64,000 bases of DNA, taken from NCBI GenBank assembly GCA_030611885.1, contig JAUWOY010000002.1, positions 1-64,000 of the forward strand, written 5' to 3'. Position numbers and translations under genes: made by a program. The notes beneath the pieces were generated by a model. That model worked only from the letters and a program-made list of their open reading frames with translations. It was not told where the DNA came from and did not search any database. Positions 1-64,000 of the stretch are shown one piece after another. Numbering within the stretch: the stretch's first letter is position 1; the number at the start of each line of letters is the position of its first letter. This stretch comes from Chloroflexota bacterium. Lineage in GTDB: Bacteria; Chloroflexota; Anaerolineae; VGOG01.

Positions 1-80
1 GGGCGGGCCGGGCCCCGTGGCCCCCGGGGCCCCCCCCCCCGCCCCCCCCCCCAACTCTGCGGGTGGGGAGTGGGGGCGCT

Positions 81-114
81 TCCCCCCCCGGTTTGGGGGG
101 GACTGAGGGGGGGC
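81..114. repeat. G/C-tract palindromic element (tcccccccc-ggttt-ggggggg-actgaggggggg), related to 7549-7584
   Basis: Near-identical layout to the element in the atpA 5' region; sits in a low-complexity contig edge. Confidence 0.5.
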
Positions 115-127
115 GGAGAGGAATCCA

Positions 128-1210
128 ATGACTAGAATAACCATCCCCATCGGCCCGCAGCACCCGGCGCTCAAGGAACCGCTCTCATTCCTGCTCACCG
201 TCGAGGGAGAGCGGATCGTGGAGAGCGCCCTGCGCATCGGCTACGTCCACCGTGGCCTCGAGCGCATCTGCCAGGGTCGCAACTATGTGCAGAACGTGCA
301 TGTGGTGGAGCGCATCTGCGGCATCTGCTCGCACGTCCACACCACCACCTATTGCCAGGGGGTCGAGGCGCTGCTGGGATTGCAGGTGCCCCCGCGAGCG
401 CTTTACCTGCGCACGCTGCTGTGCGAACTGGAGCGCATCCACAGTCACTTGCTCTGGCTGGGTGTGCTGGCCGAAAATGTGGGCTTCACCACCATCTTTA
501 TGTACGCCTGGCGCGACCGCGAGATCGTGCTGGACATTATGGAGGAACTCTCCGGCGGGCGCGTGGCCCACGCCGTCAACGTCATCGGCGGCGTGCGCAT
601 TGACCTGGATCGGGAGCACGTTCACTCCATTCTGGCGCGGCTCGATGAGTTGGAGCAGCAGATTGAGACCTTGCTGGGCGTGATTCAGCACGAGCGCACG
701 TTCCAGGCCCGCACGCGCGGCGTGGGCCATCTCTCGGCTGAACAGGTGCGCCGCTACTGCGTGGTGGGGCCGACGGCGCGCGCCTCCGGCGTGGACGTGG
801 ACGTGCGGCGCGATGCGCCCTACGCCGCCTACGACCAACTTGACTTCCAGGTCATCACCGCTGAGGAGGGGGACGTGTGGGCACGTACAATGGTGCGCAT
901 GCAGGAGACCATTGAAAGCCTGCACCTGTGTCGCCAACTGCTAATTGGGCTGCCAGATGGTCCGACGACGGTGCGTGCTCGACGCCGCGTGCCGCCTGGC
1001 GAGGTGGTCAGCCGTGGCGAGGCGCCGCGCGGCGAGTTGGTCTACTACATCCGCAGCGACGGCAGCGACAGGCCGGCGAGGGTCAAGATACGCACGCCCA
1101 CGCTGCCGGCGCTGAGCACCCTGCCCGACCAACTGCGGGACGTCAACACCGCCGACGTGCCCACCGTGCTGGCCGGCGTGGACCTGTGTATTGCATGTGC
1201 CGATCGGTGA
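128..1210 (+). CDS. Group 4 [NiFe]-hydrogenase large subunit (NuoD/Ech-like)
   Basis: RICGICSHVHT near the N-terminus and C-terminal DLCIACADR: both CxxC pairs present; followed by NuoH- and NuoI-like genes. Confidence 0.85.
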   Translation: MTRITIPIGPQHPALKEPLSFLLTVEGERIVESALRIGYVHRGLERICQGRNYVQNVHVVERICGICSHVHTTTYCQGVEALLGLQVPPRALYLRTLLCELERIHSHLLWLGVLAENVGFTTIFMYAWRDREIVLDIMEELSGGRVAHAVNVIGGVRIDLDREHVHSILARLDELEQQIETLLGVIQHERTFQARTRGVGHLSAEQVRRYCVVGPTARASGVDVDVRRDAPYAAYDQLDFQVITAEEGDVWARTMVRMQETIESLHLCRQLLIGLPDGPTTVRARRRVPPGEVVSRGEAPRGELVYYIRSDGSDRPARVKIRTPTLPALSTLPDQLRDVNTADVPTVLAGVDLCIACADR

Positions 1211-1223
1211 GAGGGTTGAAAGT

Positions 1224-2162
1224 ATGAGGGACTGGTTATCCACACTATTCGCGCTGCTGGTCTTCCCCGGCTTCGGGTTTCTCTTCGTCTGCGCGCTGGC
1301 CTTCCAGTGGATTGACCGGCGGGTGGCAGCGCGCTTGCAGGGACGCATCGGGCCGCCCTGGTTCCAGCCGCTGGCCGACTTTATCAAGTTAATGGCCAAA
1401 GAGGATATGCTGCCCGTCGGGGCCCACGAGTGGGCCTGCGCGGCGCTGCCAATGGTGTCACTGGCGACAGTGCTAACCGCCGCGCTGTATATCCCTGTCG
1501 GCGGACGGGCGGCCAGTGCCTTCGAGGGCGATTTGATTGTGGTGCTCTTCCTGCTCAGCATCCCGGCGCTGGCCTACTTCCTGGCCGGCTGGCTCTCCGT
1601 CAGCGTCTTCAGTGTCGTCGGCGGCAACCGCTCCCTGCTGCAATACTTTGCCTACGAGGTGCCCTTTCTCATGGTGCTCAGCGGCCCGGCCATCCTCAGC
1701 GGTTCCTGGTCCATCTCGCGCATCGCCGCGCAGCAGTCGCAGACGGCCTGGATGGTGCTCGTGCAGCCGCTGGGCTTCTTGCTGGCGCTCGTCGGGCTGA
1801 TTGGCAAACTTAAGCGATCGCCCTTCGACATCCCCAAGGCCAAGTCGGAGATCGGCGCCGGCCCGCTGACCGAGTTCAGCGGGCGCAAGTTGGCGTTGTG
1901 GCACCTCACACTGCACATGAAGACCGTGGTCGGCATCTTTCTGCTAGTCAACGTCTTCCTGGGCGGCTGTAGTATCGGGCTGGCCGTCCCGGCCGCGCTC
2001 ATCTTCAGCGTCAAGGCGTTGCTGATCCTGTTGATCCTCTCGGTGGCGAGCGTGCTCTATGCCCGCCTGCGCATTGACCAACTGGCGAACCTCGGCTGGC
2101 GGGTGCTGGCGCCGCTGGCGCTGCTGCAAATGTTGGTTATAATCTGGATCGGAGTTGGATAA
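1224..2162 (+). CDS. NuoH/EchB-like membrane subunit of group 4 hydrogenase
   Basis: Multi-TM protein with RLQGRIGPPWFQPLADFIKL and SPFDIPKAKSEIGAGPLTEFSG motifs. Confidence 0.85.
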   Translation: MRDWLSTLFALLVFPGFGFLFVCALAFQWIDRRVAARLQGRIGPPWFQPLADFIKLMAKEDMLPVGAHEWACAALPMVSLATVLTAALYIPVGGRAASAFEGDLIVVLFLLSIPALAYFLAGWLSVSVFSVVGGNRSLLQYFAYEVPFLMVLSGPAILSGSWSISRIAAQQSQTAWMVLVQPLGFLLALVGLIGKLKRSPFDIPKAKSEIGAGPLTEFSGRKLALWHLTLHMKTVVGIFLLVNVFLGGCSIGLAVPAALIFSVKALLILLILSVASVLYARLRIDQLANLGWRVLAPLALLQMLVIIWIGVG

Positions 2163-2164
2163 AG

Positions 2165-2581
2165 ATGACTCGTCTTCATTCGCTGGTCTACCTGTTGCCG
2201 CAGTTGTGGCGCACACTGTTCACCCGGCCGATCACGGTGCGCTACCCCTTAGGGCCGCTGGAGTTGCCTCCCTACTTCAGGGGCCGCGTAGTGATCGATA
2301 TAGACCTCTGCCGGGGGTGTGGGTTGTGCGTGCGCGATTGTCCCGCCTTTGCCCTTGAGCTGGAGCGCGAGAGCGATACCCTGGGTCCATCGAAGGGCCG
2401 CGACCAGTTCCGGCTGATCCACTACCACGACCGCTGTGCCTATTGCGGGCAGTGTCAGGATGTCTGCCGTTACGAGGCCATCTGGCTGACGAGCGAGTAC
2501 GTGCCCGCTGCGGCCGACCGCGACGCGCTGCGCGAGGAGTTCAGCAAGGATGCATTTTACGTGAGTGATATGGCATCTTGA
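2165..2581 (+). CDS. NuoI/EchF-like 2x[4Fe-4S] ferredoxin subunit
   Basis: CRGCGLCVRDCP and CAYCGQCQDVC motifs; operon position. Confidence 0.85.
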   Translation: MTRLHSLVYLLPQLWRTLFTRPITVRYPLGPLELPPYFRGRVVIDIDLCRGCGLCVRDCPAFALELERESDTLGPSKGRDQFRLIHYHDRCAYCGQCQDVCRYEAIWLTSEYVPAAADRDALREEFSKDAFYVSDMAS

Positions 2582-2682
2582 CAAGACTTAACCTAAGTGC
2601 TACAATATCTCCGCCGCCGAGCACCGCTAGCCCAGCGTTGCAGCGGCGTTTGTTTTTATGTATACGGTGTGGAGGTGCAACG

Positions 2683-4703
<2,021 letters not shown>

Positions 4704-4728
4704 GCGCTTGCTTTGCAACTGGAGTGAC

Positions 4729-5163
4729 ATGGCTAAGACAATGCAGTTGGAGATCGTCACCCCCGACGAGATTGTCTTGAACACCGATGTAGAGGCGATT
4801 CGCGTGCAACTCCCCGACGGCTGGTGGGGCATTCTGCCGGGACACGCGCCCTTTCTGGCGCACGTCGTTGCCGGCATCATGCTCTATCGCCGGCAGGGAG
4901 ACACCCGCTACGTGGCCCTGTACCAGGGCACGATTGAAGTGCAGCGACACCCTGCCAAGCCAAACCGCGTGCTGGTGTTGACGGCCGCCGCCGAAGAAGG
5001 CGAAGACCTGATGGTGTTGGAACGTGCGCTGGAGCGACAACGAGCCCGGCTGAACCAGATCGCCCAGGAAGCCCACATCGAATTCACGCGGGCGCGGATG
5101 GCCCTGGAGCGGGCGCTGCGCGAGACGGCGGAATTGCCTCCGCTGGGGCCGGCGGCAGTCTGA
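4729..5163 (+). CDS. atpC: F-type ATP synthase epsilon subunit
   Basis: MQLEIVTPDEIVLNTDVEAIRVQLPDGWWGILPGHAPFLAHV N-terminal fold. Confidence 0.9.
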   Translation: MAKTMQLEIVTPDEIVLNTDVEAIRVQLPDGWWGILPGHAPFLAHVVAGIMLYRRQGDTRYVALYQGTIEVQRHPAKPNRVLVLTAAAEEGEDLMVLERALERQRARLNQIAQEAHIEFTRARMALERALRETAELPPLGPAAV

Positions 5164-5170
5164 ACAATTC

Positions 5171-5227
5171 GTTCGTAGTGACGACTTCAGTCGTCTACAG
5201 TGAGCGACTGAAGTCGCTACTACGAAC
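5171..5227. repeat. Palindromic element gttcgtagtgacgacttcagtcgt...gcgactgaagtcgctactacgaac
   Basis: Near-perfect inverted repeat read directly. Confidence 0.85.
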
Positions 5228-5231
5228 CCTT

Positions 5232-5573
5232 ATGAGAAGAAGAATGGATGACGAGCGATCCCCTCCAACGCCCCAACAGCCAGAGGACAGGCCCGAAAGC
5301 TTCTGGCGCCTGGCCGCCCAGGCGACCACCTTGGGCTGGAACCTAGTAGTGCCCATCGTGGGCGGCGTGCTGCTGGGACGCTACCTGGACGACATGTTCG
5401 ACAAGGAGTTCACCTGGACTCTCTCACTGCTGCTGATGGGCGTGGCGGTGGCGTTTAACAATCTGTACGCCACGTACATCGAGCACAGCGACGCCGAACC
5501 GCTCGGGAAACGCATCCAGAAACGTCGCCAGAAGAAGGCCAAAGAGAGTGAGAACCATGCAGAGAATAAGTAA
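5232..5573 (+). CDS. AtpI/AtpQ-like small membrane subunit of N-ATPase
   Basis: Two TM segments (VVPIVGGVLLGRYLDDMF...TLSLLLMGVAVAFNNLY); position between epsilon and a; start moved past the palindrome. Confidence 0.75.
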   Translation: MRRRMDDERSPPTPQQPEDRPESFWRLAAQATTLGWNLVVPIVGGVLLGRYLDDMFDKEFTWTLSLLLMGVAVAFNNLYATYIEHSDAEPLGKRIQKRRQKKAKESENHAENK

Positions 5574-6336
5574 CCCGCGCACCCTGGTGCTCCTGATCGT
5601 GCTGGTCATCGGCCTGGCCGTGGTCAGCAACCTGCTGCAGGGGCCGGCTGGCGAAGCCGAGGAGCCCGACGTCGCCGCAGAGATCACGCCGCACGTGGTC
5701 TTCACCATGGGGCCGTTGGAGGTGACCTCGACGGTCGTCAACACCTGGGCGATGATGCTCCTGCTCGGCGCGGGGGCCTACCTGCTCGGGCGCAACCTCA
5801 AGCCACGCCCAGGTCTGGCGCAGAATATGCTGGAGTGGATCGTCGAAGCCGTCGAGAAGTTGATCCGTGAAATGGTGGGCGTCGAGGACACGGCGATTTT
5901 CCTGCCTGTCGTGGGTACGCTGGCCTTTTTCATCGGCACCGCGAACCTGATTGGCCTGCTCCCCGGCCTGAAATCTCCCACGCCGGACATCAACACGCCG
6001 CTGTCCATGGCGCTGGTCGTCTTCTTCAGCGTGCCCTATTTCGGGGTTCGCACGCGCGGCGTGTGGAGCTACCTGAAGCATTACGTCGAACCGATCTTCT
6101 TAATGCTGCCCATCGAAATCGCCAGCGAGATCGCACGTACTTTTTCGCTCACCTTCCGACTGTTCGGCAACATCATGGGAGAGGAGATCATCATCAGCAT
6201 CATGTTTATCGTGATGCCACTCTTCGTGCCGGTGCCGATGATGCTGTTCAGCATCTTTACCGGCCTGCTGCAAGCGTATATCTTTACACTTCTGACCTGC
6301 GTGTATATCGGCGGAGCGGTCAAAGCGCACCACTGA
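5557..6336 (+). CDS. atpB: F-type ATP synthase subunit a
   Basis: EIASEIARTFSLTFRLFGNIMGEEI motif. Confidence 0.95.
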   Translation: MQRISNPRTLVLLIVLVIGLAVVSNLLQGPAGEAEEPDVAAEITPHVVFTMGPLEVTSTVVNTWAMMLLLGAGAYLLGRNLKPRPGLAQNMLEWIVEAVEKLIREMVGVEDTAIFLPVVGTLAFFIGTANLIGLLPGLKSPTPDINTPLSMALVVFFSVPYFGVRTRGVWSYLKHYVEPIFLMLPIEIASEIARTFSLTFRLFGNIMGEEIIISIMFIVMPLFVPVPMMLFSIFTGLLQAYIFTLLTCVYIGGAVKAHH

Positions 6337-6341
6337 TCACC

Positions 6342-6375
6342 AGAAACCAGGTTTTTTCCGAAAAACCTGGTTTCT
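6342..6375. repeat. Palindromic element family A copy 1 (agaaaccaggttttt-tccg-aaaaacctggtttct)
   Basis: Perfect 15-bp inverted repeat, 4-nt loop. Confidence 0.9.
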
Positions 6376-6407
6376 AAAGAACATAAATCACAACAAGGAG
6401 AAATGAA

Positions 6408-6692
6408 ATGGATTGGAATAACCTGCCGTGGGATAAGATCTTTATCGTGTTGACAGTCTTGATCTCTGGGCCGGGCGTCATCATAGGTATCGTCGTGCCA
6501 GCCATCGGGCAGATGATCGTCGCCACTGCCGGGCTGAAAGCAATTGCCCGGCAGCCCGAAGCGGGCGACCGTATCAACAGCATCGTGCTGCTTTCTCTGG
6601 CCATGCTGGAGTCGCTGGCCATCTACGTGTTGGCGGTCATCTTGATCCTGATCTTTGCCAACCCGATGCTCAAGTACATCGTCGGCGAGTAG
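6408..6692 (+). CDS. atpE: F-type ATP synthase subunit c (Na+-ligand signature)
   Basis: Two TM helices, ARQPEA loop, Q in TM1 and ES....Y in TM2. Confidence 0.93.
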   Translation: MDWNNLPWDKIFIVLTVLISGPGVIIGIVVPAIGQMIVATAGLKAIARQPEAGDRINSIVLLSLAMLESLAIYVLAVILILIFANPMLKYIVGE

Positions 6693-6766
6693 CGAATAGC
6701 GAATAGCGGCTAGCAGTCATCGAAGTACGTTGACTGCCAGCCGCTGACCGCCGACTGGAGGTGGTT

Positions 6767-7513
6767 ATGCTGAACATTAACCTGAGCACACTGCTTCTCC
6801 AGGTCGCCAATTTCCTCATCATGGCCTACATCCTGACTCGCTTTCTCTTCAAGCCACTGAAAGAGATGCTCGATAAGCGTGCGAGCCGGGTGACCAGGGC
6901 GGTGGATGAGGCAGAAAAGGCTACTCGCGAAGCCGAAGTGTTGAGGCTGGAGTATGAGAAAAAGCACGATAACATTGACGCGGAGATTGTGGCGCTCAAG
7001 AACGAAGCGCGCATAGTCGTTGATGAAACGCGGAAACAGATGCTCCAAGAGGCCTATCAGGAGATCGAGGCCATGCGCGCGCGCGCCAGCGAGGAGATCG
7101 AACAACAGCGTGCCGACGCGCTGCGCCTGCATCGCAGCAAGATCGGCGAACTGGTGGCTACACTCACCCGGCGCATGATGGAAGACATCCTCAACCCACA
7201 ACTCCATCAGACTTACCTGGATGCCTTTCTGGATCAATTACGCTCAGCGCAGTTGGAAGGACGCATCTCCACCGGCGGCGAAGAAACCGTCTCGGCTGAA
7301 CTGATCACAACGATCCCCCTGGCCCAGGAAAACAAAGCGCGGATCGCGACCACGTTGGAGACAGTGGTGTCCCAACCCATTGACCTGACCTGCCGCGTTG
7401 ATGCCGGCCTGGTCGCCGGCGCGATGGTGCGCCTGGGCGACACGCTGATTGACGGCAGCCTGCAAGGGCAACTCCAACAACTGCGCAGCCGGTACGAGGC
7501 AGAAATTGCCTGA
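6767..7513 (+). CDS. atpF: N-ATPase subunit b with delta-like C-terminus
   Basis: N-terminal TM + long coil; C-terminal CRVDAGLVAGAMVRLGDTLIDGSLQGQLQQLRSRY resembles the delta subunit C-terminus; no separate atpH. Confidence 0.85.
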   Translation: MLNINLSTLLLQVANFLIMAYILTRFLFKPLKEMLDKRASRVTRAVDEAEKATREAEVLRLEYEKKHDNIDAEIVALKNEARIVVDETRKQMLQEAYQEIEAMRARASEEIEQQRADALRLHRSKIGELVATLTRRMMEDILNPQLHQTYLDAFLDQLRSAQLEGRISTGGEETVSAELITTIPLAQENKARIATTLETVVSQPIDLTCRVDAGLVAGAMVRLGDTLIDGSLQGQLQQLRSRYEAEIA

Positions 7514-7517
7514 GTCT

Positions 7518-9194
7518 ATGCTCAAGTCTATGAACGAGCCTGCTAAATCCTCCCCCCCAAAGTTGGGGGGGACCGAGGGGGGGCTGCCCTCTCCATTACA
7601 CACCGACGACTTGCTTGACCTCATCGCCCGCCTGGGCGATGAGCAGCGCTATCAACTCCGCCAGATTGAACTGGCATACAATCTCGAGACCGAGTATCAC
7701 GTTTCGGCCTTGCGTGGGCTGATTGACCAATACCACTACCGCTTGTCGGCGCAGAGCGTGGGCTCGGTCAAACAGGTGGGCGATGGCGTGGCTATCGTCT
7801 CTGGTCTGCGCGGCGTGATGGCGGACGAGCTGGTCCTGTTCCCCGACGGCACTTATGGTCTGGCGTTGGATCTCGATCACAACTACGTGGGCTGCGTGCT
7901 CCTGGGGACTGACGAGAACATCCACGCGGGCGACATTGTGAAAGGGACAGGGCAGGTGATTGACGTGCCGGTGGGCGAACCGCTCCTGGGGCGCGTGGTC
8001 AATGCGCTGGGCCAGCCCATTGACGACCTGGGGCCGCTGGAGGCCCCAGAGAAGATCGTGCGTCGTCCCATAGACTACCGGGCGCCGACCTTCATCCAGC
8101 GTGCGCCGGTCAGCGAGCCGCTGCAAACTGGCATCAAGGCCGTTGACTCGGTCATCCCGTTGGGGCGCGGGCAGCGCGAGTTGATTATCGGCGACCGGCA
8201 GATCGGCAAAACCGCCATCGCCGTTGACACGGTCATCAACCAGCGCGACCAGGGTGTCACCTGCATCTACGTTTGCATCGGGCAGAAGATGTCTACCGTG
8301 GCGCAGATGGTGGAGACGTTTCGTGAACACGACGCGCTGGACTACACCACGGTCGTGGTCGCCAGCGCCGAGGAACCGCCCTCGATGGCCTACCTGGCTC
8401 CCTATGCTGGCTGCGCCATGGCCGAAGCATTTATGTACGCTGGCCGGCACGCGCTGATCATCTACGATGACCTGACCAAACACGCCATCGCTTACCGCCA
8501 GCTCTCACTGCTACTCCAGCGACCGGCGGGACGTGAGGCTTATCCGGGCGACATCTTTTACCTCCACTCGCGCCTGCTCGAACGCGCTGCTCGTCTCTCT
8601 GCCGCGCACGGCGGGGGGAGTATGACCGCCCTGCCCATCGTCGAGACCCAGGCTGGCAACATCGCGGCCTACATCCCCACTAACCTCATCTCCATCACCG
8701 ATGGGCAGATTTACCTGACCACGCAACTCTTCAATCAGAACATCCGCCCGGCCATAGATGTAGGGCTCTCCGTCTCCCGCGTGGGCGGCGCAGCGCAGAA
8801 CAGCGCCATGCGCGCTGTGTCGCGCCACCTGGCGCTGGACATCGCCCAGTTCCTCGAACTGCAGATCTTTGCCCGCTTTGGCACCGAGCTGGACAGAGCG
8901 ACGCGCGAACAGTTGGCGCGCGGCGAGCGGGTGCGCGCGATCTTGACCCAACCCCAGTACGAGCCCATGCCGGTCGCGCACCAGGTGGTCGTCATCTATG
9001 CCGCCGGGCAGGGCTACCTGGACGACGTTCCAGTCGAGCAGGCGCGCCGTTTCGAGACGCTTTTGCTCAAATTCTTGCAACAGCAATGCTCCGGCCTGCT
9101 GGCCGAGTTCTCCACCGGCCACTGGAACCCCAACCTGGAGACAGACCTACGGAACGCGCTGGAGCGTTTCAAGGAGCAGGTATGGCATACGTAG
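7518..9194 (+). CDS. atpA: F-type ATP synthase alpha subunit
   Basis: GDRQIGKTA P-loop, full-length alpha homology. Confidence 0.95.
   Translation: MLKSMNEPAKSSPPKLGGTEGGLPSPLHTDDLLDLIARLGDEQRYQLRQIELAYNLETEYHVSALRGLIDQYHYRLSAQSVGSVKQVGDGVAIVSGLRGVMADELVLFPDGTYGLALDLDHNYVGCVLLGTDENIHAGDIVKGTGQVIDVPVGEPLLGRVVNALGQPIDDLGPLEAPEKIVRRPIDYRAPTFIQRAPVSEPLQTGIKAVDSVIPLGRGQRELIIGDRQIGKTAIAVDTVINQRDQGVTCIYVCIGQKMSTVAQMVETFREHDALDYTTVVVASAEEPPSMAYLAPYAGCAMAEAFMYAGRHALIIYDDLTKHAIAYRQLSLLLQRPAGREAYPGDIFYLHSRLLERAARLSAAHGGGSMTALPIVETQAGNIAAYIPTNLISITDGQIYLTTQLFNQNIRPAIDVGLSVSRVGGAAQNSAMRAVSRHLALDIAQFLELQIFARFGTELDRATREQLARGERVRAILTQPQYEPMPVAHQVVVIYAAGQGYLDDVPVEQARRFETLLLKFLQQQCSGLLAEFSTGHWNPNLETDLRNALERFKEQVWHT
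7549..7584. repeat. G/C-tract palindromic element encoding SSPPKLGGTEGGLP
   Basis: tcccccccaaagttgggggggaccgaggggggg read directly; compare 81-114. Confidence 0.75.
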
Positions 9195-10171
9195 CCAGCG
9201 AGATACAGCACCGTCTTCAGAGCCTGGAGGACATTCGCCATTTATTGCGCTCTATCCGGGCCATGTCGGCCATCTGCTGGCGGCGGGCGCGGGCGCGGCT
9301 GCGTTCAGCGCAACAGTACGCCAGCGCCGTTGATCGGCAACTCGCCCTGGCCACGACCTTCCCCACGGCGCTGACGCGAGGCACGCATCATCCTCCCAGG
9401 GGAGGCGTCCCCGACGCTCAAAGGCCTGCTGCCCTGCCTGTCCCAAGCGTAGCCGAGGGAAGCATAGCCGAAGGGAGCGTGGGACTGATCGCGTTGACCT
9501 CCGACCGTGGGCTGTGCGGCACATTCAACGTCGGCCTGGTGGCCCACGCCCTGGACTTCATCGAGCGCGAGCGGGAGGGGGGAAGAGAGATCAAGGTCAT
9601 TGCCCTGGGAGAGTATGGGGAAAGGTTTTTTCGCCGCGCCGACTGCGAGTTGCTCTACACGCAGCATTTCCCGCTCACCCACGCCGTCTCCTTCGTCGAA
9701 GCGCGCGACATCGTGGCCAAGGTCAAGCGTTTCTACGAAGTAAAAGCCTTCAACACGCTGTATCTAATCTACAACCAATTCGTCTCATTTGGCCGTTATC
9801 AGCGGGTCGAGGTGCGCCTGCTGCCACCCGACCTCGCCGCCGTCTGGCGCAGCGTCCGGGAATCGTTGCAGAGTGATCAACCCCTCGTGCCAGAGGATCT
9901 GATCCTGGGCACACCGCCGCGGGGTCTCCAGGATTTCCTGCTCTGGGAACACCTGGCCGTGCAGGTCTACCTGGCGCTGGTTGAATCTATGGTCAGCGAA
10001 CAGGGAGCACGCTTACAGACGATGGACGCGGCCATCACCAACCTGGACGAGCGCGTAGAGCAGTTGCGGCTCCAGTACCACGCTATCCGTCAAGAGAGCA
10101 TCACCAGAGAGGTTTTGGAGGTGCAGAGTAACGCCCGCAGCAGGCGTTCCTACGGGATGGCGGGCTCCTGA
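9182..10171 (+). CDS. atpG: F-type ATP synthase gamma subunit (with ~35-aa insert)
   Basis: Gamma N- and C-terminal helices (EIQHRLQSLEDIRHLLRSIRAMS; ITREVLEVQSNARS) and SDRGLCGTFN. Confidence 0.9.
   Translation: MAYVASEIQHRLQSLEDIRHLLRSIRAMSAICWRRARARLRSAQQYASAVDRQLALATTFPTALTRGTHHPPRGGVPDAQRPAALPVPSVAEGSIAEGSVGLIALTSDRGLCGTFNVGLVAHALDFIEREREGGREIKVIALGEYGERFFRRADCELLYTQHFPLTHAVSFVEARDIVAKVKRFYEVKAFNTLYLIYNQFVSFGRYQRVEVRLLPPDLAAVWRSVRESLQSDQPLVPEDLILGTPPRGLQDFLLWEHLAVQVYLALVESMVSEQGARLQTMDAAITNLDERVEQLRLQYHAIRQESITREVLEVQSNARSRRSYGMAGS
9446..9475. repeat. 15-bp tandem duplication (agcrtagccgarggga x2) inside atpG
   Basis: agcgtagccgaggga agcatagccgaaggga; encodes SVAEGSIAEGS. Confidence 0.8.
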
Positions 10172-10190
10172 CGTCGAGGGAAGGTTCTGC

Positions 10191-10520
10191 ATGAAATTCA
10201 TTGTCAGCGTTGTGAACAGAGATGACGCCCTGCCGTTGGTTGATGTCCTGGTTACAAATGGATACCGGGTCACCACATTCAAAACCGCTGGAGGATTTCT
10301 ACGTAAAGAGAACGTGACGCTCTTCACCTGCGTGGAAGATGAGCAGGTGGAGGAGGTCGTCCGTTTGATCCATGACAACTGCCACGCCCGCATCCAGCGT
10401 GTGGGGTCTTTGCCCCCGGTGATGGAAGCGGGAGAGTCGTACGTTCTGGCCACCGAGGAGGTGGAGGTGGGCGGCGCGGTGATCTTTGTGCTCGACGTTG
10501 CGCAGTTCTTGAAGGCCTAG
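10191..10520 (+). CDS. P-II-like cyclic-di-AMP receptor (DarA/PstA family)
   Basis: MKFIVSVVNRDDALPLVDVLVTNGYRVTTFKTAGGFLRKENVTLFTCVEDEQVEEVVRLI...EVEVGGAVIFVLDV matches family pattern. Confidence 0.8.
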   Translation: MKFIVSVVNRDDALPLVDVLVTNGYRVTTFKTAGGFLRKENVTLFTCVEDEQVEEVVRLIHDNCHARIQRVGSLPPVMEAGESYVLATEEVEVGGAVIFVLDVAQFLKA

Positions 10521-10563
10521 GCCAGGGGTTCATTTTGGGCTCTTTTTGGTTGCACGAGCAAGC

Positions 10564-10592
10564 TTGCCTTCAAAGAAAAGGTATGATATAAT
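10564..10592 (+). promoter_or_regulatory. sigma70-like promoter upstream of gap (TTGCCT-N17-TATAAT)
   Basis: Hexamers and spacing read directly. Confidence 0.6.
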
Positions 10593-10636
10593 ATTGCAGC
10601 GTGACATTTATAACAACTCAACGAAGGAGGAGTCAA

Positions 10637-11644
10637 ATGACAGTCAAAGTCGGTATCAACGGTTTCGGGCGCATCGGGCGACAGTCCTTTAAGGCTATGC
10701 TGGACTACTACCCCGATGAGTTGGAGGTGGTGGCGGTCAACGACATCGGCGATCTGCCCACCATGGCTCACCTCCTCAAGTACGACTCTAACTACGGCCG
10801 CTTCCCCGGCACTATCGAGGTGAAGGACGACGCCCTGGTGGTCAATGGCAGAGTGACCAAATTCCTCTGCGAGCGCGATCCAGCCCAGCTTCCCTGGGGC
10901 GAGCTGGGGGTGGATTACGTCCTCGAATCAACCGGCATCTTCAGGGAGAGGGAGAAGGCGGCCAAGCACCTGCAGGCGGGAGCCAAGAAGGTGGTCATCT
11001 CCGCTCCGGCCAAGGGCCCCGACATCACCATCGTCCTGGGGGTGAACGAGGACTGGTACGACCCGGACAAGCACCACATCATCTCCAATGCTTCCTGCAC
11101 CACCAACTGCATCGCGCCGGTGATGAAGGTGCTCTGCGACAAGTTCGGTGTCGAGAAAGCCCTGATGACCACCACCCATTCCTACACCACCGACCAGCGC
11201 ATCCTGGACCTGCCGCACAAGAAGTTGGAAAGGGCAAGGGCGGCGGCGCTGAACATCATCCCCACCACTACGGGGGCGGCCATAGCCACGACCATAGTAA
11301 TTCCAGAGCTTAAGGGCAAGTTCCACGGCATAGCCATGCGCGTCCCCACCCCCACCGTCTCTGTCATAGACGTCGTTGCCCTGCTGGGGAAGGATGCAGC
11401 GAAGGAGGACCTCATTGATGCCTTCAAGGAGGCGGCTGAAGGTCCGATGGAGGGCCTACTTGGTGTCTGTGAGGAGCCCTTGGTCTCCATTGATTTCAAG
11501 GGCGATCCCCGCTCGGCCATCGTTGACGCCCTCTCCACCATGGTCATAGAGGGCAACCTGGTGAAGGTGTTGGCCTGGTACGACAACGAGTGGGCCTACG
11601 CCTGCCGGGTGGCCGACCTGTTCCACTACATCGCCGGCAAATAG
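10637..11644 (+). CDS. gap: Type I glyceraldehyde-3-phosphate dehydrogenase
   Basis: [21 protein letters not shown] catalytic Cys motif, full length, RBS ggagga. Confidence 0.95.
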
Positions 11645-11685
11645 CGGAGGCAAGAGGCAAGGTGGAAGCGATAGATCACGGCCTG

Positions 11686-11976
11686 ATGATGGATACCCCC
11701 TTTCTGCGCCGCATCCGCGAAGAGGCGCGTGTCGAGGGACGGACGGTGGGATGGGCCGAGGGACAGACTGAGGGACGGGTCGAAGGCCGTGTCGAAGGGC
11801 TGATAGAAGCGATCTTGGAGGTGTTAACCACTCATCCGGATCTATCGGTGCAAACCTATCGTCAACTGGAATACCAACTTTCGACAATTACCGACCCAGG
11901 CCGGCTGCGAGACCTCTTGCAAGCGGCCATCCGGGCCACCGATGTCGCCGACTTTGAGCGAGCGCTGGAGACGTAG
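11686..11976 (+). CDS. Short ORF resembling C-terminal part of Rpn/YhgA-like (PD-(D/E)XK) proteins; probable fragment
   Basis: EEARVEGRTVGWAEGQTEGRVEGRVEGLIEAI repeat plus helical tail; nuclease part absent. Confidence 0.4.
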   Translation: MMDTPFLRRIREEARVEGRTVGWAEGQTEGRVEGRVEGLIEAILEVLTTHPDLSVQTYRQLEYQLSTITDPGRLRDLLQAAIRATDVADFERALET

Positions 11977-12028
11977 ATTAGGCGCGGTTTTCTTTGGTGG
12001 GTAAGACGCAAGGGGCAGGAGGCAAGGA

Positions 12029-12313
12029 GTGCGTGTCCACGTGGAACTTCTGGGGCTTTCCAGACTCGCAGCAGGGGTAAAAGAAATTGCGTTAGATTTG
12101 GAAGAGGGCACGACGTTTCGTGACATTGTGCGCATGCTGGGCACCAGGTACCCGAAAATGATCGGGAACGTGATCCAGCCCGATGGCGAGACGTTGCAGA
12201 CTCCCAACATCTTCAATCTGAACGCCAGGCGAATGATCCAGGCGAGTCAGATGGATGACAGCCCCAGCGAGGGTGATCGAATCATATTGATGTCTATATC
12301 AGCAGGAGGTTAA
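12029..12313 (+). CDS. MoaD/ThiS-family ubiquitin-like sulfur carrier
   Basis: 94 aa, C-terminal GG; directly upstream of AOR. Confidence 0.75.
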   Translation: MRVHVELLGLSRLAAGVKEIALDLEEGTTFRDIVRMLGTRYPKMIGNVIQPDGETLQTPNIFNLNARRMIQASQMDDSPSEGDRIILMSISAGG

Positions 12314-12316
12314 ACT

Positions 12317-14203
12317 ATGTATGGCTACAGTGGTAAGATTCTTCACCTTGATCTAACCACCCGCAAGACTTGGATCGAATCCAAGCCAGAGGAGTGGTAC
12401 AAGATCTACATCGGCGGTGTGTCTATGGCCAGCCGGCTTTGCTGGGAGAACATCGAGGTAGGATGTGACCCGCTTTCGCCGGGCAACCCGATTTGCATCG
12501 CCAACGGCCTCTTCGCCGGGACGCCGGTACCGGTGGGAGGGAAATACGGCATAGCGTCCAAGTCACCGTTGACCGGCTTCATCGGCGATAGCCTCTGCGG
12601 GAGTTGGTTCTCGGTTGCGTTCAAGCGCACCGGGTGGGATGGCTTCGTCATCCACGGGGCCAGCGAGGATTGGGTCAACGTCTTTATTGACGACGACCGG
12701 GTCGAGTTCCGCGATGCTTCTCATCTGTTGGGCCTGGGAACCTACGAGACCGAGGAGGCCATCCGGGAGGAGATGGGCGATGACCAGGTACGCTCGGCGA
12801 CCATCGGCCCGGCGGGTGAGAAGCTGGTGCGCGTGGCCAATGTGACCAACGACGGCCGCCAGGCTGGACGCACCGGGCACGGCGCGGTGTGGGGGTCCAA
12901 GAAACTCAAGGCCCTCTCGGTGCGAGGTACGCAAGGCATTCGCGTGGCCGATCCGGATGAGCTGCTGAAGTTGTCTTATGAGATCGTCCAGGCAGCCCAG
13001 GGGCCGCACACCCAGAAGTATCGCGTTTTGGGCACGGTCGCCAACGTGCTCAACATGAACCGCCTGGGGCTGCTCCCCACGCGCAACTATCAGCAGGGTG
13101 TGTTTGAGTACGCCGAGTTGATGAGCGGCGAGTACCTGCACGAACATTACAACGTCAAGACCATCGCCTGCGCCCAGTGCCCCATCGCCTGCGAGCAGAT
13201 GTCCCGCGCCAAAGATGGGCCGTATGCCGGGGCGATGACCGGCATTGACTACGAGTGCCTGTACGCGGTCGGTACCAACTGCGGCTTGAAAGACCTGCAG
13301 GCGGCGATCAAAGCTATTGACGTCTGCGACCGCGGCGGCATAGACGCGATGAGCACCGGTGTGACCATCTCCTGGGCGATGGAGACCTTCGAGCGAGGTA
13401 TCTTTACTAAAGAGGACTTCAAGTGCGCCAAGTACCCCGACGGCTTTGAGCCCTATTTCGGCGACGGCGAGGCAGTGGTGACGCTGGCCGAGATGATCCG
13501 CGACCGCGAGGGAATCGGCGATCTGTTGTCCGAGGGCACCAAGCGGGCCAGTGCCCAGGTTGACGAAGAGCGCGGCACAGAGACCTACCAATGGGCTATG
13601 AACATCAAGGGATTAGAGTGTCCCGGCTACGATGCGCGCGGGCTCAAGACCTTTGCCCTGGGGCTGGCGGTGGGCACGCGCGGCGCTTGTCACAACCGGA
13701 CGGCGGCCTACGACCCCGACATCAAGGGAGAGGTGGACCGCTTCAGCGTTGACGAGACCCGTGGCAAACTGGCCAAGGGCACCGAGGAGTACGCCGCCGT
13801 GTACGACACGCTGCCGCTGTGCAAGTTCATCCGTCGCTGCTTCACCGGCAAGGCCGACCGGGCGGGCGCGTGGCCAGCCATCGCCAACTTGATCAACGCC
13901 ACCACGGGCTGGGAGTTTGACTACGATGCCGTGGACCTGATCGGCGAACGGGCCTTTACGATCAAAAAGGCCTTCAACATCCGCGAAGGGTGGACTCGTG
14001 CGGACGACCACCTGCCCTACCGTTGGCAGCACGACCCGATGAAAGAGGGCCCCTCTGCCGGGCACGTGGTGTCCGAGGAGGAACTGGAGTATATGAAGGA
14101 CCTGTACTACGAGGCCAAAGGTTGGACCAAGGACGGGCAAATCCCCAAGGAAAAACTGATCGCATTGGGGATGGAAGACGTCGCCGAAGAGATCGGAGTA
14201 TAG
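12317..14203 (+). CDS. Aldehyde ferredoxin oxidoreductase family protein
   Basis: MYGYSGKILHLDLTTRKTWIE, GGKYGIASKSPLTGFIGDS, CPIACEQ motifs; ~628 aa. Confidence 0.92.
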   Translation: MYGYSGKILHLDLTTRKTWIESKPEEWYKIYIGGVSMASRLCWENIEVGCDPLSPGNPICIANGLFAGTPVPVGGKYGIASKSPLTGFIGDSLCGSWFSVAFKRTGWDGFVIHGASEDWVNVFIDDDRVEFRDASHLLGLGTYETEEAIREEMGDDQVRSATIGPAGEKLVRVANVTNDGRQAGRTGHGAVWGSKKLKALSVRGTQGIRVADPDELLKLSYEIVQAAQGPHTQKYRVLGTVANVLNMNRLGLLPTRNYQQGVFEYAELMSGEYLHEHYNVKTIACAQCPIACEQMSRAKDGPYAGAMTGIDYECLYAVGTNCGLKDLQAAIKAIDVCDRGGIDAMSTGVTISWAMETFERGIFTKEDFKCAKYPDGFEPYFGDGEAVVTLAEMIRDREGIGDLLSEGTKRASAQVDEERGTETYQWAMNIKGLECPGYDARGLKTFALGLAVGTRGACHNRTAAYDPDIKGEVDRFSVDETRGKLAKGTEEYAAVYDTLPLCKFIRRCFTGKADRAGAWPAIANLINATTGWEFDYDAVDLIGERAFTIKKAFNIREGWTRADDHLPYRWQHDPMKEGPSAGHVVSEEELEYMKDLYYEAKGWTKDGQIPKEKLIALGMEDVAEEIGV

Positions 14204-14212
14204 GAGAGACCA

Positions 14213-14704
14213 ATGCCTGTATCAACTTCCAAGTACCAATACATCACGTGTGACCCGAGCAAGTGTGTGGGCTGTCAGTTGTGCGAGTACATCTGCTCAT
14301 ACACCAAGACGGGTGAGTTCAACACCTATCGCAGCCGTATCCGCACGGTGCGGGCAGAGGAAATCCTGATCGTATCCGTGGCTTGCCGCACGTGTGAGGA
14401 CGCGCCTTGTGTCATCGCCTGTCCGCGCGACGCGCTGTCTCAGGATCCGATCACCGGCATCATCCGCATAGACGCCAGTCGCTGCGACGGCTGTGCCTGG
14501 TGCATCGAGGCCTGCGACTTCGGCGCGATCTTGATCAACCCGGAGACCAAGCTGGCCGAGATCTGCGACCTGTGCGAAGACCAGGAAGATGGGCCGCAGT
14601 GCGTCAAGTGGTGTCCCAAGGATGCGCTCGAACTCACCACGCCCGACCGGCGCGCGCAACGGGCACGTCGCAAGCTGGCTATCGAGGAAGTGCTTGGCCG
14701 GTAG
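14213..14704 (+). CDS. 4Fe-4S electron-transfer protein, AOR partner
   Basis: Four Cys clusters (CVGCQLCEYIC, CRTCEDAPCVIAC, CDGCAWCIEAC, CDLCEDQEDGPQCVKWC). Confidence 0.85.
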   Translation: MPVSTSKYQYITCDPSKCVGCQLCEYICSYTKTGEFNTYRSRIRTVRAEEILIVSVACRTCEDAPCVIACPRDALSQDPITGIIRIDASRCDGCAWCIEACDFGAILINPETKLAEICDLCEDQEDGPQCVKWCPKDALELTTPDRRAQRARRKLAIEEVLGR

Positions 14705-14808
14705 GAGCAAGGGCTGAGCCCACCGTCGCCGCCGGTTATCGTGCTTTTTTCTAAGGCGCGATGGCCGGCGGGGTGCTGTACATTCAGGCCCATCGTGCAA
14801 GTGCTTAC

Positions 14809-14850
14809 GTTAAACCCGCGTGCCGCCGAGCTCTGGCGCGATGGTTTTTT
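14809..14850 (+). other. Degenerate attC right-half relic
   Basis: acgttaaacccgcgtgccgccgagctctggcgcgatgg resembles acgttaaacccggcggcggctgagctccagtccgttagg of attC 21804-21933. Confidence 0.35.
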
Positions 14851-14861
14851 GTTATGGATAA

Positions 14862-14935
14862 TACCCCAAATTGGGTGATTAGGTGGAAAAATGTCCGCCC
14901 ATTAGGCGGCACTCAGCCACTTGGCACAACTGAGT
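14862..14935. repeat. Palindromic unit (ccccaaattgggtgattaggtggaaaaatgtccgccca...) shared with 52690-52855
   Basis: Direct comparison. Confidence 0.6.
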
Positions 14936-14961
14936 TGGGCAAAGAGGTGAGGAGGTGAATC

Positions 14962-15615
14962 ATGAACGCCCTCGTGGTTGTTGCACACGATGACGATGCT
15001 GTCTTGTGGATGGGAGGCACTATCTGTCATCTCAGCGATTGGAATTGGCACGTAATTTCGATGTGCAATCAGCGCAATGATGTACGTAGACGTTATTTCG
15101 AAGAGACATGCAGCAAGTTAGGCGCGAGGGCTTATGCCTTCGATTTTTTTGACTATCAAGACAGCAATGCGGCAGCTATGAGGAATTCTATTTCTGACAT
15201 GAAGCAAACCCTACTGCAGGTTGCGGGAGCGATGAAATACGACTATGTTTTTACCCACAGCCGCGACCCAAATGGAGAATACGGACCCCATGCCAACCAC
15301 CACGAGGTTTGTGGGGTGGTAAGATCATTGGTCTCTGAAGGTCAATTGGTTGAGAATAGAAATAGGCTTGCTTACTTCTGCTATTACCCGATCTATGGAC
15401 TGAGTGGTCGTGGCACTGTGGCAAGACAAGATGCCCACTATTACTTCCAGTTGACCTATAGCGACTTAGCCTTAAAAGTGGAGTTGATACGGTCTCATAC
15501 AACGGCCATTGTGAATAACCTTGAACGTGATTTAGGTGCGCCGTGTCCTAATCCGGAGGCTTTTGAAGGAGACGAACTGAGTTTGCCACACCCATTCATA
15601 GAGAGGCATGGGTAG
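14962..15615 (+). CDS. PIG-L/LmbE-like deacetylase
   Basis: MNALVVVAHDDDAVLWMGGTI N-terminus and HANHHEV motif. Confidence 0.75.
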   Translation: MNALVVVAHDDDAVLWMGGTICHLSDWNWHVISMCNQRNDVRRRYFEETCSKLGARAYAFDFFDYQDSNAAAMRNSISDMKQTLLQVAGAMKYDYVFTHSRDPNGEYGPHANHHEVCGVVRSLVSEGQLVENRNRLAYFCYYPIYGLSGRGTVARQDAHYYFQLTYSDLALKVELIRSHTTAIVNNLERDLGAPCPNPEAFEGDELSLPHPFIERHG

Positions 15616-15644
15616 CCGCTCGAATAATTTAAGGAGGTAAGAAG

Positions 15645-15933
15645 GTGGATTGGGTAGGACTGGCAATCAATATGGTCGGCCTCGTCTGGGCATACTTTGG
15701 GTACAAGCAGAACGAAGAATTAAAGAGATTAATTGTCACCGAAAAGAATATGATTCGCGATAGGATACTGGATTATGAGACAGACTTTGAAGTCGCGCCG
15801 GGATCAGATTCTCGCCGATAGGGAGGCTTTTGACGACCCCAAGCGAAACCAAGTCCAAATTAGAATCGAAGACCTTGAGGGGATGATGGAAAACCTCCAG
15901 AGCTTTGCTGACCGATTGCAGGAGCCCAAATAA
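15645..15933 (+). pseudogene. Small single-TM/coiled protein ORF broken by a frameshift near 15790-15820
   Basis: GTG start with strong RBS; frame 1 VDWVGLAINMVGLVWAYFGYKQNEELKRLI...DYETDFE then shifted frame LKSRRDQILADREAFDDPKRNQVQIRIEDLEGMMENLQSFADRLQEPK*. Confidence 0.4.
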
Positions 15934-16021
15934 CGCACCTTGGGCGAATAAGGCCAGGCAGCACCTTTAGGACTCGTAATCCTTGGCATTGGTGTAGGTT
16001 GGAATATGCTCAGCCAGTGCC

Positions 16022-16150
16022 GCCTAACCAGTCGCTGGTGTGCCCTGCTAAGCTGTCGCCTGCAAGCCGGGAGCGATTACACATTCGTGGTGATACTCAG
16101 TAGATTGTAGGAGCTCGCAGTGGATCGTCAGATTCGCTGTCTAGTTGCTG
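16022..16150 (+). other. Candidate degenerate attC-like site
   Basis: GCCTAAC at 16022, poorly conserved R' (GTTGCTG) at 16144; length 129 bp. Confidence 0.35.
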
Positions 16151-16171
16151 GATAGACGGAGGTGAAAGGCA

Positions 16172-19009
16172 ATGATTGTAGCCAACTATGATAGATCATG
16201 GGGTTACCTTTCCCATGAGCATAGGAGACTGGATGAAGAAGTCCAGCAGTTACTAAACAATTACGCGACTGGGCTACTAGAGGATTTGGCGTATGCCATT
16301 ATCGGAACGTATGGCGTTGGGAAAACCCAGTTTCTCTATCACGTTCACCAATGCGCCCTTAAAAGAGATATTGTTCCCTTGTACTTCCTTGCAGAAGATT
16401 TGTTTAGGGAAGTAATCACCGATGATGGCGAGGCATGGCTACCTGGGACTGTCTATAGTCTTATTGAAGGGAAAATCTCACAAGTACTGGATGGTCTATC
16501 CAACAAAGACGCTTCAGAGATTGGGAGGATCTTGGATCCTAGAGGAAAAATGAGGAAAGACTCCCCAAGAGTAATTGCGGAGGTCATAGACAAGTTCTCA
16601 GGAAGAGACTGCCAGAACATGCCAGTCCTATTGCTAGTTGATGAGTTGGAGGGTCAATATGGGATTCTTCAAGAGAAAGTCGAGACAATGGATAGAAGTC
16701 CTCTGCGAGACTGGCTTGAAAGTAGAACTCATCTTAAGTTCTTGGCGTTTGCCCCTGCTGGCATCTATGAACTTGGCGGTGCAGATAGGGGCCGAGTTAA
16801 GAGAAAGGTAATACCCCCCGCAGATGTCAAGTTCGTGCGAGACGCACTAATTGGAGATGCAGGTAGAAGCAATGCTTGCTGGTGGCTTTCCCGAGGGAAA
16901 GCGAGGCAGCTTTTCAAGACAGCTGAAACCCTTGAAAGATTGGGGAGTGAGCACATTCAAGATGCAGCAAGGGCCTCAAGAGTCATAAAATTAGAACTCG
17001 ATCCGATTGGTCAGCCACCGACGGAAGTACCACCAGCAGTTACAGACAAGATAAGTCCTTCAAAAATCCCCTTCTTGCTGAACCTAGCACCTATAGCCGG
17101 AGGAGGCAAAAGACAGTACATCATTGGGGTCCAGAGATTGGATACTGGAAAACTTGCCGAGAAGCTGATAGATGCGTTTGGGATAGGAAAGGACAATGCA
17201 ATACTAATCTCTGAATATTTCAAGAGGACGGTGAGTGCTCTATCTGATGCCGAATGGCTCACATACATCGATCAGGAGGATTTGCCAGAATTGTTCTGTC
17301 TTGTCTTGGACCATTTTCTTGAATACGAACATGGAAGTCCAGAGCTCTCAGAGACGTTCGGAGAAATACTAAGCCTATACGAAAGAAGTAAAAAAGAGCC
17401 TGCGGGAATGTATGGAACTATTGGAACATTGTGGGAACTAAGAGAATCTAAGTTTCAGTTACCACTCTCAGTAGAAGAAATACGAGAAGCATTCCCGTTT
17501 CCAACAATGAACCCAATGGTGAAGCATTATGTACCAGGTGAGATGAAGAAGCAATGGGAAGGGCGAGACTTACCTTTATGGAAGTGGGCAGAGGGGAATG
17601 TGACCATTCTCTTCTTTGCTTCAGCAAGAGATTTCGCAGCATATTTGGATACGGATGAATTCCTTTCGTCGTCTTTACCAGATGGGAAAGGGGTTTTGTC
17701 CCTTCTGCCATACGGAGAGGATTTGAAGAAAGAAGAACGGAAGCCTCTTTTCAGGTGGTTGGAGGAAAATGGTAAACTAAAAGTAATAAAGCTACAGCAT
17801 TTGCTCACTGACTTCCTGTTTAGTGCTTCAGGAGAACTTGCTGATATTCCAGGGAACCTGGACGAGACCTTGGAAGGTTTCAGGGAGGACAAAGGAGATA
17901 TTCTGCTGTCACGCAAAACGGAGATCTATTACAAAGCTCTGTGCGATACAACGAAGGACGAACTACCCAGGCCCAGGGTGATTTATAGAGGAGATCCCCC
18001 AGATGCTGCTACTGTGTGGGGAAAAACTCAAATGGGACATAGATCGATTGCGGTGAGTGGAATTGCTTTGGCATTCTATACTCTTAAACCAGAAGAACAA
18101 AACCTTCTGGTCAGCTTAAGAGAGCTTTTCAGAGGCGGTAAGGAAGGTAGAGGCATAGCTGATCTCCGTCATTTAATCTCTGGCAGAGGGGCCCCTGGCA
18201 GGGGAGGGCACACAAGGCTGCCGGATCGTCTATTACCGTATAGTGAAAAAGGAACCGGGATAAGAAACACAGAATACGTAGAAAGATTGAGATCCTATTG
18301 GCGGAGTGAGGAGATGGACAGGTTAGTGAAACTAGCGCGTATCCTTTCTCTCAATGACTTCTTGAAACTGCACCAGGACGAAGACGTAAACAGATTGCTT
18401 GAAGCTCTTTGGAGAAGCGTGAGAAAAGACTTTGAAGCAGAGGATTTAGACGTTTTCATCGCGGAACTGGAGCAGAACATTATCCCCGTTCTGCAGGACT
18501 GCCAGGTGTTGGATGAACAAGGGAGCGACTTTGACTTAAGTGGAATTGATTTTGGCGATTATGAGCGGCTAGTGAAATCTCTTCAAGGCTTTGAAAAGTT
18601 TTTGGAAGTGGTCAAGGCATCAGTTGAAGCTTCTCCCCTTGTTCACTCCATTGTATCAATTCTTGCTGAGACAATAACTGATATCGATGGTAACATAAGA
18701 ACTCTGAATGACTTGTCTAGCAAAGCCAAAAGGGCGATAGAGGATCTCAAAGAATCTGCTCAGTATCTAAAAAGAAACTTCTGGGAGTATGAGAGAGCTG
18801 TCAAATTCATCGGGCTAGAAGAGAAGGATATCAAGCAGATTATAGAGGAGAAACTGCGAATGAGTGGCACCCCTGACTTGCAAGCACTGGAAGAATCAGC
18901 ACGAGAGAGGAAAGGGTTCCTAGATGATGTCTCCACGTCACTCTCAAAATTAGATCGCAAATTGAGGGATTTAGGGGATTGCTTCGCAAGCATGAGAGGA
19001 GTTGAGTAA
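16172..19009 (+). CDS. Large P-loop ATPase of unknown family
   Basis: Walker A GTYGVGKT, Walker B PVLLLVDELEG; C-terminal coiled coil; AT-richer than flanks. Confidence 0.8.
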   Translation: MIVANYDRSWGYLSHEHRRLDEEVQQLLNNYATGLLEDLAYAIIGTYGVGKTQFLYHVHQCALKRDIVPLYFLAEDLFREVITDDGEAWLPGTVYSLIEGKISQVLDGLSNKDASEIGRILDPRGKMRKDSPRVIAEVIDKFSGRDCQNMPVLLLVDELEGQYGILQEKVETMDRSPLRDWLESRTHLKFLAFAPAGIYELGGADRGRVKRKVIPPADVKFVRDALIGDAGRSNACWWLSRGKARQLFKTAETLERLGSEHIQDAARASRVIKLELDPIGQPPTEVPPAVTDKISPSKIPFLLNLAPIAGGGKRQYIIGVQRLDTGKLAEKLIDAFGIGKDNAILISEYFKRTVSALSDAEWLTYIDQEDLPELFCLVLDHFLEYEHGSPELSETFGEILSLYERSKKEPAGMYGTIGTLWELRESKFQLPLSVEEIREAFPFPTMNPMVKHYVPGEMKKQWEGRDLPLWKWAEGNVTILFFASARDFAAYLDTDEFLSSSLPDGKGVLSLLPYGEDLKKEERKPLFRWLEENGKLKVIKLQHLLTDFLFSASGELADIPGNLDETLEGFREDKGDILLSRKTEIYYKALCDTTKDELPRPRVIYRGDPPDAATVWGKTQMGHRSIAVSGIALAFYTLKPEEQNLLVSLRELFRGGKEGRGIADLRHLISGRGAPGRGGHTRLPDRLLPYSEKGTGIRNTEYVERLRSYWRSEEMDRLVKLARILSLNDFLKLHQDEDVNRLLEALWRSVRKDFEAEDLDVFIAELEQNIIPVLQDCQVLDEQGSDFDLSGIDFGDYERLVKSLQGFEKFLEVVKASVEASPLVHSIVSILAETITDIDGNIRTLNDLSSKAKRAIEDLKESAQYLKRNFWEYERAVKFIGLEEKDIKQIIEEKLRMSGTPDLQALEESARERKGFLDDVSTSLSKLDRKLRDLGDCFASMRGVE

Positions 19010-19011
19010 AA

Positions 19012-20040
19012 ATGGAAGACTTGGGCGACGTCATTCAAAGGAAAACTTGGACTGTAGAGGAATTCTTGTCACAACTGGATGAATTGGAGGAAGACGCAAA
19101 GAGATTATCCCATGAAGAAAGAGAGAGAATCCCTGAATTCTCAGGCGATTGGTCGGAAAAGAGCGTGAGGAAGCATCTTAGTGAGGTAGCAAGGGCAGTT
19201 AAAAATCCGATCAAATTCAAGAATAAAGAAAGACTAGAGCAGATAGGTGTAAGAACGGACGGGATAGCCGATGATGTCTTGGGAGATACTTCCGGACTTG
19301 ACAAGGTAGTGGAACTGTTCCTCGAAGTAAGAGAGATAAGTGAATCCTTGATGCCTGGAGACTATCTGGCAATCTGGCTTAAAGAAGGAACAGAGAGTGC
19401 TAGACAGAAGCTTGAGGAAGTTGTGAATGCGAAACCAGCATTCGAGCGCGTACTTGGAAGCGAGGTTATTGAAGAACTTGGATCGGAGCTTTTAAGACGG
19501 TCAATGGAAGATGTCAGCTTCCTGAGTGAGGCTGAGACCGCAATTTTGAGATTCACACGGTTAGATGGTTTCGGGGTTGTACTAGATTGGGGGAGTGATT
19601 CCGATGAATTCCTTATCGGCCTCAAAGAATCGTGGAATGGGATTCAGCGAATTCAGGAGGAATACGGGGTTTCACGAGAAGAAATTCAGGAAGTATTAGG
19701 TGGCGAGACACTGCTGGAAACAAGTAGTCTACTGGAGAAAATGGACCAGGAATACTCAGAGAGAAAGAGAAAGCTGTCAGAGGAGTGGCAGACATACGCT
19801 ATTACCTTGGAATCACTTGGCGAAACAGTATTGGAACCTCCTGAAACCCTTGGAGAGCTTGGAGAGGCCATTGAGAATCTACGAAATGAGTGTCTTGAGC
19901 GTTTGGGAGAATCAGGCCTCAGCTTGCTTAGATTTATAAAGGGAAAGGATGAATTCCCAGACATCGGGATAGAGGAAATCAAAAAAGCCTTGGAGGCACT
20001 CCGTCCTTTCTTCTTGAAGTCATTGACGGAGGTAAGCTAG
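19012..20040 (+). CDS. Coiled-coil-rich protein of unknown function
   Basis: 2-nt gap after ATPase gene; Glu/Lys-rich helices. Confidence 0.75.
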   Translation: MEDLGDVIQRKTWTVEEFLSQLDELEEDAKRLSHEERERIPEFSGDWSEKSVRKHLSEVARAVKNPIKFKNKERLEQIGVRTDGIADDVLGDTSGLDKVVELFLEVREISESLMPGDYLAIWLKEGTESARQKLEEVVNAKPAFERVLGSEVIEELGSELLRRSMEDVSFLSEAETAILRFTRLDGFGVVLDWGSDSDEFLIGLKESWNGIQRIQEEYGVSREEIQEVLGGETLLETSSLLEKMDQEYSERKRKLSEEWQTYAITLESLGETVLEPPETLGELGEAIENLRNECLERLGESGLSLLRFIKGKDEFPDIGIEEIKKALEALRPFFLKSLTEVS

Positions 20041-20436
20041 ATGCCAGAAGTGAGAGAAAGGGACGTTTATAATGCCCTTTTGAAGTTCAAGGGCGAAGGC
20101 TCTATTGAGATAGGAGAGGCTGAAATCCGTCTCTCCCTGGCACCTGTAGACGTTCATACTGTTGGTAGACCTGACAGCATCTTATGGCTTGAGGTTTCAT
20201 TAGGCTTATTCGGACAAGACCTGAAGCTTCGAATTCCAGTTCCAATAGAGGCTGAAAAGAATGGTATTGCAGACGCGATGGACGACCTAGAGGGATTTGT
20301 CGCGAGAGGTCAGTATATCGCTGAGATACCCATGTTGGTTGTTGCTGAAGCAGGATATGGAAGGAGAGAAGTGCGTAGAGATTTTCCCGTGGAATTTACG
20401 CTAACTCAGATTCCTGTGAGGCGATTAAAGGAGTAG
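20041..20436 (+). CDS. Small protein of unknown function
   Basis: Begins on the base after the preceding stop; 131 aa. Confidence 0.75.
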   Translation: MPEVRERDVYNALLKFKGEGSIEIGEAEIRLSLAPVDVHTVGRPDSILWLEVSLGLFGQDLKLRIPVPIEAEKNGIADAMDDLEGFVARGQYIAEIPMLVVAEAGYGRREVRRDFPVEFTLTQIPVRRLKE

Positions 20437-20446
20437 ATAGACCGAA

Positions 20447-20971
20447 TTGAGAATAGTAAGAAGTGTAACCCAGGATGAGGTTTGGGATCATTGGTTCAGA
20501 ACTGAGAACTATGGATGTTATAAACCTTTGACAGGTGAGAGCTTGAAGCAGGAAATTGAGAATTGGCGTTCTGACATAAAGTCGCCCTTGCCTTCCGATA
20601 CCCGTTGGCATGAAGCAGTGATTGAACAGGCGGATGTGAGCCGTCTCTTCATTATTTCTTCTGACGATTGGGCTGACATATCAGGATACACCTTTTTGGT
20701 GAGTTTCGTTGCTGAAAATCTAAACGCTGCATTCTCCAACAAGGGTAGCGATATAAAGAAAAAGCTATCTTTTCTGGAGAGTGGTGGTGCTCTTGATACA
20801 AGGCTTATCCTTGTGTCAGATAAGGTTTCCGGTCCGTTTACGGTAATAGAGGGTAATCGACGAGCAGTGGCGCTACTGTGTTTGAATAAGTTGGTTGAAA
20901 CAAGGATCTATCTCGGAATTTCAAGGGGGATTACGGACTACGTTTGGTCAAGGTATGCGTACAGGAGTTAA
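20447..20971 (+). CDS. ParB/Srx-like domain protein (TTG start)
   Basis: GPFTVIEGNRRAVALLCLNKL resembles ParB-like GNRR motif. Confidence 0.6.
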   Translation: MRIVRSVTQDEVWDHWFRTENYGCYKPLTGESLKQEIENWRSDIKSPLPSDTRWHEAVIEQADVSRLFIISSDDWADISGYTFLVSFVAENLNAAFSNKGSDIKKKLSFLESGGALDTRLILVSDKVSGPFTVIEGNRRAVALLCLNKLVETRIYLGISRGITDYVWSRYAYRS

Positions 20972-21129
20972 GCATGCGAGAGGATGAGAAATCTCGCAGG
21001 CTCAGTTGGTTAGCACCCCATCGCAGCTTATTGGGAGGGTCAAGCTAATTCCAAAGGGAAGCCGACTCCTCCCAAGTCGCAGACCTGTAAGCGACTTGCT
21101 GAAAGAAGGATACCGCAGGGATCCTGGGC

Positions 21130-21260
21130 CGCTAACACGTCGCTGCAGCCGACTGTGCTATCGAGTATCCTGTTGAGGGCGCGTCGCCTTTGCAGCGCTT
21201 CAACTCAAGTATCGGCACACTGCGGCAGCCGCAAGGCGGCTTAGCTCGGGGCCGTTAGGC
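21130..21260 (+). other. attC-like site (131 bp)
   Basis: CGCTAAC-ACGTCGCTGCAGCCGAC ... GGCGGCTTAGCTCGGGGCC-GTTAGGC. Confidence 0.75.
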
Positions 21261-21353
21261 CGCTTCCCACGAATTGGCATTATCTACTCTTGCGACGTAT
21301 CTTGTAGGTAGTCTCCCGCTCTCGTGTTGTAAGGCGGTTGGGACTACCCATAA

Positions 21354-21752
21354 ATGGATGCAGAATTCATAGCAAGGAGAATGAAGATGCAAACTGTCAA
21401 ACAAGTGCTAAAACCAGACTGGAGAAAGCTTTTTCTGTTTGCCATCTTCACCTCAATAGCGGTAGGCGGCAAGATTCAGGCGTGGGCTTTCTCTGATGTG
21501 CCTCCAAAGCCCCCTCTCTATGATTTATTGCGGCCCTTCCCCATCTGGCCAATGTGGATGTTTCTACTGATGCCTCTCGCCTTGTTGACTTTGCCTCTAA
21601 GGTTCATCGGCCTGGATGTGATGGCTGGCCCTCCTTGGTTGTTTGTGGTAGCCAACATAATCTACTTTTACTTGCTCTCTTGCCTGATAATTACTGGTTT
21701 TGACAAATACAAGGCCAGATTTGGAAGATCACGAGAAGAAATGACAAGATGA
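21354..21752 (+). CDS. Small membrane protein, cassette gene
   Basis: Three hydrophobic segments; lies between two attC-like sites. Confidence 0.6.
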   Translation: MDAEFIARRMKMQTVKQVLKPDWRKLFLFAIFTSIAVGGKIQAWAFSDVPPKPPLYDLLRPFPIWPMWMFLLMPLALLTLPLRFIGLDVMAGPPWLFVVANIIYFYLLSCLIITGFDKYKARFGRSREEMTR

Positions 21753-21803
21753 CATTCATGGAAGCAGGGAAGATCTTAGATGATTTCGTGATTTGGCACA
21801 GTG

Positions 21804-21933
21804 GCCTAACAAGTCGCTGAAGCCGACCTGCTAATCGGGAGTCAAACTGTTGCCTGTCTTGGTTGTGTGTCGTCTTTCTGATTGTTGGGCACAACGTTAA
21901 ACCCGGCGGCGGCTGAGCTCCAGTCCGTTAGGC
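21804..21933 (+). other. attC-like site (130 bp)
   Basis: GCCTAAC-AAGTCGCTGAAGCCGACC ... GGCGGCTGAGCTCCAGTCC-GTTAGGC. Confidence 0.85.
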
Positions 21934-21968
21934 CGCTTCTGACCGATGATTGAGGACAGGGAGGAGCA

Positions 21969-22730
21969 ATGAAAAGCACCAAGATAGAGATTGACCTGCC
22001 ACCGGTTTCGGTGATAATTCCTGCCTACAATGAGGAGAGGTGGATTGAAACGACCATTTCTTCCGTTTTGGAAAGCGGTTTTCCCTGCGAGGTAATCGTC
22101 GTTGACGATGGTTCAACGGACCGAACTCCCCAAATTATCAGAGGTTTTGGGACGGAAATCAAAGTCATCACCCACCCGGTCAATAGGGGCAAGGGAGCGG
22201 CAGTTGTCTCAGCGCTCCAAAAGGCATCGGGGGAGATTGTGGTTTTCTGCGATGCTCATCTATTGGGCTTGAATCGATACCATTTGTTGACTTTGGTCTT
22301 ACCGCTGATTTACAGTTCGGCCAAGGCGGTCTTGGGCGAATGTGTGCCGGAAGAGTTCTCTTTAGCCCGTGCTTTCTCTCCCACCATGATTTTGACAGGT
22401 CAGCGAGCCTATTACAAAGAAGACTTGCTGCCTTTGGCAAAAGAGATGGAAGGACTCGGTTACGGGGTAGAGACGTTTCTATTCAATCGGTTTCCTCGAG
22501 ACAGGACGGCGGTTGTTTTGCTTCGGGGAGTAACGCATCTGATAAAGAAGGATACTTCCTCTCCCACGGCTGCCACACTTGCCTATTTGAGGGAGGTGAA
22601 GGAAATTCTTGAGACGCTGGTCAGCATTGAAGGATTAGCGCCCAAAGAACTGAGGCAATTGAAAAAGATGGTTTCCTCACTGCTAGCTAAATATGGGGCC
22701 ATCGTTGAAAGGAGCGGGAAAGCGGCCTAA
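21969..22730 (+). CDS. Family 2 glycosyltransferase, cassette gene
   Basis: VSVIIPAYNEERWIETTISSVL...VIVVDDGSTDRT; stop codon lies inside attC R''. Confidence 0.85.
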   Translation: MKSTKIEIDLPPVSVIIPAYNEERWIETTISSVLESGFPCEVIVVDDGSTDRTPQIIRGFGTEIKVITHPVNRGKGAAVVSALQKASGEIVVFCDAHLLGLNRYHLLTLVLPLIYSSAKAVLGECVPEEFSLARAFSPTMILTGQRAYYKEDLLPLAKEMEGLGYGVETFLFNRFPRDRTAVVLLRGVTHLIKKDTSSPTAATLAYLREVKEILETLVSIEGLAPKELRQLKKMVSSLLAKYGAIVERSGKAA

Positions 22731-22856
22731 CCAGAGCTTGCACCTGACGCGGCTGAGCTGCGGCCCAATTGGAAGCCGCACCCGCTTTGAGGGTAGCTTT
22801 TAGGCGAGGGTGATTTCCACGCACCCGCGCGGCGGCTGAACCCGGGGCCGTTAGGC
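22725..22856 (+). other. attC-like site (132 bp)
   Basis: GCCTAAC-CAGAGCTTGCACCTGACGC ... GGCGGCTGAACCCGGGGCC-GTTAGGC. Confidence 0.85.
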
Positions 22857-22885
22857 ACGCGAACCCAAGGAAGGGAGATATTGTG

Positions 22886-23254
22886 ATGGCAAATACATTT
22901 GGTTGGATTGAAATAAGGACGAGGGACATAGAAACAACGGCAACCTTCTACGAATCCTTGTTCGGCTGGAAAGTAATCGAAAAAGAGACAGCAGACGGCT
23001 TTGATGTCTGGATTTTTGATACGGGCGGTGAGCCGCGTGTCCAGAACCTTCGGAGGGGAGGAATATGGCTCAGACCCGAGGGTGAACCTCTCGGTGTAGT
23101 CGTCTACATCGAGGTGGATGATATCGAGACCGTTCTAAAGAAGGTGGCAGAGCTAGGGGGGAAGGTCGTCGCCCCTAAGACTCCACAGGGCTCTTCTTAT
23201 AGGGCATATTTCACCGATCCCAGCAGCAACATGTTTGGACTCTGGCAGGAGTGA
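22886..23254 (+). CDS. VOC (glyoxalase/bleomycin-resistance) family protein
   Basis: FGWIEIRTRDIETTATFYESLFGWKV...YFTDPSSNMFGLWQ. Confidence 0.85.
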   Translation: MANTFGWIEIRTRDIETTATFYESLFGWKVIEKETADGFDVWIFDTGGEPRVQNLRRGGIWLRPEGEPLGVVVYIEVDDIETVLKKVAELGGKVVAPKTPQGSSYRAYFTDPSSNMFGLWQE

Positions 23255-23318
23255 ATTGTTGGCCGATGCTGCTTCGCCCTTGAGCCACGAATCAACAAAC
23301 TTTTGAACGAGGAGCAAT

Positions 23319-25826
23319 ATGGCAGGAGACAACGGAAACGAGGATCTGCGCATCGGCGTCTATGTCTGCCACTGCGGGACCAACATCGCCGGGGTCATTG
23401 ACCCAGCGGTCGTGGCCGAATATGCGGCGGCGCTGCCCGGCGTGGTCCGCGCGGTCGCTACGCCTTATGCCTGTGCGGACAGCGGCCAGTCTGTCATCAA
23501 AGAGGACATCGAAAAGTATAACCTGAACCGGGTGGTGGTATCGGCCTGCTCGCCGAAAATGCATGAGCCGACCTTCCGCGCCGTTGTAGCCGAGGCCGGG
23601 CTCAACCCGTTCTTGATGGAGATGGCCAACATCCGCGAGCAGTGCACCTGGGCGCACGGCCACGACCCCGAAGGCGCCCTGACAAAGGCCAAGCACCTGA
23701 CCGCCGCTGCCATCGCCAAGGCCGCCTTTCTAACACCGCTGGACATGGTTAAGGTGCCCGTCACCAAGCGGGCGATGGTCGTCGGCGGGGGCGTGGCCGG
23801 CATCAGCGCTGCGCTGGACCTGGGCGACCAGGGGATCGAGACCATCCTGGTGGAAAAGCAGCCGACCATCGGCGGGGTCATGGCGCAGCTCAACAAGACT
23901 TTCCCCACTATGGACTGTAGTATATGAATTCTCGCCCCCAAGATGGTTGACGCGGCGCGTCACCCCAAGGTGGATGTGAGAACGTATACTGAAGTCGAGC
24001 GAGTGGACGGCTTCGTCGGCAACTTCAAGGTGCTGCTGCGCGAAAAGTCCCGGTACGTGGACGCGGATCGCTGCAACGGCTGCGGCGAGTGCGCGCCGGT
24101 CTGCCCCATCGAAGTCCCCAACTATTTTGAGATGAACCTGGCGCCGCGCAAGGCAATTGACGTGCCGATGAGCCAGTCGGTGCCTCTCATCTACAACATT
24201 GACCTCGACGCCTGCATCCATTGCTACAAGTGCGTCGAGGCGTGCGGCAAGCTGGAGGCCATTGACTTTAGCCTGGAGGATAAGCTGGTCTGGGAAGACA
24301 TCGGTGCGATTGTCGTCGCCACCGGCTACAGTCACTTTGACCCCAGCGTGATGTCCGAATACGGCTACGGTCGCTACCCCAACGTGATCACGGCCATAGA
24401 AATGGAGCGGCTGAACAACTCGGCCGGGCCGACCGCCGGGAACCTGATTCGTCCCGGCGATGGGGCTAACCCCAGGCGGCTGGCCATCATCAACTGCGTC
24501 GGTTCCCGCGACAAACGTTTCAACCCCTGGTGTTCGAACTTCTGCTGCATGTACGCCATCAAGAACGCCGTGCTCTTGAAGCAGGCCTATCCCGACATGG
24601 ACATCACCATCTACTATATAGACATCCGCACTCCCTCCAAAGGCTACGAGGAGTTCTACAACCGGGCGCGCGAGATGGGCATACGCTTTACCCAGGGCCG
24701 TCCCAGCCTGATCACCGAAGACCCCGAAACGGGCAATCTTTTCGTTCACTCAGAGGATATGGCACTGGGTCAGGTGATTGAGCGCGAGTACGACATGGTG
24801 ATGCTCAACCAGGCCGCGGTGCCGCAGCCCGATGCCGATGCGATGAGTTCGGTGCTCAACATCAGCCAGAGCCCTGGTGGCTGGTTCATGGAATATCACC
24901 CCAAGCTGCGCCCGATTGACAGCCCCACCGACGGGATTTCCCTGGCCGGCGCGTGCCAGGGGCCCAAGGACATCCCCGCCAGCGTGGCCCAGGGGTCGGC
25001 GGCGGCGGCACGGGCCGGGCGCGTGCTCCACTCCGAAGAGTGGGAGATCGAACCCACCGTGGCCTACGTCTGGGAGGACCGCTGCATCAGTGCCCAGGGC
25101 AAGAAGTGCGGCATCTGCGCCAAGGCCTGCCCTTACAACGCTATCGAGTACGAGCCGGGCAAGCCGGCCAAGGTGATCACCGCCAAGTGTCACGGCTGCG
25201 GCGCCTGCGTGGCGGAGTGCCCTCACAACGCCATCACCCAGTTGCACTTCACCGACGCCCAGATGCTGGTCCAGATCCATGCTCTGCTGGCCGACAAACC
25301 GGAGGAAAAGATCCTGACCTTCCGCTGCAACTGGTGCTCCTACCCCGGCGCCGACCTGGCTGGGACCAGCCACTTTGAGTACTCGAGCAATGAGCGCGGG
25401 CTTCGCGTGATGTGCGCAGCCCGTATGGACTCCGACTTTGTCTACGAGGCTTTTCGCCTGGGCGCGGGCGCGGTGCTTTACTCCGGCTGCCACGAGCAGG
25501 ACTGTCACTATATCACCGGTCAGCCAGTTGGTGCCAAACGCGCCCAGCGGCTGCTCAAACAATTCAACAAGATGGGCATGACGCCCGGCCGGTTCCGCAT
25601 CGAGTGGGTCAGCGCAGCCGAGGGCGACAAGTACGCGCGGGTGCTCAACGAGATGCAGGCCACGCTGGACTCGATCCCCCAGGAGCAATTGCTTGAGGAG
25701 ATCGAGCGGCTGCGCCCCCAGATGGAGAAACGCGCGCGCCGGATGCGTGAGGCGCCGCAGGTCGAAGACGCGCTGGAGTACGCGGATCGCCTCACGGCAG
25801 CGATGACGAAGGTCGAGCAGGCGTAG
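23319..25826 (+). CDS. hdrA: Heterodisulfide reductase subunit A fused to MvhD-like domain; probable selenoprotein (in-frame TGA 23925-23927)
   Basis: GVYVCHCGTNIAGV start, FPTMDCSI-TGA-ILAPKMVDAARHP read through in one frame, C-terminal MvhD domain (FRCNWCSYPGADLAG...). Confidence 0.85.
23943..23967 (+). promoter_or_regulatory. Candidate bacterial SECIS hairpin
   Basis: ggttGACGC-GGC-GCGTCacc: GACGC/GCGTC stem, GGC loop at 23954-23956, 27-29 nt after the TGA. Confidence 0.55.
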
Positions 25827-25850
25827 TTGGACACGGATCGCTACAGGGAC

Positions 25851-25949
25851 AGAAACCAGGTTTTTTGTGCTTCACAAGCAAAGTGTTGTTGGCTGCAAGT
25901 GCTCTTCAGGAACCAAAATGGTGTCTTTGACAGGAAAAACCTGGTTTCT
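25851..25949. repeat. Palindromic element family A copy 2 (long spacer)
   Basis: Identical 15-bp arms agaaaccaggttttt / aaaaacctggtttct. Confidence 0.9.
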
Positions 25950-25967
25950 TTCGACAAAACGAGTCCA

Positions 25968-26306
25968 ATGAGGTTCAGTGTGAAAACAGTAACCAATGAT
26001 TTGCTTCAAGAAATGGCCCGGCGGCTGGTTGAGCATTTTCAACCGGAGCAGGTCATCCTGTTTGGTTCACATGCCTGGGGCATGCCTGACCGAGGCAGCG
26101 ACGTGGACTTGATGGTAATCGTCATCCATAGCGACCTGTCCGACTACGAGCGTGCCGTACTGGGGCATCGTTGCTTGAGTGGGCTGGATGTGCCTAAAGA
26201 TGTCATCGTGAGGACACGTGCTGAATTTGATTTCTTCCGTGAAGTACGTGCATCGCTCGAACACAGAATTGCCGAACAGGGGAAAGTGCTGTATGAACGA
26301 AGCTAA
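25968..26306 (+). CDS. MNT-type minimal nucleotidyltransferase
   Basis: VILFGSHAWGMPDRGSDVDLMVIV motif. Confidence 0.85.
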   Translation: MRFSVKTVTNDLLQEMARRLVEHFQPEQVILFGSHAWGMPDRGSDVDLMVIVIHSDLSDYERAVLGHRCLSGLDVPKDVIVRTRAEFDFFREVRASLEHRIAEQGKVLYERS

Positions 26307-26318
26307 GGAGACCATGTT

Positions 26319-26924
26319 ATGATAAGCCATAGTAATCAACCCGAAACTTTCACTGACCAGGTTCGTGCCATCCCCGGCGGTGAGCACCTGGAGCTGTGTT
26401 ATTCCTGCGGCACCTGTGTCAGCCAGTGCATGATCCAGCAGAAGATAGAGCCGACGTATAACCCCCGTCGCCTGATCTACAAAGCAATGATGGGCATGGA
26501 TCAGGAAGCCTTTAAGGACAAGACCACCTGGCTCTGCTCGGCCTGTGACCTGTGCTACCCGGCCTGTCCCCAAAAGATTCACATTTCGGGCGTGCTCCTG
26601 GCCATCAAGGAACTGGCCCTCCAGGCCGGATATGTCGCTTTCCTCAAGATAGCGGTAGTGGACGAATTGACCTGTGTGGCCTGTGGGCTGTGCGTCGAGG
26701 TATGCCCCTACGAGGCGATCACTCTGGTAGAGACCCGAGTCTTGGGCCAAACTCGCACCGTGGCCCGCGTTGACCCAAACCACTGCATGGCCTGTGGGCT
26801 GTGCGCAGCCAGTTGCCGCTCGACCTCGATTGGGCTGCCGGACGAGTTCTCGAACGAAGCGTTGATGGAAGACCTGTGGGGATGGATGCGTGGCCCGATC
26901 CTTGTACTGAGCTTGTCGAAGTGA
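26319..26924 (+). CDS. hdrC: HdrC-like protein with additional ferredoxin domain
   Basis: CYSCGTCVSQC, CSACDLCYPACP, CVACGLCVEVCP, CMACGLCAASC. Confidence 0.85.
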   Translation: MISHSNQPETFTDQVRAIPGGEHLELCYSCGTCVSQCMIQQKIEPTYNPRRLIYKAMMGMDQEAFKDKTTWLCSACDLCYPACPQKIHISGVLLAIKELALQAGYVAFLKIAVVDELTCVACGLCVEVCPYEAITLVETRVLGQTRTVARVDPNHCMACGLCAASCRSTSIGLPDEFSNEALMEDLWGWMRGPILVLSLSK

Positions 26925-26937
26925 TGGAGGTGGCAGA

Positions 26938-28398
26938 ATGAACGACACGTGGACACCTCGTATCGTCGTCTTTCAATGTCAATACAGCCTTTACTGTGAA
27001 GCCGACCAGAGGTGGATGGACACCCAGTTGCCACTGCACATCAAGTTGATCAAGGTGCCCTGCACCGGCCGCATCGGCCCGCTTTTTGTGTTGAACGCCA
27101 TACAGGGTGGGGCCGATGGGGTCCTGATCAGCGGCTGCCTGCCGGAAAAATGCCACTTTAAAGAAGGCAACCTGGGCGCTCGCCGCCAGTTGGATGAATT
27201 CCGGCGCTTTTTGACCTACCTGGGGATGGGAGAAGAACGGATGCGCTTTGCCTGGATTGACCTCAGCGAGCGCGGGCGCATCCAGCAGGAATTGGCTGAC
27301 CTGGAAGAGACCATCCGTGCCATAGGCCCGGCCAGGCGACTGGTCACACGAGCAAGCTGGAAGTTAGAAGTTGGAAGTTGGAAGTTAGAAGTTGGAAGTT
27401 GGAAGTTGGAAGTTGGATATCCAACCTCCAATCTCCAATCTCCAACCTCCAACATCCAATTTGCAATTCGCCAGGAAGCGGCCCGCATCCTGGACGAAGA
27501 CATCGTGGACGTAGTGATCGGGTTCGAGGCAGGCACCCTGCCCCTCAAGGCACAGCCGGCCTTTATCACCCGGAAAGAAGAGGCCGAAAAGCTGGTGTAC
27601 AGTGGCTTCTGCCAAAATAACCTGGCAAGCTACCTGACCCGCCGGCGCAAAGAAGAGCGCATCGGCATCATCTGCCGAGGCTGCGAGAGTCGCGCCGTTC
27701 GCGCCCTCGTCCTGGAACACCAGCACGACCGCGACAAACTGTACCTGATCGGCGTCCCCTGTACGGGCATCATAGACTGGCGCAAGATTGAGCGCCAGGT
27801 GGGCGAGAACGCGCTCCAGGCGGTTGAAGAAGGCGACGAGGTGATCGTCACCGCCCGCGATGGGGAACATCGCTTTCAGCGAGCGGACGTGCTGCACGAT
27901 TCGTGTAAGCGGTGCCTGCACCCCAACCCGGTCGGCGCAGACATCGTGCTGGGCGATCCGCTGCCCGAGAGCGATCCCGAACGGGCATGGGCCCCGGTAC
28001 TTGAGTTTGAGGCCCTGCTGCCCGAGGAGCGCTACGCCTATTTTATCCAGGAGGCCGAACGCTGTATTCGCTGTTACGCCTGCCGGGAAGCGTGTCCGAT
28101 GTGCTACTGCACCGAGTGTTTTGTGGACTACACCACCCCGCGCTGGGCCGAAAGCATGATCACGCCCAGCGGTACGCAGGCCTGGCACATCATCCGCGCC
28201 TTTCACCAGACAGGACGTTGCGTGAGCTGTGGCGCGTGCGAGCGCGCCTGCCCGATGGACATCAAAATGACGTATCTGGTGGACAAACTCAACTACGACA
28301 TGGTGCAGCAATACGGGTTCGAGGTCGGAGCCAGTGAGGAGGAGCAGCCGCCCTTTGCTGCCTTTACCCTGGACGATAGAAACCGGTTCGTCCGCTAG
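26938..28398 (+). CDS. MvhD domain fused to FrhB/FdhB-like 4Fe-4S oxidoreductase subunit
   Basis: MvhD-like RIVVFQCQYSLYCEADQ...GVLISGCLPEKCHFKEGN; C-terminal CIRCYACREACP and CVSCGACERACP. Confidence 0.8.
   Translation: MNDTWTPRIVVFQCQYSLYCEADQRWMDTQLPLHIKLIKVPCTGRIGPLFVLNAIQGGADGVLISGCLPEKCHFKEGNLGARRQLDEFRRFLTYLGMGEERMRFAWIDLSERGRIQQELADLEETIRAIGPARRLVTRASWKLEVGSWKLEVGSWKLEVGYPTSNLQSPTSNIQFAIRQEAARILDEDIVDVVIGFEAGTLPLKAQPAFITRKEEAEKLVYSGFCQNNLASYLTRRRKEERIGIICRGCESRAVRALVLEHQHDRDKLYLIGVPCTGIIDWRKIERQVGENALQAVEEGDEVIVTARDGEHRFQRADVLHDSCKRCLHPNPVGADIVLGDPLPESDPERAWAPVLEFEALLPEERYAYFIQEAERCIRCYACREACPMCYCTECFVDYTTPRWAESMITPSGTQAWHIIRAFHQTGRCVSCGACERACPMDIKMTYLVDKLNYDMVQQYGFEVGASEEEQPPFAAFTLDDRNRFVR
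27356..27460. repeat. Heptamer tandem repeat (ttggaag)n / (ccaacct)n forming a long inverted repeat, in-frame
   Basis: Read directly; centre ttggatatccaa; encodes SWKLEVG x3 + YPTSNLQSPTSNIQ. Confidence 0.9.
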
Positions 28399-28411
28399 GA
28401 GGCAGGAAACA

Positions 28412-29416
28412 ATGTACAAAGTTTTGTCTAAAGCAGACCTGCCCAGGCTGATTGAAAAGTGGATGGAACAGGCCACGGTGTATGCCCCGGTGCGCCAGGG
28501 CGACTTTACAAAGTTCGAACTTCTCAGCGACCCGGCGCAGGCAGATCTCCATTACACAGCCAACACGCGCTATCCGCCCAAGGCTCTCTTTTTACCCCAG
28601 TCAGAGGTCATGTTCCGTGTCAAAGACGGCGAGTTCGAATCCACTGAGGATGAAGTCGGGCCGAGAGTGATCCTGGGCATCCATGCTTGCGATACACGCG
28701 CTCTCCAACTGCTCGACGGCGTCTTTTTGGCCGAGGACTATCAGGACCCCTACTGGGCCAAAAAGCGCGAACAAACGACCCTGGTCGTCCTGGGCTGCGC
28801 CGACCCGTGCGAGACTTGCTTCTGTACCTCAGTCGGATCTGGTCCGTTCGACAAGCGAGGCGCCGACGTGATGCTCATTGACGTTGGCAACGAGTACGTG
28901 GCCGACGTGCGAAGTGAGAAAGGACAGGCCCTCTTTGACCATCTACCGGACGCATCCCAGGAGCAAATAGACAAATCACGTCAGGTGCAAGCTGCAGCGG
29001 CGGCCAGGATGAAAAAACCTTTCGAGAGCGAAGGGATCGAGGACGAGCTGTACGGCCTCTTTGACAGCGACTTTTGGCCCAAGATCCAACAGTCCTGCCT
29101 GGGGTGTGGAGTATGCACTTTTCTCTGTCCTACGTGCCACTGTTTCGACATCGTGGACGAAGCACAGCGCAACGAGCGGGTGCGCAACTGGGATACCTGT
29201 ATGTTCCGCATCTATTCTCAGGAGGCGTCGGGTCGCAATCCCCGTCCTACGAATACGGAACGGACACGCCAGCGCATCATGCACAAGTACGCCTATTTCG
29301 TGGAGCTCTATGGCGAAATCGGCTGCACCGGCTGCGGACGTTGTGTGCGCTATTGCCCGGTAGACCTGGACATTCGTCAGATCATCCGCAGCGCGCAAAC
29401 CTGGGAAGAATCATAG
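28412..29416 (+). CDS. 4Fe-4S oxidoreductase, HydB/AsrA-like
   Basis: CLGCGVCTFLCPTCHC and CTGCGRCVRYCPVDLDI motifs. Confidence 0.8.
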   Translation: MYKVLSKADLPRLIEKWMEQATVYAPVRQGDFTKFELLSDPAQADLHYTANTRYPPKALFLPQSEVMFRVKDGEFESTEDEVGPRVILGIHACDTRALQLLDGVFLAEDYQDPYWAKKREQTTLVVLGCADPCETCFCTSVGSGPFDKRGADVMLIDVGNEYVADVRSEKGQALFDHLPDASQEQIDKSRQVQAAAAARMKKPFESEGIEDELYGLFDSDFWPKIQQSCLGCGVCTFLCPTCHCFDIVDEAQRNERVRNWDTCMFRIYSQEASGRNPRPTNTERTRQRIMHKYAYFVELYGEIGCTGCGRCVRYCPVDLDIRQIIRSAQTWEES

Positions 29417-29431
29417 GCAGGGGAGATCAAG

Positions 29432-30277
29432 ATGCACAATCCGTACAAACCCATTCCGATGCGCATTGCACGCGCGGTCGTCGAAACCGACGACCAAAGC
29501 CTGAAATCCTTCGAGTTGACGTTTGAAAGGGAGGCAGACCAGGAGAAATTCTTCTCCAGGTACCGTCCCGGTCAATTCTGCCAACTCTCCATCTTTGGCA
29601 AGGGAGAAGCGCCCTTTGGCGTGTCCTCGGCGGCGTGGGAAGGCGACTTTGTGCGCTTTACCGTCAACGAGATCGGCGTTTTCACACGCGCCATCCACGA
29701 TATGCAGCCGGGCGACCCCATCGGGATGCGCGGCCCGCTGGGCAACTGGTATCCCATCGAAGACTGGAAAGGCTCAAACATCGTCATTATCGGCGGTGGG
29801 TATGCTTTCACCACCCTGTTTGCCCTGGCCCAACACCTGCTGGCCTCCGAAATCCGCTCCCAGTACGGTGACTTGACGGTGATCTACGGAGCGCGTGAGC
29901 CGGGCCTCTTTCTCTACCAGAAAGAGATCGAAACGTGGTATGAACGGGAAGGCATCACCTTTTACCAGGCGATTGATTGCCCCCAGGAAGGGTGGTGCCA
30001 CCTCACCGGCTACGTGCCGACTGTCACCAAAGAAATCGCCCCTTCGGCGGAGAATACCGTGGCTTTTGTCTGTGGGCCGCCGGTGATGATCAAGTTTACC
30101 CTGCCGGTGCTCAACGAACTTGGTTTCCCTCCCGAACGTATTTACACTTCGCTGGAAAAGCGGATGAAGTGCGGCATCGGCAAATGTGGGCGCTGCAACG
30201 TCGGCCCCAAGTACATCTGCAAGGATGGTCCGGTCTTTACTTTTGCAGAGTTGCGCGAGTTGCCAGCGGATCTATAG
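29432..30277 (+). CDS. FAD/NAD(P)-binding oxidoreductase, HydG/AsrB-like
   Basis: FNR-like fold with RPGQFCQLSIFG; C-terminal KCGIGKCGRCNVG cluster. Confidence 0.85.
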   Translation: MHNPYKPIPMRIARAVVETDDQSLKSFELTFEREADQEKFFSRYRPGQFCQLSIFGKGEAPFGVSSAAWEGDFVRFTVNEIGVFTRAIHDMQPGDPIGMRGPLGNWYPIEDWKGSNIVIIGGGYAFTTLFALAQHLLASEIRSQYGDLTVIYGAREPGLFLYQKEIETWYEREGITFYQAIDCPQEGWCHLTGYVPTVTKEIAPSAENTVAFVCGPPVMIKFTLPVLNELGFPPERIYTSLEKRMKCGIGKCGRCNVGPKYICKDGPVFTFAELRELPADL

Positions 30278-30298
30278 GAGTGAAAATAGGAGCACAAG

Positions 30299-31279
30299 AT
30301 GAGTGGACGAGGAACAACGCGGAAAACCGTTACCGAACACGAGATCGTCCTCGAACGCGCCATGGTGACGCGCCACTACATCATGACCTGGGACCTCGAC
30401 CGCTGCGTGGGGTGCCAGATCGGGCCGCTGGTCTGCCCCAAGGACGCCGTCATCCACGTGGAGGGCGAGATCGTGGACGGGCGGCTGGCGAAAAAGCCGT
30501 CGGTGGACATAGACCCGGACACGTGTGTGTTGTGTGGTATATGCGAGGTGATGTGTCCCAAGAACGCCATCACCATGACCATCAACGGAGAGCGCGAGAA
30601 TCCGGTGCTGGTCTACGGGGCCTTCCCGTACCTGATCCAATCCACGACGTTCGACAAAGAGCAGTTCGACTGGAGCCGGAAGGACTTTGTGATTGACAAC
30701 TGCCCGACCAACGTCATCAGTTACGACGAGGTGCAGGATACGCTGGTGGTGGACGATGCGCATTGCATCCGCTGCCGCCAGTGTGAGATCGCCAGCGATG
30801 GCGCGTTCCAGGTGGTGCAGCCCTGGCAGGGCAGTGTGGAACTGCGGCGCGAGAAATGCGTCGAGGGCTGTCTGGCCTGCGCCGACGTCTGCCCCACCCG
30901 CGCGTTGCACATTGACGAGGGGGAGTTGGTGTTGGCCGACTATTACTGCATCAAGTGCGGCGCGTGTATGCAGGTCTGCCCGGTCAAGCCTGAGTACGAG
31001 GAATACGAGTTCACCTTTGAGTCGCAGGGCGTGACCAAAACCATAATCCGCCAGCGGATCACCAACGCCGACGAACTGCCCATCTGGGTAGAGCGGTGGC
31101 GCGTCCGCCACCAGCCGGTCCAGAGCGCAGCGTGGATCACTGCGCTGACCAAGATGGCCGACGACAAGGCAGGCGCGGTTGAGATTGATAGCAAACGGGC
31201 GCTCAAGCGGCGCGATCTCTTGAAGGCGCTGGCGGGCGGCAGAGCGTTGTTGGAGATGGGGGAAAAGGAGATTCCATAA
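30299..31279 (+). CDS. Polyferredoxin-like 4Fe-4S protein
   Basis: Multiple CxxCxxC motifs incl. CVLCGICEVMCPKNAI and CIKCGACMQVCP. Confidence 0.8.
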   Translation: MSGRGTTRKTVTEHEIVLERAMVTRHYIMTWDLDRCVGCQIGPLVCPKDAVIHVEGEIVDGRLAKKPSVDIDPDTCVLCGICEVMCPKNAITMTINGERENPVLVYGAFPYLIQSTTFDKEQFDWSRKDFVIDNCPTNVISYDEVQDTLVVDDAHCIRCRQCEIASDGAFQVVQPWQGSVELRREKCVEGCLACADVCPTRALHIDEGELVLADYYCIKCGACMQVCPVKPEYEEYEFTFESQGVTKTIIRQRITNADELPIWVERWRVRHQPVQSAAWITALTKMADDKAGAVEIDSKRALKRRDLLKALAGGRALLEMGEKEIP

Positions 31280-31290
31280 GACGGAGTGAG

Positions 31291-33087
31291 ATGCTCAGAT
31301 TCGATCAAGAGTTATTGGAAATCTACGGCGAGTTGGATCGCGATCGGCTGATGGCGCTGGTCGTGCGCTATGCCCGTGACCGGCTCGACGCTGGCGGCTC
31401 TTCCATCTTCCTGCGCGACGACATCACCGGCCGCTACGTCCTGCGCGGAACCACCGGTCTTCTGGAGAGCGCAAGGATGCCCGCCGAGCGAATAGAGTAT
31501 GAGCTCGGGGAGGGATTGACCGGCTGGATCGCCAAGCACGGCCGGCCGCTGCGTATCGCTAACGTCAAGGACAATGGAGAATTGCGACGCATCGCCGAGG
31601 ACCTGGTCTGGAGCCGGAAGTATTCCGAGATCAGCGCCAGGCCGGGCCAGGCTTACATAGGGATGCCAATCCTCTCCAGGGACGGCGCCACCGTGCTCGG
31701 CGTGCTGCGAGTCTCCGGCAAGATAGAAGAGAAGCAGTTCAACGCACAGGATGAATCGCTGCTGAACCATGTCGCCGCCATGATGAATATCGCCATCGAG
31801 AACTCGCAACGCTACGAGCGGGAGAAGCGCCGTGCGCGCTACTTCCGGCTGCTGCTGGATATCGGCAGCGAGTTGGATCCACGCCGCCCCATCGCCGAGA
31901 TGCTGCAGGACGTAGTGGACCGGGTCAGGGAGGGCTTCCGCACCGAGGGCTGCCTGATTTATTTGCGGATCGAGGAGGATGTCCACCGGCTAGTGCTGCG
32001 GGCCGCCAGCGGCCTTCCCGGAACACTGATCGGCAAGCTGACGTACATGGCAGGGGAGGGACTGACAGGCCACGTCGTCCGCAATGGCATGGCCGTTCAG
32101 ATACGTGAGGCGGCTGCGTTGGGGGATTGGGACGATCCTCACGTCGCAGAGGTTGCCCCACATCTCCCCTCCGGCGTCTATCGCTCCTTCCTGGGCGTCC
32201 CCCTGCAGTTGGGCGACGAGGTGCTTGGCACCCTCGAGTTGATCAACAAGATTCCCAGTGCCCCCGGCCACCGCGATTGGTTCACCGACGACGACGAGGA
32301 ATACTTACGCTTGCTCTCCACGGCCATCGGCGGCGTGCTGGAGGGGGCGCGCTATCTCAAAACTCTGGGTGAGGTGGGCGTGACCGCTATGCGGATGCAG
32401 CGGGTCGCCTCCTTCGGCACCCTGGCGCAACGGATACGGCACGAGGCGGCAAACCCGCTGGCCGTGGCTCGCCTGGCGTTGACCAACCTGCGCAGCGACT
32501 TCCAAGAGAAACCAGGTTTTTCTCAAAAACCTGGCTTCTCCAGACGGCTGGACGTCATCGAGACCAGCTTGAACGAGGTCAGCGGCAAACTGCTGCACCT
32601 GCTCAAATTCTCGCAGCAAATCGGCTTTATCCGCACGACCACGCAGTGGAACGACGTGGTGCGCGAGGCCCTCATCTGGCTGGCGGCGGAGCGGCAGCGG
32701 CGCGGGGTGGAGGTGCACGTAACCTACGAGGAATTACCCCCGCTGTTCATCGAGCCCAACGAGCTGTTCGGTGTCCTGGTCACCGTTCTGCGTCTGACGA
32801 TGGAGTCTCTCGAGACACACGGGGGCCTCATTGAGGTGCATACCTCGTTATCCGCCGATGGCCAGCGCGTGCGCACGGAAGTACACGCGCCGGAGGCCCC
32901 GCTGGCCGGGAAAGTTGCCTGCGTCATCGAACCGGCGGCTGGTGCACCTGAGGAACTATCGCCCCTTCACTTTGAGTGGGCGCTGGCGCGGGAGACGGTG
33001 GAGACGCAGTATGCAGGCTCTCTCAGATGGGAAGCTCAGGACGAGAAAGCGTGCTTTGTTCTCGAACTGCCGCTGAAGGAAGGTTGA
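31291..33087 (+). CDS. GAF-domain sensor kinase-like protein with degenerate ATPase domain
   Basis: Two GAF units (EGLTGWIAKHGRPLRIANV; EGLTGHVVRNGMAVQIREA) and RHEAANPLA H-box-like motif. Confidence 0.75.
   Translation: MLRFDQELLEIYGELDRDRLMALVVRYARDRLDAGGSSIFLRDDITGRYVLRGTTGLLESARMPAERIEYELGEGLTGWIAKHGRPLRIANVKDNGELRRIAEDLVWSRKYSEISARPGQAYIGMPILSRDGATVLGVLRVSGKIEEKQFNAQDESLLNHVAAMMNIAIENSQRYEREKRRARYFRLLLDIGSELDPRRPIAEMLQDVVDRVREGFRTEGCLIYLRIEEDVHRLVLRAASGLPGTLIGKLTYMAGEGLTGHVVRNGMAVQIREAAALGDWDDPHVAEVAPHLPSGVYRSFLGVPLQLGDEVLGTLELINKIPSAPGHRDWFTDDDEEYLRLLSTAIGGVLEGARYLKTLGEVGVTAMRMQRVASFGTLAQRIRHEAANPLAVARLALTNLRSDFQEKPGFSQKPGFSRRLDVIETSLNEVSGKLLHLLKFSQQIGFIRTTTQWNDVVREALIWLAAERQRRGVEVHVTYEELPPLFIEPNELFGVLVTVLRLTMESLETHGGLIEVHTSLSADGQRVRTEVHAPEAPLAGKVACVIEPAAGAPEELSPLHFEWALARETVETQYAGSLRWEAQDEKACFVLELPLKEG
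32507..32539. repeat. Palindromic element family A copy 3, in-frame in CDS
   Basis: agaaaccaggttttt-ctc-aaaaacctggcttct (one mismatch). Confidence 0.85.
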
Positions 33088-33088
33088 C

Positions 33089-34210
33089 GTGGAGAGAGAC
33101 CAGAAGACGATTTTAGTGGTGGACGACGAGCCCTTCTTCCGCGAGGAGGTCGTTGCCTTCCTCAGCAACGCCACCTTTGCAGCGCAGGGCTGGAAAGTAG
33201 AGGCCACGGCGAGTGGGGAGGAGGCGCTGGCCTGGCTGGAGCGAGCATCGTGCGACGTGATGCTGCTCGACATCAACATGCCGGGGCTTGACGGGATGGA
33301 AGTGCTGCGCTTGATGCACGAGAAGCACCTGCTGGAGCAGACTTACGTCATCATGCTCAGCGCCTACGGCGTGTACGAGAACGTGGTCGCGGCCATGCGT
33401 GGAGGGGCAAAGGACTTCGTCAACAAGTCGGAGCCGTTGGATCAATGGATCGTGCGCATCGAACGCGGCTTCGAGTGGCAGGAACTACGCCGTCGCAAGC
33501 AGCAGGCTGAGGAGGAACTGCGCCTCCTGGCACGTGAGGTCGGCCACGACATCGGCGGCACAACCTACTTCGTGCTCACCCAGCGGGTGCAGGCGCTGTC
33601 CAGACGAGTGGCTGGGGATCCGGAGTGCGAGCGCTCCATTGAGGTCATTGGGCAAATTCTGGCCCGCATCAAGCGCCTGGCCGATGACCTGGGCCACGTG
33701 GCCGTGGCCCTGGATAGCAGCGAGACCTGGCGATGGGAGCCCCTCGACCTCCATCGTCTGCTGGAGCGGCTGGTGCAGGAGTTCAGTTACGGCCACCCTG
33801 ACGTGATGGTCGCGCGAGAGTGGGGCGAGGACATTCCGCCGATACAGGGCAGCCGTGCCCAGTTGGAGCGGGCTTTCCACAACCTGCTGACCAATGCCGG
33901 GCGGGCCATGTCTGACGGCGGTACACTCACGCTGCGCACGCGGCGGGAAGGGGAGGCGTGGGTTGCCGTTGACATCAAGGACACGGGCATCGGTATCCCC
34001 CCGGAGACGCAGGGGAAAATCTTCCGCATCGGATTCTCGGATTGGAGAAATGGAAAAAAGGGGAGCGGACTGGGGCTTTACGTCGCCCGCAGGAACGTCG
34101 AAAACCACGGCGGTCGCATCGAGGTGACCAGCGCCGTAGGCGAAGGGACCACCGTTACCGTCCGCTTGCCGGTTCAGGCCGGGGGCGCTTCGCCTGGTGC
34201 TACCCCGTAA
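33089..34210 (+). CDS. Response regulator-histidine kinase hybrid (REC first)
   Basis: ILVVDDEPFFREE REC; HATPase N box NLLTNAGRAM, DTGIGIPPE, GSGLGLYVARR. Confidence 0.85.
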   Translation: MERDQKTILVVDDEPFFREEVVAFLSNATFAAQGWKVEATASGEEALAWLERASCDVMLLDINMPGLDGMEVLRLMHEKHLLEQTYVIMLSAYGVYENVVAAMRGGAKDFVNKSEPLDQWIVRIERGFEWQELRRRKQQAEEELRLLAREVGHDIGGTTYFVLTQRVQALSRRVAGDPECERSIEVIGQILARIKRLADDLGHVAVALDSSETWRWEPLDLHRLLERLVQEFSYGHPDVMVAREWGEDIPPIQGSRAQLERAFHNLLTNAGRAMSDGGTLTLRTRREGEAWVAVDIKDTGIGIPPETQGKIFRIGFSDWRNGKKGSGLGLYVARRNVENHGGRIEVTSAVGEGTTVTVRLPVQAGGASPGATP

Positions 34211-34342
34211 AATCCTTTATAGCACGCAAAGCGGGGGGATGAGTGGAACTGTCAACGGATTCGGGGAGCGGATTGAACGGATTGGGCTCCATGCGCGGCA
34301 TCTTCTATCCCCCTGCTTTGGGGTGCTAAGAAATCCTTTAGG
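34208..34342. repeat. Element C copy 1: imperfect terminal inverted repeats plus ctgtcaacggatt..gcggattgaacggattggg core
   Basis: taaaatcctttatagcacgcaaagcggggggat vs reverse of atccccctgctttggggtgctaagaaatccttta; core shared with 42800-42960. Confidence 0.7.
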
Positions 34343-34354
34343 AGGTAAAGTACA

Positions 34355-34993
34355 ATGTCATCAACGATATTAGTGATGGACGATGATCTGCTGGTGCTCG
34401 AAAGTCTGGAGGACTATCTGAAGCGGGTCGGGTATACCGTCGTGACGGCCAGCAGCGCTCGCGAGGCGGTCGAGCAGGCGCGGGAGACCCCTGCCGACGT
34501 CGCTCTGCTGGATATGAAGATGCCTGAGATGGACGGGTTCCAGGTAGCGGCGATGCTGCGCCAGTTGCAGCCTGGCTTGCGGGTGATCATGTTCACCGGC
34601 TACGCCTCGCTGGAGACCGAGGCGCGCGCTGCGCAGTTGGACTTCTACGAGTACCTGCCCAAGTCGAACTGGTACGACCTGCTGCTGCCGACCATTGAGC
34701 GCGTCTTGGCAGAGCCAGAGCCTCGACTGCCTAAACAGCGCCCGGTTGACCTGGAGAAAGCTGCCACCCAGTACACCGACGAGGGCAAATGGGAGCTGGC
34801 GGCGATGGCTCTTGAGCAGGCGGCCCGCATCGCCGAGTTCACCCACGAGTGGGAGAACGCAGCCACGCTATACAGCCGGGCCTTCGAGCACATGCGGCGC
34901 GCGCGCGGCCTCTCTGTTGAGGCCCAGCGGCTTCGCGAACTGGCGGAGTGCGCGCAGCGCATTGCGGCCGAAGGGGCCACTGGCTCCCCGTAA
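34355..34993 (+). CDS. Response regulator
   Basis: ILVMDDDLLVLESLEDYL...VALLDMKMPEMDG. Confidence 0.85.
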   Translation: MSSTILVMDDDLLVLESLEDYLKRVGYTVVTASSAREAVEQARETPADVALLDMKMPEMDGFQVAAMLRQLQPGLRVIMFTGYASLETEARAAQLDFYEYLPKSNWYDLLLPTIERVLAEPEPRLPKQRPVDLEKAATQYTDEGKWELAAMALEQAARIAEFTHEWENAATLYSRAFEHMRRARGLSVEAQRLRELAECAQRIAAEGATGSP

Positions 34994-35066
34994 AGGGAGA
35001 GGGGGTGAGGGGGGGACAAGGAGACAAGGAGATTCTCCCCCTCTCCGTGTCTGGTCTAAGGAGGAG

Positions 35067-35837
35067 ATGACCATGGATGTCCACCTGTACTTATCCATGA
35101 TACCCGAAGCGCTGATCGCTTCCATGCTGACCCCCGAAGAGTTTGGGGTCTACTACTCAGTTGGAAGTATGAAGAAGGCCCGCGGACAAGCCATCTTCTT
35201 TGAAATTGATCCGGACTTCAAACACGACTATTTCCGCATCGAAGAGGGCATCCGGCGCTGTGTGCCTCACGAGGATGGAAGCCCGAAACGCTCGATCTAT
35301 ATCTCCGTCTATCGTGCGTTGGAGTATATGTCCCTGGACGCTATCCAAAAGCTCTATCTTGTGACTCAGGATGGGCGGGTACTGGGCCTGGACTCGAGCG
35401 AAGAGTTTCCCGAAGACACGGTAGGATTACATCTCTATCAGGAAATAGCGCCTGTGCATCCCCTGATAGTCAGCACCCTGGGCCCCCGCGAGTTTTATGA
35501 TCTTATCGTCAAGACTCCGACCAGTCTTCTCTCTCTGCCGGCGATCTGCTTTGTGGAGCTGCGGCTGGGTGAATTGGCCATAGATCCTGAACGCGGCGCT
35601 GTGCGCGATCTGCCCTATTCCAATATCGGTCATCTGCGCCAGTGTCTGATGGACCTGAGGACCAAGACCGTCCATTCCAAAATGGTCAACCGCGTCCAGC
35701 CGGCTTCGTTCCCATACCGCACGATAAAGAGCGGGATCTTTGTGGGGAATCAAGAAGGGCTCCTGTATTTCCCTCTGCCCTCGCAGGAGGAACTGCGGGC
35801 CAAACATTATCGTTGGTGGCGCTCTGCCAACATGTAG
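35067..35837 (+). CDS. Hypothetical protein
   Basis: Long ORF with RBS aaggagga; no recognised motif. Confidence 0.6.
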   Translation: MTMDVHLYLSMIPEALIASMLTPEEFGVYYSVGSMKKARGQAIFFEIDPDFKHDYFRIEEGIRRCVPHEDGSPKRSIYISVYRALEYMSLDAIQKLYLVTQDGRVLGLDSSEEFPEDTVGLHLYQEIAPVHPLIVSTLGPREFYDLIVKTPTSLLSLPAICFVELRLGELAIDPERGAVRDLPYSNIGHLRQCLMDLRTKTVHSKMVNRVQPASFPYRTIKSGIFVGNQEGLLYFPLPSQEELRAKHYRWWRSANM

Positions 35838-35839
35838 GT

Positions 35840-35871
35840 CCAATGACCAATGACAAATGACCAATGACCAA
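35840..35871. repeat. Short tandem repeat (ccaatga)n-like
   Basis: ccaatgaccaatgacaaatgaccaatgacca. Confidence 0.8.
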
Positions 35872-35902
35872 GAGCGGCTCAATATTCTGATCATGACCTT
35901 AA

Positions 35903-38011
35903 ATGCAGCATCCAGCGACAGGAGGGACAACGGTGGTAGGATCTGAGCTTTGGATTTTCGTGGCCATCTTTGCAGGTATCGTTTCCGTCGGAGTAGCGAT
36001 CTGGCTATACCTCTGGGTCAACCGGCAAGATGCCGGGTCCGAGAGGGCTCAGGAAGTCGCATCCTGGATTCGAGAGGGGGCGAAAACCTACCTGCGTCGT
36101 CTCTACCTGGCACTCACCCTCGTCTCGGTCGTGCTCGGTATCATCATCGCTATCGTGTTCAGCTTCGACATCGAGCATCTAGGCATGGGGGCGGCAGTCA
36201 TTAACCCGTCACGGGGTATCACGATGGCGTTGGCATTTGTGGCCGGCGGGATATGTTCTGCCCTCGCCGGGTACATGGGTATGAGTGTCGCCGTGGCCGC
36301 CAACGTGCGAAGTGCAGCAGCGGCCAACGAGAGCATCAATCGTGCTTTCAGGGTGGCCTTCTACGCCGGTTCGGTGATGGGTCTGGCTATGGTGGGCCTG
36401 GCGATCATCGGTATGGGCACGATTTATCTCTTCACTGGCGATCCGGAGATCATCCTCGGCTTCAGCTTTGGAGCGTCGGCGTTGGCTTTGCTGGCCAAAG
36501 CGGGCGGCGGAATCTACACCAAGACGGCCGACATCGCGGCCGACCTGGTGGGCAAGGTCGAGATCGGCATTCCTGAGGATGACCCCCGCAACCCAGCCGT
36601 GGTCGCCGATCTTGTAGGGGATAACGTCGGCGACGTGGCTGGCATGGGAGCAGACATCTTCGACAGCTACGTGGCCAGTACCGTGGCGGCCATGCTTTTG
36701 GGGGCTTCACTCTTTGCCGGCAATCTGCAAACCAGATACGTTCTGTTTCCTTTGGTTTTGTGCACGCTGGGCATCGTCGCTTCGCTCATCGGCATCCGGT
36801 TCGTGCGCGTGGGCAAGGATGGCAAGCCGGGTAGGGCTCTCAACAATGGAACGATCATCACCTGTGCGATCTTTGCCGTGCTGGCTGCTGCCGTCGTGTT
36901 GTTGGGCGGCTACAACCTCGGCGTGTTGTGGGCTACGCTGGCCGGGCTTGTTACCGGCGTCGTCATCGGTTTCATCTCCGATTACTACACTTCGTCTGAT
37001 TTCCGCCCGGTGCTTGAGACAGCCCGCGTCTCAGGTTCTGGCGCGGCCATCAACATCATCACCGGCTACAGTTTTGGGCTGGTCAGCGTTATTCCCTCGA
37101 TCATTGGCATCGTCGTGGCGATGCTGCTTTCCTACTACCTGGCGGAATCCTCCGGGATCAGCGGCGTCTACGGGGTGGGCATCAGCGCGGTGGGGATGTT
37201 ATCCATCAGTGGCATGATTGTTTCCTCCGACGCCTACGGGCCCATCGTGGACAACGCGCGGGGCATCGCCGAGATGGCTGGGATGTCGCAGGAAGTCATT
37301 GACACGACCGACGTGCTCGATGCGGCTGGTAACACGGCCAAGGCCATCACCAAAGGTTTCGCCATCAGCGCGGCCGCCCTCACCGTCCTGGCGCTCTTTG
37401 CAGCCTACGCGGAGGTCGTTGGGGCCAGGGGGGTGGAACTGGTCATCAGTCTGCGCGAGCCTGTGGTCATCGCCGGCGTCCTGTTAGGCGCGGTGACGCC
37501 GCCGTTGTTCAGCGCCCTCACTATGTTATCCGTTACGCACAATGCCTTCGATATGATCGAGGAGATCCGCCGCCAATTCAGAGAGCGCCCCGGCATCCTG
37601 GCCGGCACGGAAAGACCCGACTATGCGACTTGTGTGGATCTGGCTGCCCAGGGCGCGCTGTCGTCCCTGGTGATACCGGCCTTCCTGGCCATCGTTCTCC
37701 CCGTCCTGGTTGGCATTATCCTCGGCCCTGAGGCCCTGGGGGGATTCCTGGGAGGGAGTATCTTCACCGGCGTCATCTTCGCGCTGCTGATGTCCAACGC
37801 AGGGGGGCTGTGGGACAACGCCAAGAAGTTCATCGAATCGGGGGAGTTCGGTGGCCTTCGCTCCGACGCGCACAAGGCCAGCGTCGTGGGCGACACCGTC
37901 GGCGATCCGTTCAAAGATACGGCTGGTCCCTCCCTCAACACGCTGATCACCGTGATGTCTCTGGTGTCCTCTCTGTTCGCCCCGATCATCGCCGCTTTCC
38001 ATTTGTTCTAG
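35903..38011 (+). CDS. hppA: Membrane-bound pyrophosphatase (K+-independent signature)
   Basis: GGGIYTKTADIAADLVGKVE, DNVGDVAGMGADIF, GNTAKAITKG. Confidence 0.93.
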   Translation: MQHPATGGTTVVGSELWIFVAIFAGIVSVGVAIWLYLWVNRQDAGSERAQEVASWIREGAKTYLRRLYLALTLVSVVLGIIIAIVFSFDIEHLGMGAAVINPSRGITMALAFVAGGICSALAGYMGMSVAVAANVRSAAAANESINRAFRVAFYAGSVMGLAMVGLAIIGMGTIYLFTGDPEIILGFSFGASALALLAKAGGGIYTKTADIAADLVGKVEIGIPEDDPRNPAVVADLVGDNVGDVAGMGADIFDSYVASTVAAMLLGASLFAGNLQTRYVLFPLVLCTLGIVASLIGIRFVRVGKDGKPGRALNNGTIITCAIFAVLAAAVVLLGGYNLGVLWATLAGLVTGVVIGFISDYYTSSDFRPVLETARVSGSGAAINIITGYSFGLVSVIPSIIGIVVAMLLSYYLAESSGISGVYGVGISAVGMLSISGMIVSSDAYGPIVDNARGIAEMAGMSQEVIDTTDVLDAAGNTAKAITKGFAISAAALTVLALFAAYAEVVGARGVELVISLREPVVIAGVLLGAVTPPLFSALTMLSVTHNAFDMIEEIRRQFRERPGILAGTERPDYATCVDLAAQGALSSLVIPAFLAIVLPVLVGIILGPEALGGFLGGSIFTGVIFALLMSNAGGLWDNAKKFIESGEFGGLRSDAHKASVVGDTVGDPFKDTAGPSLNTLITVMSLVSSLFAPIIAAFHLF

Positions 38012-38071
38012 GGTTCGATAGTCTTCCCTTTGGCGATCCGGCGAGAGCAGAGTGGAAACTGGGTTTTGTCT

Positions 38072-38107
38072 AAAACGTCAAGGAGTCTTTCCTTGACGTT
38101 TCTTCTT
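38072..38107 (+). terminator. Rho-independent-type hairpin after hppA
   Basis: aaacgtcaagg-agtcttt-ccttgacgtttcttctttg. Confidence 0.7.
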
Positions 38108-38189
38108 TGCGGGGCATAATTGCAGTTTCTTGAGGGGCGAGATAGCTGTCGAGGATTGGGGTTGGACTTGGGGACTGATCAGTTCACAG

Positions 38190-38224
38190 AAAAAGCGGGA
38201 GGTCTAAAGCACCTCCCGCTTTTG
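38190..38224. terminator. Hairpin aaaagcgggaggt...acctcccgctttt
   Basis: Perfect stem flanked by A/T tracts. Confidence 0.65.
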
Positions 38225-38286
38225 ATTTTGGATACCTTTTCGGCGTGGTCAGAATTTGGCCTGAGAGGGTGAGGAATGTCCAGCCG

Positions 38287-38418
38287 CACTAACGGCTCGC
38301 GGTTCAGCCGCTTGGCGGTTGCGGCGTGAGCACCGTCGCCAGAAAGTGAACTAAAATGCGGGTGAGAAACTTGAAAAGCGCGCCGATTAGCCAAGTCGGC
38401 TGCAACCACTTGTTATGC
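38287..38418 (-). other. attC-like site (132 bp)
   Basis: On minus strand GCATAAC-AAGTGGTTGCAGCCGAC ... AGCGGCTGAACCGCGAGCC-GTTAGTG. Confidence 0.8.
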
Positions 38419-38457
38419 CGCCTTTCACCTTGAAAGCGTAAAACGTTTCACGCTGAT

Positions 38458-38620
38458 GCAGATAACGCTGTAGCCCCACGCCGTTGGCGGAATCGCCATG
38501 CCCCGTTGGGAAAGCAACCTCCAATCCGCCAATGGCGTAAGGCACGTGTTTACCGCCGTGCTCTCTGGCTCTCCGCTCTACACGGTGAGCATGGTCGAAC
38601 GGTCGCGTTCAGTTATATGC
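38458..38620 (-). other. Candidate divergent attC-like inverted repeat
   Basis: Minus strand GCATATAAC ... GTTATCTGC ends; 163 bp. Confidence 0.35.
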
Positions 38621-38758
38621 ACATGGTGGTCAGCAGCAATGGTTCAGGACACCACTTACCCGCAATGGATATAGCAATGACCTGACCCTCGAGACGTGAA
38701 AGGCTCACAGAAACTTCACAGTATGGTCGGCCAAGCGGGTATCAATGGCTTTTTGGAC

Positions 38759-38998
38759 CTATTTCCAAAACTGCCACCATTTTTTTCTGGGCTTGCCCCA
38801 ATTGGCTCTTACATATGCGCGCAACTTATCTCGGTCTCCAAGAATGTCTGCTAAGACTGCCTCGGGAGCATCCATCAAGATTTCATACCAAATAGCCATA
38901 TCGACTTGATCCATGTAGCGTCCCTCCGCTTCACGCCATGTGGCTTCAAGAGCGACAGCCTCTGTTATGATTTGTTTCTTTGACGCTTGTGGGGCCAT
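38759..38998 (-). CDS. Small hypothetical protein ending KKWWQFWK, cassette gene
   Basis: RBS aggaggacaag upstream; between attC-like structures. Confidence 0.65.
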   Translation of the reverse strand: MAPQASKKQIITEAVALEATWREAEGRYMDQVDMAIWYEILMDAPEAVLADILGDRDKLRAYVRANWGKPRKKWWQFWK

Positions 38999-39026
38999 TT
39001 TCTTGTCCTCCTTCTGTATCCGAAAT

Positions 39027-39149
39027 GGCGGTAACGCTCAAGCCCCCCGCAACGGCACGCTCCGAAATGATAGCGGTGTTGCCTTTAGCCGACCAACTGC
39101 AACAGAAAGCCGCGCGCGTGCCGTTGTCGGGGGGTGGGTGTTTACCGCC
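39027..39149 (-). other. Candidate divergent attC-like inverted repeat
   Basis: Minus strand ggcggtaaacacccaccccccgacaacggcacgc / gcgtgccgttgcggggggcttgagcgttaccgcc; 123 bp. Confidence 0.45.
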
Positions 39150-39216
39150 GTGCCTCTTGGTGCTGCGCTGCACGCCATAAGTAACGGTTGTTCTGCGGGC
39201 TGAAGACCTCAAGCCG

Positions 39217-39540
39217 CTATTTCCAGAACTGCCACCATTTTTTTCTCTCCGATGCGCTAGATGCTCCTGATGCGCCAGGTGCTCTGAACATCCCCCCACA
39301 GTTGGAGTGCCGAATCGCGCTGGCTTGGTGTTTGATGACTGTAGTGGTGACGCAAGAGTTGCAGAGCCACTGACCGCAACCGTCACATTTCCATGCCTGA
39401 GTGGCACTGGATATCCCACGGAAAATGTCGTCGAGTGGGGATGGTTCACCTTTGCCAACTCCCAACAAGTCAAGAACTTCCTTACGACTCTCCATCTCCT
39501 CTGCGGGTATTTGCTTTCCGCATAGTGCACACTTTGCCAT
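39217..39540 (-). CDS. Small zinc-ribbon-like protein ending KKWWQFWK, cassette gene
   Basis: MAKCALCGKQIP...WKCDGCGQWLCNSC; RBS aaggagag. Confidence 0.7.
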   Translation of the reverse strand: MAKCALCGKQIPAEEMESRKEVLDLLGVGKGEPSPLDDIFRGISSATQAWKCDGCGQWLCNSCVTTTVIKHQASAIRHSNCGGMFRAPGASGASSASERKKWWQFWK

Positions 39541-39760
39541 TTTCGCTCTCCTTTCTTTTTGAAAATGGAGATAGTTGTCAGACCCAACTACCCTCGCAGA
39601 TAGCCGTGACCAGTCTGATCGGCTGCATGTCCTTATTATGCGGCAAGTCTTGGCTGACGACGGTCTAACTGTTGCCCTCAACGTTCAGGTAAGCCGAACG
39701 CGGCTCTCGGCCCTGAACCGATGGCCTGAACGATTGAGCAACTTTAGCGCAACTCAAAGT

Positions 39761-40306
39761 TCAGGTGTTTATAGCTAGTTCGCCGGGTAGCGTATCGTGA
39801 TCCTCTACTAACCCGCGCAGTCCAAACAGGTACCAGAATTTCCCACCTGTGAGATCTAGGCACACAAACACATGCATATAGTACGGACGCGAAGGCAGGA
39901 GGAAATATGAACTCCACTCACGGAACTCATTCACGAAGTTCGAATCAGTGAACGATCGCGCCATTGATTGGAGGTTACCGACATAGGACGAAATCCCTAT
40001 GATCACCCTCTGATCATCAGGATGTTCATAAAAGGTATCTATGCGACGACCGGCGTCTTGAGCCGTCTTCACCATGGTGAGGGCTGCAATCGCTATCTTT
40101 TCCGCTACTGAAGGACTGGTCAAGGCGCGCATAATACTTGGGTAGGAACGTGGGACGCTTCCATGCTGTTCCCAAGCCCTAGCAGATTCCTCTGCTCTCT
40201 TCTGTACAGTAGAAACCGGTCCTTGCAAAGCACCCGGCGAGTCTCTTAACACTTGCGGTGGTTCAGGCCATGAAGAAATGCTGAAATCGCGCTGGCGGGT
40301 GTTCAT
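39761..40306 (-). CDS. Hypothetical protein, first cassette gene after the attI-like region
   Basis: RBS aaaggagag upstream; no recognised family. Confidence 0.65.
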   Translation of the reverse strand: MNTRQRDFSISSWPEPPQVLRDSPGALQGPVSTVQKRAEESARAWEQHGSVPRSYPSIMRALTSPSVAEKIAIAALTMVKTAQDAGRRIDTFYEHPDDQRVIIGISSYVGNLQSMARSFTDSNFVNEFREWSSYFLLPSRPYYMHVFVCLDLTGGKFWYLFGLRGLVEDHDTLPGELAINT

Positions 40307-40386
40307 GTTTTGCTCTCCTTTCTCTTGCGCCGCTTAGCGACTGATAAAGCGGGATGGCGGTAAACGCTCGCTTCACGCAACTGGCG

Positions 40387-40393
40387 GCATAAC
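40387..40393 (-). other. Candidate attI recombination point (GTTATGC, followed by CGCC)
   Basis: Lies between intI remnant and first cassette gene. Confidence 0.4.
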
Positions 40394-40468
40394 TATTTCT
40401 TATACGGAATCTGTCTTCCCCCGCTATTTCGGTACCTTAGACGGAATCCGCCTAAACAATCCACAGGG

Positions 40469-40497
40469 TTGCATTTACGGAAATCCTCTTGTATAAT
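40469..40497 (+). promoter_or_regulatory. Putative PintI promoter (TTGCAT-N17-TATAAT)
   Basis: Hexamers and 17-bp spacer read directly; faces intI remnant. Confidence 0.6.
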
Positions 40498-40546
40498 AAC
40501 TCCATGCGCACTCTTTTGGCGTATGCCCATGGTCGCCTTACCAGAC

Positions 40547-40575
40547 ATTATAGCAGAACAACCACAACCTGTCAA
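40547..40575 (-). promoter_or_regulatory. Putative cassette promoter Pc (TTGACA-N17-TATAAT, perfect consensus)
   Basis: Minus strand TTGACAggttgtggttgttctgcTATAAT, faces the cassettes. Confidence 0.75.
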
Positions 40576-40591
40576 GACCGGAGAAACCCCG

Positions 40592-40795
40592 ATGGAACCA
40601 AGACCCAAGAAACTCCTCGATCAGGTCCGTGACGCCATCCGCCTCAAACACTATTCCATTCGCACCGAGCAGGCCTACATCGGCTGGATCAAACGCTACA
40701 TCTTCTTTCACGATGTCCGCCATCCGGCCGAAATGGGCGTTGCTCCAGGCGACGGATTTGATAATCCGTCGCGAGCGAGAGAATGTCACCGCTGA
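40592..40795 (+). pseudogene. 3'-truncated integron integrase (tyrosine recombinase) N-terminus
   Basis: KKLLDQVRDAIRLKHYSIRTEQAYIGWIKRYIFFHDVRHPAEMG closely resembles the IntI N-terminal domain; catalytic domain missing. Confidence 0.8.
40749..40772. repeat. Perfect 10-bp-stem hairpin at the intI truncation point
   Basis: gcgacggatt-tgat-aatccgtcgc. Confidence 0.85.
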
Positions 40796-40799
40796 GGCG

Positions 40800-42344
40800 A
40801 TGGGTATGAAGCTTTCTAACTTGCTAACCGCTCTATCTCACAAGCAAGTCCACGGTCGCGTGGATGTGGAAATCAAGGGGCTGGCTCAGGACTCGCGCCA
40901 GGTCACGCCCGGCGATCTTTTCGTGGCCATCAAGGGCCTCGATGCCGACGGCCACGATTTCATCCCCGATGCGATTCGGCGGGGGGCGGTGGCCGTCGTC
41001 GGTGAACGTGAGACGAGCATCTCGGTTCCCTACGTTCTCGTCCCCGATTCCCGCCAGGCTCTCGCTCACCTGGCTGCTGCCTTCCACGGCCACCCGGCCC
41101 GCAAGCTGCGTGTCATCGGCGTCACCGGCACCGACGGCAAGACCACCACCGTCGAGCTGATCCGAAGCATCCTGGCCGCCGCGGGCCACAAGACGGGGAT
41201 GATCAGCACCGTGGAGGCCCTCATCGGCGACGAGCACTACGAGACCGGCCTTCACACTACTACCCCCGATGCGCTCCAGGTGCAGGGATTCCTGGAGCAG
41301 ATGGTGGTTGCTGGTACGGAGTACGCTGTCCTGGAGGCCACCTCCCACGGCTTGGCCCAGCATCGGGTCACGGCCTGCGATTTCGACGTGGCGGTGGCTA
41401 CCAACATCACCCACGAGCACCTGGACTACCACAAGACCTACGAGGACTATCGGGAGGCCAAAGCCCGCCTCTTCCGCGACCTGGCCAGCTCCTTCCGCAA
41501 GCCCGACATGCCGAAAACCTCCATCCTCAACGCTGATGATTCCTCTTTTGAGTACCTGCGCCCAGTCCCCGCTGACCGTTATCTCACCTACGGCCTGGAG
41601 CGGTCAGCGGACGTCACGGCCCGAGACATCGTGTTCGAGCCGGCAGGCACGACTTTCACTGCCGTAATGCCTCAGGGGGAGTTCGCGGTGCGGACAGAGC
41701 TTCCCGGCCCTTTCAACGTCTACAACATCCTGGCGGCCATCGCTGTTGGTGTTTCGCAGGCGGTTCCCTTCGAGGCCATGAGGGAGGGGATTGAAGCTTT
41801 GCGAGGGGTGCCGGGGCGCATGGAGCGCATCGTCCTGGGGCAGGATTTTACGGCCATCGTGGACTTCGCCCACACGCCCAATGCTCTCCGACGAGCGCTG
41901 GAGACGGCGCGCGGGTTGACCGATGGCCGGGTCATCGTCGTCTTCGGCTGCGCGGGGCTGAGGGACGTGGCTAAGCGGCCGATGATGGGAGAAATCGCCG
42001 CGAAACTGGCCGACCGCGTGGTCATCACGGCTGAGGATCCACGCACCGAGGACCTGGACGCCATCATGGCTCAAATCGCAGTCGGCTGCGAAAGGGCGGG
42101 GCGTCGGGAAGGGCAGGGTTACTGGCGGATTGGCGATCGTGGAGAGGCCATTGAATTCGCGGTGAAAATGGCCCGAGCCGGCGACCTGGTGATCGTCACC
42201 GGCAAGGGCCATGAGCGGACGATGTGTTTTAGGACGACGGAGTATCCCTGGGACGACCGGGAGGCAGTGAGAGAGGCACTAAATCCGAAATCCGAAATCC
42301 GAAATCGGAAATCGGCTCAGCCGTCTTTGCGGGACCAGTCGTAG
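40800..42344 (+). CDS. murE: UDP-MurNAc-tripeptide synthetase-like Mur ligase
   Basis: GVTGTDGKTTTVELI, LEATSHGLAQHRV, DFAHTPNALRRAL, GKGHERT. Confidence 0.9.
   Translation: MGMKLSNLLTALSHKQVHGRVDVEIKGLAQDSRQVTPGDLFVAIKGLDADGHDFIPDAIRRGAVAVVGERETSISVPYVLVPDSRQALAHLAAAFHGHPARKLRVIGVTGTDGKTTTVELIRSILAAAGHKTGMISTVEALIGDEHYETGLHTTTPDALQVQGFLEQMVVAGTEYAVLEATSHGLAQHRVTACDFDVAVATNITHEHLDYHKTYEDYREAKARLFRDLASSFRKPDMPKTSILNADDSSFEYLRPVPADRYLTYGLERSADVTARDIVFEPAGTTFTAVMPQGEFAVRTELPGPFNVYNILAAIAVGVSQAVPFEAMREGIEALRGVPGRMERIVLGQDFTAIVDFAHTPNALRRALETARGLTDGRVIVVFGCAGLRDVAKRPMMGEIAAKLADRVVITAEDPRTEDLDAIMAQIAVGCERAGRREGQGYWRIGDRGEAIEFAVKMARAGDLVIVTGKGHERTMCFRTTEYPWDDREAVREALNPKSEIRNRKSAQPSLRDQS
42281..42315. 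repeat. Heptamer tandem repeat (aaatccg)n at the murE 3' end
   Basis: aaatccgaaatccgaaatccgaaatcggaaatcgg. Confidence 0.9.
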
Positions 42345-42772
42345 GGTATCTCGTCGGTGTGAGCAGGCAGGCGGTATTCGTCTGGCTGCTCGTAGTTGTA
42401 GAGTTCGGTGGGCACGTTGACGATGAGGGCCATCTCCGGGCTGATGCCCTTGAAGCCGTGCATCACACCGGGCGGGATTTTGAGCAGCGTGGCGTTCTGC
42501 TGGCCCATGAAGAACTCGTTCACCTCGCCGTGGGTGGGCGATCCTTCGCGTCCGTCGTACAGCACCACCTTGGCCATGCCGTGGACGCAAATGAAGTGGT
42601 CGGTCTGGATTCTGTGATAATGCCAGCCCTTGACCACGCCAGGGTAGACGGCGGTGATATAGACCTGGCCAAATCTCTCGTACTCCTCCCAGTCGGAGCG
42701 TAGCATCTCCATTAGGTAGCCCCGCTCGTCGGGGATGTGTCGCAGTTTGCGTACTTTGACGCCGTCAATCAT
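42317..42772 (-). CDS. dTDP-4-dehydrorhamnose 3,5-epimerase-like (RmlC family)
   Basis: RGYLMEMLRSDW...VKGWHYHRIQTDHFICVHGMAKVVLYDGR...PPGVMHGF. Confidence 0.8.
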   Translation of the reverse strand: MIDGVKVRKLRHIPDERGYLMEMLRSDWEEYERFGQVYITAVYPGVVKGWHYHRIQTDHFICVHGMAKVVLYDGREGSPTHGEVNEFFMGQQNATLLKIPPGVMHGFKGISPEMALIVNVPTELYNYEQPDEYRLPAHTDEIPYDWSRKDG

Positions 42773-42799
42773 GAGAACCTCCTTGACGTGATCTCGCGA

Positions 42800-42960
42800 A
42801 TTTGGAGGATAGAAAGCACGGATCGCTGTCAACGGATTTTTTGAACGGATTGAACGGAAAATGCCATGTGCGGAGTTCCAATCCGTTCAATTCGTTCCCG
42901 GAATCCGTTGACAGTAACCCTCATTCCCCGCTTTGACGTGCTGTGGAATATTTTAGATCC
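42800..42960. repeat. Element C copy 2 (inverted), ctgtcaacggatt...aatccgttgacag
   Basis: Reverse complement shares agcacgtcaaagcgggg..ctgtcaacggattccgggaacgaattgaacggattgg with 34208-34342. Confidence 0.7.
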
Positions 42961-43030
42961 GGAGCGCAGGCGCAAGCCTGCATCTGGGGCGGGCTTGCGT
43001 CCGCACTCCGGCGAGGTTTGAGCTCAGCCA

Positions 43031-43720
43031 ATGACAACTTCTGATGAAAACGATAACCGATTAGACAAGGCCCTGACAGTCCACCAACTCCTGATCGAGG
43101 AGTACGGCCAGCGAGAGTGGTACCCCCGCCTCGATCCGCTGAGCGAATTGATTTTTACCATCCTCTCCCAGAACACTTCCGACGTCAACCGCGATCGAGC
43201 CTGGAATCGCCTGAAGGAAAGATTCCCCACCTGGGAGGCTGTGCTGGCCGCCGACGCAGCCGAGATCGCTGAGACCATCCGGCCGGGAGGTCTGGCCAAC
43301 GTGAAGTCGCCGCGCATCCAGGAGGCCCTGCGAGCTATCAAGCAGGAGCAGGGCGAGTTTACCCTGGACTTCCTGGCCGAGATGGGTGTTAACGAGGCCA
43401 GGCGGTGGCTGACTGCGCTCAGCGGCGTAGGCCCTAAGACAGCCGCCATCGTGCTCCTCTTCTCTCTGGGCAGGCCAGTCTTCCCGGTAGACACCCATGT
43501 TCACAGGGTGAGCCGCCGCCTGGGTCTCATCGGCCCCAAAACTTCTCGTGAGCAGGCCCACGAGATTTTGGAAGAGTTGCTCCCTCCCGAAATCTACTAC
43601 ACCTTCCACCTCAACCTCATCGCCCACGGGCGAGAGGTCTGCAAGTCCCAGCGACCTCTCTGCGCCACTTGCATCCTCCGAGAGCATTGCGGCTATTATC
43701 AGACCATCCGCGTCAGTTGA
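43031..43720 (+). CDS. nth: Endonuclease III family DNA glycosylase
   Basis: ILSQNTSDVNRDRAWNRL, LSGVGPKTAAIVLLF, VDTHVHRVSRRLGL; C-terminal CxxxxxxCxxCxxxxxC. Confidence 0.9.
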   Translation: MTTSDENDNRLDKALTVHQLLIEEYGQREWYPRLDPLSELIFTILSQNTSDVNRDRAWNRLKERFPTWEAVLAADAAEIAETIRPGGLANVKSPRIQEALRAIKQEQGEFTLDFLAEMGVNEARRWLTALSGVGPKTAAIVLLFSLGRPVFPVDTHVHRVSRRLGLIGPKTSREQAHEILEELLPPEIYYTFHLNLIAHGREVCKSQRPLCATCILREHCGYYQTIRVS

Positions 43721-43753
43721 TCGCTACCTGTGAGCCTTGGAGTTTTGAAGAGG

Positions 43754-43960
43754 TCAATGCGCACAGGGAAGAGGGAGGCTGGCAATATACAGCGGGGTGG
43801 GGTATCCTCGCATCTTGCGGATGCGAAGCGAGGGGTGAAAGGGTGGATGTTCGGCGCCTTGCTGGAAGAGCTTAAACGTCTGTCGGACTTTTCTCTTGGT
43901 ATGGGCGGGGAGTTCAGCGTAAGCCTCCCAGAATGTTTTCAGGGGGCGGTAGCGAGTCAT
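43754..43960 (-). pseudogene. RelE/ParE-like toxin, 3' end replaced
   Basis: FWEAYAELPAHTKRKVRQTFKLFQQGAEHPPFHPSLRIRKMRGYP then runs into sbcC-3'-like sequence. Confidence 0.55.
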
Positions 43961-44214
43961 TGGGCATCCAGGAAGTCAAGCATCTCATCCATCGAGTCAA
44001 AGGTGCGGAATTGACCCTGGGCAGCGGCCTCGTCTGCGGCCCGTTCCATTGCCTGCCACTGTTCCGTCCAAAAATATGCTTGCTTAGTCTCGACCGCCAA
44101 CTCGCGGCTCGCTCTCAGCATTTCGCGGTAGATGTCGTAGCTCAACAATACTTCGCGAGGGACACCCTGTTGGTCATGAAAGGTTTTGACAGTTGACAAT
44201 TGGATATTACTCAT
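43957..44214 (-). CDS. Antitoxin-like protein overlapping the toxin start
   Basis: ATGA-type overlap with toxin gene; RBS ggaggcaacg. Confidence 0.6.
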   Translation of the reverse strand: MSNIQLSTVKTFHDQQGVPREVLLSYDIYREMLRASRELAVETKQAYFWTEQWQAMERAADEAAAQGQFRTFDSMDEMLDFLDAQ

Positions 44215-44280
44215 CGTTGCCTCCTGCTTACGTGCACGTTTACCAGAAAACTCATAGTTTAGTCCGGAGTTACGCAGTTC

Positions 44281-44380
44281 GCCGGCTGAGTAGGAGCAGA
44301 GCGACGTATCGAAGCCAAGAACGGGTCTTGCAGTCGCCGCTCGCCCTGGTTTCGATACGCTGGCGCTACTCAACCGACGG
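44281..44380. repeat. Palindromic dispersed element family B copy 2
   Basis: gagtaggagcagagcgacgtatcgaagcc...ggtttcgatacgctggcgctactcaacc. Confidence 0.8.
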
Positions 44381-44443
44381 GCTCGCTATTGACTGCGTAA
44401 CTCCTGTTTAGTATACTGTGAGATTGAATCTCTGTCAAGATAG

Positions 44444-46993
44444 TCAGTTGATCACTACCTGCGAGCCCTGGGGGGTTTTGAAGACGTCAATGCGCACGGG
44501 GAAGGCGTCCCTCAGCTCCTCGATGTGGGTGATGACCAGGATGCGCTTGAAATCCTCCTGGATGGAGTTGATGGCCTCTACCAATCGCTCCCGCCCCTGG
44601 GCGTCCTGGGTGCCGAAGCCCTCGTCAATGACCAGGGTTTGCAGCCTGGCCCCAGCACGGCGGGCCAGTAGTTTAGACAGGGCGATGCGGATGGCAAAGT
44701 TGACCCGAAAACTCTCTCCTCCACTGTAGAGTTCATAGCTGCGAGTGCCCAACTCGTCGGAGATTTTGATGGCCAGCGTTTCCACGGTGTCACCTTTGAG
44801 GGTCTCCCGCTGGGTCTCGAAGCGCACGTGCATACGCCCGTCGGTCATCCGCGCCAAAAGCCTGTTGGCCTCGTCCTCGATCTCAGGGATCGCGCTCTCG
44901 ATGATCATGGCTTGCAGGCCCTTCTTGCCGAAGGCCAGCCTCAGCTCGTCGTAGATGGCCTTCTCCTCGGCCACCTGGCGTCTTTCCTTGAGCTTCTTCT
45001 CCCGCTCCCTGGTCAAGTACTCGCAGTAGTCCAGCTTTTGCCTGGCCGCCCCCAGCACCTGGCGGGCGCGAGCTTCCTTACCTCGTAGCTCATCCACCTC
45101 CTTGCTCTTTCCCTCTAACTGGGTGACTAGCTTGGGCAACTGTGTCAACTCCTGAGCTAGTGCTTCTTTTTTGGCCAGGTCGGCGGCTAAGGTCTCTTGC
45201 CAGCGAGCCTTATTATTGCGTAGCCGTTCCAGGTTAGCTCGCTCTTCGTCAACGCGGTCCAGGGCTGCCTTCAGCTTGGCTTGGTCTTCCTCGAAGCGGC
45301 TGAGGAGTTCGAGGTCTCGCCGAACCTCCTGGTGGGCCTCAGGATCGTAGCCCAGTTCCTCGATTTGTCCTAAGAGCTCCGCTAATTCGGCGTGTTCGGC
45401 CTCGGCGTATTTTTCGTGGGTCAAGCGCTCGTCCAATTCGGCCAGCTTCTCCCGCTGTTTGACTAGCTCCTCAGCCGCTCCTTCCGCCTCGGCCAGGCTC
45501 TTCTCCAGAGTCGCCTCCTGCTTCTGCAGGGTCACCTTGGTCGAAAGCTCCCGCCCGATGGCCTCGATCTCCTGCTCCAATGCCTGGCTCCGGGCTGCCA
45601 GCTCTTCGATCCTGGCTTGATTGGCCTGGTAAAGGGCATCGCTTTCCGTCATCTCGGACGTGAATTGCTCCACGAGCCGGACCCTGTCCCCTTCCGAAAG
45701 CCCCTGGCCGCACAAGGGGCAGTGGGCTTCGGCAGCTTGTAGAAGTTCGCTTTTCTCCTGGAGGGAATCCATTTCGCTCTTGAGCTGCTCGTTTCGCGTC
45801 TTGAGGCTGGCGTTCTCGTTGGATAGCTCTCTTATCTCCTGCTGTTTGGCCTCCCGTTCGCTCTCTCGCTGGACCAGGTGCTCCAGTTCAGCCCGAACCC
45901 TTACCAGTTCCGCCTCCAGCGCTTCCAACTTTTGGGCCATAGCCGAAAGCTCTCCCACCTTTTCCGAACAGAGGCGCTGCTCCAGAGTCAAGGCGTGTTT
46001 GGCTTCGGCGATGGTGGCCTCCAACCGGCCCTTGCGCTCGTTTAGCTTCACCAATTGCGCTAGCTTCTCGTTCAGCGCCTCGTGGAGTTGCCGAGCCGCA
46101 GTCAGGGCGGCGAAGCCCTGCTCGATGAACTCCCTCTCACCGATGACCGCCTCGTACTCGGCCAGTCGCTCCTCGCAGGCAGCCATCTGCTCCCTGATTT
46201 CGGCCAGCTCTCGCTCCCCCTGGGCCAGCCGCGCCGAGAGTTCCTCGATATGGGCCCGTTTGAGATCCAGTTCCTTCCACTCCTCTCGCAGCTTGCGCAG
46301 TTCCTCTTCGGCCCCTCGCAAGGTGACATTCAAGTTCTCAACGTCAGCCTGGGCCTGTTTTAACTCCTCCTCGTATTCCGGCTTTCGTTCCAGCTCCCGC
46401 TCCATCTCTCGAATCTGCGCTGCGATTTGTTCGACTTCGCTTTTCCTGGCCTTAGCCCGCTCTTTGGCTAGCTCTTCGTACTGATCGTAGAGGGAGAGGC
46501 CCAGGATGTCGCCCAGGATGCGCTTGCGCTCGCCAGGGGGCTTGACGGTGAACTCGTCGGCGCGCCCCTGCAAGAGGAAGGCCGAATTGATGAAAGTCTC
46601 GTAGTCCATGCGCAGGGTCCTGTTGATGCGGGCCTGGGTCTGGCGAATGGTGGGTTCGGTGAGGGGGCGGAAGAGGTCGCCGTCGCGCACCTGCAGCTCC
46701 AGGGAACTCCGCCCGCGCCCGCGGCTGTCCCGCTTGCGGATGACCCGGTAGCGGTTCTCGCCGAGAGCGAACTCGAACTCCACCTCCATCTCCCTCTGGC
46801 CCAGGCGGATAAGCTCGTCATCGCGTTTAGCGCGAGCCTTGCCCCACAGCGCCCAGGTGATGGCATCCAGCAGGGCCGACTTGCCGTGGCCGTTGTCCCC
46901 GGCCAGGCAGGCCAGGTGGATGCCAGAGAAATCCAGAGAATCGAGCTCGCGGTAACACATGAAATTACGCAACTGAAGTTTGAGCGGGATCAT
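44444..46993 (-). CDS. sbcC: SbcC/Rad50-type ATPase with zinc hook
   Basis: Walker A GDNGHGKSALLDAI, hook CPLCGQG, signature LYSGGESFRVNFAIRIALS, VIDEGFG. Confidence 0.92.
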   Translation of the reverse strand: MIPLKLQLRNFMCYRELDSLDFSGIHLACLAGDNGHGKSALLDAITWALWGKARAKRDDELIRLGQREMEVEFEFALGENRYRVIRKRDSRGRGRSSLELQVRDGDLFRPLTEPTIRQTQARINRTLRMDYETFINSAFLLQGRADEFTVKPPGERKRILGDILGLSLYDQYEELAKERAKARKSEVEQIAAQIREMERELERKPEYEEELKQAQADVENLNVTLRGAEEELRKLREEWKELDLKRAHIEELSARLAQGERELAEIREQMAACEERLAEYEAVIGEREFIEQGFAALTAARQLHEALNEKLAQLVKLNERKGRLEATIAEAKHALTLEQRLCSEKVGELSAMAQKLEALEAELVRVRAELEHLVQRESEREAKQQEIRELSNENASLKTRNEQLKSEMDSLQEKSELLQAAEAHCPLCGQGLSEGDRVRLVEQFTSEMTESDALYQANQARIEELAARSQALEQEIEAIGRELSTKVTLQKQEATLEKSLAEAEGAAEELVKQREKLAELDERLTHEKYAEAEHAELAELLGQIEELGYDPEAHQEVRRDLELLSRFEEDQAKLKAALDRVDEERANLERLRNNKARWQETLAADLAKKEALAQELTQLPKLVTQLEGKSKEVDELRGKEARARQVLGAARQKLDYCEYLTREREKKLKERRQVAEEKAIYDELRLAFGKKGLQAMIIESAIPEIEDEANRLLARMTDGRMHVRFETQRETLKGDTVETLAIKISDELGTRSYELYSGGESFRVNFAIRIALSKLLARRAGARLQTLVIDEGFGTQDAQGRERLVEAINSIQEDFKRILVITHIEELRDAFPVRIDVFKTPQGSQVVIN

Positions 46994-46999
46994 AACCAA

Positions 47000-47034
47000 A
47001 CCTCCAACTTCCAATTTCCAACTTCCAATCTCCA
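47000..47034. repeat. Heptamer tandem repeat (ttccaac/ctccaac)n upstream of sbcC
   Basis: cctccaacttccaatttccaacttccaatctcca; same unit as 27356-27460. Confidence 0.85.
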
Positions 47035-47091
47035 GTATGATACCATAGGATGGCGAAATACTCAAGTCAGGGCAGCTTTCCTGCTTCTTTC

Positions 47092-47120
47092 TTGACGAAA
47101 CCGAGATTTACTGGTATACT
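47092..47120 (+). promoter_or_regulatory. sigma70-like promoter upstream of thrC (TTGACG-N17-TATACT)
   Basis: Read directly. Confidence 0.6.
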
Positions 47121-47186
47121 CGCTAACGGAATACGGAATACGCAATACGCATCACTTGGAGTTACTTTACACCTACGGAGGCAACC

Positions 47187-48431
47187 ATGGATCACGTTTT
47201 GGGTCTAAAATGCGTCCTCTGCGGCGCGGAGTACGACGTTGACGAGGTGCTCTACGTTTGCCCCAAGCACGGCGACGAGGGCATGTTGGATGTCGTCTAC
47301 GACTATGAGCTCATCGGTCGGCGGCTGACCAGGGAGAGGTTAGCCGCCGATCCAACCAATTCCATCTGGCGCTACGCTGATTTGCTGCCCATCGCTGACC
47401 CCAGCCTCGCCCCGCCTCTGCAAGTGGGCTGGACGCCGCTGTATCGGGCCGAGCGGTTGGGGGAACGGCTGGGCCTTAAGCACCTCTGGATCAAGGACGA
47501 CGGCCGGGAGCCCACAGCCTCTCTCAAAGACCGGGCCAGCGCGGTGGGGGTGGTCAAGGCCCTGGAGCTGGGGCGCGAGATCATGACCTGTGCCTCCACG
47601 GGCAACGCCGCTTCGTCTTTGGCCGGCCTGGCAACCAGCGTGGGACTGACCACCTACATTTTCGTCCCCCATACGGCTCCCCAGGCCAAAGTGGCCCAAC
47701 TGCTCATCTTTGGGGCCAACGTGATCATGGTGGAGGGCACCTACGATCAGGCCTTCGACCTCTGCCTGGAGGCCTCCAAGGAATACGGCTGGTACAGCCG
47801 CAACACGGCCTACAATCCCTACCTCTCCGAGGGGAAGAAGACGGCCTCTTTGGAAATCTGTGAGCAACTGGGGTGGGAGGCGCCCGATCGGATGTTCGTC
47901 TCCGTGGGCGACGGCGGCATCATCGGCGGGCTTTGGAAGGGGCTCAAGGACCTGCGCGCCCTGGGCTTCATTGAAAAGATGCCGAAACTGATGGGCGTGC
48001 AGGCGGAGGGGGCAGCGCCTCTGGTCAGGGCCTGGCGAGAGGGGACGGAGGAGATCGAGCCCGTCGTCCTCAATACCCTGGCCGACAGCATCGCCGTGGG
48101 CGTGCCCCGCGACCGCATCAAGGCCCTGCGGGCGGTGCGGCAGACCGGCGGCGAGTTCGTGGCGGTGAGTGACGAGGAGATACTGGATGCCATGCGCGTC
48201 CTGGCGCGGCGGGCCGCCGTCTTCGCCGAACCCGCCGGGGCGGCGGGCTTCGCCGGCCTGGCGAAACTGGTGCGCGAGGGCCGGATTGACCCTGAGGAGC
48301 GCATCGTGGTGCTGGTCACCGGCAACGGCCTCAAGGACGTCGCCAGCGCCATCAAGGCCACCGGCCAACCTCACCTCATCGAGCCGACGATGGAGGACCT
48401 GAGGCGGTTAATGGGGAAGATAGGCGGGTAG
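47187..48431 (+). CDS. thrC: Threonine synthase
   Basis: PLYRAERLGERLGLKHLWIKDDGREPTASLKDRAS; PLP-enzyme fold II. Confidence 0.9.
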   Translation: MDHVLGLKCVLCGAEYDVDEVLYVCPKHGDEGMLDVVYDYELIGRRLTRERLAADPTNSIWRYADLLPIADPSLAPPLQVGWTPLYRAERLGERLGLKHLWIKDDGREPTASLKDRASAVGVVKALELGREIMTCASTGNAASSLAGLATSVGLTTYIFVPHTAPQAKVAQLLIFGANVIMVEGTYDQAFDLCLEASKEYGWYSRNTAYNPYLSEGKKTASLEICEQLGWEAPDRMFVSVGDGGIIGGLWKGLKDLRALGFIEKMPKLMGVQAEGAAPLVRAWREGTEEIEPVVLNTLADSIAVGVPRDRIKALRAVRQTGGEFVAVSDEEILDAMRVLARRAAVFAEPAGAAGFAGLAKLVREGRIDPEERIVVLVTGNGLKDVASAIKATGQPHLIEPTMEDLRRLMGKIGG

Positions 48432-48460
48432 GTTGGTCTTTTGGCTGGAGATGAGCGAGC

Positions 48461-48572
48461 GCTGATTGAGTAACCGTAGGTGTATCGAAATCAAGCGAGC
48501 GGGTCTGGCCGAGTGTCCCGCTTGGCTTCGATACGGCTCTCCGCTACGCTCCAAGCCTACTCAGCCGGCGCT
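48461..48572. repeat. Palindromic dispersed element family B copy 3 (degenerate)
   Basis: gctgattgagtaaccgtaggtgtatcgaaatcaagc...gcttcgatacggctc...ctactcagccggcgc. Confidence 0.7.
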
Positions 48573-48627
48573 TTCGCGAATGGCCGTTGCGCACAACAGA
48601 TCCGTAAATCCTGCGCATCCGTTGTTC

Positions 48628-51006
48628 TCACTCGACGCGGATGCTGCCCAGGATGACCCTGTCGCCCGTCAGATTCAGCTCCTGGTCAAAGATGGGTACG
48701 CGCTTGGTGGTCGCGATGCCGTACATCCCCACCTCGATCCAGTATTCGCCCGGCGGCGTCTGGGGGTCGAGGACGACGATGTAACGGTCATCTATGACCT
48801 GCCCCTCCAGCCACTTGGGAATCCACAGGAAGGTGGGATAGCTGCCGCCCAGCGGCGTGAAGTCCTTCTGCCCCCAGATGCGGTTCGATGAATCTATGAC
48901 GTGGACGAAGATGGTGTAGCACTCATCAATGGGCTGCAATGCTCTCCAGTAGAGGGTGACATAAAGAGCCTGTCCTGGGTGCGCGACGGTTGGCTTAGTC
49001 CTGGCCTTCTCCAGCAGAATCTTGCTGTCGAAGTTGGCCAGGGCTTTTTTTATGGGGTCTGAGGGCGGCTGGATCTGGCCCGCCTCGACGCGCACCGTCG
49101 CCAGCTCGATGGTGGTGCCTCCGCTGGAGAGGGGCAGGTCTTGCCCTCGCGAGAGGGAGGTGATCCCCAGCTCTAGGGGATAGTGGCCGGGCTCGGTGCC
49201 GAAAGGGATGGTGATGTCATACCGCTCGGCCACCACCTGGCCCGGTTCCCAGAAGGGGGTCAGGAAACGGCTGTCGGTGGTGAAACGGTACCAGTGGGCC
49301 AGGTGGACGAAGGGCATGTAGTACTCGTCCAACTTCTGTAGAGCCTGCAGGTAGAGGGTCAGGTGGAGGGTCTCGCCCACCCGCGCCGCATCGCGATCCA
49401 GGTCGTAGCCCAGGATGGCGATCTTGTCCTCGACGGTGGCGTCCAGTGGGTGCTGCATGGGCGGGGGTTCCAGCATCGGCTCGGGCAGCACCTCGTAGAA
49501 GGGCCCCACCGGCAGGAGGCGGTATCTGTCCGCCACCGAGCGCCGGTAGCCTGACAGGTAGACGGGACCCTGGCTCAGGTGGGCCTCCACCGACTCCAGC
49601 CAGGGGTTGGCCGTGCCAGCGGGCACAAACTTGGCCTGGACGTTGGGCTGCCGTCCCTCGACGAACTCGTAATACCAGAGGGGGGTGATGTGGTCCCAAT
49701 CGCAGAGGAGGGTGGCATCTCCGTCCTGGAAGTAATCGAAGGTGGCCTGGACGAAGTCATCGGCCAGGCGATACTCGCTCAGGTCTACTCGCCAGAAGTT
49801 GAGCAGCCCCATCCTGAGAGGGGATACAAACAAAAGGAGGATCAGGACGACCGAGCAGAGGGCCTTCGTCCGGGGGTTGGCCCGCCATCTCTCCAGGAGA
49901 TCGAGAAGCGCCATCGCCCCACAACTGATCCAGATGGCGTAGGCCATGAAGGGCAGGTGCAGGTACTTCATCACGTCCTGGATGGTGTTCATGATGAAGG
50001 CCGAGTTCAGGGCGAAGAAGAGCGCCAGCAGCACGAAGGCCTTCCGTCTTTTGAGAGCCAGCCAGATCGCCCCCGCGATGCCCAGCAGGATAGCGGGGGT
50101 ATCGTACTGCAAGGTCAGGAGCGTCTTGAGGGCCAGCACGCGCTGGGGCTGCTCCTGCCAACTGAAGGGAAAGAGGTTCATGCGCAACCCCTGCGCCGTG
50201 ACCAGCCGCAGGAAGCCTTCCAGCGTGTTCGTACCCTGCGGGCCGAAAAGGGGCGCGCTCCTGATGGGATAGTACAGGTAAACCGAGAGGCCGAGCAGGA
50301 ACAGGAGACCGAAGGTTGCCAACTTCTTGTTTTGGCGGAGAAACCAGGTTTTTACTTGCGCGATTGGACGATTTGTCTGGCCAAAAACCTGGTTTCTGAT
50401 CCCTGCTAAAAAGACCAGGAGGATGAAGGCGGCGAAGGCGGGGAAGCTGATCAAGATGAGCGGGTGGTGGGTCATGCTGAGGCCGCAGATTAGGGCGAAG
50501 GCGTACAGCCACCTGTCGTCCCCGCTCTTATCCCAGGCGAGCAGAAGGAACAGGGCCAGGGCGGCCAGAGTTGCGGTTAGAGTGTGAGCGTTGGTGAAGG
50601 TGGCGTGTTGCCAGAGGTTGGCGCTGACGGCGAAAGCAGCAGCGCCCAGGATGGCCGGCACCTGGGCGGCGAGCGAAGAGGGCTTTTTCGGTGATAGTTG
50701 CAGAATGATCAGGTAGGTGAGAGAAACGGTCAGCGCGCCGCAGAGGGCGGTGAAGAGGTTCATCCGGTAGGCGACGCTGCCCAGGGGAAGGAGGGTGAAG
50801 AGCTTCCCCAGCAGGATGTAGAGAGCGTAGCCTGGAGGGTGGGCGATGCCCAGGATGTAGGGCACGAACTGGAACTCAGCCGAGTCCCCCGGCACCACCG
50901 AAGGAGCCATCGTGCTGACGTAGAGTAGAAGACTGCCGATGAACAACGCTGCGGCGATTATTCCCACCAGTCTCTTTTGGAAGAAGTGCCTTGTTGAGAC
51001 TATCAT
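48628..51006 (-). CDS. DUF2723-type multi-TM glycosyltransferase-like protein
   Basis: TMAPSVVPGDSAEFQFVPYILGIAHPPGYALYILLGKLFTLLPLGSVAYRMNL. Confidence 0.75.
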   Translation of the reverse strand: MIVSTRHFFQKRLVGIIAAALFIGSLLLYVSTMAPSVVPGDSAEFQFVPYILGIAHPPGYALYILLGKLFTLLPLGSVAYRMNLFTALCGALTVSLTYLIILQLSPKKPSSLAAQVPAILGAAAFAVSANLWQHATFTNAHTLTATLAALALFLLLAWDKSGDDRWLYAFALICGLSMTHHPLILISFPAFAAFILLVFLAGIRNQVFGQTNRPIAQVKTWFLRQNKKLATFGLLFLLGLSVYLYYPIRSAPLFGPQGTNTLEGFLRLVTAQGLRMNLFPFSWQEQPQRVLALKTLLTLQYDTPAILLGIAGAIWLALKRRKAFVLLALFFALNSAFIMNTIQDVMKYLHLPFMAYAIWISCGAMALLDLLERWRANPRTKALCSVVLILLLFVSPLRMGLLNFWRVDLSEYRLADDFVQATFDYFQDGDATLLCDWDHITPLWYYEFVEGRQPNVQAKFVPAGTANPWLESVEAHLSQGPVYLSGYRRSVADRYRLLPVGPFYEVLPEPMLEPPPMQHPLDATVEDKIAILGYDLDRDAARVGETLHLTLYLQALQKLDEYYMPFVHLAHWYRFTTDSRFLTPFWEPGQVVAERYDITIPFGTEPGHYPLELGITSLSRGQDLPLSSGGTTIELATVRVEAGQIQPPSDPIKKALANFDSKILLEKARTKPTVAHPGQALYVTLYWRALQPIDECYTIFVHVIDSSNRIWGQKDFTPLGGSYPTFLWIPKWLEGQVIDDRYIVVLDPQTPPGEYWIEVGMYGIATTKRVPIFDQELNLTGDRVILGSIRVE
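50339..50397. repeat. Palindromic element family A copy 4, inside the DUF2723 CDS
   Basis: Identical 15-bp arms, 29-nt spacer. Confidence 0.9.
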
Positions 51007-51111
51007 GCTGCAATTATACCACCGTTCAGTCCTCTTAGCAACGTAGCCGAATGTGGCCTGCTCTTTGACAAATGAGGCATCCTGGTTTATACTTCTGTTG
51101 AGGTGACTATC

Positions 51112-51543
51112 ATGCCCAAGACGATGACCCTGAAAGAAGCGCGGACCGCTTACTCCCTGGCCATTGAAGCCAGTCAACTGAGCCAGGGCCCCATCTTCGT
51201 GGAGCACAAAGGCAGACTGATGGCAGTCATCATGAGTATCGAAGACTACCAACAGCGTTTCCCCGATGAGTACGATGCCTGGCGGCAGGAACAATTGCAG
51301 TGTCTGGAACCCAACCGCAGCGCTTTCCAGCAACTCCTGCCTGAACTGTTGAAGATTCACAGGAATCAGTTTGTGGCCATCTACCAAGGGAGGCTGGTTG
51401 ACGCAGATCGGGATCGTATTGCCCTGGTGCAACGCACTCGTGCCCAGGGCTATCGTCCCGTGTACATCCAGAAAGTGACGAAAGAGCCGCGCGTCCTTAC
51501 CCTCAACGGCAAAGACCTCACCTTCGATCTCAAAGACCCCTGA
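51112..51543 (+). CDS. Phd/YefM-like antitoxin with C-terminal extension
   Basis: MTLKEARTAYSLAIEASQLSQGPIFVEHKGRLMAVIMSIEDYQQ. Confidence 0.65.
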   Translation: MPKTMTLKEARTAYSLAIEASQLSQGPIFVEHKGRLMAVIMSIEDYQQRFPDEYDAWRQEQLQCLEPNRSAFQQLLPELLKIHRNQFVAIYQGRLVDADRDRIALVQRTRAQGYRPVYIQKVTKEPRVLTLNGKDLTFDLKDP

Positions 51544-51651
51544 GCGGCGTCATGCCGACAGACGATAGCACCACCCCCGCCCGTAATACCAGGGAACGTT
51601 GACAACGCGGTTTGCATTTGACGCTTGGGTCGTTGTGTGGTACAATGGAAA
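51525..51651. repeat. Direct repeat D, left copy
   Basis: ctcaaagacccctgagcggcgtcatgcc...ttgacgcttgggtcgttgtgtggtacaat; compare 52354-52486. Confidence 0.85.
51618..51646 (+). promoter_or_regulatory. Promoter TTGACG-N17-TACAAT upstream of BrnT-like gene
   Basis: Read directly. Confidence 0.6.
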
Positions 51652-51667
51652 GGGAGTGCAATAGACA

Positions 51668-51919
51668 TTGGTCAACTGGTATCGCTTCATCCCTGCTGAT
51701 TTTGAATATGACTTTGAACGGGATAAACTTGCCGCTCACCACGTTACTTTTGATGAAGCGGTAGAGTGTTTCTTCTCCGACTTTGAAGTGCGACGAAACA
51801 AGTCATACCGTGACCGCTATCAATTGATTGGCAGAACCATTGGCGGACGGCGGCTCAAAATCATCTTTCAACTCAGGCCAGGAAATGTTGTCCGTATCAT
51901 TACAGGGTGGGATATATGA
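51668..51919 (+). CDS. BrnT-like toxin (TTG start)
   Basis: FEYDFERDKLAAHHVTFDEAVECFFSDFEVRRNKSY...RLKIIFQLRPGNVVRIITGWDI. Confidence 0.65.
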   Translation: MVNWYRFIPADFEYDFERDKLAAHHVTFDEAVECFFSDFEVRRNKSYRDRYQLIGRTIGGRRLKIIFQLRPGNVVRIITGWDI

Positions 51920-52209
51920 GCGCGAGAGATAAAACCAAGAGGAGTCTATCCGAACAAGAAATTGACGAGATTGTAGTGGCACAAGCTAACGACGATTCGG
52001 CTTGGGAAAAACCTATTCATGTGCGGAGGACTAAGCTAGCTTCTCTGTCTATTCCTGCCGACCTTGCCGCACGCGCAGCTTTCCTAGCTCGACTGCATCG
52101 AAAAACAAGTGTCGAGGAGTGGCTTACGCACATCATTCAAGAACGAGTAGAGTTAGAAGAAGCCGCTTTCGTCGGAGTGAAACGCGACTTAGCCGTCAAG
52201 ACTGACTAA
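51907..52209 (+). CDS. Antitoxin partner of BrnT-like toxin
   Basis: Overlaps toxin 3' end; ~100 aa. Confidence 0.6.
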   Translation: MGYMSARDKTKRSLSEQEIDEIVVAQANDDSAWEKPIHVRRTKLASLSIPADLAARAAFLARLHRKTSVEEWLTHIIQERVELEEAAFVGVKRDLAVKTD

Positions 52210-52353
52210 TGGATGGCCTTCCAGGGGAGCGTATTCCACTTCAGTATGTGCTTCCACGCCTGCCATAAGACCCGAAATCCTTTGGCGCGGCCGCGATCCT
52301 GGCCGAGGCTATGGCCACCTATCAAGAGGAAAGCAACTGAACGCGATTTCGAC

Positions 52354-52486
52354 CTCAAAGACCCCTGAGCAGCATCATGCCTACGGACGATATTACCACC
52401 CCCACCCGTAATACCAGGGAACGTTGGCAACGCAGGCGCAGGATTTGCATTTGACACTTGAGTCGTTGGGTGGTAAAATAGCGTTG
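52354..52486. repeat. Direct repeat D, right copy, with duplicated promoter TTGACA-N17-TAAAAT
   Basis: ctcaaagacccctgagcagcatcatgcc...ttgacacttgagtcgttgggtggtaaaat. Confidence 0.85.
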
Positions 52487-52689
52487 TAAATATTGACCGA
52501 CACTTAGCCATCGTTGCTTGCATCGCAGCCGGTAGCCAATGTAGGAGGTGAGAGCATGAGACATTGAAGGCCGACCTTTTCCGCATGTCAGGAGGGGGTT
52601 GGCTTTTGTTGTTTTTGCCTATTCTGACAGCTTGCTATTTCAATGCTTTTGCACCTCATTTTGCAAGCATTGTTTCGTTATGGTAAGTT

Positions 52690-52855
52690 TGTTAGGCGGA
52701 CGAGATTTCCGCCTAATACACCCTAGAGGGATGGCTATGTGGACAAATGTCCACCTAATATGCCAGATTGGGGATATATGTGGAAAAACGTCTGCCTAGT
52801 ATCCCAAATCGGGTGACTAGGTGGACAGATGTCCAGATATTAAGCAGTTGGGCGG
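52690..52855. repeat. About four tandem ~41-45 bp palindromic units (gtggacaaatgtccacctaatatnccanattgggnnata)
   Basis: Read directly; related copy at 14862-14935. Confidence 0.7.
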
Positions 52856-52879
52856 CAAGTAACCAAGAAAGGAAGGTAG

Positions 52880-53626
52880 ATGATGAGAATCCTCGATCGA
52901 CTTCTTAGGCGCAAAGCCGTTTCCGATGAGCAACCACCAGCGTTTGGCGGCAATCTATTCCAATGCAGACGTTGCGGGTCGCTTGCACTCGGAGCATGGG
53001 GGGGTTATCATGTTTTCTACTCAGAAGCCAGAGGGACATGTAAGAAGGATTGCGACTTTGTCCCAGTGTCAGAGAAAAGGGCACTTTCCTCATCCGGCAT
53101 GTCTGATAAAGAGCTCCTGGAAAAGCTTTACAGCATTCTGAACCGGCCAGATCTTATGAAGATTAGCGACCATCCGAAGCCTTTGCTCGAGGAGGTCGAG
53201 CGACGGCTGGGGCTAGGTAAGCCTGCAACAGAGGACTTGCCGGAATTCCAGAGGCAGTCCACGACTGATGTGCATGATGCGGTCCGTCTCCTTCGTGATG
53301 GTGCACTGCCAGCCACGCCCATCATTAGTAGGGCAAGAGTGGAGGCTGAATACCAGGACATGGTGTCCGCTTGGGGGTGCCGGGGTCTCAAGGGAGGAAC
53401 ACCGCAGGACATTGCTGACACATTGCGAAGGAACCTGGAGAGAGATTCAAAGCTCCCGCGGTTTAGGAACTTCTCCGTGCAAGTAATCGCCGATCAGTAC
53501 TGCGCACAGGTCTACTCAAGTTTTGAGAGGGAACCTGGAGCGAGATATGCGACGGCTACTGCATACCGTATCTGGCGCACCTCTGATTCCGTTTTCTTCT
53601 GTGGCTCCAAAGACGCTATTCTCTGA
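52880..53626 (+). CDS. Hypothetical protein with N-terminal Cys-pair motifs, cassette gene
   Basis: CRRCGSLAL...CKKDC; RBS aaaggaagg; followed by attC-like site. Confidence 0.6.
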   Translation: MMRILDRLLRRKAVSDEQPPAFGGNLFQCRRCGSLALGAWGGYHVFYSEARGTCKKDCDFVPVSEKRALSSSGMSDKELLEKLYSILNRPDLMKISDHPKPLLEEVERRLGLGKPATEDLPEFQRQSTTDVHDAVRLLRDGALPATPIISRARVEAEYQDMVSAWGCRGLKGGTPQDIADTLRRNLERDSKLPRFRNFSVQVIADQYCAQVYSSFEREPGARYATATAYRIWRTSDSVFFCGSKDAIL

Positions 53627-53701
53627 ATACGTCAGGCGGCGACTTATTGTGCGGTGATTACTTGTGTTCCAAACAACCTTTTCGGCTTAAAGCAAAGTGC
53701 C

Positions 53702-53827
53702 GCCCAACAAGCGGTTGCAGCCGACCGCCTTCGGCGCGGTATATGTGTGCCGCGAGCCAGCCCGCGCTTTGGTTTTTGAAGGGAGTCTTGCCAGAGTCGG
53801 CGGCGGCTGAACCGCAGACCGTTAGTG
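53702..53827 (+). other. attC-like site (126 bp)
   Basis: GCCCAAC-AAGCGGTTGCAGCCGACC ... GGCGGCGGCTGAACCGCAGACC-GTTAGTG. Confidence 0.8.
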
Positions 53828-53908
53828 CGGCTCAGTATCATCGAACAAAAGGTTCGCCACTGAACAAGTTTCGCGCCATCGAGCACTGATCAAAGAAAGG
53901 AGGCTACG

Positions 53909-54499
53909 ATGTCTTTCAGGTCAAGTCATTCCGCTGCTTTGGAACGTGTGAAGAAAGTCGGCTCTATGCAGTTCATCCTACACAATCTGCTGTCCTGCAT
54001 TGTGACAGGGTCTATTTTGTTTCTTCTGGTTCACTTCGTCGGCAGGTTAATTACTCCCATCGGAACAGCAGTAGTTCTTGTGATCGTGATTGTACTGCCT
54101 CTTGCGTACACAGTCATCCATCCAAAAGCTGGATTAGGAACAAATCTTCCTCGTAAACTAGGATTCCTAGAGTTGGTGTTGGCGGCTGTCATTGCCTTAA
54201 TGAGTAATATAGCTTCTCTTCAGTTGGCCTTTAGCAGAAGAGACGACATTCAGAGCGATATTTTGCGAAAGCGGATATGGGAAGGCTTCGATAAGAGCCA
54301 AAAGCGCTTTTCTGGCACGAGTGTGCTGGCTAAACTGCTAATGTTGGTTGTCTCCACGCTGCTTGTGGAATTATTCTGGCCGGGGTACTTGCATAATCTA
54401 CTCGTCACAGCAGCTATTGCTATTCCATTTAGCGTTCTGGATGCACTGCTGTTCCAACGTATCGTGTACCCGGCAGTCCAAAGGGAAATAGAGCAGTAA
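53909..54499 (+). CDS. Four-TM membrane protein, cassette gene
   Basis: Hydrophobic segments; between two attC-like sites; RBS aaaggagg. Confidence 0.65.
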   Translation: MSFRSSHSAALERVKKVGSMQFILHNLLSCIVTGSILFLLVHFVGRLITPIGTAVVLVIVIVLPLAYTVIHPKAGLGTNLPRKLGFLELVLAAVIALMSNIASLQLAFSRRDDIQSDILRKRIWEGFDKSQKRFSGTSVLAKLLMLVVSTLLVELFWPGYLHNLLVTAAIAIPFSVLDALLFQRIVYPAVQREIEQ

Positions 54500-54595
54500 G
54501 GACTCCGACACTGCCAAACTATAGTTGTGCCATATGGCACAATCTAGGACTTGCACGTCACTACATCAGTGGTATTGAATTCGCCGTAGAGAGCC

Positions 54596-54726
54596 GCCTA
54601 ACATCCATTGGAGCCGACCCGGCCCTTTCGCGGCTCCCAATCAGCTTGCGCTAGCGGCGTTGGGCGTAGGTTGAGTGCTCTTTGGTTATCGAGGTCCGGG
54701 CCGGGCGGCTCAATTCAACGTTAGGC
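54596..54726 (+). other. attC-like site (131 bp)
   Basis: GCCTAAC-ATCCATTGGAGCCGACCCGGCC ... GGGCCGGGCGGCTCAATTCAAC-GTTAGGC. Confidence 0.85.
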
Positions 54727-55068
54727 AGACTCGAAGCCCGTTTGAGCGGCGCAAAGCCGACCGTGAGCTTTCTGTCTCCAAGCGTCCTCGGACGCCCAAC
54801 CGAAAGAGCCGCCCTGTGATCAGGGCGGCTTTGCTTTTGGCCCACCGTGGCAACGCCGTCTTTGGCCGCTGTTACAGAGGCCGACGATCTCCTCACCCAC
54901 CACCGCCAGCAGGTTCAGTTCCGGGCGAAAGCGGGGCAGGTTGGCCCAGTGGAGCCAATCTTCCATATTTTGTCAAATGGCGGAAAAGTGATATAATGCA
55001 GTTACTTTGATCCCGGTGGGATGATTGCCCTCTTGGAAGTTAGGTGAAGAGGGGGAGGAGTAGAGACA

Positions 55069-56649
55069 ATGCCGTGGCATCACACTCTATACATTATCGT
55101 TGTGTTCACCTCGGTGGCTATCGAGGTTGCGCTGGCGGTTTACAGTTGGCGATGCCGGGCCGCGCCGGGAGCGGTGCCGTTTGTATGGCTGATGCTGGCG
55201 GTGGCCGGATGGTCGTTGGCCGTGGGGTTGGAGCTGGTGAGCAATACACCAGAAGCCGCATTCTTCTGGTTCAGGCTCAGGTTCATTAGCATTGCCAGCG
55301 TGCCGGTGACGTTCCTGGCCATTGCACTTCAATACACTGGCCGGGAAAGGTGGCTGACCCGACGGCGACTGGCGTTGCTTCTCGCTGTTCCGCTCATTAC
55401 CCAGGTACTGATCTGGACCAACGAGATGCATGGGTTGTTCATCCAAAGCCTCAGCTTTTCCCGGGAAGGCCTCTGGCTGTTCGTGGATGAGTGGACTTAT
55501 GGCGCCTGGTTCTGGGTGCATACGGCGTATGGCTATCTGCTTATATTGCTTGGTGTGAGCCTGGTCGTTTTAACGCTTGTTCGACCATCTCGTCTGTACC
55601 ATAGGCAGACTGTTTCATTGCTGTTCGGAACATCTCTGCCGTTGGTGGCGACGATTTTCACCTTTCAACTGATTACAGGGCTGAGGCTTTTCGTGCCCTT
55701 TAGCTTTACGCTAACGGGGCTGGTGTTCACCTGGGACCTTTTTCGATACCGGCTGCTCGCCTTGATGCCGGTGGCGCGCAGTACGCTGGTTGACACCATG
55801 AGCGATGGTATGATCGTGTTGGACGACCAGAACCGTGTTGTGGACGTCAACCCGGCGGCTCAATCCATCATCGGCATCCCGGTTAGCGAGGCCATTGGCC
55901 AGCTAGCCGCCCAGATATTGAGCCCCTGGCAAGATTTGGTCGATCGCTTCGGAGACAAGACAGAGACCCAGGCCGAGATCGCCCTGGAGCAAGACAGGGC
56001 ACAGCATCACTATGACCTGCGAACTTCGCCGTTGACCGATCGGCACGGACAGTTGACCGGACGGCTGATTGTCCTGCGTGACATCACCGAGCGCAAGCGG
56101 GCGGAGGAAACCATCAGGCAGTTGGCTTACCACGATTCCCTGACCGGCCTGCCCAACCGGCGGCTGTTCAATGACCGCCTCAACCTGGCGATGGCCCACG
56201 CCCAACGAAGCCAACAAAAGCTGGCCATGATGTTGCTCGACCTGGATCACTTCAAGGAAGTGAATGACACGCTGGGGCACAGCGTAGGAGATAAACTGCT
56301 GCAAGCTGTTGGCGAGCGACTGACCAGCCTTTTGCGCAAGGAGGACACCGTTGCCCGCATGGGGGGCGACGAATTCATGGTGTTGTTACCAGAAGCGCTC
56401 AGGGGGAAAGACGCGGCCGAAGTTGCCGCCAAGATACTGGAAGCTTTTCGAAAGCCATTTGTGTTTGATGGCCACGAACTCCATGTCACTACCAGTGTCG
56501 GGATAGCCCTCTACCCCGACGACGGTGAAGATGGAGATACGCTGATGAAGAACGCTGACATTGCCATGTACTGTGCCAAGGACCAGGGCCGGGACAACTA
56601 CCAACGCTACACTCTGAAAGATGCATCAAACTTGGCAGATTCAACCTGA
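55069..56649 (+). CDS. 7TM-PAS-GGDEF diguanylate cyclase
   Basis: N-terminal 7TM histidine-kinase-like region, PAS, RMGGDEFMVLLPEA. Confidence 0.9.
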   Translation: MPWHHTLYIIVVFTSVAIEVALAVYSWRCRAAPGAVPFVWLMLAVAGWSLAVGLELVSNTPEAAFFWFRLRFISIASVPVTFLAIALQYTGRERWLTRRRLALLLAVPLITQVLIWTNEMHGLFIQSLSFSREGLWLFVDEWTYGAWFWVHTAYGYLLILLGVSLVVLTLVRPSRLYHRQTVSLLFGTSLPLVATIFTFQLITGLRLFVPFSFTLTGLVFTWDLFRYRLLALMPVARSTLVDTMSDGMIVLDDQNRVVDVNPAAQSIIGIPVSEAIGQLAAQILSPWQDLVDRFGDKTETQAEIALEQDRAQHHYDLRTSPLTDRHGQLTGRLIVLRDITERKRAEETIRQLAYHDSLTGLPNRRLFNDRLNLAMAHAQRSQQKLAMMLLDLDHFKEVNDTLGHSVGDKLLQAVGERLTSLLRKEDTVARMGGDEFMVLLPEALRGKDAAEVAAKILEAFRKPFVFDGHELHVTTSVGIALYPDDGEDGDTLMKNADIAMYCAKDQGRDNYQRYTLKDASNLADST

Positions 56650-57532
56650 AGTTCAAAAGGCCCTCGATGCCAACTCACCCGTCGTGGCCCTGGAATCCGC
56701 CCTGGTCTCTCACGGCCTGTCCTATCCCCAGAACCTGGAGACGGCGCGGGCACTGGAACAGTCCGTGCGGGAGAACGGAGCGGTTCCGGCGACGATTGCG
56801 ATCATCGAAGGAAAGATCAGGGTCGGGCTGACGGTGGGGGAGCTGGAACGGCTGGCTACCCAAAAAGGAGTTCGCAAGGTCAGCCGGCGGGACCTACCCA
56901 TCGCGGTGGCGCGGGGTGAGGACGGGGCGACGACGGTGGCAGCGACGATGTGCGTGGCCGCCCTGGCCGGCATCGAAGTCGTGGCTACGGGTGGCATCGG
57001 CGGGGTGCACCGGGGCCAGCCCGCCGACATCTCAGCCGACCTGCCGGAGCTGGCCCAGACTCGCGTGGCCGTGGTCTGCTCAGGGGCCAAGTCCATCCTC
57101 GACCTCCCGCTCACCCTGGAGTGGCTGGAGACCCACGGCGTGCCCATCCTGGGCTACGAGACCGATGAATTCCCCGCCTTCTACTCCCGCCAAAGCGGCC
57201 TGCCGGTGGACGCCCGCGTGGACACTCCTGAGGAAGCGGCCAGGATCATTCGCACGAAATGGGAGCTGGGGCTGGAGGGCGGCGTGCTGGTGACGGTGCC
57301 CGTGTCAGAGGAAGCCGAGCTACCCCGCGAGCTCGCGGAGCAAGCCATCGAGCGGGCCCTGGCAGCAGCCGAGGAGCAGGGGATCGCTGGCAAAGCACTG
57401 ACCCCTTTTCTGCTCAGCCAGATCGCCCAGTCTACCGAAGGGGCTAGCGTGGAGGCTAACATAACTTTTTTGAAGAACAACGCCGCCGTGGCAGCGCAGA
57501 TTGCGGGGGCGTTGAAGAGGGAGGAGCGATGA
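56621..57532 (+). CDS. psuG: Pseudouridine-5'-phosphate glycosidase
   Basis: VALESALVSHGLSYPQNLETA, GATTVAATM, ATGGIGGVHRG. Confidence 0.92.
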   Translation: MHQTWQIQPEVQKALDANSPVVALESALVSHGLSYPQNLETARALEQSVRENGAVPATIAIIEGKIRVGLTVGELERLATQKGVRKVSRRDLPIAVARGEDGATTVAATMCVAALAGIEVVATGGIGGVHRGQPADISADLPELAQTRVAVVCSGAKSILDLPLTLEWLETHGVPILGYETDEFPAFYSRQSGLPVDARVDTPEEAARIIRTKWELGLEGGVLVTVPVSEEAELPRELAEQAIERALAAAEEQGIAGKALTPFLLSQIAQSTEGASVEANITFLKNNAAVAAQIAGALKREER

Positions 57533-58185
57533 CATCAGACTGGCTAGCCTTAATCATCTCCTACATCTACGTCTTCGCCATGATCGGCATCGGTGAGGGG
57601 CTGCGCAAGTGGCGGGGCTACTCCGCGGAGTTCACCCGCAAGCTCATCCACATCTCCGTGGGCTTATGGGCCTTCGGCACGGTACTTCTCTTCGAGCACT
57701 GGTACTTCGCCATCATCCCTCCTCTCTCCTTCGTGGTCCTCAATTACATCTCCTATCGCCAGGAGACCTTCAAGGCCATGGAGACGGGTGAGAAGGGCAA
57801 CCTGGGCACGGTCTACTTCCCCATCTCCTTCGCCATCATCATCTGCCTCTTTTGGACGAGACACAACCTCCTGGTGGCCAGCCTGATGCCGATGACCTGG
57901 GGGGATGCATTGGCGGCCATCCTGGGCCGTCGCTACGGCCAGCGAAAGTACAGCATCCTGGGCTCCACCCGGTCCCTGGAAGGCTCGCTGGCCATGTTCC
58001 TCTTCAGTTGGCTATCAACCTTCCTGACCCTGTTACTACTGCCTCCTCTGGGCTGGCAAACGAGCTTGCTCTACTCTCTTGCCCTGGCTATCTTCGCCAC
58101 TTTAGTCGAGGCTCTCTCCCCCCGGCACATTGATAACCTGACCGTGCCCCTCTTATCCGCTGCACTGCTCTACCTGATAACGTAA
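57529..58185 (+). CDS. Phytol/dolichol kinase-like membrane protein
   Basis: ELTRKLIHI-type motif (EFTRKLIHISVGL), GDALAAILGRRYG, GSLAMF. Confidence 0.75.
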   Translation: MTSDWLALIISYIYVFAMIGIGEGLRKWRGYSAEFTRKLIHISVGLWAFGTVLLFEHWYFAIIPPLSFVVLNYISYRQETFKAMETGEKGNLGTVYFPISFAIIICLFWTRHNLLVASLMPMTWGDALAAILGRRYGQRKYSILGSTRSLEGSLAMFLFSWLSTFLTLLLLPPLGWQTSLLYSLALAIFATLVEALSPRHIDNLTVPLLSAALLYLIT

Positions 58186-58292
58186 CTACCAAGCCTGGTT
58201 TGAAAAAAGGGCTGCCAGATTTGCATCTCCAATGAATCTAGTGTATAATGTGAATAATGAGATTCTCTCTTGACTCCAGTGTGAGGTTCGAT

Positions 58293-58949
58293 ATGGCTAC
58301 TGTGAGAACTGCACAAGCTATTCCTGTAGCAAAGAAATATGTAGAACGTGACCTGGGCCGACTGTCCGACCGCCCTTCCTCGCTGCTTACCCTGGAGCAG
58401 TTCAAGTGGCTGGTCCGCGACGGTATGAAGGCCGACCTTATCAACGGAGTGATGATCGTGGCCACACCTGCTTCCTACACTCACGAACGGTTGTTCAACT
58501 TCCTTATGCGCCTCGTCGGTGACTATGTCGAGGAAAGAGATATGGGCATCGTCCTGGGCTCACGCAGCCTGGTCGAGGTGGGTACCAGGAGCGGCTACGA
58601 GCCCGATCTGTGCTTCGTGGCCCAAGACCGCCTGGACATCATCAACGAGACATCCATCACCGGTCCGCCCGATTTGGTGGTCGAGATCATCTCTCCCAGC
58701 ACCCGCCGACACGACGCCTATGCTAAGAAAGAGGGCTACGCCCGCCTAGGGGTGCCGGAGTACTGGCTGATTGACCCCGACAACCGTGTCGTGGCTTTCT
58801 ACCATTTGACTGAATCGGGCTATGTCGAGGGTCCGGTCGAGGATGGAGTCTATCATTCCCTCGCCGTGCCTGGCCTGTGGTTGCGGCTAGATTGGCTGTG
58901 GGATCACCCCAGGGTGGTCAACTGCCTGCGAGAGCTGGGCGTACTGTGA
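58293..58949 (+). CDS. Uma2 family (DUF820) endonuclease-like protein
   Basis: YEPDLCFVAQDR...PPDLVVEIISPSTRRHDAYAKKEGYARLGVPEYWLIDP. Confidence 0.85.
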   Translation: MATVRTAQAIPVAKKYVERDLGRLSDRPSSLLTLEQFKWLVRDGMKADLINGVMIVATPASYTHERLFNFLMRLVGDYVEERDMGIVLGSRSLVEVGTRSGYEPDLCFVAQDRLDIINETSITGPPDLVVEIISPSTRRHDAYAKKEGYARLGVPEYWLIDPDNRVVAFYHLTESGYVEGPVEDGVYHSLAVPGLWLRLDWLWDHPRVVNCLRELGVL

Positions 58950-58966
58950 TCTCACCGCTCACGTAC

Positions 58967-59006
58967 AAAAAACACCGGAGGGAACGAAGGTTCCCTCCGG
59001 TGTTTT
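58967..59006. terminator. Bidirectional hairpin terminator
   Basis: aaaaacaccggagggaacgaaggttccctccggtgtttt. Confidence 0.85.
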
Positions 59007-59072
59007 GTATCCCACACGGGATTTCACACCTTCGCCAAAAGACACTTACATCTATCACCCCCTCCTATCACC

Positions 59073-59756
59073 TCAGACAATCATCCCGTCCCTCAACCTC
59101 ACGATTCTATCTGTCCTTTTGGCGAGTTCCTTGTCGTGGGTGGCCAAAACTATGGTCACACCCCTCTCATCCCTTAACTTCCTTAGAAGAGCTATTATCC
59201 CAGCCCCTGCAACGGAATCAACGTTCCCTGTGGGCTCATCAGCCAGGATGATCTTCGGCTCGTTAATGAGGGCCCTGGCAATCGCCACCCTCTGCTGTTC
59301 ACCTCCTGAAAGCTGGCTTGGAAGGTGATTCTCCCTGCCTTCAAGTCCCACAGCAGCAAGAAACGCCCTCGCCCTCTCATCAAGGTCAAATTTGCACGCC
59401 CTGCGATAAGGGATGAGGGGGAGTTTGACGTTCTCCAGGGCGGTGAGGATGGGGATGAGGTTGAAGAGCTGGAAGACGAAGCCGATCTTCTCTCTCCTGA
59501 AGTCGGCCAGGGCGTTGCCCTTGAGAGTGCTCACGTCCATCCCGTCCACCACTACCCTTCCTGCGGTGGGCTCATCCAGGGTGCCGATGAGGTTGAGGAG
59601 GGTGGACTTGCCGCTTCCTGAGGGGCCGGTGACGGCCAGGAACTCGCCTCTTTCCACAGCCAGGGAGACCTCCCTCAGGGCGACGACGCCGACCTCCCCC
59701 ATGCGATACTCCTTGGTTAGGTCTTTGGTGATAATGACTTGGTCGTTGGTTGTCAT
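59073..59756 (-). CDS. MacB/LolD-type ABC transporter ATPase
   Basis: GPSGSGKSTLLNLIGTLDEPTAG, LSGGEQQRVAIARAL, ADEPTGNVD. Confidence 0.93.
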   Translation of the reverse strand: MTTNDQVIITKDLTKEYRMGEVGVVALREVSLAVERGEFLAVTGPSGSGKSTLLNLIGTLDEPTAGRVVVDGMDVSTLKGNALADFRREKIGFVFQLFNLIPILTALENVKLPLIPYRRACKFDLDERARAFLAAVGLEGRENHLPSQLSGGEQQRVAIARALINEPKIILADEPTGNVDSVAGAGIIALLRKLRDERGVTIVLATHDKELAKRTDRIVRLRDGMIV

Positions 59757-59800
59757 TCGTTTTACCTCTCTCATCTTTATCTATGGTCAAAAACTGCCTA

Positions 59801-59888
59801 TCATTCGTACCGCACCGCCTCCGCCGGGGGCACACGGGCAGCCTGACGGGCGGGATACCACGCCGCCACTGTCCCCACCAGTGGCTAC
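59801..59888 (-). pseudogene. C-terminal remnant of FtsX/MacB-type permease
   Basis: Minus-strand frame reads LVGTVAAWYPARQAARVPPAEAVRYE*. Confidence 0.65.
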
Positions 59889-59968
59889 CCCATTTGTAGC
59901 GCCGGTAATACTCCTGGGTAGCTCTACAAAGAACCGTGGAAGAGTGAATTCTCCTCCCTAGGGAGGAC

Positions 59969-60667
59969 CTATGAGGTCAGCATCTTCTCTGGCTTTTGCA
60001 AAAGCAGCAAGTTCAGCAAAAACATACATCCCGCCAAGGTTAGAAGAGCCAACTTGTTGCTCTGCCAGATCTTCTCGTCATGGGTGTATGAGGCACTGAA
60101 TAAGTAGATGTACCGCAGGATCGGCTGTCTAGCCAACTCTCTAAAGGCGAGATTGAGCATCCAATAGCCGATGGACACTACGTATCCAACCAGCGAGCTA
60201 GCGGTTAGATGGGCAACCGCAGCTCCCATTAATCCCAGAAAAAGTGTTGGGCTTATGGCGATCAGCCATAGCTTCACCATATCCAGAATCGGGCGCGATT
60301 GGTAGCCAAGTAGAATGACTGTTGCTATCATAGCCGCGATGTAGAATTGAACCAGCAAAAACCGGGTGATAAATATGTGTACAAGCGGCGTGGCAGTTGC
60401 GCCGATTATGGGAAGTGTACGGTACTCACACTCTTCAGCTATCACCGGTGTTAACAGCAATGCGCTAATGGGCGGGAATGCCATCTCCAAGAGTAATACC
60501 AGGTTGATCCATGTCAAGACAGGCGAGTTCGACCGGGATATCAAGCGTGAGCCAACATACAATACAATGCCCGCTGGGACCAGATATGCCCACGAAAAGA
60601 GAAGCCGACATTGGTACAGCAACAAAGTCAGTCTCGATTGTACCTCGATCATGCTATTTCTCGTCAT
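59969..60667 (-). CDS. ABC-2-like membrane permease
   Basis: Multi-TM protein in an ABC operon. Confidence 0.55.
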   Translation of the reverse strand: MTRNSMIEVQSRLTLLLYQCRLLFSWAYLVPAGIVLYVGSRLISRSNSPVLTWINLVLLLEMAFPPISALLLTPVIAEECEYRTLPIIGATATPLVHIFITRFLLVQFYIAAMIATVILLGYQSRPILDMVKLWLIAISPTLFLGLMGAAVAHLTASSLVGYVVSIGYWMLNLAFRELARQPILRYIYLFSASYTHDEKIWQSNKLALLTLAGCMFLLNLLLLQKPEKMLTS

Positions 60668-62939
60668 AGCTCATATCCAAATAAGGGTCAAACAGCTTTG
60701 CTAGCGCTTCACCGCACACTTCAGCGACAATTTCTTGAAAATCAGCCAAAGTTGCCTGGCCGCCGGAATAAGACTGTAGGAAGTATGTAATCGTGTGATC
60801 AAAGGCTTGCTTGCCAGCCCGCTCTCGTAACTGGGCAAGGGTGGCGATGATCTGATTGATACGGGTGTTATAGCTGGAAGGTGATGAGCCTAATCCGAAT
60901 TCGCTCAGCCTTTGTTGTTGGTCATGTACGAATCCGTGCGGACTATCCACAGCCTCGACGGCTAGTTGTTGCCGTATGGACATCTCACGAGCCATTAAGT
61001 TCTCGTCGAAGTACAAATCGGCTAACAGTGAGGTAAAGTAACCGGTTAGACCTTCCAGCAACAGGTTGTGTTGCGGCGGAGTCGGACCACCTGGTAACTG
61101 TGGCCAACCCGGAAAGGTAGGATCTGCAAATTGGATCTGGCCCAGCCACCATTGTCGGATGACGTGCTCTGCCAAATCCCGAGAGGCCACCAAGTCATTG
61201 TTTAGTCCTCCAAATTGATCCTTAAGTTCGCCGAAGGTCTCCCGACCGAGGCGGAAGTGAGGTAGTAGCAACTCTTCAGGCAACAAAAGCAGATTTCCAC
61301 AGTATGCAATTCTTTTGGTCAAAGGCACTTCGGCTATTACCAGTGCGTTTCGTTGCTTTCCCACCAACCTATCCATATCATTCACAATGTTGTTCACACG
61401 CACTGCAAATGGTACCACAATATCTCTATGCCCGGGAATGCCATAGCTATACAACTCTTTCGAAGCATCGAGCAATACATAATGGGATGTTGCAGCTAAG
61501 GCAACTTGAGGCCACCCTGCAGACGAAGACCAGTGATAGGTCACGCCTGTCGCCGTCTGCTCCTTTAGCTCGGTTGAAGCCACAGCAACAAAGCCCTTGG
61601 GAACCGTGATCTTCACCTCATGTGGCCCGTTGGTATGATGCCCACTTCCGCCTTCCACGATAGGATACCACCAGGCTTCCGGTTTTAGATAAACCATGTC
61701 CTGACCGATGTATCCCGGAACATATCCAAAGTGTGTTCCATAGCGCTGATAATCAACGTGCCTTACTTGAAAGCGGCCAGCATATTCAACTACGAGGGTG
61801 ATAGTTTCGCCAAAATGCAAGTGGGTTGGCATGGAGATAAGCAGGGTCGCATCATTAACTTGCTTCCAGTCTGGTTGCAGTCCGGTTCTGCCTTCACGGA
61901 CTGTCTTTACTCGAAATCCAGGTGGCACTTGGATAGAAAAGGTGGAAACTGGCTTTGACATAGCTGATGCTATGCTGAAAGTAGCCATGCCCTCAATGCT
62001 CCCCCTGTCTGGATATACTGTGGCCTCGAGTGCGACTGTTTGCACCTTGGTTGCAGCTTTCCCGCCATCGGACCAGAGGCTGAATGGCTCACCTGAGGAA
62101 CTGGTAGCCAGCTTGATGGTTTCCTTAAAGTGAAAGAGCGCCCAGCCCAGTAGGCAGAGCCCTCCAATAAGCAGTACATTACACACCCACTTACCGTATT
62201 TGGCCTCTACGCTTCGCCCCTTACGATTCAGGTATATGTAAATCGTTAACACAACCAGGCATAAGCCGGCTGCTAAGTAGAAAGCGCGATTGGCCAACAA
62301 CATTGGCCAGTCAGGACCAAACACGATCATGTCAGAGGTGAAAACAGTGCTGACTGAATAGTTAAGGATATCTGTGATTGAGCCAAAGGCGATCAAGGTT
62401 AGCAACCAGTAGGCGATGGCTAGCGGATACAAGTACAATGGCCGGGGCAAGAGAGCGGTTAAACAGAGATAGAGGCAGGTCACATAGGTCAGAGTCGGAA
62501 TCGCTCTGACCATGACCACTTTAGCGTATAACATGAGCGATTCCAAGGAGAGATAATGGGGGAAACATACCAAGAATTGTCCCGTTGTGTGTATAAACAC
62601 CATGGTGCAAAGCATTGCCAACAAGCCAAGAATCTTACCACCGATGTAGATACTGGCTGTGACAGAAGTACTCCATATTAAGTCCTTGGCACGATTCCTT
62701 CGATCACGATTCAAAGCATCAGCCACCGGGAAAACAAGAAGGAGGCTCAAGAAAGTGGAAAGCCCTTCACCTATCCCGGAAAGCTCTATCGGTGAAAAGG
62801 TTGTATTACCGGCATGGGAGATATAAGGAGCTATACTTCGGAGGGCAAGAAGAAAGACAATGACCCAAAAACTGAGCCCTCTTATCTGCAACTTCCACTC
62901 GTAGCAGGCTATTGCGCATATAGCGCGCAGCGTTTTCAT
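60654..62939 (-). CDS. ABC-2-type permease fused to M1-aminopeptidase-like domain (zinc motif lost)
   Basis: N-terminal multi-TM; C-terminal LAEHVIRQWWLGQ...LLLEGLTGYF resembles M1 layout without HExxH. Confidence 0.65.
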   Translation of the reverse strand: MKTLRAICAIACYEWKLQIRGLSFWVIVFLLALRSIAPYISHAGNTTFSPIELSGIGEGLSTFLSLLLVFPVADALNRDRRNRAKDLIWSTSVTASIYIGGKILGLLAMLCTMVFIHTTGQFLVCFPHYLSLESLMLYAKVVMVRAIPTLTYVTCLYLCLTALLPRPLYLYPLAIAYWLLTLIAFGSITDILNYSVSTVFTSDMIVFGPDWPMLLANRAFYLAAGLCLVVLTIYIYLNRKGRSVEAKYGKWVCNVLLIGGLCLLGWALFHFKETIKLATSSSGEPFSLWSDGGKAATKVQTVALEATVYPDRGSIEGMATFSIASAMSKPVSTFSIQVPPGFRVKTVREGRTGLQPDWKQVNDATLLISMPTHLHFGETITLVVEYAGRFQVRHVDYQRYGTHFGYVPGYIGQDMVYLKPEAWWYPIVEGGSGHHTNGPHEVKITVPKGFVAVASTELKEQTATGVTYHWSSSAGWPQVALAATSHYVLLDASKELYSYGIPGHRDIVVPFAVRVNNIVNDMDRLVGKQRNALVIAEVPLTKRIAYCGNLLLLPEELLLPHFRLGRETFGELKDQFGGLNNDLVASRDLAEHVIRQWWLGQIQFADPTFPGWPQLPGGPTPPQHNLLLEGLTGYFTSLLADLYFDENLMAREMSIRQQLAVEAVDSPHGFVHDQQQRLSEFGLGSSPSSYNTRINQIIATLAQLRERAGKQAFDHTITYFLQSYSGGQATLADFQEIVAEVCGEALAKLFDPYLDMSYDEK

Positions 62940-63802
62940 ACTTTTCTACCTCCCAGTAGCCACATATAGCTGTCCTCGAGGCTCGGTTCGACAGGCCGGG
63001 CCGTAAGGGGTGGTGTCTCGCTCAAGAAACGAGCTGTAACCCCTCCAGATCCGCGCTGAACCTGTGTGATTAGATACTGTGTCTGGAACCGATCAAACTG
63101 ATCGTGGGAAAGGGTCACTGTCCATACCTTGCCTTCCATCCGGGCTAACATCTCCAGCACTGAACCACAGAACCGGATCGTCCCTTGATGCAATATAGCT
63201 AATCGTTCGTTCATGAGAGCCACGTCTTCCACCAGATGGGTGGATAAGATTATGACGTGGTCAGCACTTAACTGGGAGAGAAAATGGCGAAAGTGGACTC
63301 TTTCCGCCGGATCAAGGCCCAGCATTGGTTCGTCAAGGATAAGCAGAGGGGGTTTATTGAGCAAAGCTTGGGCAATCCCCAAACGTTGCTTCATCCCCCT
63401 TGAAAAGGTGCCAACCCGTTGGCGGGCTGCTCCTTGCAGGCCAACCTGCTCAAGAACTCCTTCGATTAACTGGCGCCGACCGTGATATATCTCCTTAAGG
63501 AGTGCGATATAGTCAAGACACTCATAGGCAGTGAGGCGTGGATAGAGACCGAATGCCTCGGGAAGGTACCCAAGCAAGCGCCGGACCTCCCGCCGATCAC
63601 GTCGAACATCAAGGCCACCGATGGTTACCGTGCCGCTGGTAGGTTCGATGAGGGTGGCAAGAATGGATAATAATGTTGTCTTGCCGGCCCCATTGGGGCC
63701 TAGAAGGGAGAAGATACCGGTGTCGATGGTAAGATCTATTCCCGCCAGAGCCAGTTGTCCCTTCCTATATGATTTACTGACACTTGTAATCTGTATCTCC
63801 AT
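62936..63802 (-). CDS. ABC-2-type transporter ATPase
   Basis: GPNGAGKTTLLSILATLIEPTSG, FSRGMKQRLGIAQAL, LDEPMLGLDP. Confidence 0.93.
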   Translation of the reverse strand: MEIQITSVSKSYRKGQLALAGIDLTIDTGIFSLLGPNGAGKTTLLSILATLIEPTSGTVTIGGLDVRRDRREVRRLLGYLPEAFGLYPRLTAYECLDYIALLKEIYHGRRQLIEGVLEQVGLQGAARQRVGTFSRGMKQRLGIAQALLNKPPLLILDEPMLGLDPAERVHFRHFLSQLSADHVIILSTHLVEDVALMNERLAILHQGTIRFCGSVLEMLARMEGKVWTVTLSHDQFDRFQTQYLITQVQRGSGGVTARFLSETPPLTARPVEPSLEDSYMWLLGGRKV

Positions 63803-63931
63803 AGCCTCTGTCTCCCCAGAATAAAGCCTCTGTAGGTGCATACCGTAAGAATCTGCCAGATTAGATTATACTATCATTCACTGCTACACACAAGGCATTT
63901 CATAAAACCGATCTTATATGTGTGTAACTGT

Positions 63932-63966
63932 CAAGGGAGGGACTTTGTTCTAATGTCCCTCCCTTA
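63932..63966. terminator. Hairpin aagggagggac...gtccctccctt
   Basis: Inverted repeat read directly. Confidence 0.55.
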
Positions 63967-64000
63967 AGCACACGGGGTTGGGGTATGACTTTGATGACGT

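Follow-up and report, generated by a model that had tools for sequence, protein, structure and literature searches.

A probable integron array without an integrase, inserted between two energy-metabolism gene sets in a Chloroflexota bacterium

In a 64,000-nucleotide stretch of DNA from a Chloroflexota bacterium (hereafter the window), a block of genes lies between the AOR-ferredoxin genes and hdrA (Table 1). The window lies on a 141-kb contig belonging to a 3.45-Mb metagenome-assembled genome (MAG), which is 93% complete with an estimated contamination of 5.6%. All block genes are on the forward strand, co-directional with the flanking operons: a PIG-L family deacetylase gene comes first and is followed by a four-gene operon, the gene of a 132-residue protein, a GT2 glycosyltransferase gene and a gene for a glyoxalase-fold protein. 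The deacetylase and GT2 functions had been assigned in a preliminary description of this DNA and are upheld by matches to PF02585 and PF00535. The 132-residue product, read there as a membrane protein, matches no Pfam or NCBIfam family.

Table 1. Coordinates of the features discussed in the text (positions within the window).
Feature	Position	Strand	Remarks
Inserted block between AOR-ferredoxin genes and hdrA	14736..23301	+	junctions approximate
Damaged attI-type leader, head of block	14864..14913	+	crossover GTT reads ATT at 14901
PIG-L family deacetylase gene	14962..15615	+	PF02585, E 5e-11
Claimed degenerate attC, R''-like left half only	16022..16150	+	unsupported
945-aa P-loop ATPase with C-terminal coiled coil, operon gene 1 of 4	16172..19009	+	Walker motifs by eye
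342-aa operon protein, no family	19012..20040	+	no Pfam, NCBIfam or PHROGs match
131-aa operon protein, no family	20041..20436	+	no Pfam, NCBIfam or PHROGs match
174-aa ParB-like operon protein	20447..20971	+	weak PADLOC matches, about 40 residues, E 3e-4
attC site	21129..21262	+	model R1, E 1.6e-7
132-aa protein gene (cassette)	21354..21752	+	open frame flanked by two attC sites
attC site, canonical fold with extrahelical base	21802..21935	+	model R1, E 9.7e-10; fold
GT2 glycosyltransferase gene (cassette)	21969..22730	+	PF00535, E 5e-29
attC site, crossover GTT is exchange boundary with UBA3071	22723..22858	+	model R1, E 5.7e-6
Glyoxalase-fold protein gene, last of block	22883..23254	+	PF00903, E 8e-14; common to UBA3071
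attC site, second array (murE locus)	38285..38420	-	model R1, E 3e-7
attI leader, murE-locus integron	40383..40490	-	GTT at 40393; rank 1 of 128,000 with core matrix
intI remnant, about 50 codons	40592..40740	+	TIGR02249 match; alignment to intact G002 intI
attI leader, third array, no integrase	52690..52860	+	GTT at 52847; rank 2 of 128,000 with core matrix
attC site, third array	53700..53829	+	model R1, E 2e-11
attC site, third array	54594..54728	+	model R1, E 2e-7

The four-gene operon (16172-20971) is possibly a new defence-type set, with an ATPase that has almost no relatives. The 945-residue ATPase falls into no Pfam, NCBIfam or PHROGs family, and no relative was found in 400 Chloroflexota genomes besides its own, in genome_contigs, or among viral contigs and plasmids; a single distant match, N-terminal and at 26% identity, comes from the end of a contig of genome G076, next to a transposase-like gene. 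AlphaFold models computed without an alignment are useless for this protein and for the 174-residue one (pLDDT 35 and 38). By analogy, the pairing of a coiled-coil P-loop ATPase with a ParB-like protein recalls defence systems; comparison with the known defence families of PADLOC gave no convincing match, the best E-values being 0.011 (ATPase) and, for a stretch of about 40 residues in the ParB-like protein, 3e-4.

DNA alignment with G002, a genome of the same family, stops at about 14736 and picks up again at about 23301. Four relatives, with DNA identities of about 73-90%, have the ferredoxin gene and hdrA side by side, and in a wider scan both genes were present at 51 of 58 loci. At 51 of 51 of these other Chloroflexota loci holding both AOR-ferredoxin and HdrA, -8 to 345 bp separate the two genes and the block is absent. 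The preliminary description had also judged the block AT-richer than its surroundings, in agreement with a GC content of 0.45-0.51 against about 0.60 in the flanks and with a drop in GC3 from about 0.8 (0.77-0.83 in the flanking genes) to 0.42-0.57. Comparative sequence evidence firmly identifies the 8.6-kb block as a genuine insertion between two energy-metabolism gene sets. The estimated contamination of the MAG might suggest that assembly or binning had joined unrelated pieces; such an artefact is highly improbable, since one contig carries both flanks and an independent assembly (L123) shows the same right junction. Scanning with HdrA gave Anaerolineae and Chloroflexi MAGs as the closest named relatives. 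The hdrA gene beside the block is split by an in-frame TGA (23909-23945, motif MDCSI-TGA-ILAPKM) at a position usually occupied by Cys in homologues, and the four relatives in which it adjoins the ferredoxin gene share this split; the product is probably a selenocysteine HdrA.

The integrase IntI recombines the folded bottom strand of an attC site with attI or with another attC, at G^TT. To search for such sites we used a covariance model, R1, built from eight sites outside the window: seven from integron loci of relatives and one from contig C97 of the same genome, where it adjoins a truncated intI gene. In the window R1 found six sites with E < 1e-5, the next-best match having an E-value of 0.14, and its background was low: across the 3.45-Mb genome 13 sites had E<1e-3, and the window accounts for six of them. 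Three of the sites are in the block, where they span 1.7 kb in the same orientation. Five had been proposed there beforehand. The three described as co-oriented attC sites were all recovered by this window-independent model (E 1e-9 to 6e-6), while the other two failed. A supposed degenerate site at 16022-16150 has an R''-like box without an R' partner; it is rejected as an attC, having a fold worse than that of shuffled sequences (z +1.62) and being absent from the R1 matches. A supposed half relic at 14809-14850, of which 27 nt are 81% like the right half of the 21.8-kb attC site, is not recovered by the model either and can also be read as a terminator-like stem with a T tract. The left part of the block (14.9-21.1 kb) has no attC confirmed by R1, and so may have joined by another route.

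The covariance match of the three sites is accompanied by weak plain folding of their bottom strands, which is mildly better than that of shuffles (z -0.9 to -1.7). The canonical fold appears only at 21802; the other two sites fold otherwise at minimum energy, yet fit the structure-aware model. The weight is therefore carried by the model and by synteny. A simple arm-matching script gave clear results only for the sites at 21804 and 54596, with 1-5 matches per shuffled window, and owing to this noise the covariance model was preferred. An Rfam search of the window returned no match.

The block starts with a damaged attI-type leader. Where relatives have an intact intI, repeated palindromes are often present in the DNA that separates this gene from the cassettes, and that DNA terminates in a core like ATAATCAATAGTTGGGCGGC. 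A core matrix was built from eight integrons with intact intI in relatives and scored at about 128,000 window positions; its two best matches are leaders at the murE locus and in a third array (Table 1). The 14.8-kb leader fails with this matrix and is homologous to the 52.7-kb leader. A second matrix, made only from leader cores outside the window and controlled with 20 shuffled windows, gave 45.0 bits at 52802 and 36.4 at 14864, against a shuffled maximum of 19.4. The 52.7-kb leader in turn matches the intI-adjacent leader on C97 (76% over 123 bp). The 14.8- and 52.7-kb leaders share the type of the C97 integron and differ in type from that at murE. Further copies occur at C59:27544-27829 and C40:15016-15072, and dispersed attI sites without an integrase were tallied at no fewer than four loci in this genome. 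The two independent matrices and BLAST clearly support homology of the block leader to the attI regions found beside intI genes. Its presence at several arrays possibly reflects duplication of the platform, or attI-containing cassettes.

Related attI leaders lacking an intact integrase are found elsewhere in this genome, as single copies in G001 and G055, and in four copies within 6 kb in G099. In the latter (L185, G099:C5:6000-20000) the attI-like leaders, at 7607, 9640, 11348 and 13513, each precede a different gene, and three of the four follow a repeated short C-terminal protein fragment; the stretch contains no intI and no attC detected by the model. In a literature search of limited coverage we found few papers on Chloroflexota integrons and none on the attI sites of Anaerolineae. 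As a speculative extension, dispersed integrase-less attI sites in Anaerolineae might act as landing sites and promoters for cassettes, with IntI supplied in trans, the spreading unit then being attI plus cassettes instead of a fixed integron; we regard this as possible and rather doubtful. A promoter-like site (Pc) is clear in the C59 copy and at 40.4 kb. Between 14.6 and 23.4 kb there are 10 promoter-like matches, against a shuffle mean of 8.4, and none falls in the 14.8-kb leader. With no convincing promoter of their own and an orientation shared with the flanking operons, the block genes are probably transcribed by read-through from the upstream operon.

Two additional attC arrays, absent from the preliminary description, lie in the window at 38.3-40.6 and 52.7-54.7 kb. 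In the first of them, at the murE locus, a deletion of about 0.8 kb has fused an intI remnant to murE. In genome G002 the corresponding position in front of murE is occupied by an integron with an intact IntI of 320 residues, an attI-like core, divergent cassettes and an attC site (G002:C212:760-894). With G002 intact and about 0.8 kb gone from the window, it was most likely in this lineage that the integrase of the murE integron was lost. The attC model missed a strong attC-like hairpin (39025-39149, z -4.79) with the unusual boxes GGTAAAC/GTTACC and an extrahelical base, which lies between two small genes of the murE array. Outside the window, a truncated-intI integron (L074, G000:C97:24099-25822) has an attC site and a leader of the 14.8/52.7-kb type; its IntI is truncated after about 158 codons, away from the contig end. 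Another cluster, with three attC sites on the minus strand, is located at G000:C48:59273-62159 (L169). No functional intI above the family cut-off is present in this assembly, and the interval from the ferredoxin gene to the 14.8-kb leader yielded no integrase remnant. The initial remark that no integrase is nearby accordingly holds for a working intI and misses the truncated one 17 kb away (40592-40740). The block is apparently one of several arrays from decayed integrons in this genome.

A natural comparison for the right end of the block is provided by contig DFBV01000232.1 (UBA3071; L123), where a glyoxalase gene matching at 85% also stands upstream of hdrA. Over the first 200 bp past the attC crossover GTT, the window and UBA3071 are 97% identical; before the GTT, identity is 66% in the attC site and 31% further upstream. 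In the position of the GT2 gene, UBA3071 has a different gene, whose product we read as a membrane protein resembling CPBP proteases. The change at the attC crossover is, on these alignments, the apparent footprint of a cassette exchange. Deeper inside the glyoxalase gene identity falls to about 80%, and a contribution from homologous recombination is therefore possible. The UBA3071 genome is apparently G055, which belongs to another family and has no close ferredoxin orthologue, and mis-binning of the contig is possible. The intI of UBA3071 itself seems to have an internal deletion, its N-terminal (1-70) and C-terminal (216-314) parts being adjoined (L135 and L137, G100:C272).

An ordinary horizontally acquired island with repeats that only resemble attC would suit the unconfirmed left half and the weak folding; it is scarcely credible given model E-values down to 1e-9 over a low genome-wide background, the attI leader and an exchange boundary placed at the crossover. 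The exchange could instead be taken as a sign that the array is still mobile, with cassettes exchanged in trans by an intact IntI that exists elsewhere in the cell or population and is absent from the MAG. UBA3071 differs in the cassette preceding the shared one, divergence past the crossover is only 3%, intact intI genes above the family cut-off occur in 17 of 60 relatives, and, the MAG being incomplete, one could be missing from the assembly. Against this stand the lack of an intact intI in this genome, the damaged attI of the block and a degenerate left part suggestive of age, and we consider continuing mobility a minority possibility.

The best explanation, to which we assign a probability of about 0.85, is that the block is what remains of an integron array in the chromosome, comprising a damaged attI-type leader and cassettes, with attC sites of ~130 bp surviving at three of the cassette borders and no integrase of its own. 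Cassettes would have been gained and swapped by IntI acting on folded bottom-strand attC sites, and the IntI gene would then have been lost or truncated, leaving the array mostly frozen and inherited as a fixed array. The CALIN-like interpretation given beforehand is supported by the attC model and by the non-syntenic position of the block, with a correction: the attI-type leader at its start favours reading it as an integron minus its integrase, not only a cassette cluster. Insertion of single cassettes at an attG-type site by IntI acting in trans, at a place that never had an integron platform, follows a described process (PMC12444791) and would explain the lack of an integrase remnant beside the leader. 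It would not bring in an attI leader of the intI-adjacent type, unless attI itself moved, and is unlikely.

CALINs are defined as at least two attC sites without an integrase (IntegronFinder; PMC9024848). The block resembles them in its clustered, co-oriented attC sites and in having no integrase alongside, the nearest intI-like sequence being the 50-codon remnant, and departs from them in its attI-type leader, in a half without confirmed attC and in the presence of several such arrays in one genome. Of the intI genes surveyed, about one third are pseudogenes, and the gene has been recorded in Chloroflexi (PMC2426708). In Xanthomonas, intI decay goes along with extra CALINs at other loci (PMC12444791). 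As in that sedentary chromosomal integron, an ancestral locus (murE in the present case) has an intI that is lost or truncated, cassettes are kept and CALINs lie elsewhere; unlike in Xanthomonas, at least two integron types have decayed in one genome and attI leaders head arrays without integrase. Attention has also been drawn to attI-derived sites in unusual cassettes of mobile integrons (Delta-attI-type; PMC12901181). These share with our leaders a location away from the usual intI-adjacent place; they belong to class 1/2 resistance integrons and have demonstrated activity, whereas the present sites are chromosomal, diverged candidates. CALINs are usually counted by attC alone. Here the repeats and core make the attI leader recognisable, a possible means of distinguishing decayed integrons from cassettes dispersed over attG sites, and a draft attI consensus for Chloroflexota is provided. 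The murE locus adds a clean before/after pair (intact in G002, deleted in this genome), and UBA3071 a natural cassette-swap comparison. By definition the block is a CALIN, and its most plausible origin is an integron whose integrase was lost. The kind is known, but the dispersed and attI-bearing form is unusual; what is less usual is that recognisable attI leaders head integrase-less arrays, and in such number.

What the first reader, a model, noticed from the sequence alone, without database searches (positions are those of the whole stretch)
16172..20971. Uncharacterised four-gene ATPase system carried as an apparent ~5 kb integron cassette
Four genes are essentially contiguous (gaps of 2, 0 and 10 nt): a 945-aa P-loop ATPase (GTYGVGKT; LLLVDELEG), a 342-aa coiled-coil protein, a 131-aa protein and a 174-aa protein with a ParB-like EGNRRAVAL motif. 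None matches a family I recognise. The set is bounded by attC-like sites (16022-16150 degenerate; 21130-21260). A large AAA/STAND-like ATPase plus coiled coil plus ParB-like protein on a mobile cassette is compatible with an anti-phage or anti-plasmid system. Function is inference only.
Basis: partly seen in the sequence, partly recalled or inferred. Interest (0 to 1): 0.8.

Follow-up and report, generated by a model that had tools for sequence, protein, structure and literature searches.

The report
Mobile three-gene STAND-ATPase module, undescribed
A compact set of three adjacent genes (a large ATP-driven protein, a helical partner and a small nuclease-like protein), matched by none of the reference libraries searched here, recurs intact in unrelated bacteria and in a related form on archaeal plasmids, and here sits among the attachment sites of a decayed gene-capture element, which makes it a candidate immune system against viruses or plasmids.

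Summary
The four ORFs are real. The 945-, 342- and 131-aa genes form a unit that recurs in the same order: complete in L008 and L009 (68% identity in the ATPase) and L048 (25%), and with a truncated ATPase start in L010 (52%). A divergent four-gene version sits on two haloarchaeal plasmids: the ATPase domain (hhalign E 6e-14) and the 131-aa protein (E 4e-6) are homologous; the helical genes between only correspond in position. L008 and L009 are 89% identical exactly over the three genes, with unrelated flanks. The fourth, 'ParB-like' gene is absent from every bacterial relative and its own relatives stand alone. Gene 1 is a P-loop NTPase with weak, consistent similarity to the STAND/ORC/DAP3 clade. 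Gene 3 shows the order and acidic residues of a PD-(D/E)XK nuclease but lacks the canonical lysine. No Pfam, NCBIfam, PADLOC or PHROGs family is convincingly matched. Three attC sites lie at 21125-22858; the left attC is a degenerate half-site; the genome keeps integron-integrase remnants. So: a mobile module in or beside a decayed attC cluster. Counter-invader function is the best guess but is inferred; no phenotype or usable structure is available.

The parts
16157..20441 (+). Conserved three-gene module: the block shared with L008/L009, from about 15 nt before the ATPase start to the stop of gene 3
   Evidence: blastn: window 16157-20436 against L008 and 16159-20441 against L009, 69% DNA identity; nothing alignable beyond
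16172..19009 (+). Gene 1: 945-aa P-loop NTPase, N-terminal STAND/ORC-like domain (residues about 1-260), long C-terminal region predicted mainly helical
   Evidence: AF2 model too poor to use (pLDDT 40.6)
19012..20040 (+). Gene 2: 342-aa fast-evolving partner, probably helical; syntenic counterparts in all bacterial relatives
   Evidence: 36-56% identity in close relatives; no detectable homology to the L048 or haloarchaeal counterparts
20041..20436 (+). Gene 3: 131-aa protein, PD-(D/E)XK-nuclease-like: invariant P44-D45, E70 after the following strand, then helix and strand; lysine of ExK absent
   Evidence: secondary structure only; archaeal homologue E 4e-6; L048 E 1.8e-15
20447..20971 (+). 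Gene 4: 174-aa protein (TTG start) with EGNRRAVAL motif, passenger, not part of the conserved module
   Evidence: absent after gene 3 in L008, L009, L010, L048; relatives stand alone in L040 6120-6719 and L041 6321-6932
16017..16135 (+). Degenerate half attC site at the left edge (R'' GCCGCCTAACCAGTCGCTG, decayed R')
   Evidence: 6.0 bits, E 0.04 in 501 bp with filters off
21125..21262 (+). attC site, right edge of the candidate cassette
   Evidence: covariance model R1, 108.5 bits (training member)
21799..21935 (+). attC site after the next cassette (132-aa ORF 21354-21752)
   Evidence: 122.6 bits (training member)
22720..22858 (+). attC site after a glycosyltransferase cassette (21969-22730)
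   Evidence: 121.1 bits (training member); Pfam Glycos_transf_2

Best explanation
A mobile three-gene module, most likely a counter-invader (phage or plasmid) system. Shown: conserved gene order, purifying selection, transfer as a unit, P-loop NTPase, nuclease-like motif order in the small protein. Inferred mechanism: the STAND/ORC-like ATPase assembles on, or is triggered by, foreign DNA or a foreign protein through its long C-terminal region and the fast-evolving helical partner (the part expected to meet the target); ATP-driven assembly then licenses the small PD-(D/E)XK-like subunit to bind or cut DNA. Because the lysine of the ExK motif is missing, gene 3 may be a divergent nuclease or a catalytically dead DNA-binding subunit.
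For: Same three genes in the same order in L008, L009, L010 and L048 at 68 to 25% ATPase identity; ATPase and small protein also homologous and in the same order on two haloarchaeal plasmids. L008/L009 89% identical only over the module. Patchy: a handful of carriers among the roughly 1,000 genomes searched, as for horizontally moving systems. Mobile contexts: attC cluster here, attC-like site before the ATPase in L008 (0 of 1500 shuffles), transposases next to L010, L039 and L048 (read by eye), plasmids. STAND-clade leads: ATPase_2 2.7e-5, nSTAND_NTPase5 1.5e-4, mS29/DAP3 1.5e-4. Gene 2 evolves fastest (against 65 and 69). Integrons are recognised stores of antiphage systems (Darracq 2025, cited in PMC12409362).
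Against: No defence family matches; no defence island recognised around any copy; two AF2 models unusable and Foldseek therefore uninformative; ExK lysine absent; mobility and patchiness fit other accessory functions too; no experiment.
Confidence: 0.5

Rival explanations
1. A mobile-element maintenance module (plasmid partition, replication or segregation): an ORC/DnaA-like ATPase with a helical adaptor and a small DNA-binding protein that keeps the carrier replicon.
For: ORC4, DnaA and helicase-loader hits among the weak structure-library matches; both archaeal copies are on plasmids.
Against: Bacterial copies lie in chromosome-like contexts (L010 next to gatB-, fmt- and queA-like genes, read by eye; the window carries ordinary metabolic genes); only 2 of 72,556 plasmids carry a detectable copy; a PD-(D/E)XK-like subunit is not usual in such modules.
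Confidence: 0.2
2. A BREX-like or other ORC/Cdc6-ATPase restriction derivative: a reduced BrxC-type scaffold plus nuclease-like subunit that has lost methyltransferase and PglZ.
For: Domain plan (N-terminal STAND/ORC ATPase, middle alpha+beta stretch, long helical C-terminus) parallels BrxC as described in PMC12839542; Pfam BrxC_BrxD is the weak hit shared by most members (4 of 7).
Against: Direct hhalign with E. coli HS BrxC gives only the P-loop, E 0.014; no match to PglX, PglZ, BrxA or BrxB; no methyltransferase or phosphatase seen in any copy.
Confidence: 0.15
3. An accessory chromosomal or metabolic module unrelated to conflict, spread by capture in integrons and insertion sequences.
For: Integron cassettes carry many unrelated functions; neighbours here are a glycosyltransferase, PIG-L and glyoxalase genes.
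Against: STAND-type ATPase with a nuclease-like subunit; fast evolution of gene 2; rarity.
Confidence: 0.15

Closest known systems
STAND/ORC-type NTPases (DAP3/mS29, ATPase_2, nSTAND_NTPase5, NACHT)
   Same: P-loop and Walker B region; best weak matches of the N-terminal domain
   Different: All below the curated cut-offs; own signature hhVDExExxY..L, P(L/M)R, AF, N..WW; no known STAND effector fusion
BREX (BrxC/PglY) and DUF499 systems
   Same: Large protein with N-terminal ORC/STAND ATPase and long helical C-terminus (PMC12839542)
   Different: No sequence relation beyond the P-loop to E. coli HS BrxC; no methyltransferase, PglZ or helicase; has a PD-(D/E)XK-like subunit
PD-(D/E)XK nucleases
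   Same: Helix-strands-helix-strand order, PD then E 25 residues later
   Different: Lysine of ExK replaced by E, Q or A; no Pfam or PDB match
Integron gene cassettes and CALINs
   Same: attC cluster with single-gene cassettes, integrase remnants only
   Different: The candidate cassette is about 5 kb with four genes; left attC decayed

Membership tests
Integron gene cassette | attC at the 3' end | tested here: met
   21125-21262, 108.5 bits with own model
Integron gene cassette | attC or attI at the left edge | tested here: inconclusive
   half-site 16017-16135, 6 bits; L008 has a good attC-like site in the same place
Integron gene cassette | active integron integrase in the genome | tested here: not met
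   only fragments: C97:25373-25816 (148 of 315 positions) and window 40613-40738 (42 positions); other hits are general tyrosine recombinases below the cut-off
STAND/AAA+ NTPase | Walker A and acidic Walker B | tested here: met
   GxxGxGK and DExE invariant in 8 sequences
STAND/AAA+ NTPase | library match above curated cut-off | tested here: not met
   best ATPase_2 24.5 bits against cut-off 33.2
PD-(D/E)XK nuclease | conserved PD and strand-end E | tested here: met
   P44-D45 invariant in 7 sequences; E70 invariant in the four close bacterial sequences and matched by eye in L048 and archaea after a one-residue shift
PD-(D/E)XK nuclease | ExK lysine | tested here: not met
   E, Q or A at that position
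PD-(D/E)XK nuclease | fold | tested here: inconclusive
   AF2 pLDDT 46, Foldseek no match at 0.001
BREX | BrxC, methyltransferase and PglZ | tested here: not met
Known PADLOC defence system | clear profile match | tested here: not met
   gene 1: LmuB 0.011, SspC 0.007 only; gene 4: PD-Lambda-5_A 3e-4 over 40 residues

The most novel reading that the evidence does not exclude
An undescribed immune system shared by bacteria and haloarchaea: a STAND-type ATPase with a fast-evolving helical sensor and a divergent PD-(D/E)XK effector, transferred as one block and at least once housed as an unusually large integron cassette.
Probability: 0.35. Interest if true: 0.78.

Novelty: new variant of a known kind. 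Interest (0 to 1): 0.6.

Why it matters
If it is a defence system, it adds a family that the detectors tested here miss entirely, with a cross-domain distribution, and a multi-gene system of about 4.3 kb moving in integron context would widen what gene cassettes are known to carry. The three-gene boundary found here tells an experimenter exactly what to clone.

Tried and rejected
Single-sequence scans of genome and viral contigs with gene 1 found nothing; the window's own phylum gave only false hits with the first profile (L005, L006). Six scans of viral contigs found no relative. AF2 for gene 1 and gene 3, then Foldseek: unusable. Fusion of haloarchaeal genes A and B in gene 1: plausible by eye, but hhalign of the C-terminal half is no better than reversed sequence, so not claimed. 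Homology of gene 2 to its distant syntenic counterparts: not detectable. BrxC membership: rejected beyond the P-loop. Lamassu LmuB and type I specificity hits: weak, in helical low-information stretches, rejected. Four-gene system: rejected. Rfam: no family in the window, so attC was tested with a model of my own.

Full report
What is in the sequence. The block is A+T-richer than its surroundings (0.43-0.48 against about 0.6 G+C). No Pfam, NCBIfam, PADLOC or PHROGs model is matched above its cut-off or convincingly, and no PDB sequence.

Relatives. tblastn of gene 1 against plasmids gave one weak haloarchaeal hit (Natrialbaceae AArc-T1-2, 25% over residues 3-260), and that protein led to a second, Haloquadratum walsbyi C23 plasmid PL100, at 41%. 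Both carry four contiguous genes: ATPase, two probably helical genes, and a gene of 136-139 codons. An alignment of the three ATPases then found three bacterial loci: L008 and L009 (both 68%, each a whole contig of about 5 kb) and L010 (52%, a Dehalococcoidia contig). A profile including these found L048 in another genome of the L010 class (957-aa frame); a slightly earlier profile had found a 3'-truncated copy, L039, in the window's own class. L008, L009 and L048 have complete ATPase, helical and 132-140-aa genes in that order; L010 has the same three but its ATPase lacks the first 23 residues and abuts what reads as the end of an IS3-type transposase. L008 and L009 come from small contigs binned as Micrarchaeota and Bacillota; their binning may be wrong, so I draw no host conclusion from them.

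The unit is three genes. L008 and L009 are 89% identical from 14 nt before the ATPase start to the end of gene 3 and share nothing outside; the window aligns to both over 16157-20441 and no further. Gene 4 is absent from all of them. Two distant relatives of gene 4 (26-27% identity) stand alone beside unrelated genes (L040, L041). Gene 4 is therefore a passenger, although it now sits 10 nt behind gene 3. dN/dS between L008 and L009 is 0.19, 0.26 and 0.10, so the three genes are kept as proteins.

Homology strength. hhalign of the four bacterial ATPases against the archaeal pair gives E 6e-14 over residues 4-244, and against L048 1.8e-25 over residues 3-749. Gene 3 gives 4e-6 against the archaeal pair and 1.8e-15 against L048. 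Reversed-sequence controls gave nothing. Gene 2, and the C-terminal half of gene 1 against the second archaeal gene, are not detectably related; there the argument is position only.

Nature of the proteins. Gene 1: in eight N-terminal sequences GxxGxGK, DExE, Y163, L166, P177, A192-F193, E200, G202 and A204 are invariant. Weak matches agree on the STAND/ORC/DAP3 side of P-loop NTPases: ATPase_2 2.7e-5, nSTAND_NTPase5 1.5e-4, DAP3, AAA_16, BrxC_BrxD; mS29/DAP3 1.5e-4, DnaA and ORC4 in the PDB (RecA, KaiC and ABC proteins also appear there, so the P-loop itself contributes much of the signal). A 2026 analysis describes BrxC as an N-terminal ORC/Cdc6 ATPase with DNA-binding domains and a long coiled coil (PMC12839542). 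The plan is similar, but direct comparison with E. coli HS BrxC finds only the P-loop. Gene 3: predicted helix, four strands, helix (low confidence), PD just before the third strand and E just after the fourth, then a strand IPMLVV by eye. This is the order of a PD-(D/E)XK core; the ExK lysine is not there. 'Coiled coil' for gene 2 does not exceed shuffled sequence in a simple heptad test.

Integron context. A covariance model from five sites in the window recovers them and, independently, a sixth at 38284-38423 on the minus strand (69.5 bits, E 6e-16); a genome-wide search gives 16 matches, clustered on several contigs. Integrase remnants are at C97:25373-25816 and window 40613-40738. The stretch 21125-22858 is thus part of an attC cluster without integrase (CALIN). 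On the left only a half-site remains. L008 has an attC-like site (bases 30-142) ending about 50 bp before the ATPase start; 0 of 1500 shuffles reach its score. L009, L010 and L048 have no site that the model sees, but the model is built on this genome's own family of attC sites, does not see the L008 site either, and would miss others. So attC association is well supported for the window and L008 and unproven elsewhere, where insertion sequences or plasmids are the visible carriers.

Interpretation. Shown: a transferable, selected three-gene operon with a P-loop NTPase and a small protein of nuclease-like motif order, in bacteria and, divergently, in haloarchaea. Inferred: that it acts against invaders. 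The reasons are the ATPase class, the nuclease-like subunit, the fastest evolution in the middle gene, rarity and patchiness, and mobile carriage; chromosomal integrons are already known as stores of antiphage systems. None of these is specific, hence about even odds. Scope: about 1,000 prokaryote genomes in three groups, one usable scan of the genome collection, six of viral contigs; absence elsewhere is not shown. The organism was not determined beyond a bacterial-type 16S hit and the tool's statement that its order holds only three genomes in the set.

Noticed in passing
window 40613-40738: First 42 residues of an integron integrase, cut short just before a murE-like ORF; a longer remnant (148 of 315 positions) is on contig C97:25373-25816 with an attC-like match nearby.
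   Followed up: partly
window 53697-54728: Second attC pair around a 196-aa ORF (53909-54499), preceded by a 248-aa ORF (52880-53626); neither has a Pfam match.
   Followed up: partly
window 38284-38423, minus strand: Isolated attC on the opposite strand, found independently by the model at 69.5 bits.
   Followed up: no
window 52693-52860: Short degenerate repeats of GTGGACAAATGTCCACCTAATA type between a GTTAGGCGG and a GTTGGGCGG motif; perhaps remains of an attC array.
   Followed up: no
window 20447-20971; L040 6120-6719; L041 6321-6932: Small family of stand-alone proteins with an EGN/EGH-R motif and a conserved N-terminus (MRxI..S.DE), no Pfam family above cut-off; DUF6387 matches the N-terminus weakly (6e-4).
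   Followed up: partly
L008 4665-5057: Antitoxin-like reading frame and the start of an RNA 3'-phosphate cyclase-like gene behind the module, read by eye only.
   Followed up: no
window 60654-62939, minus strand: 761-aa ORF without a Pfam match at 0.001.
   Followed up: no
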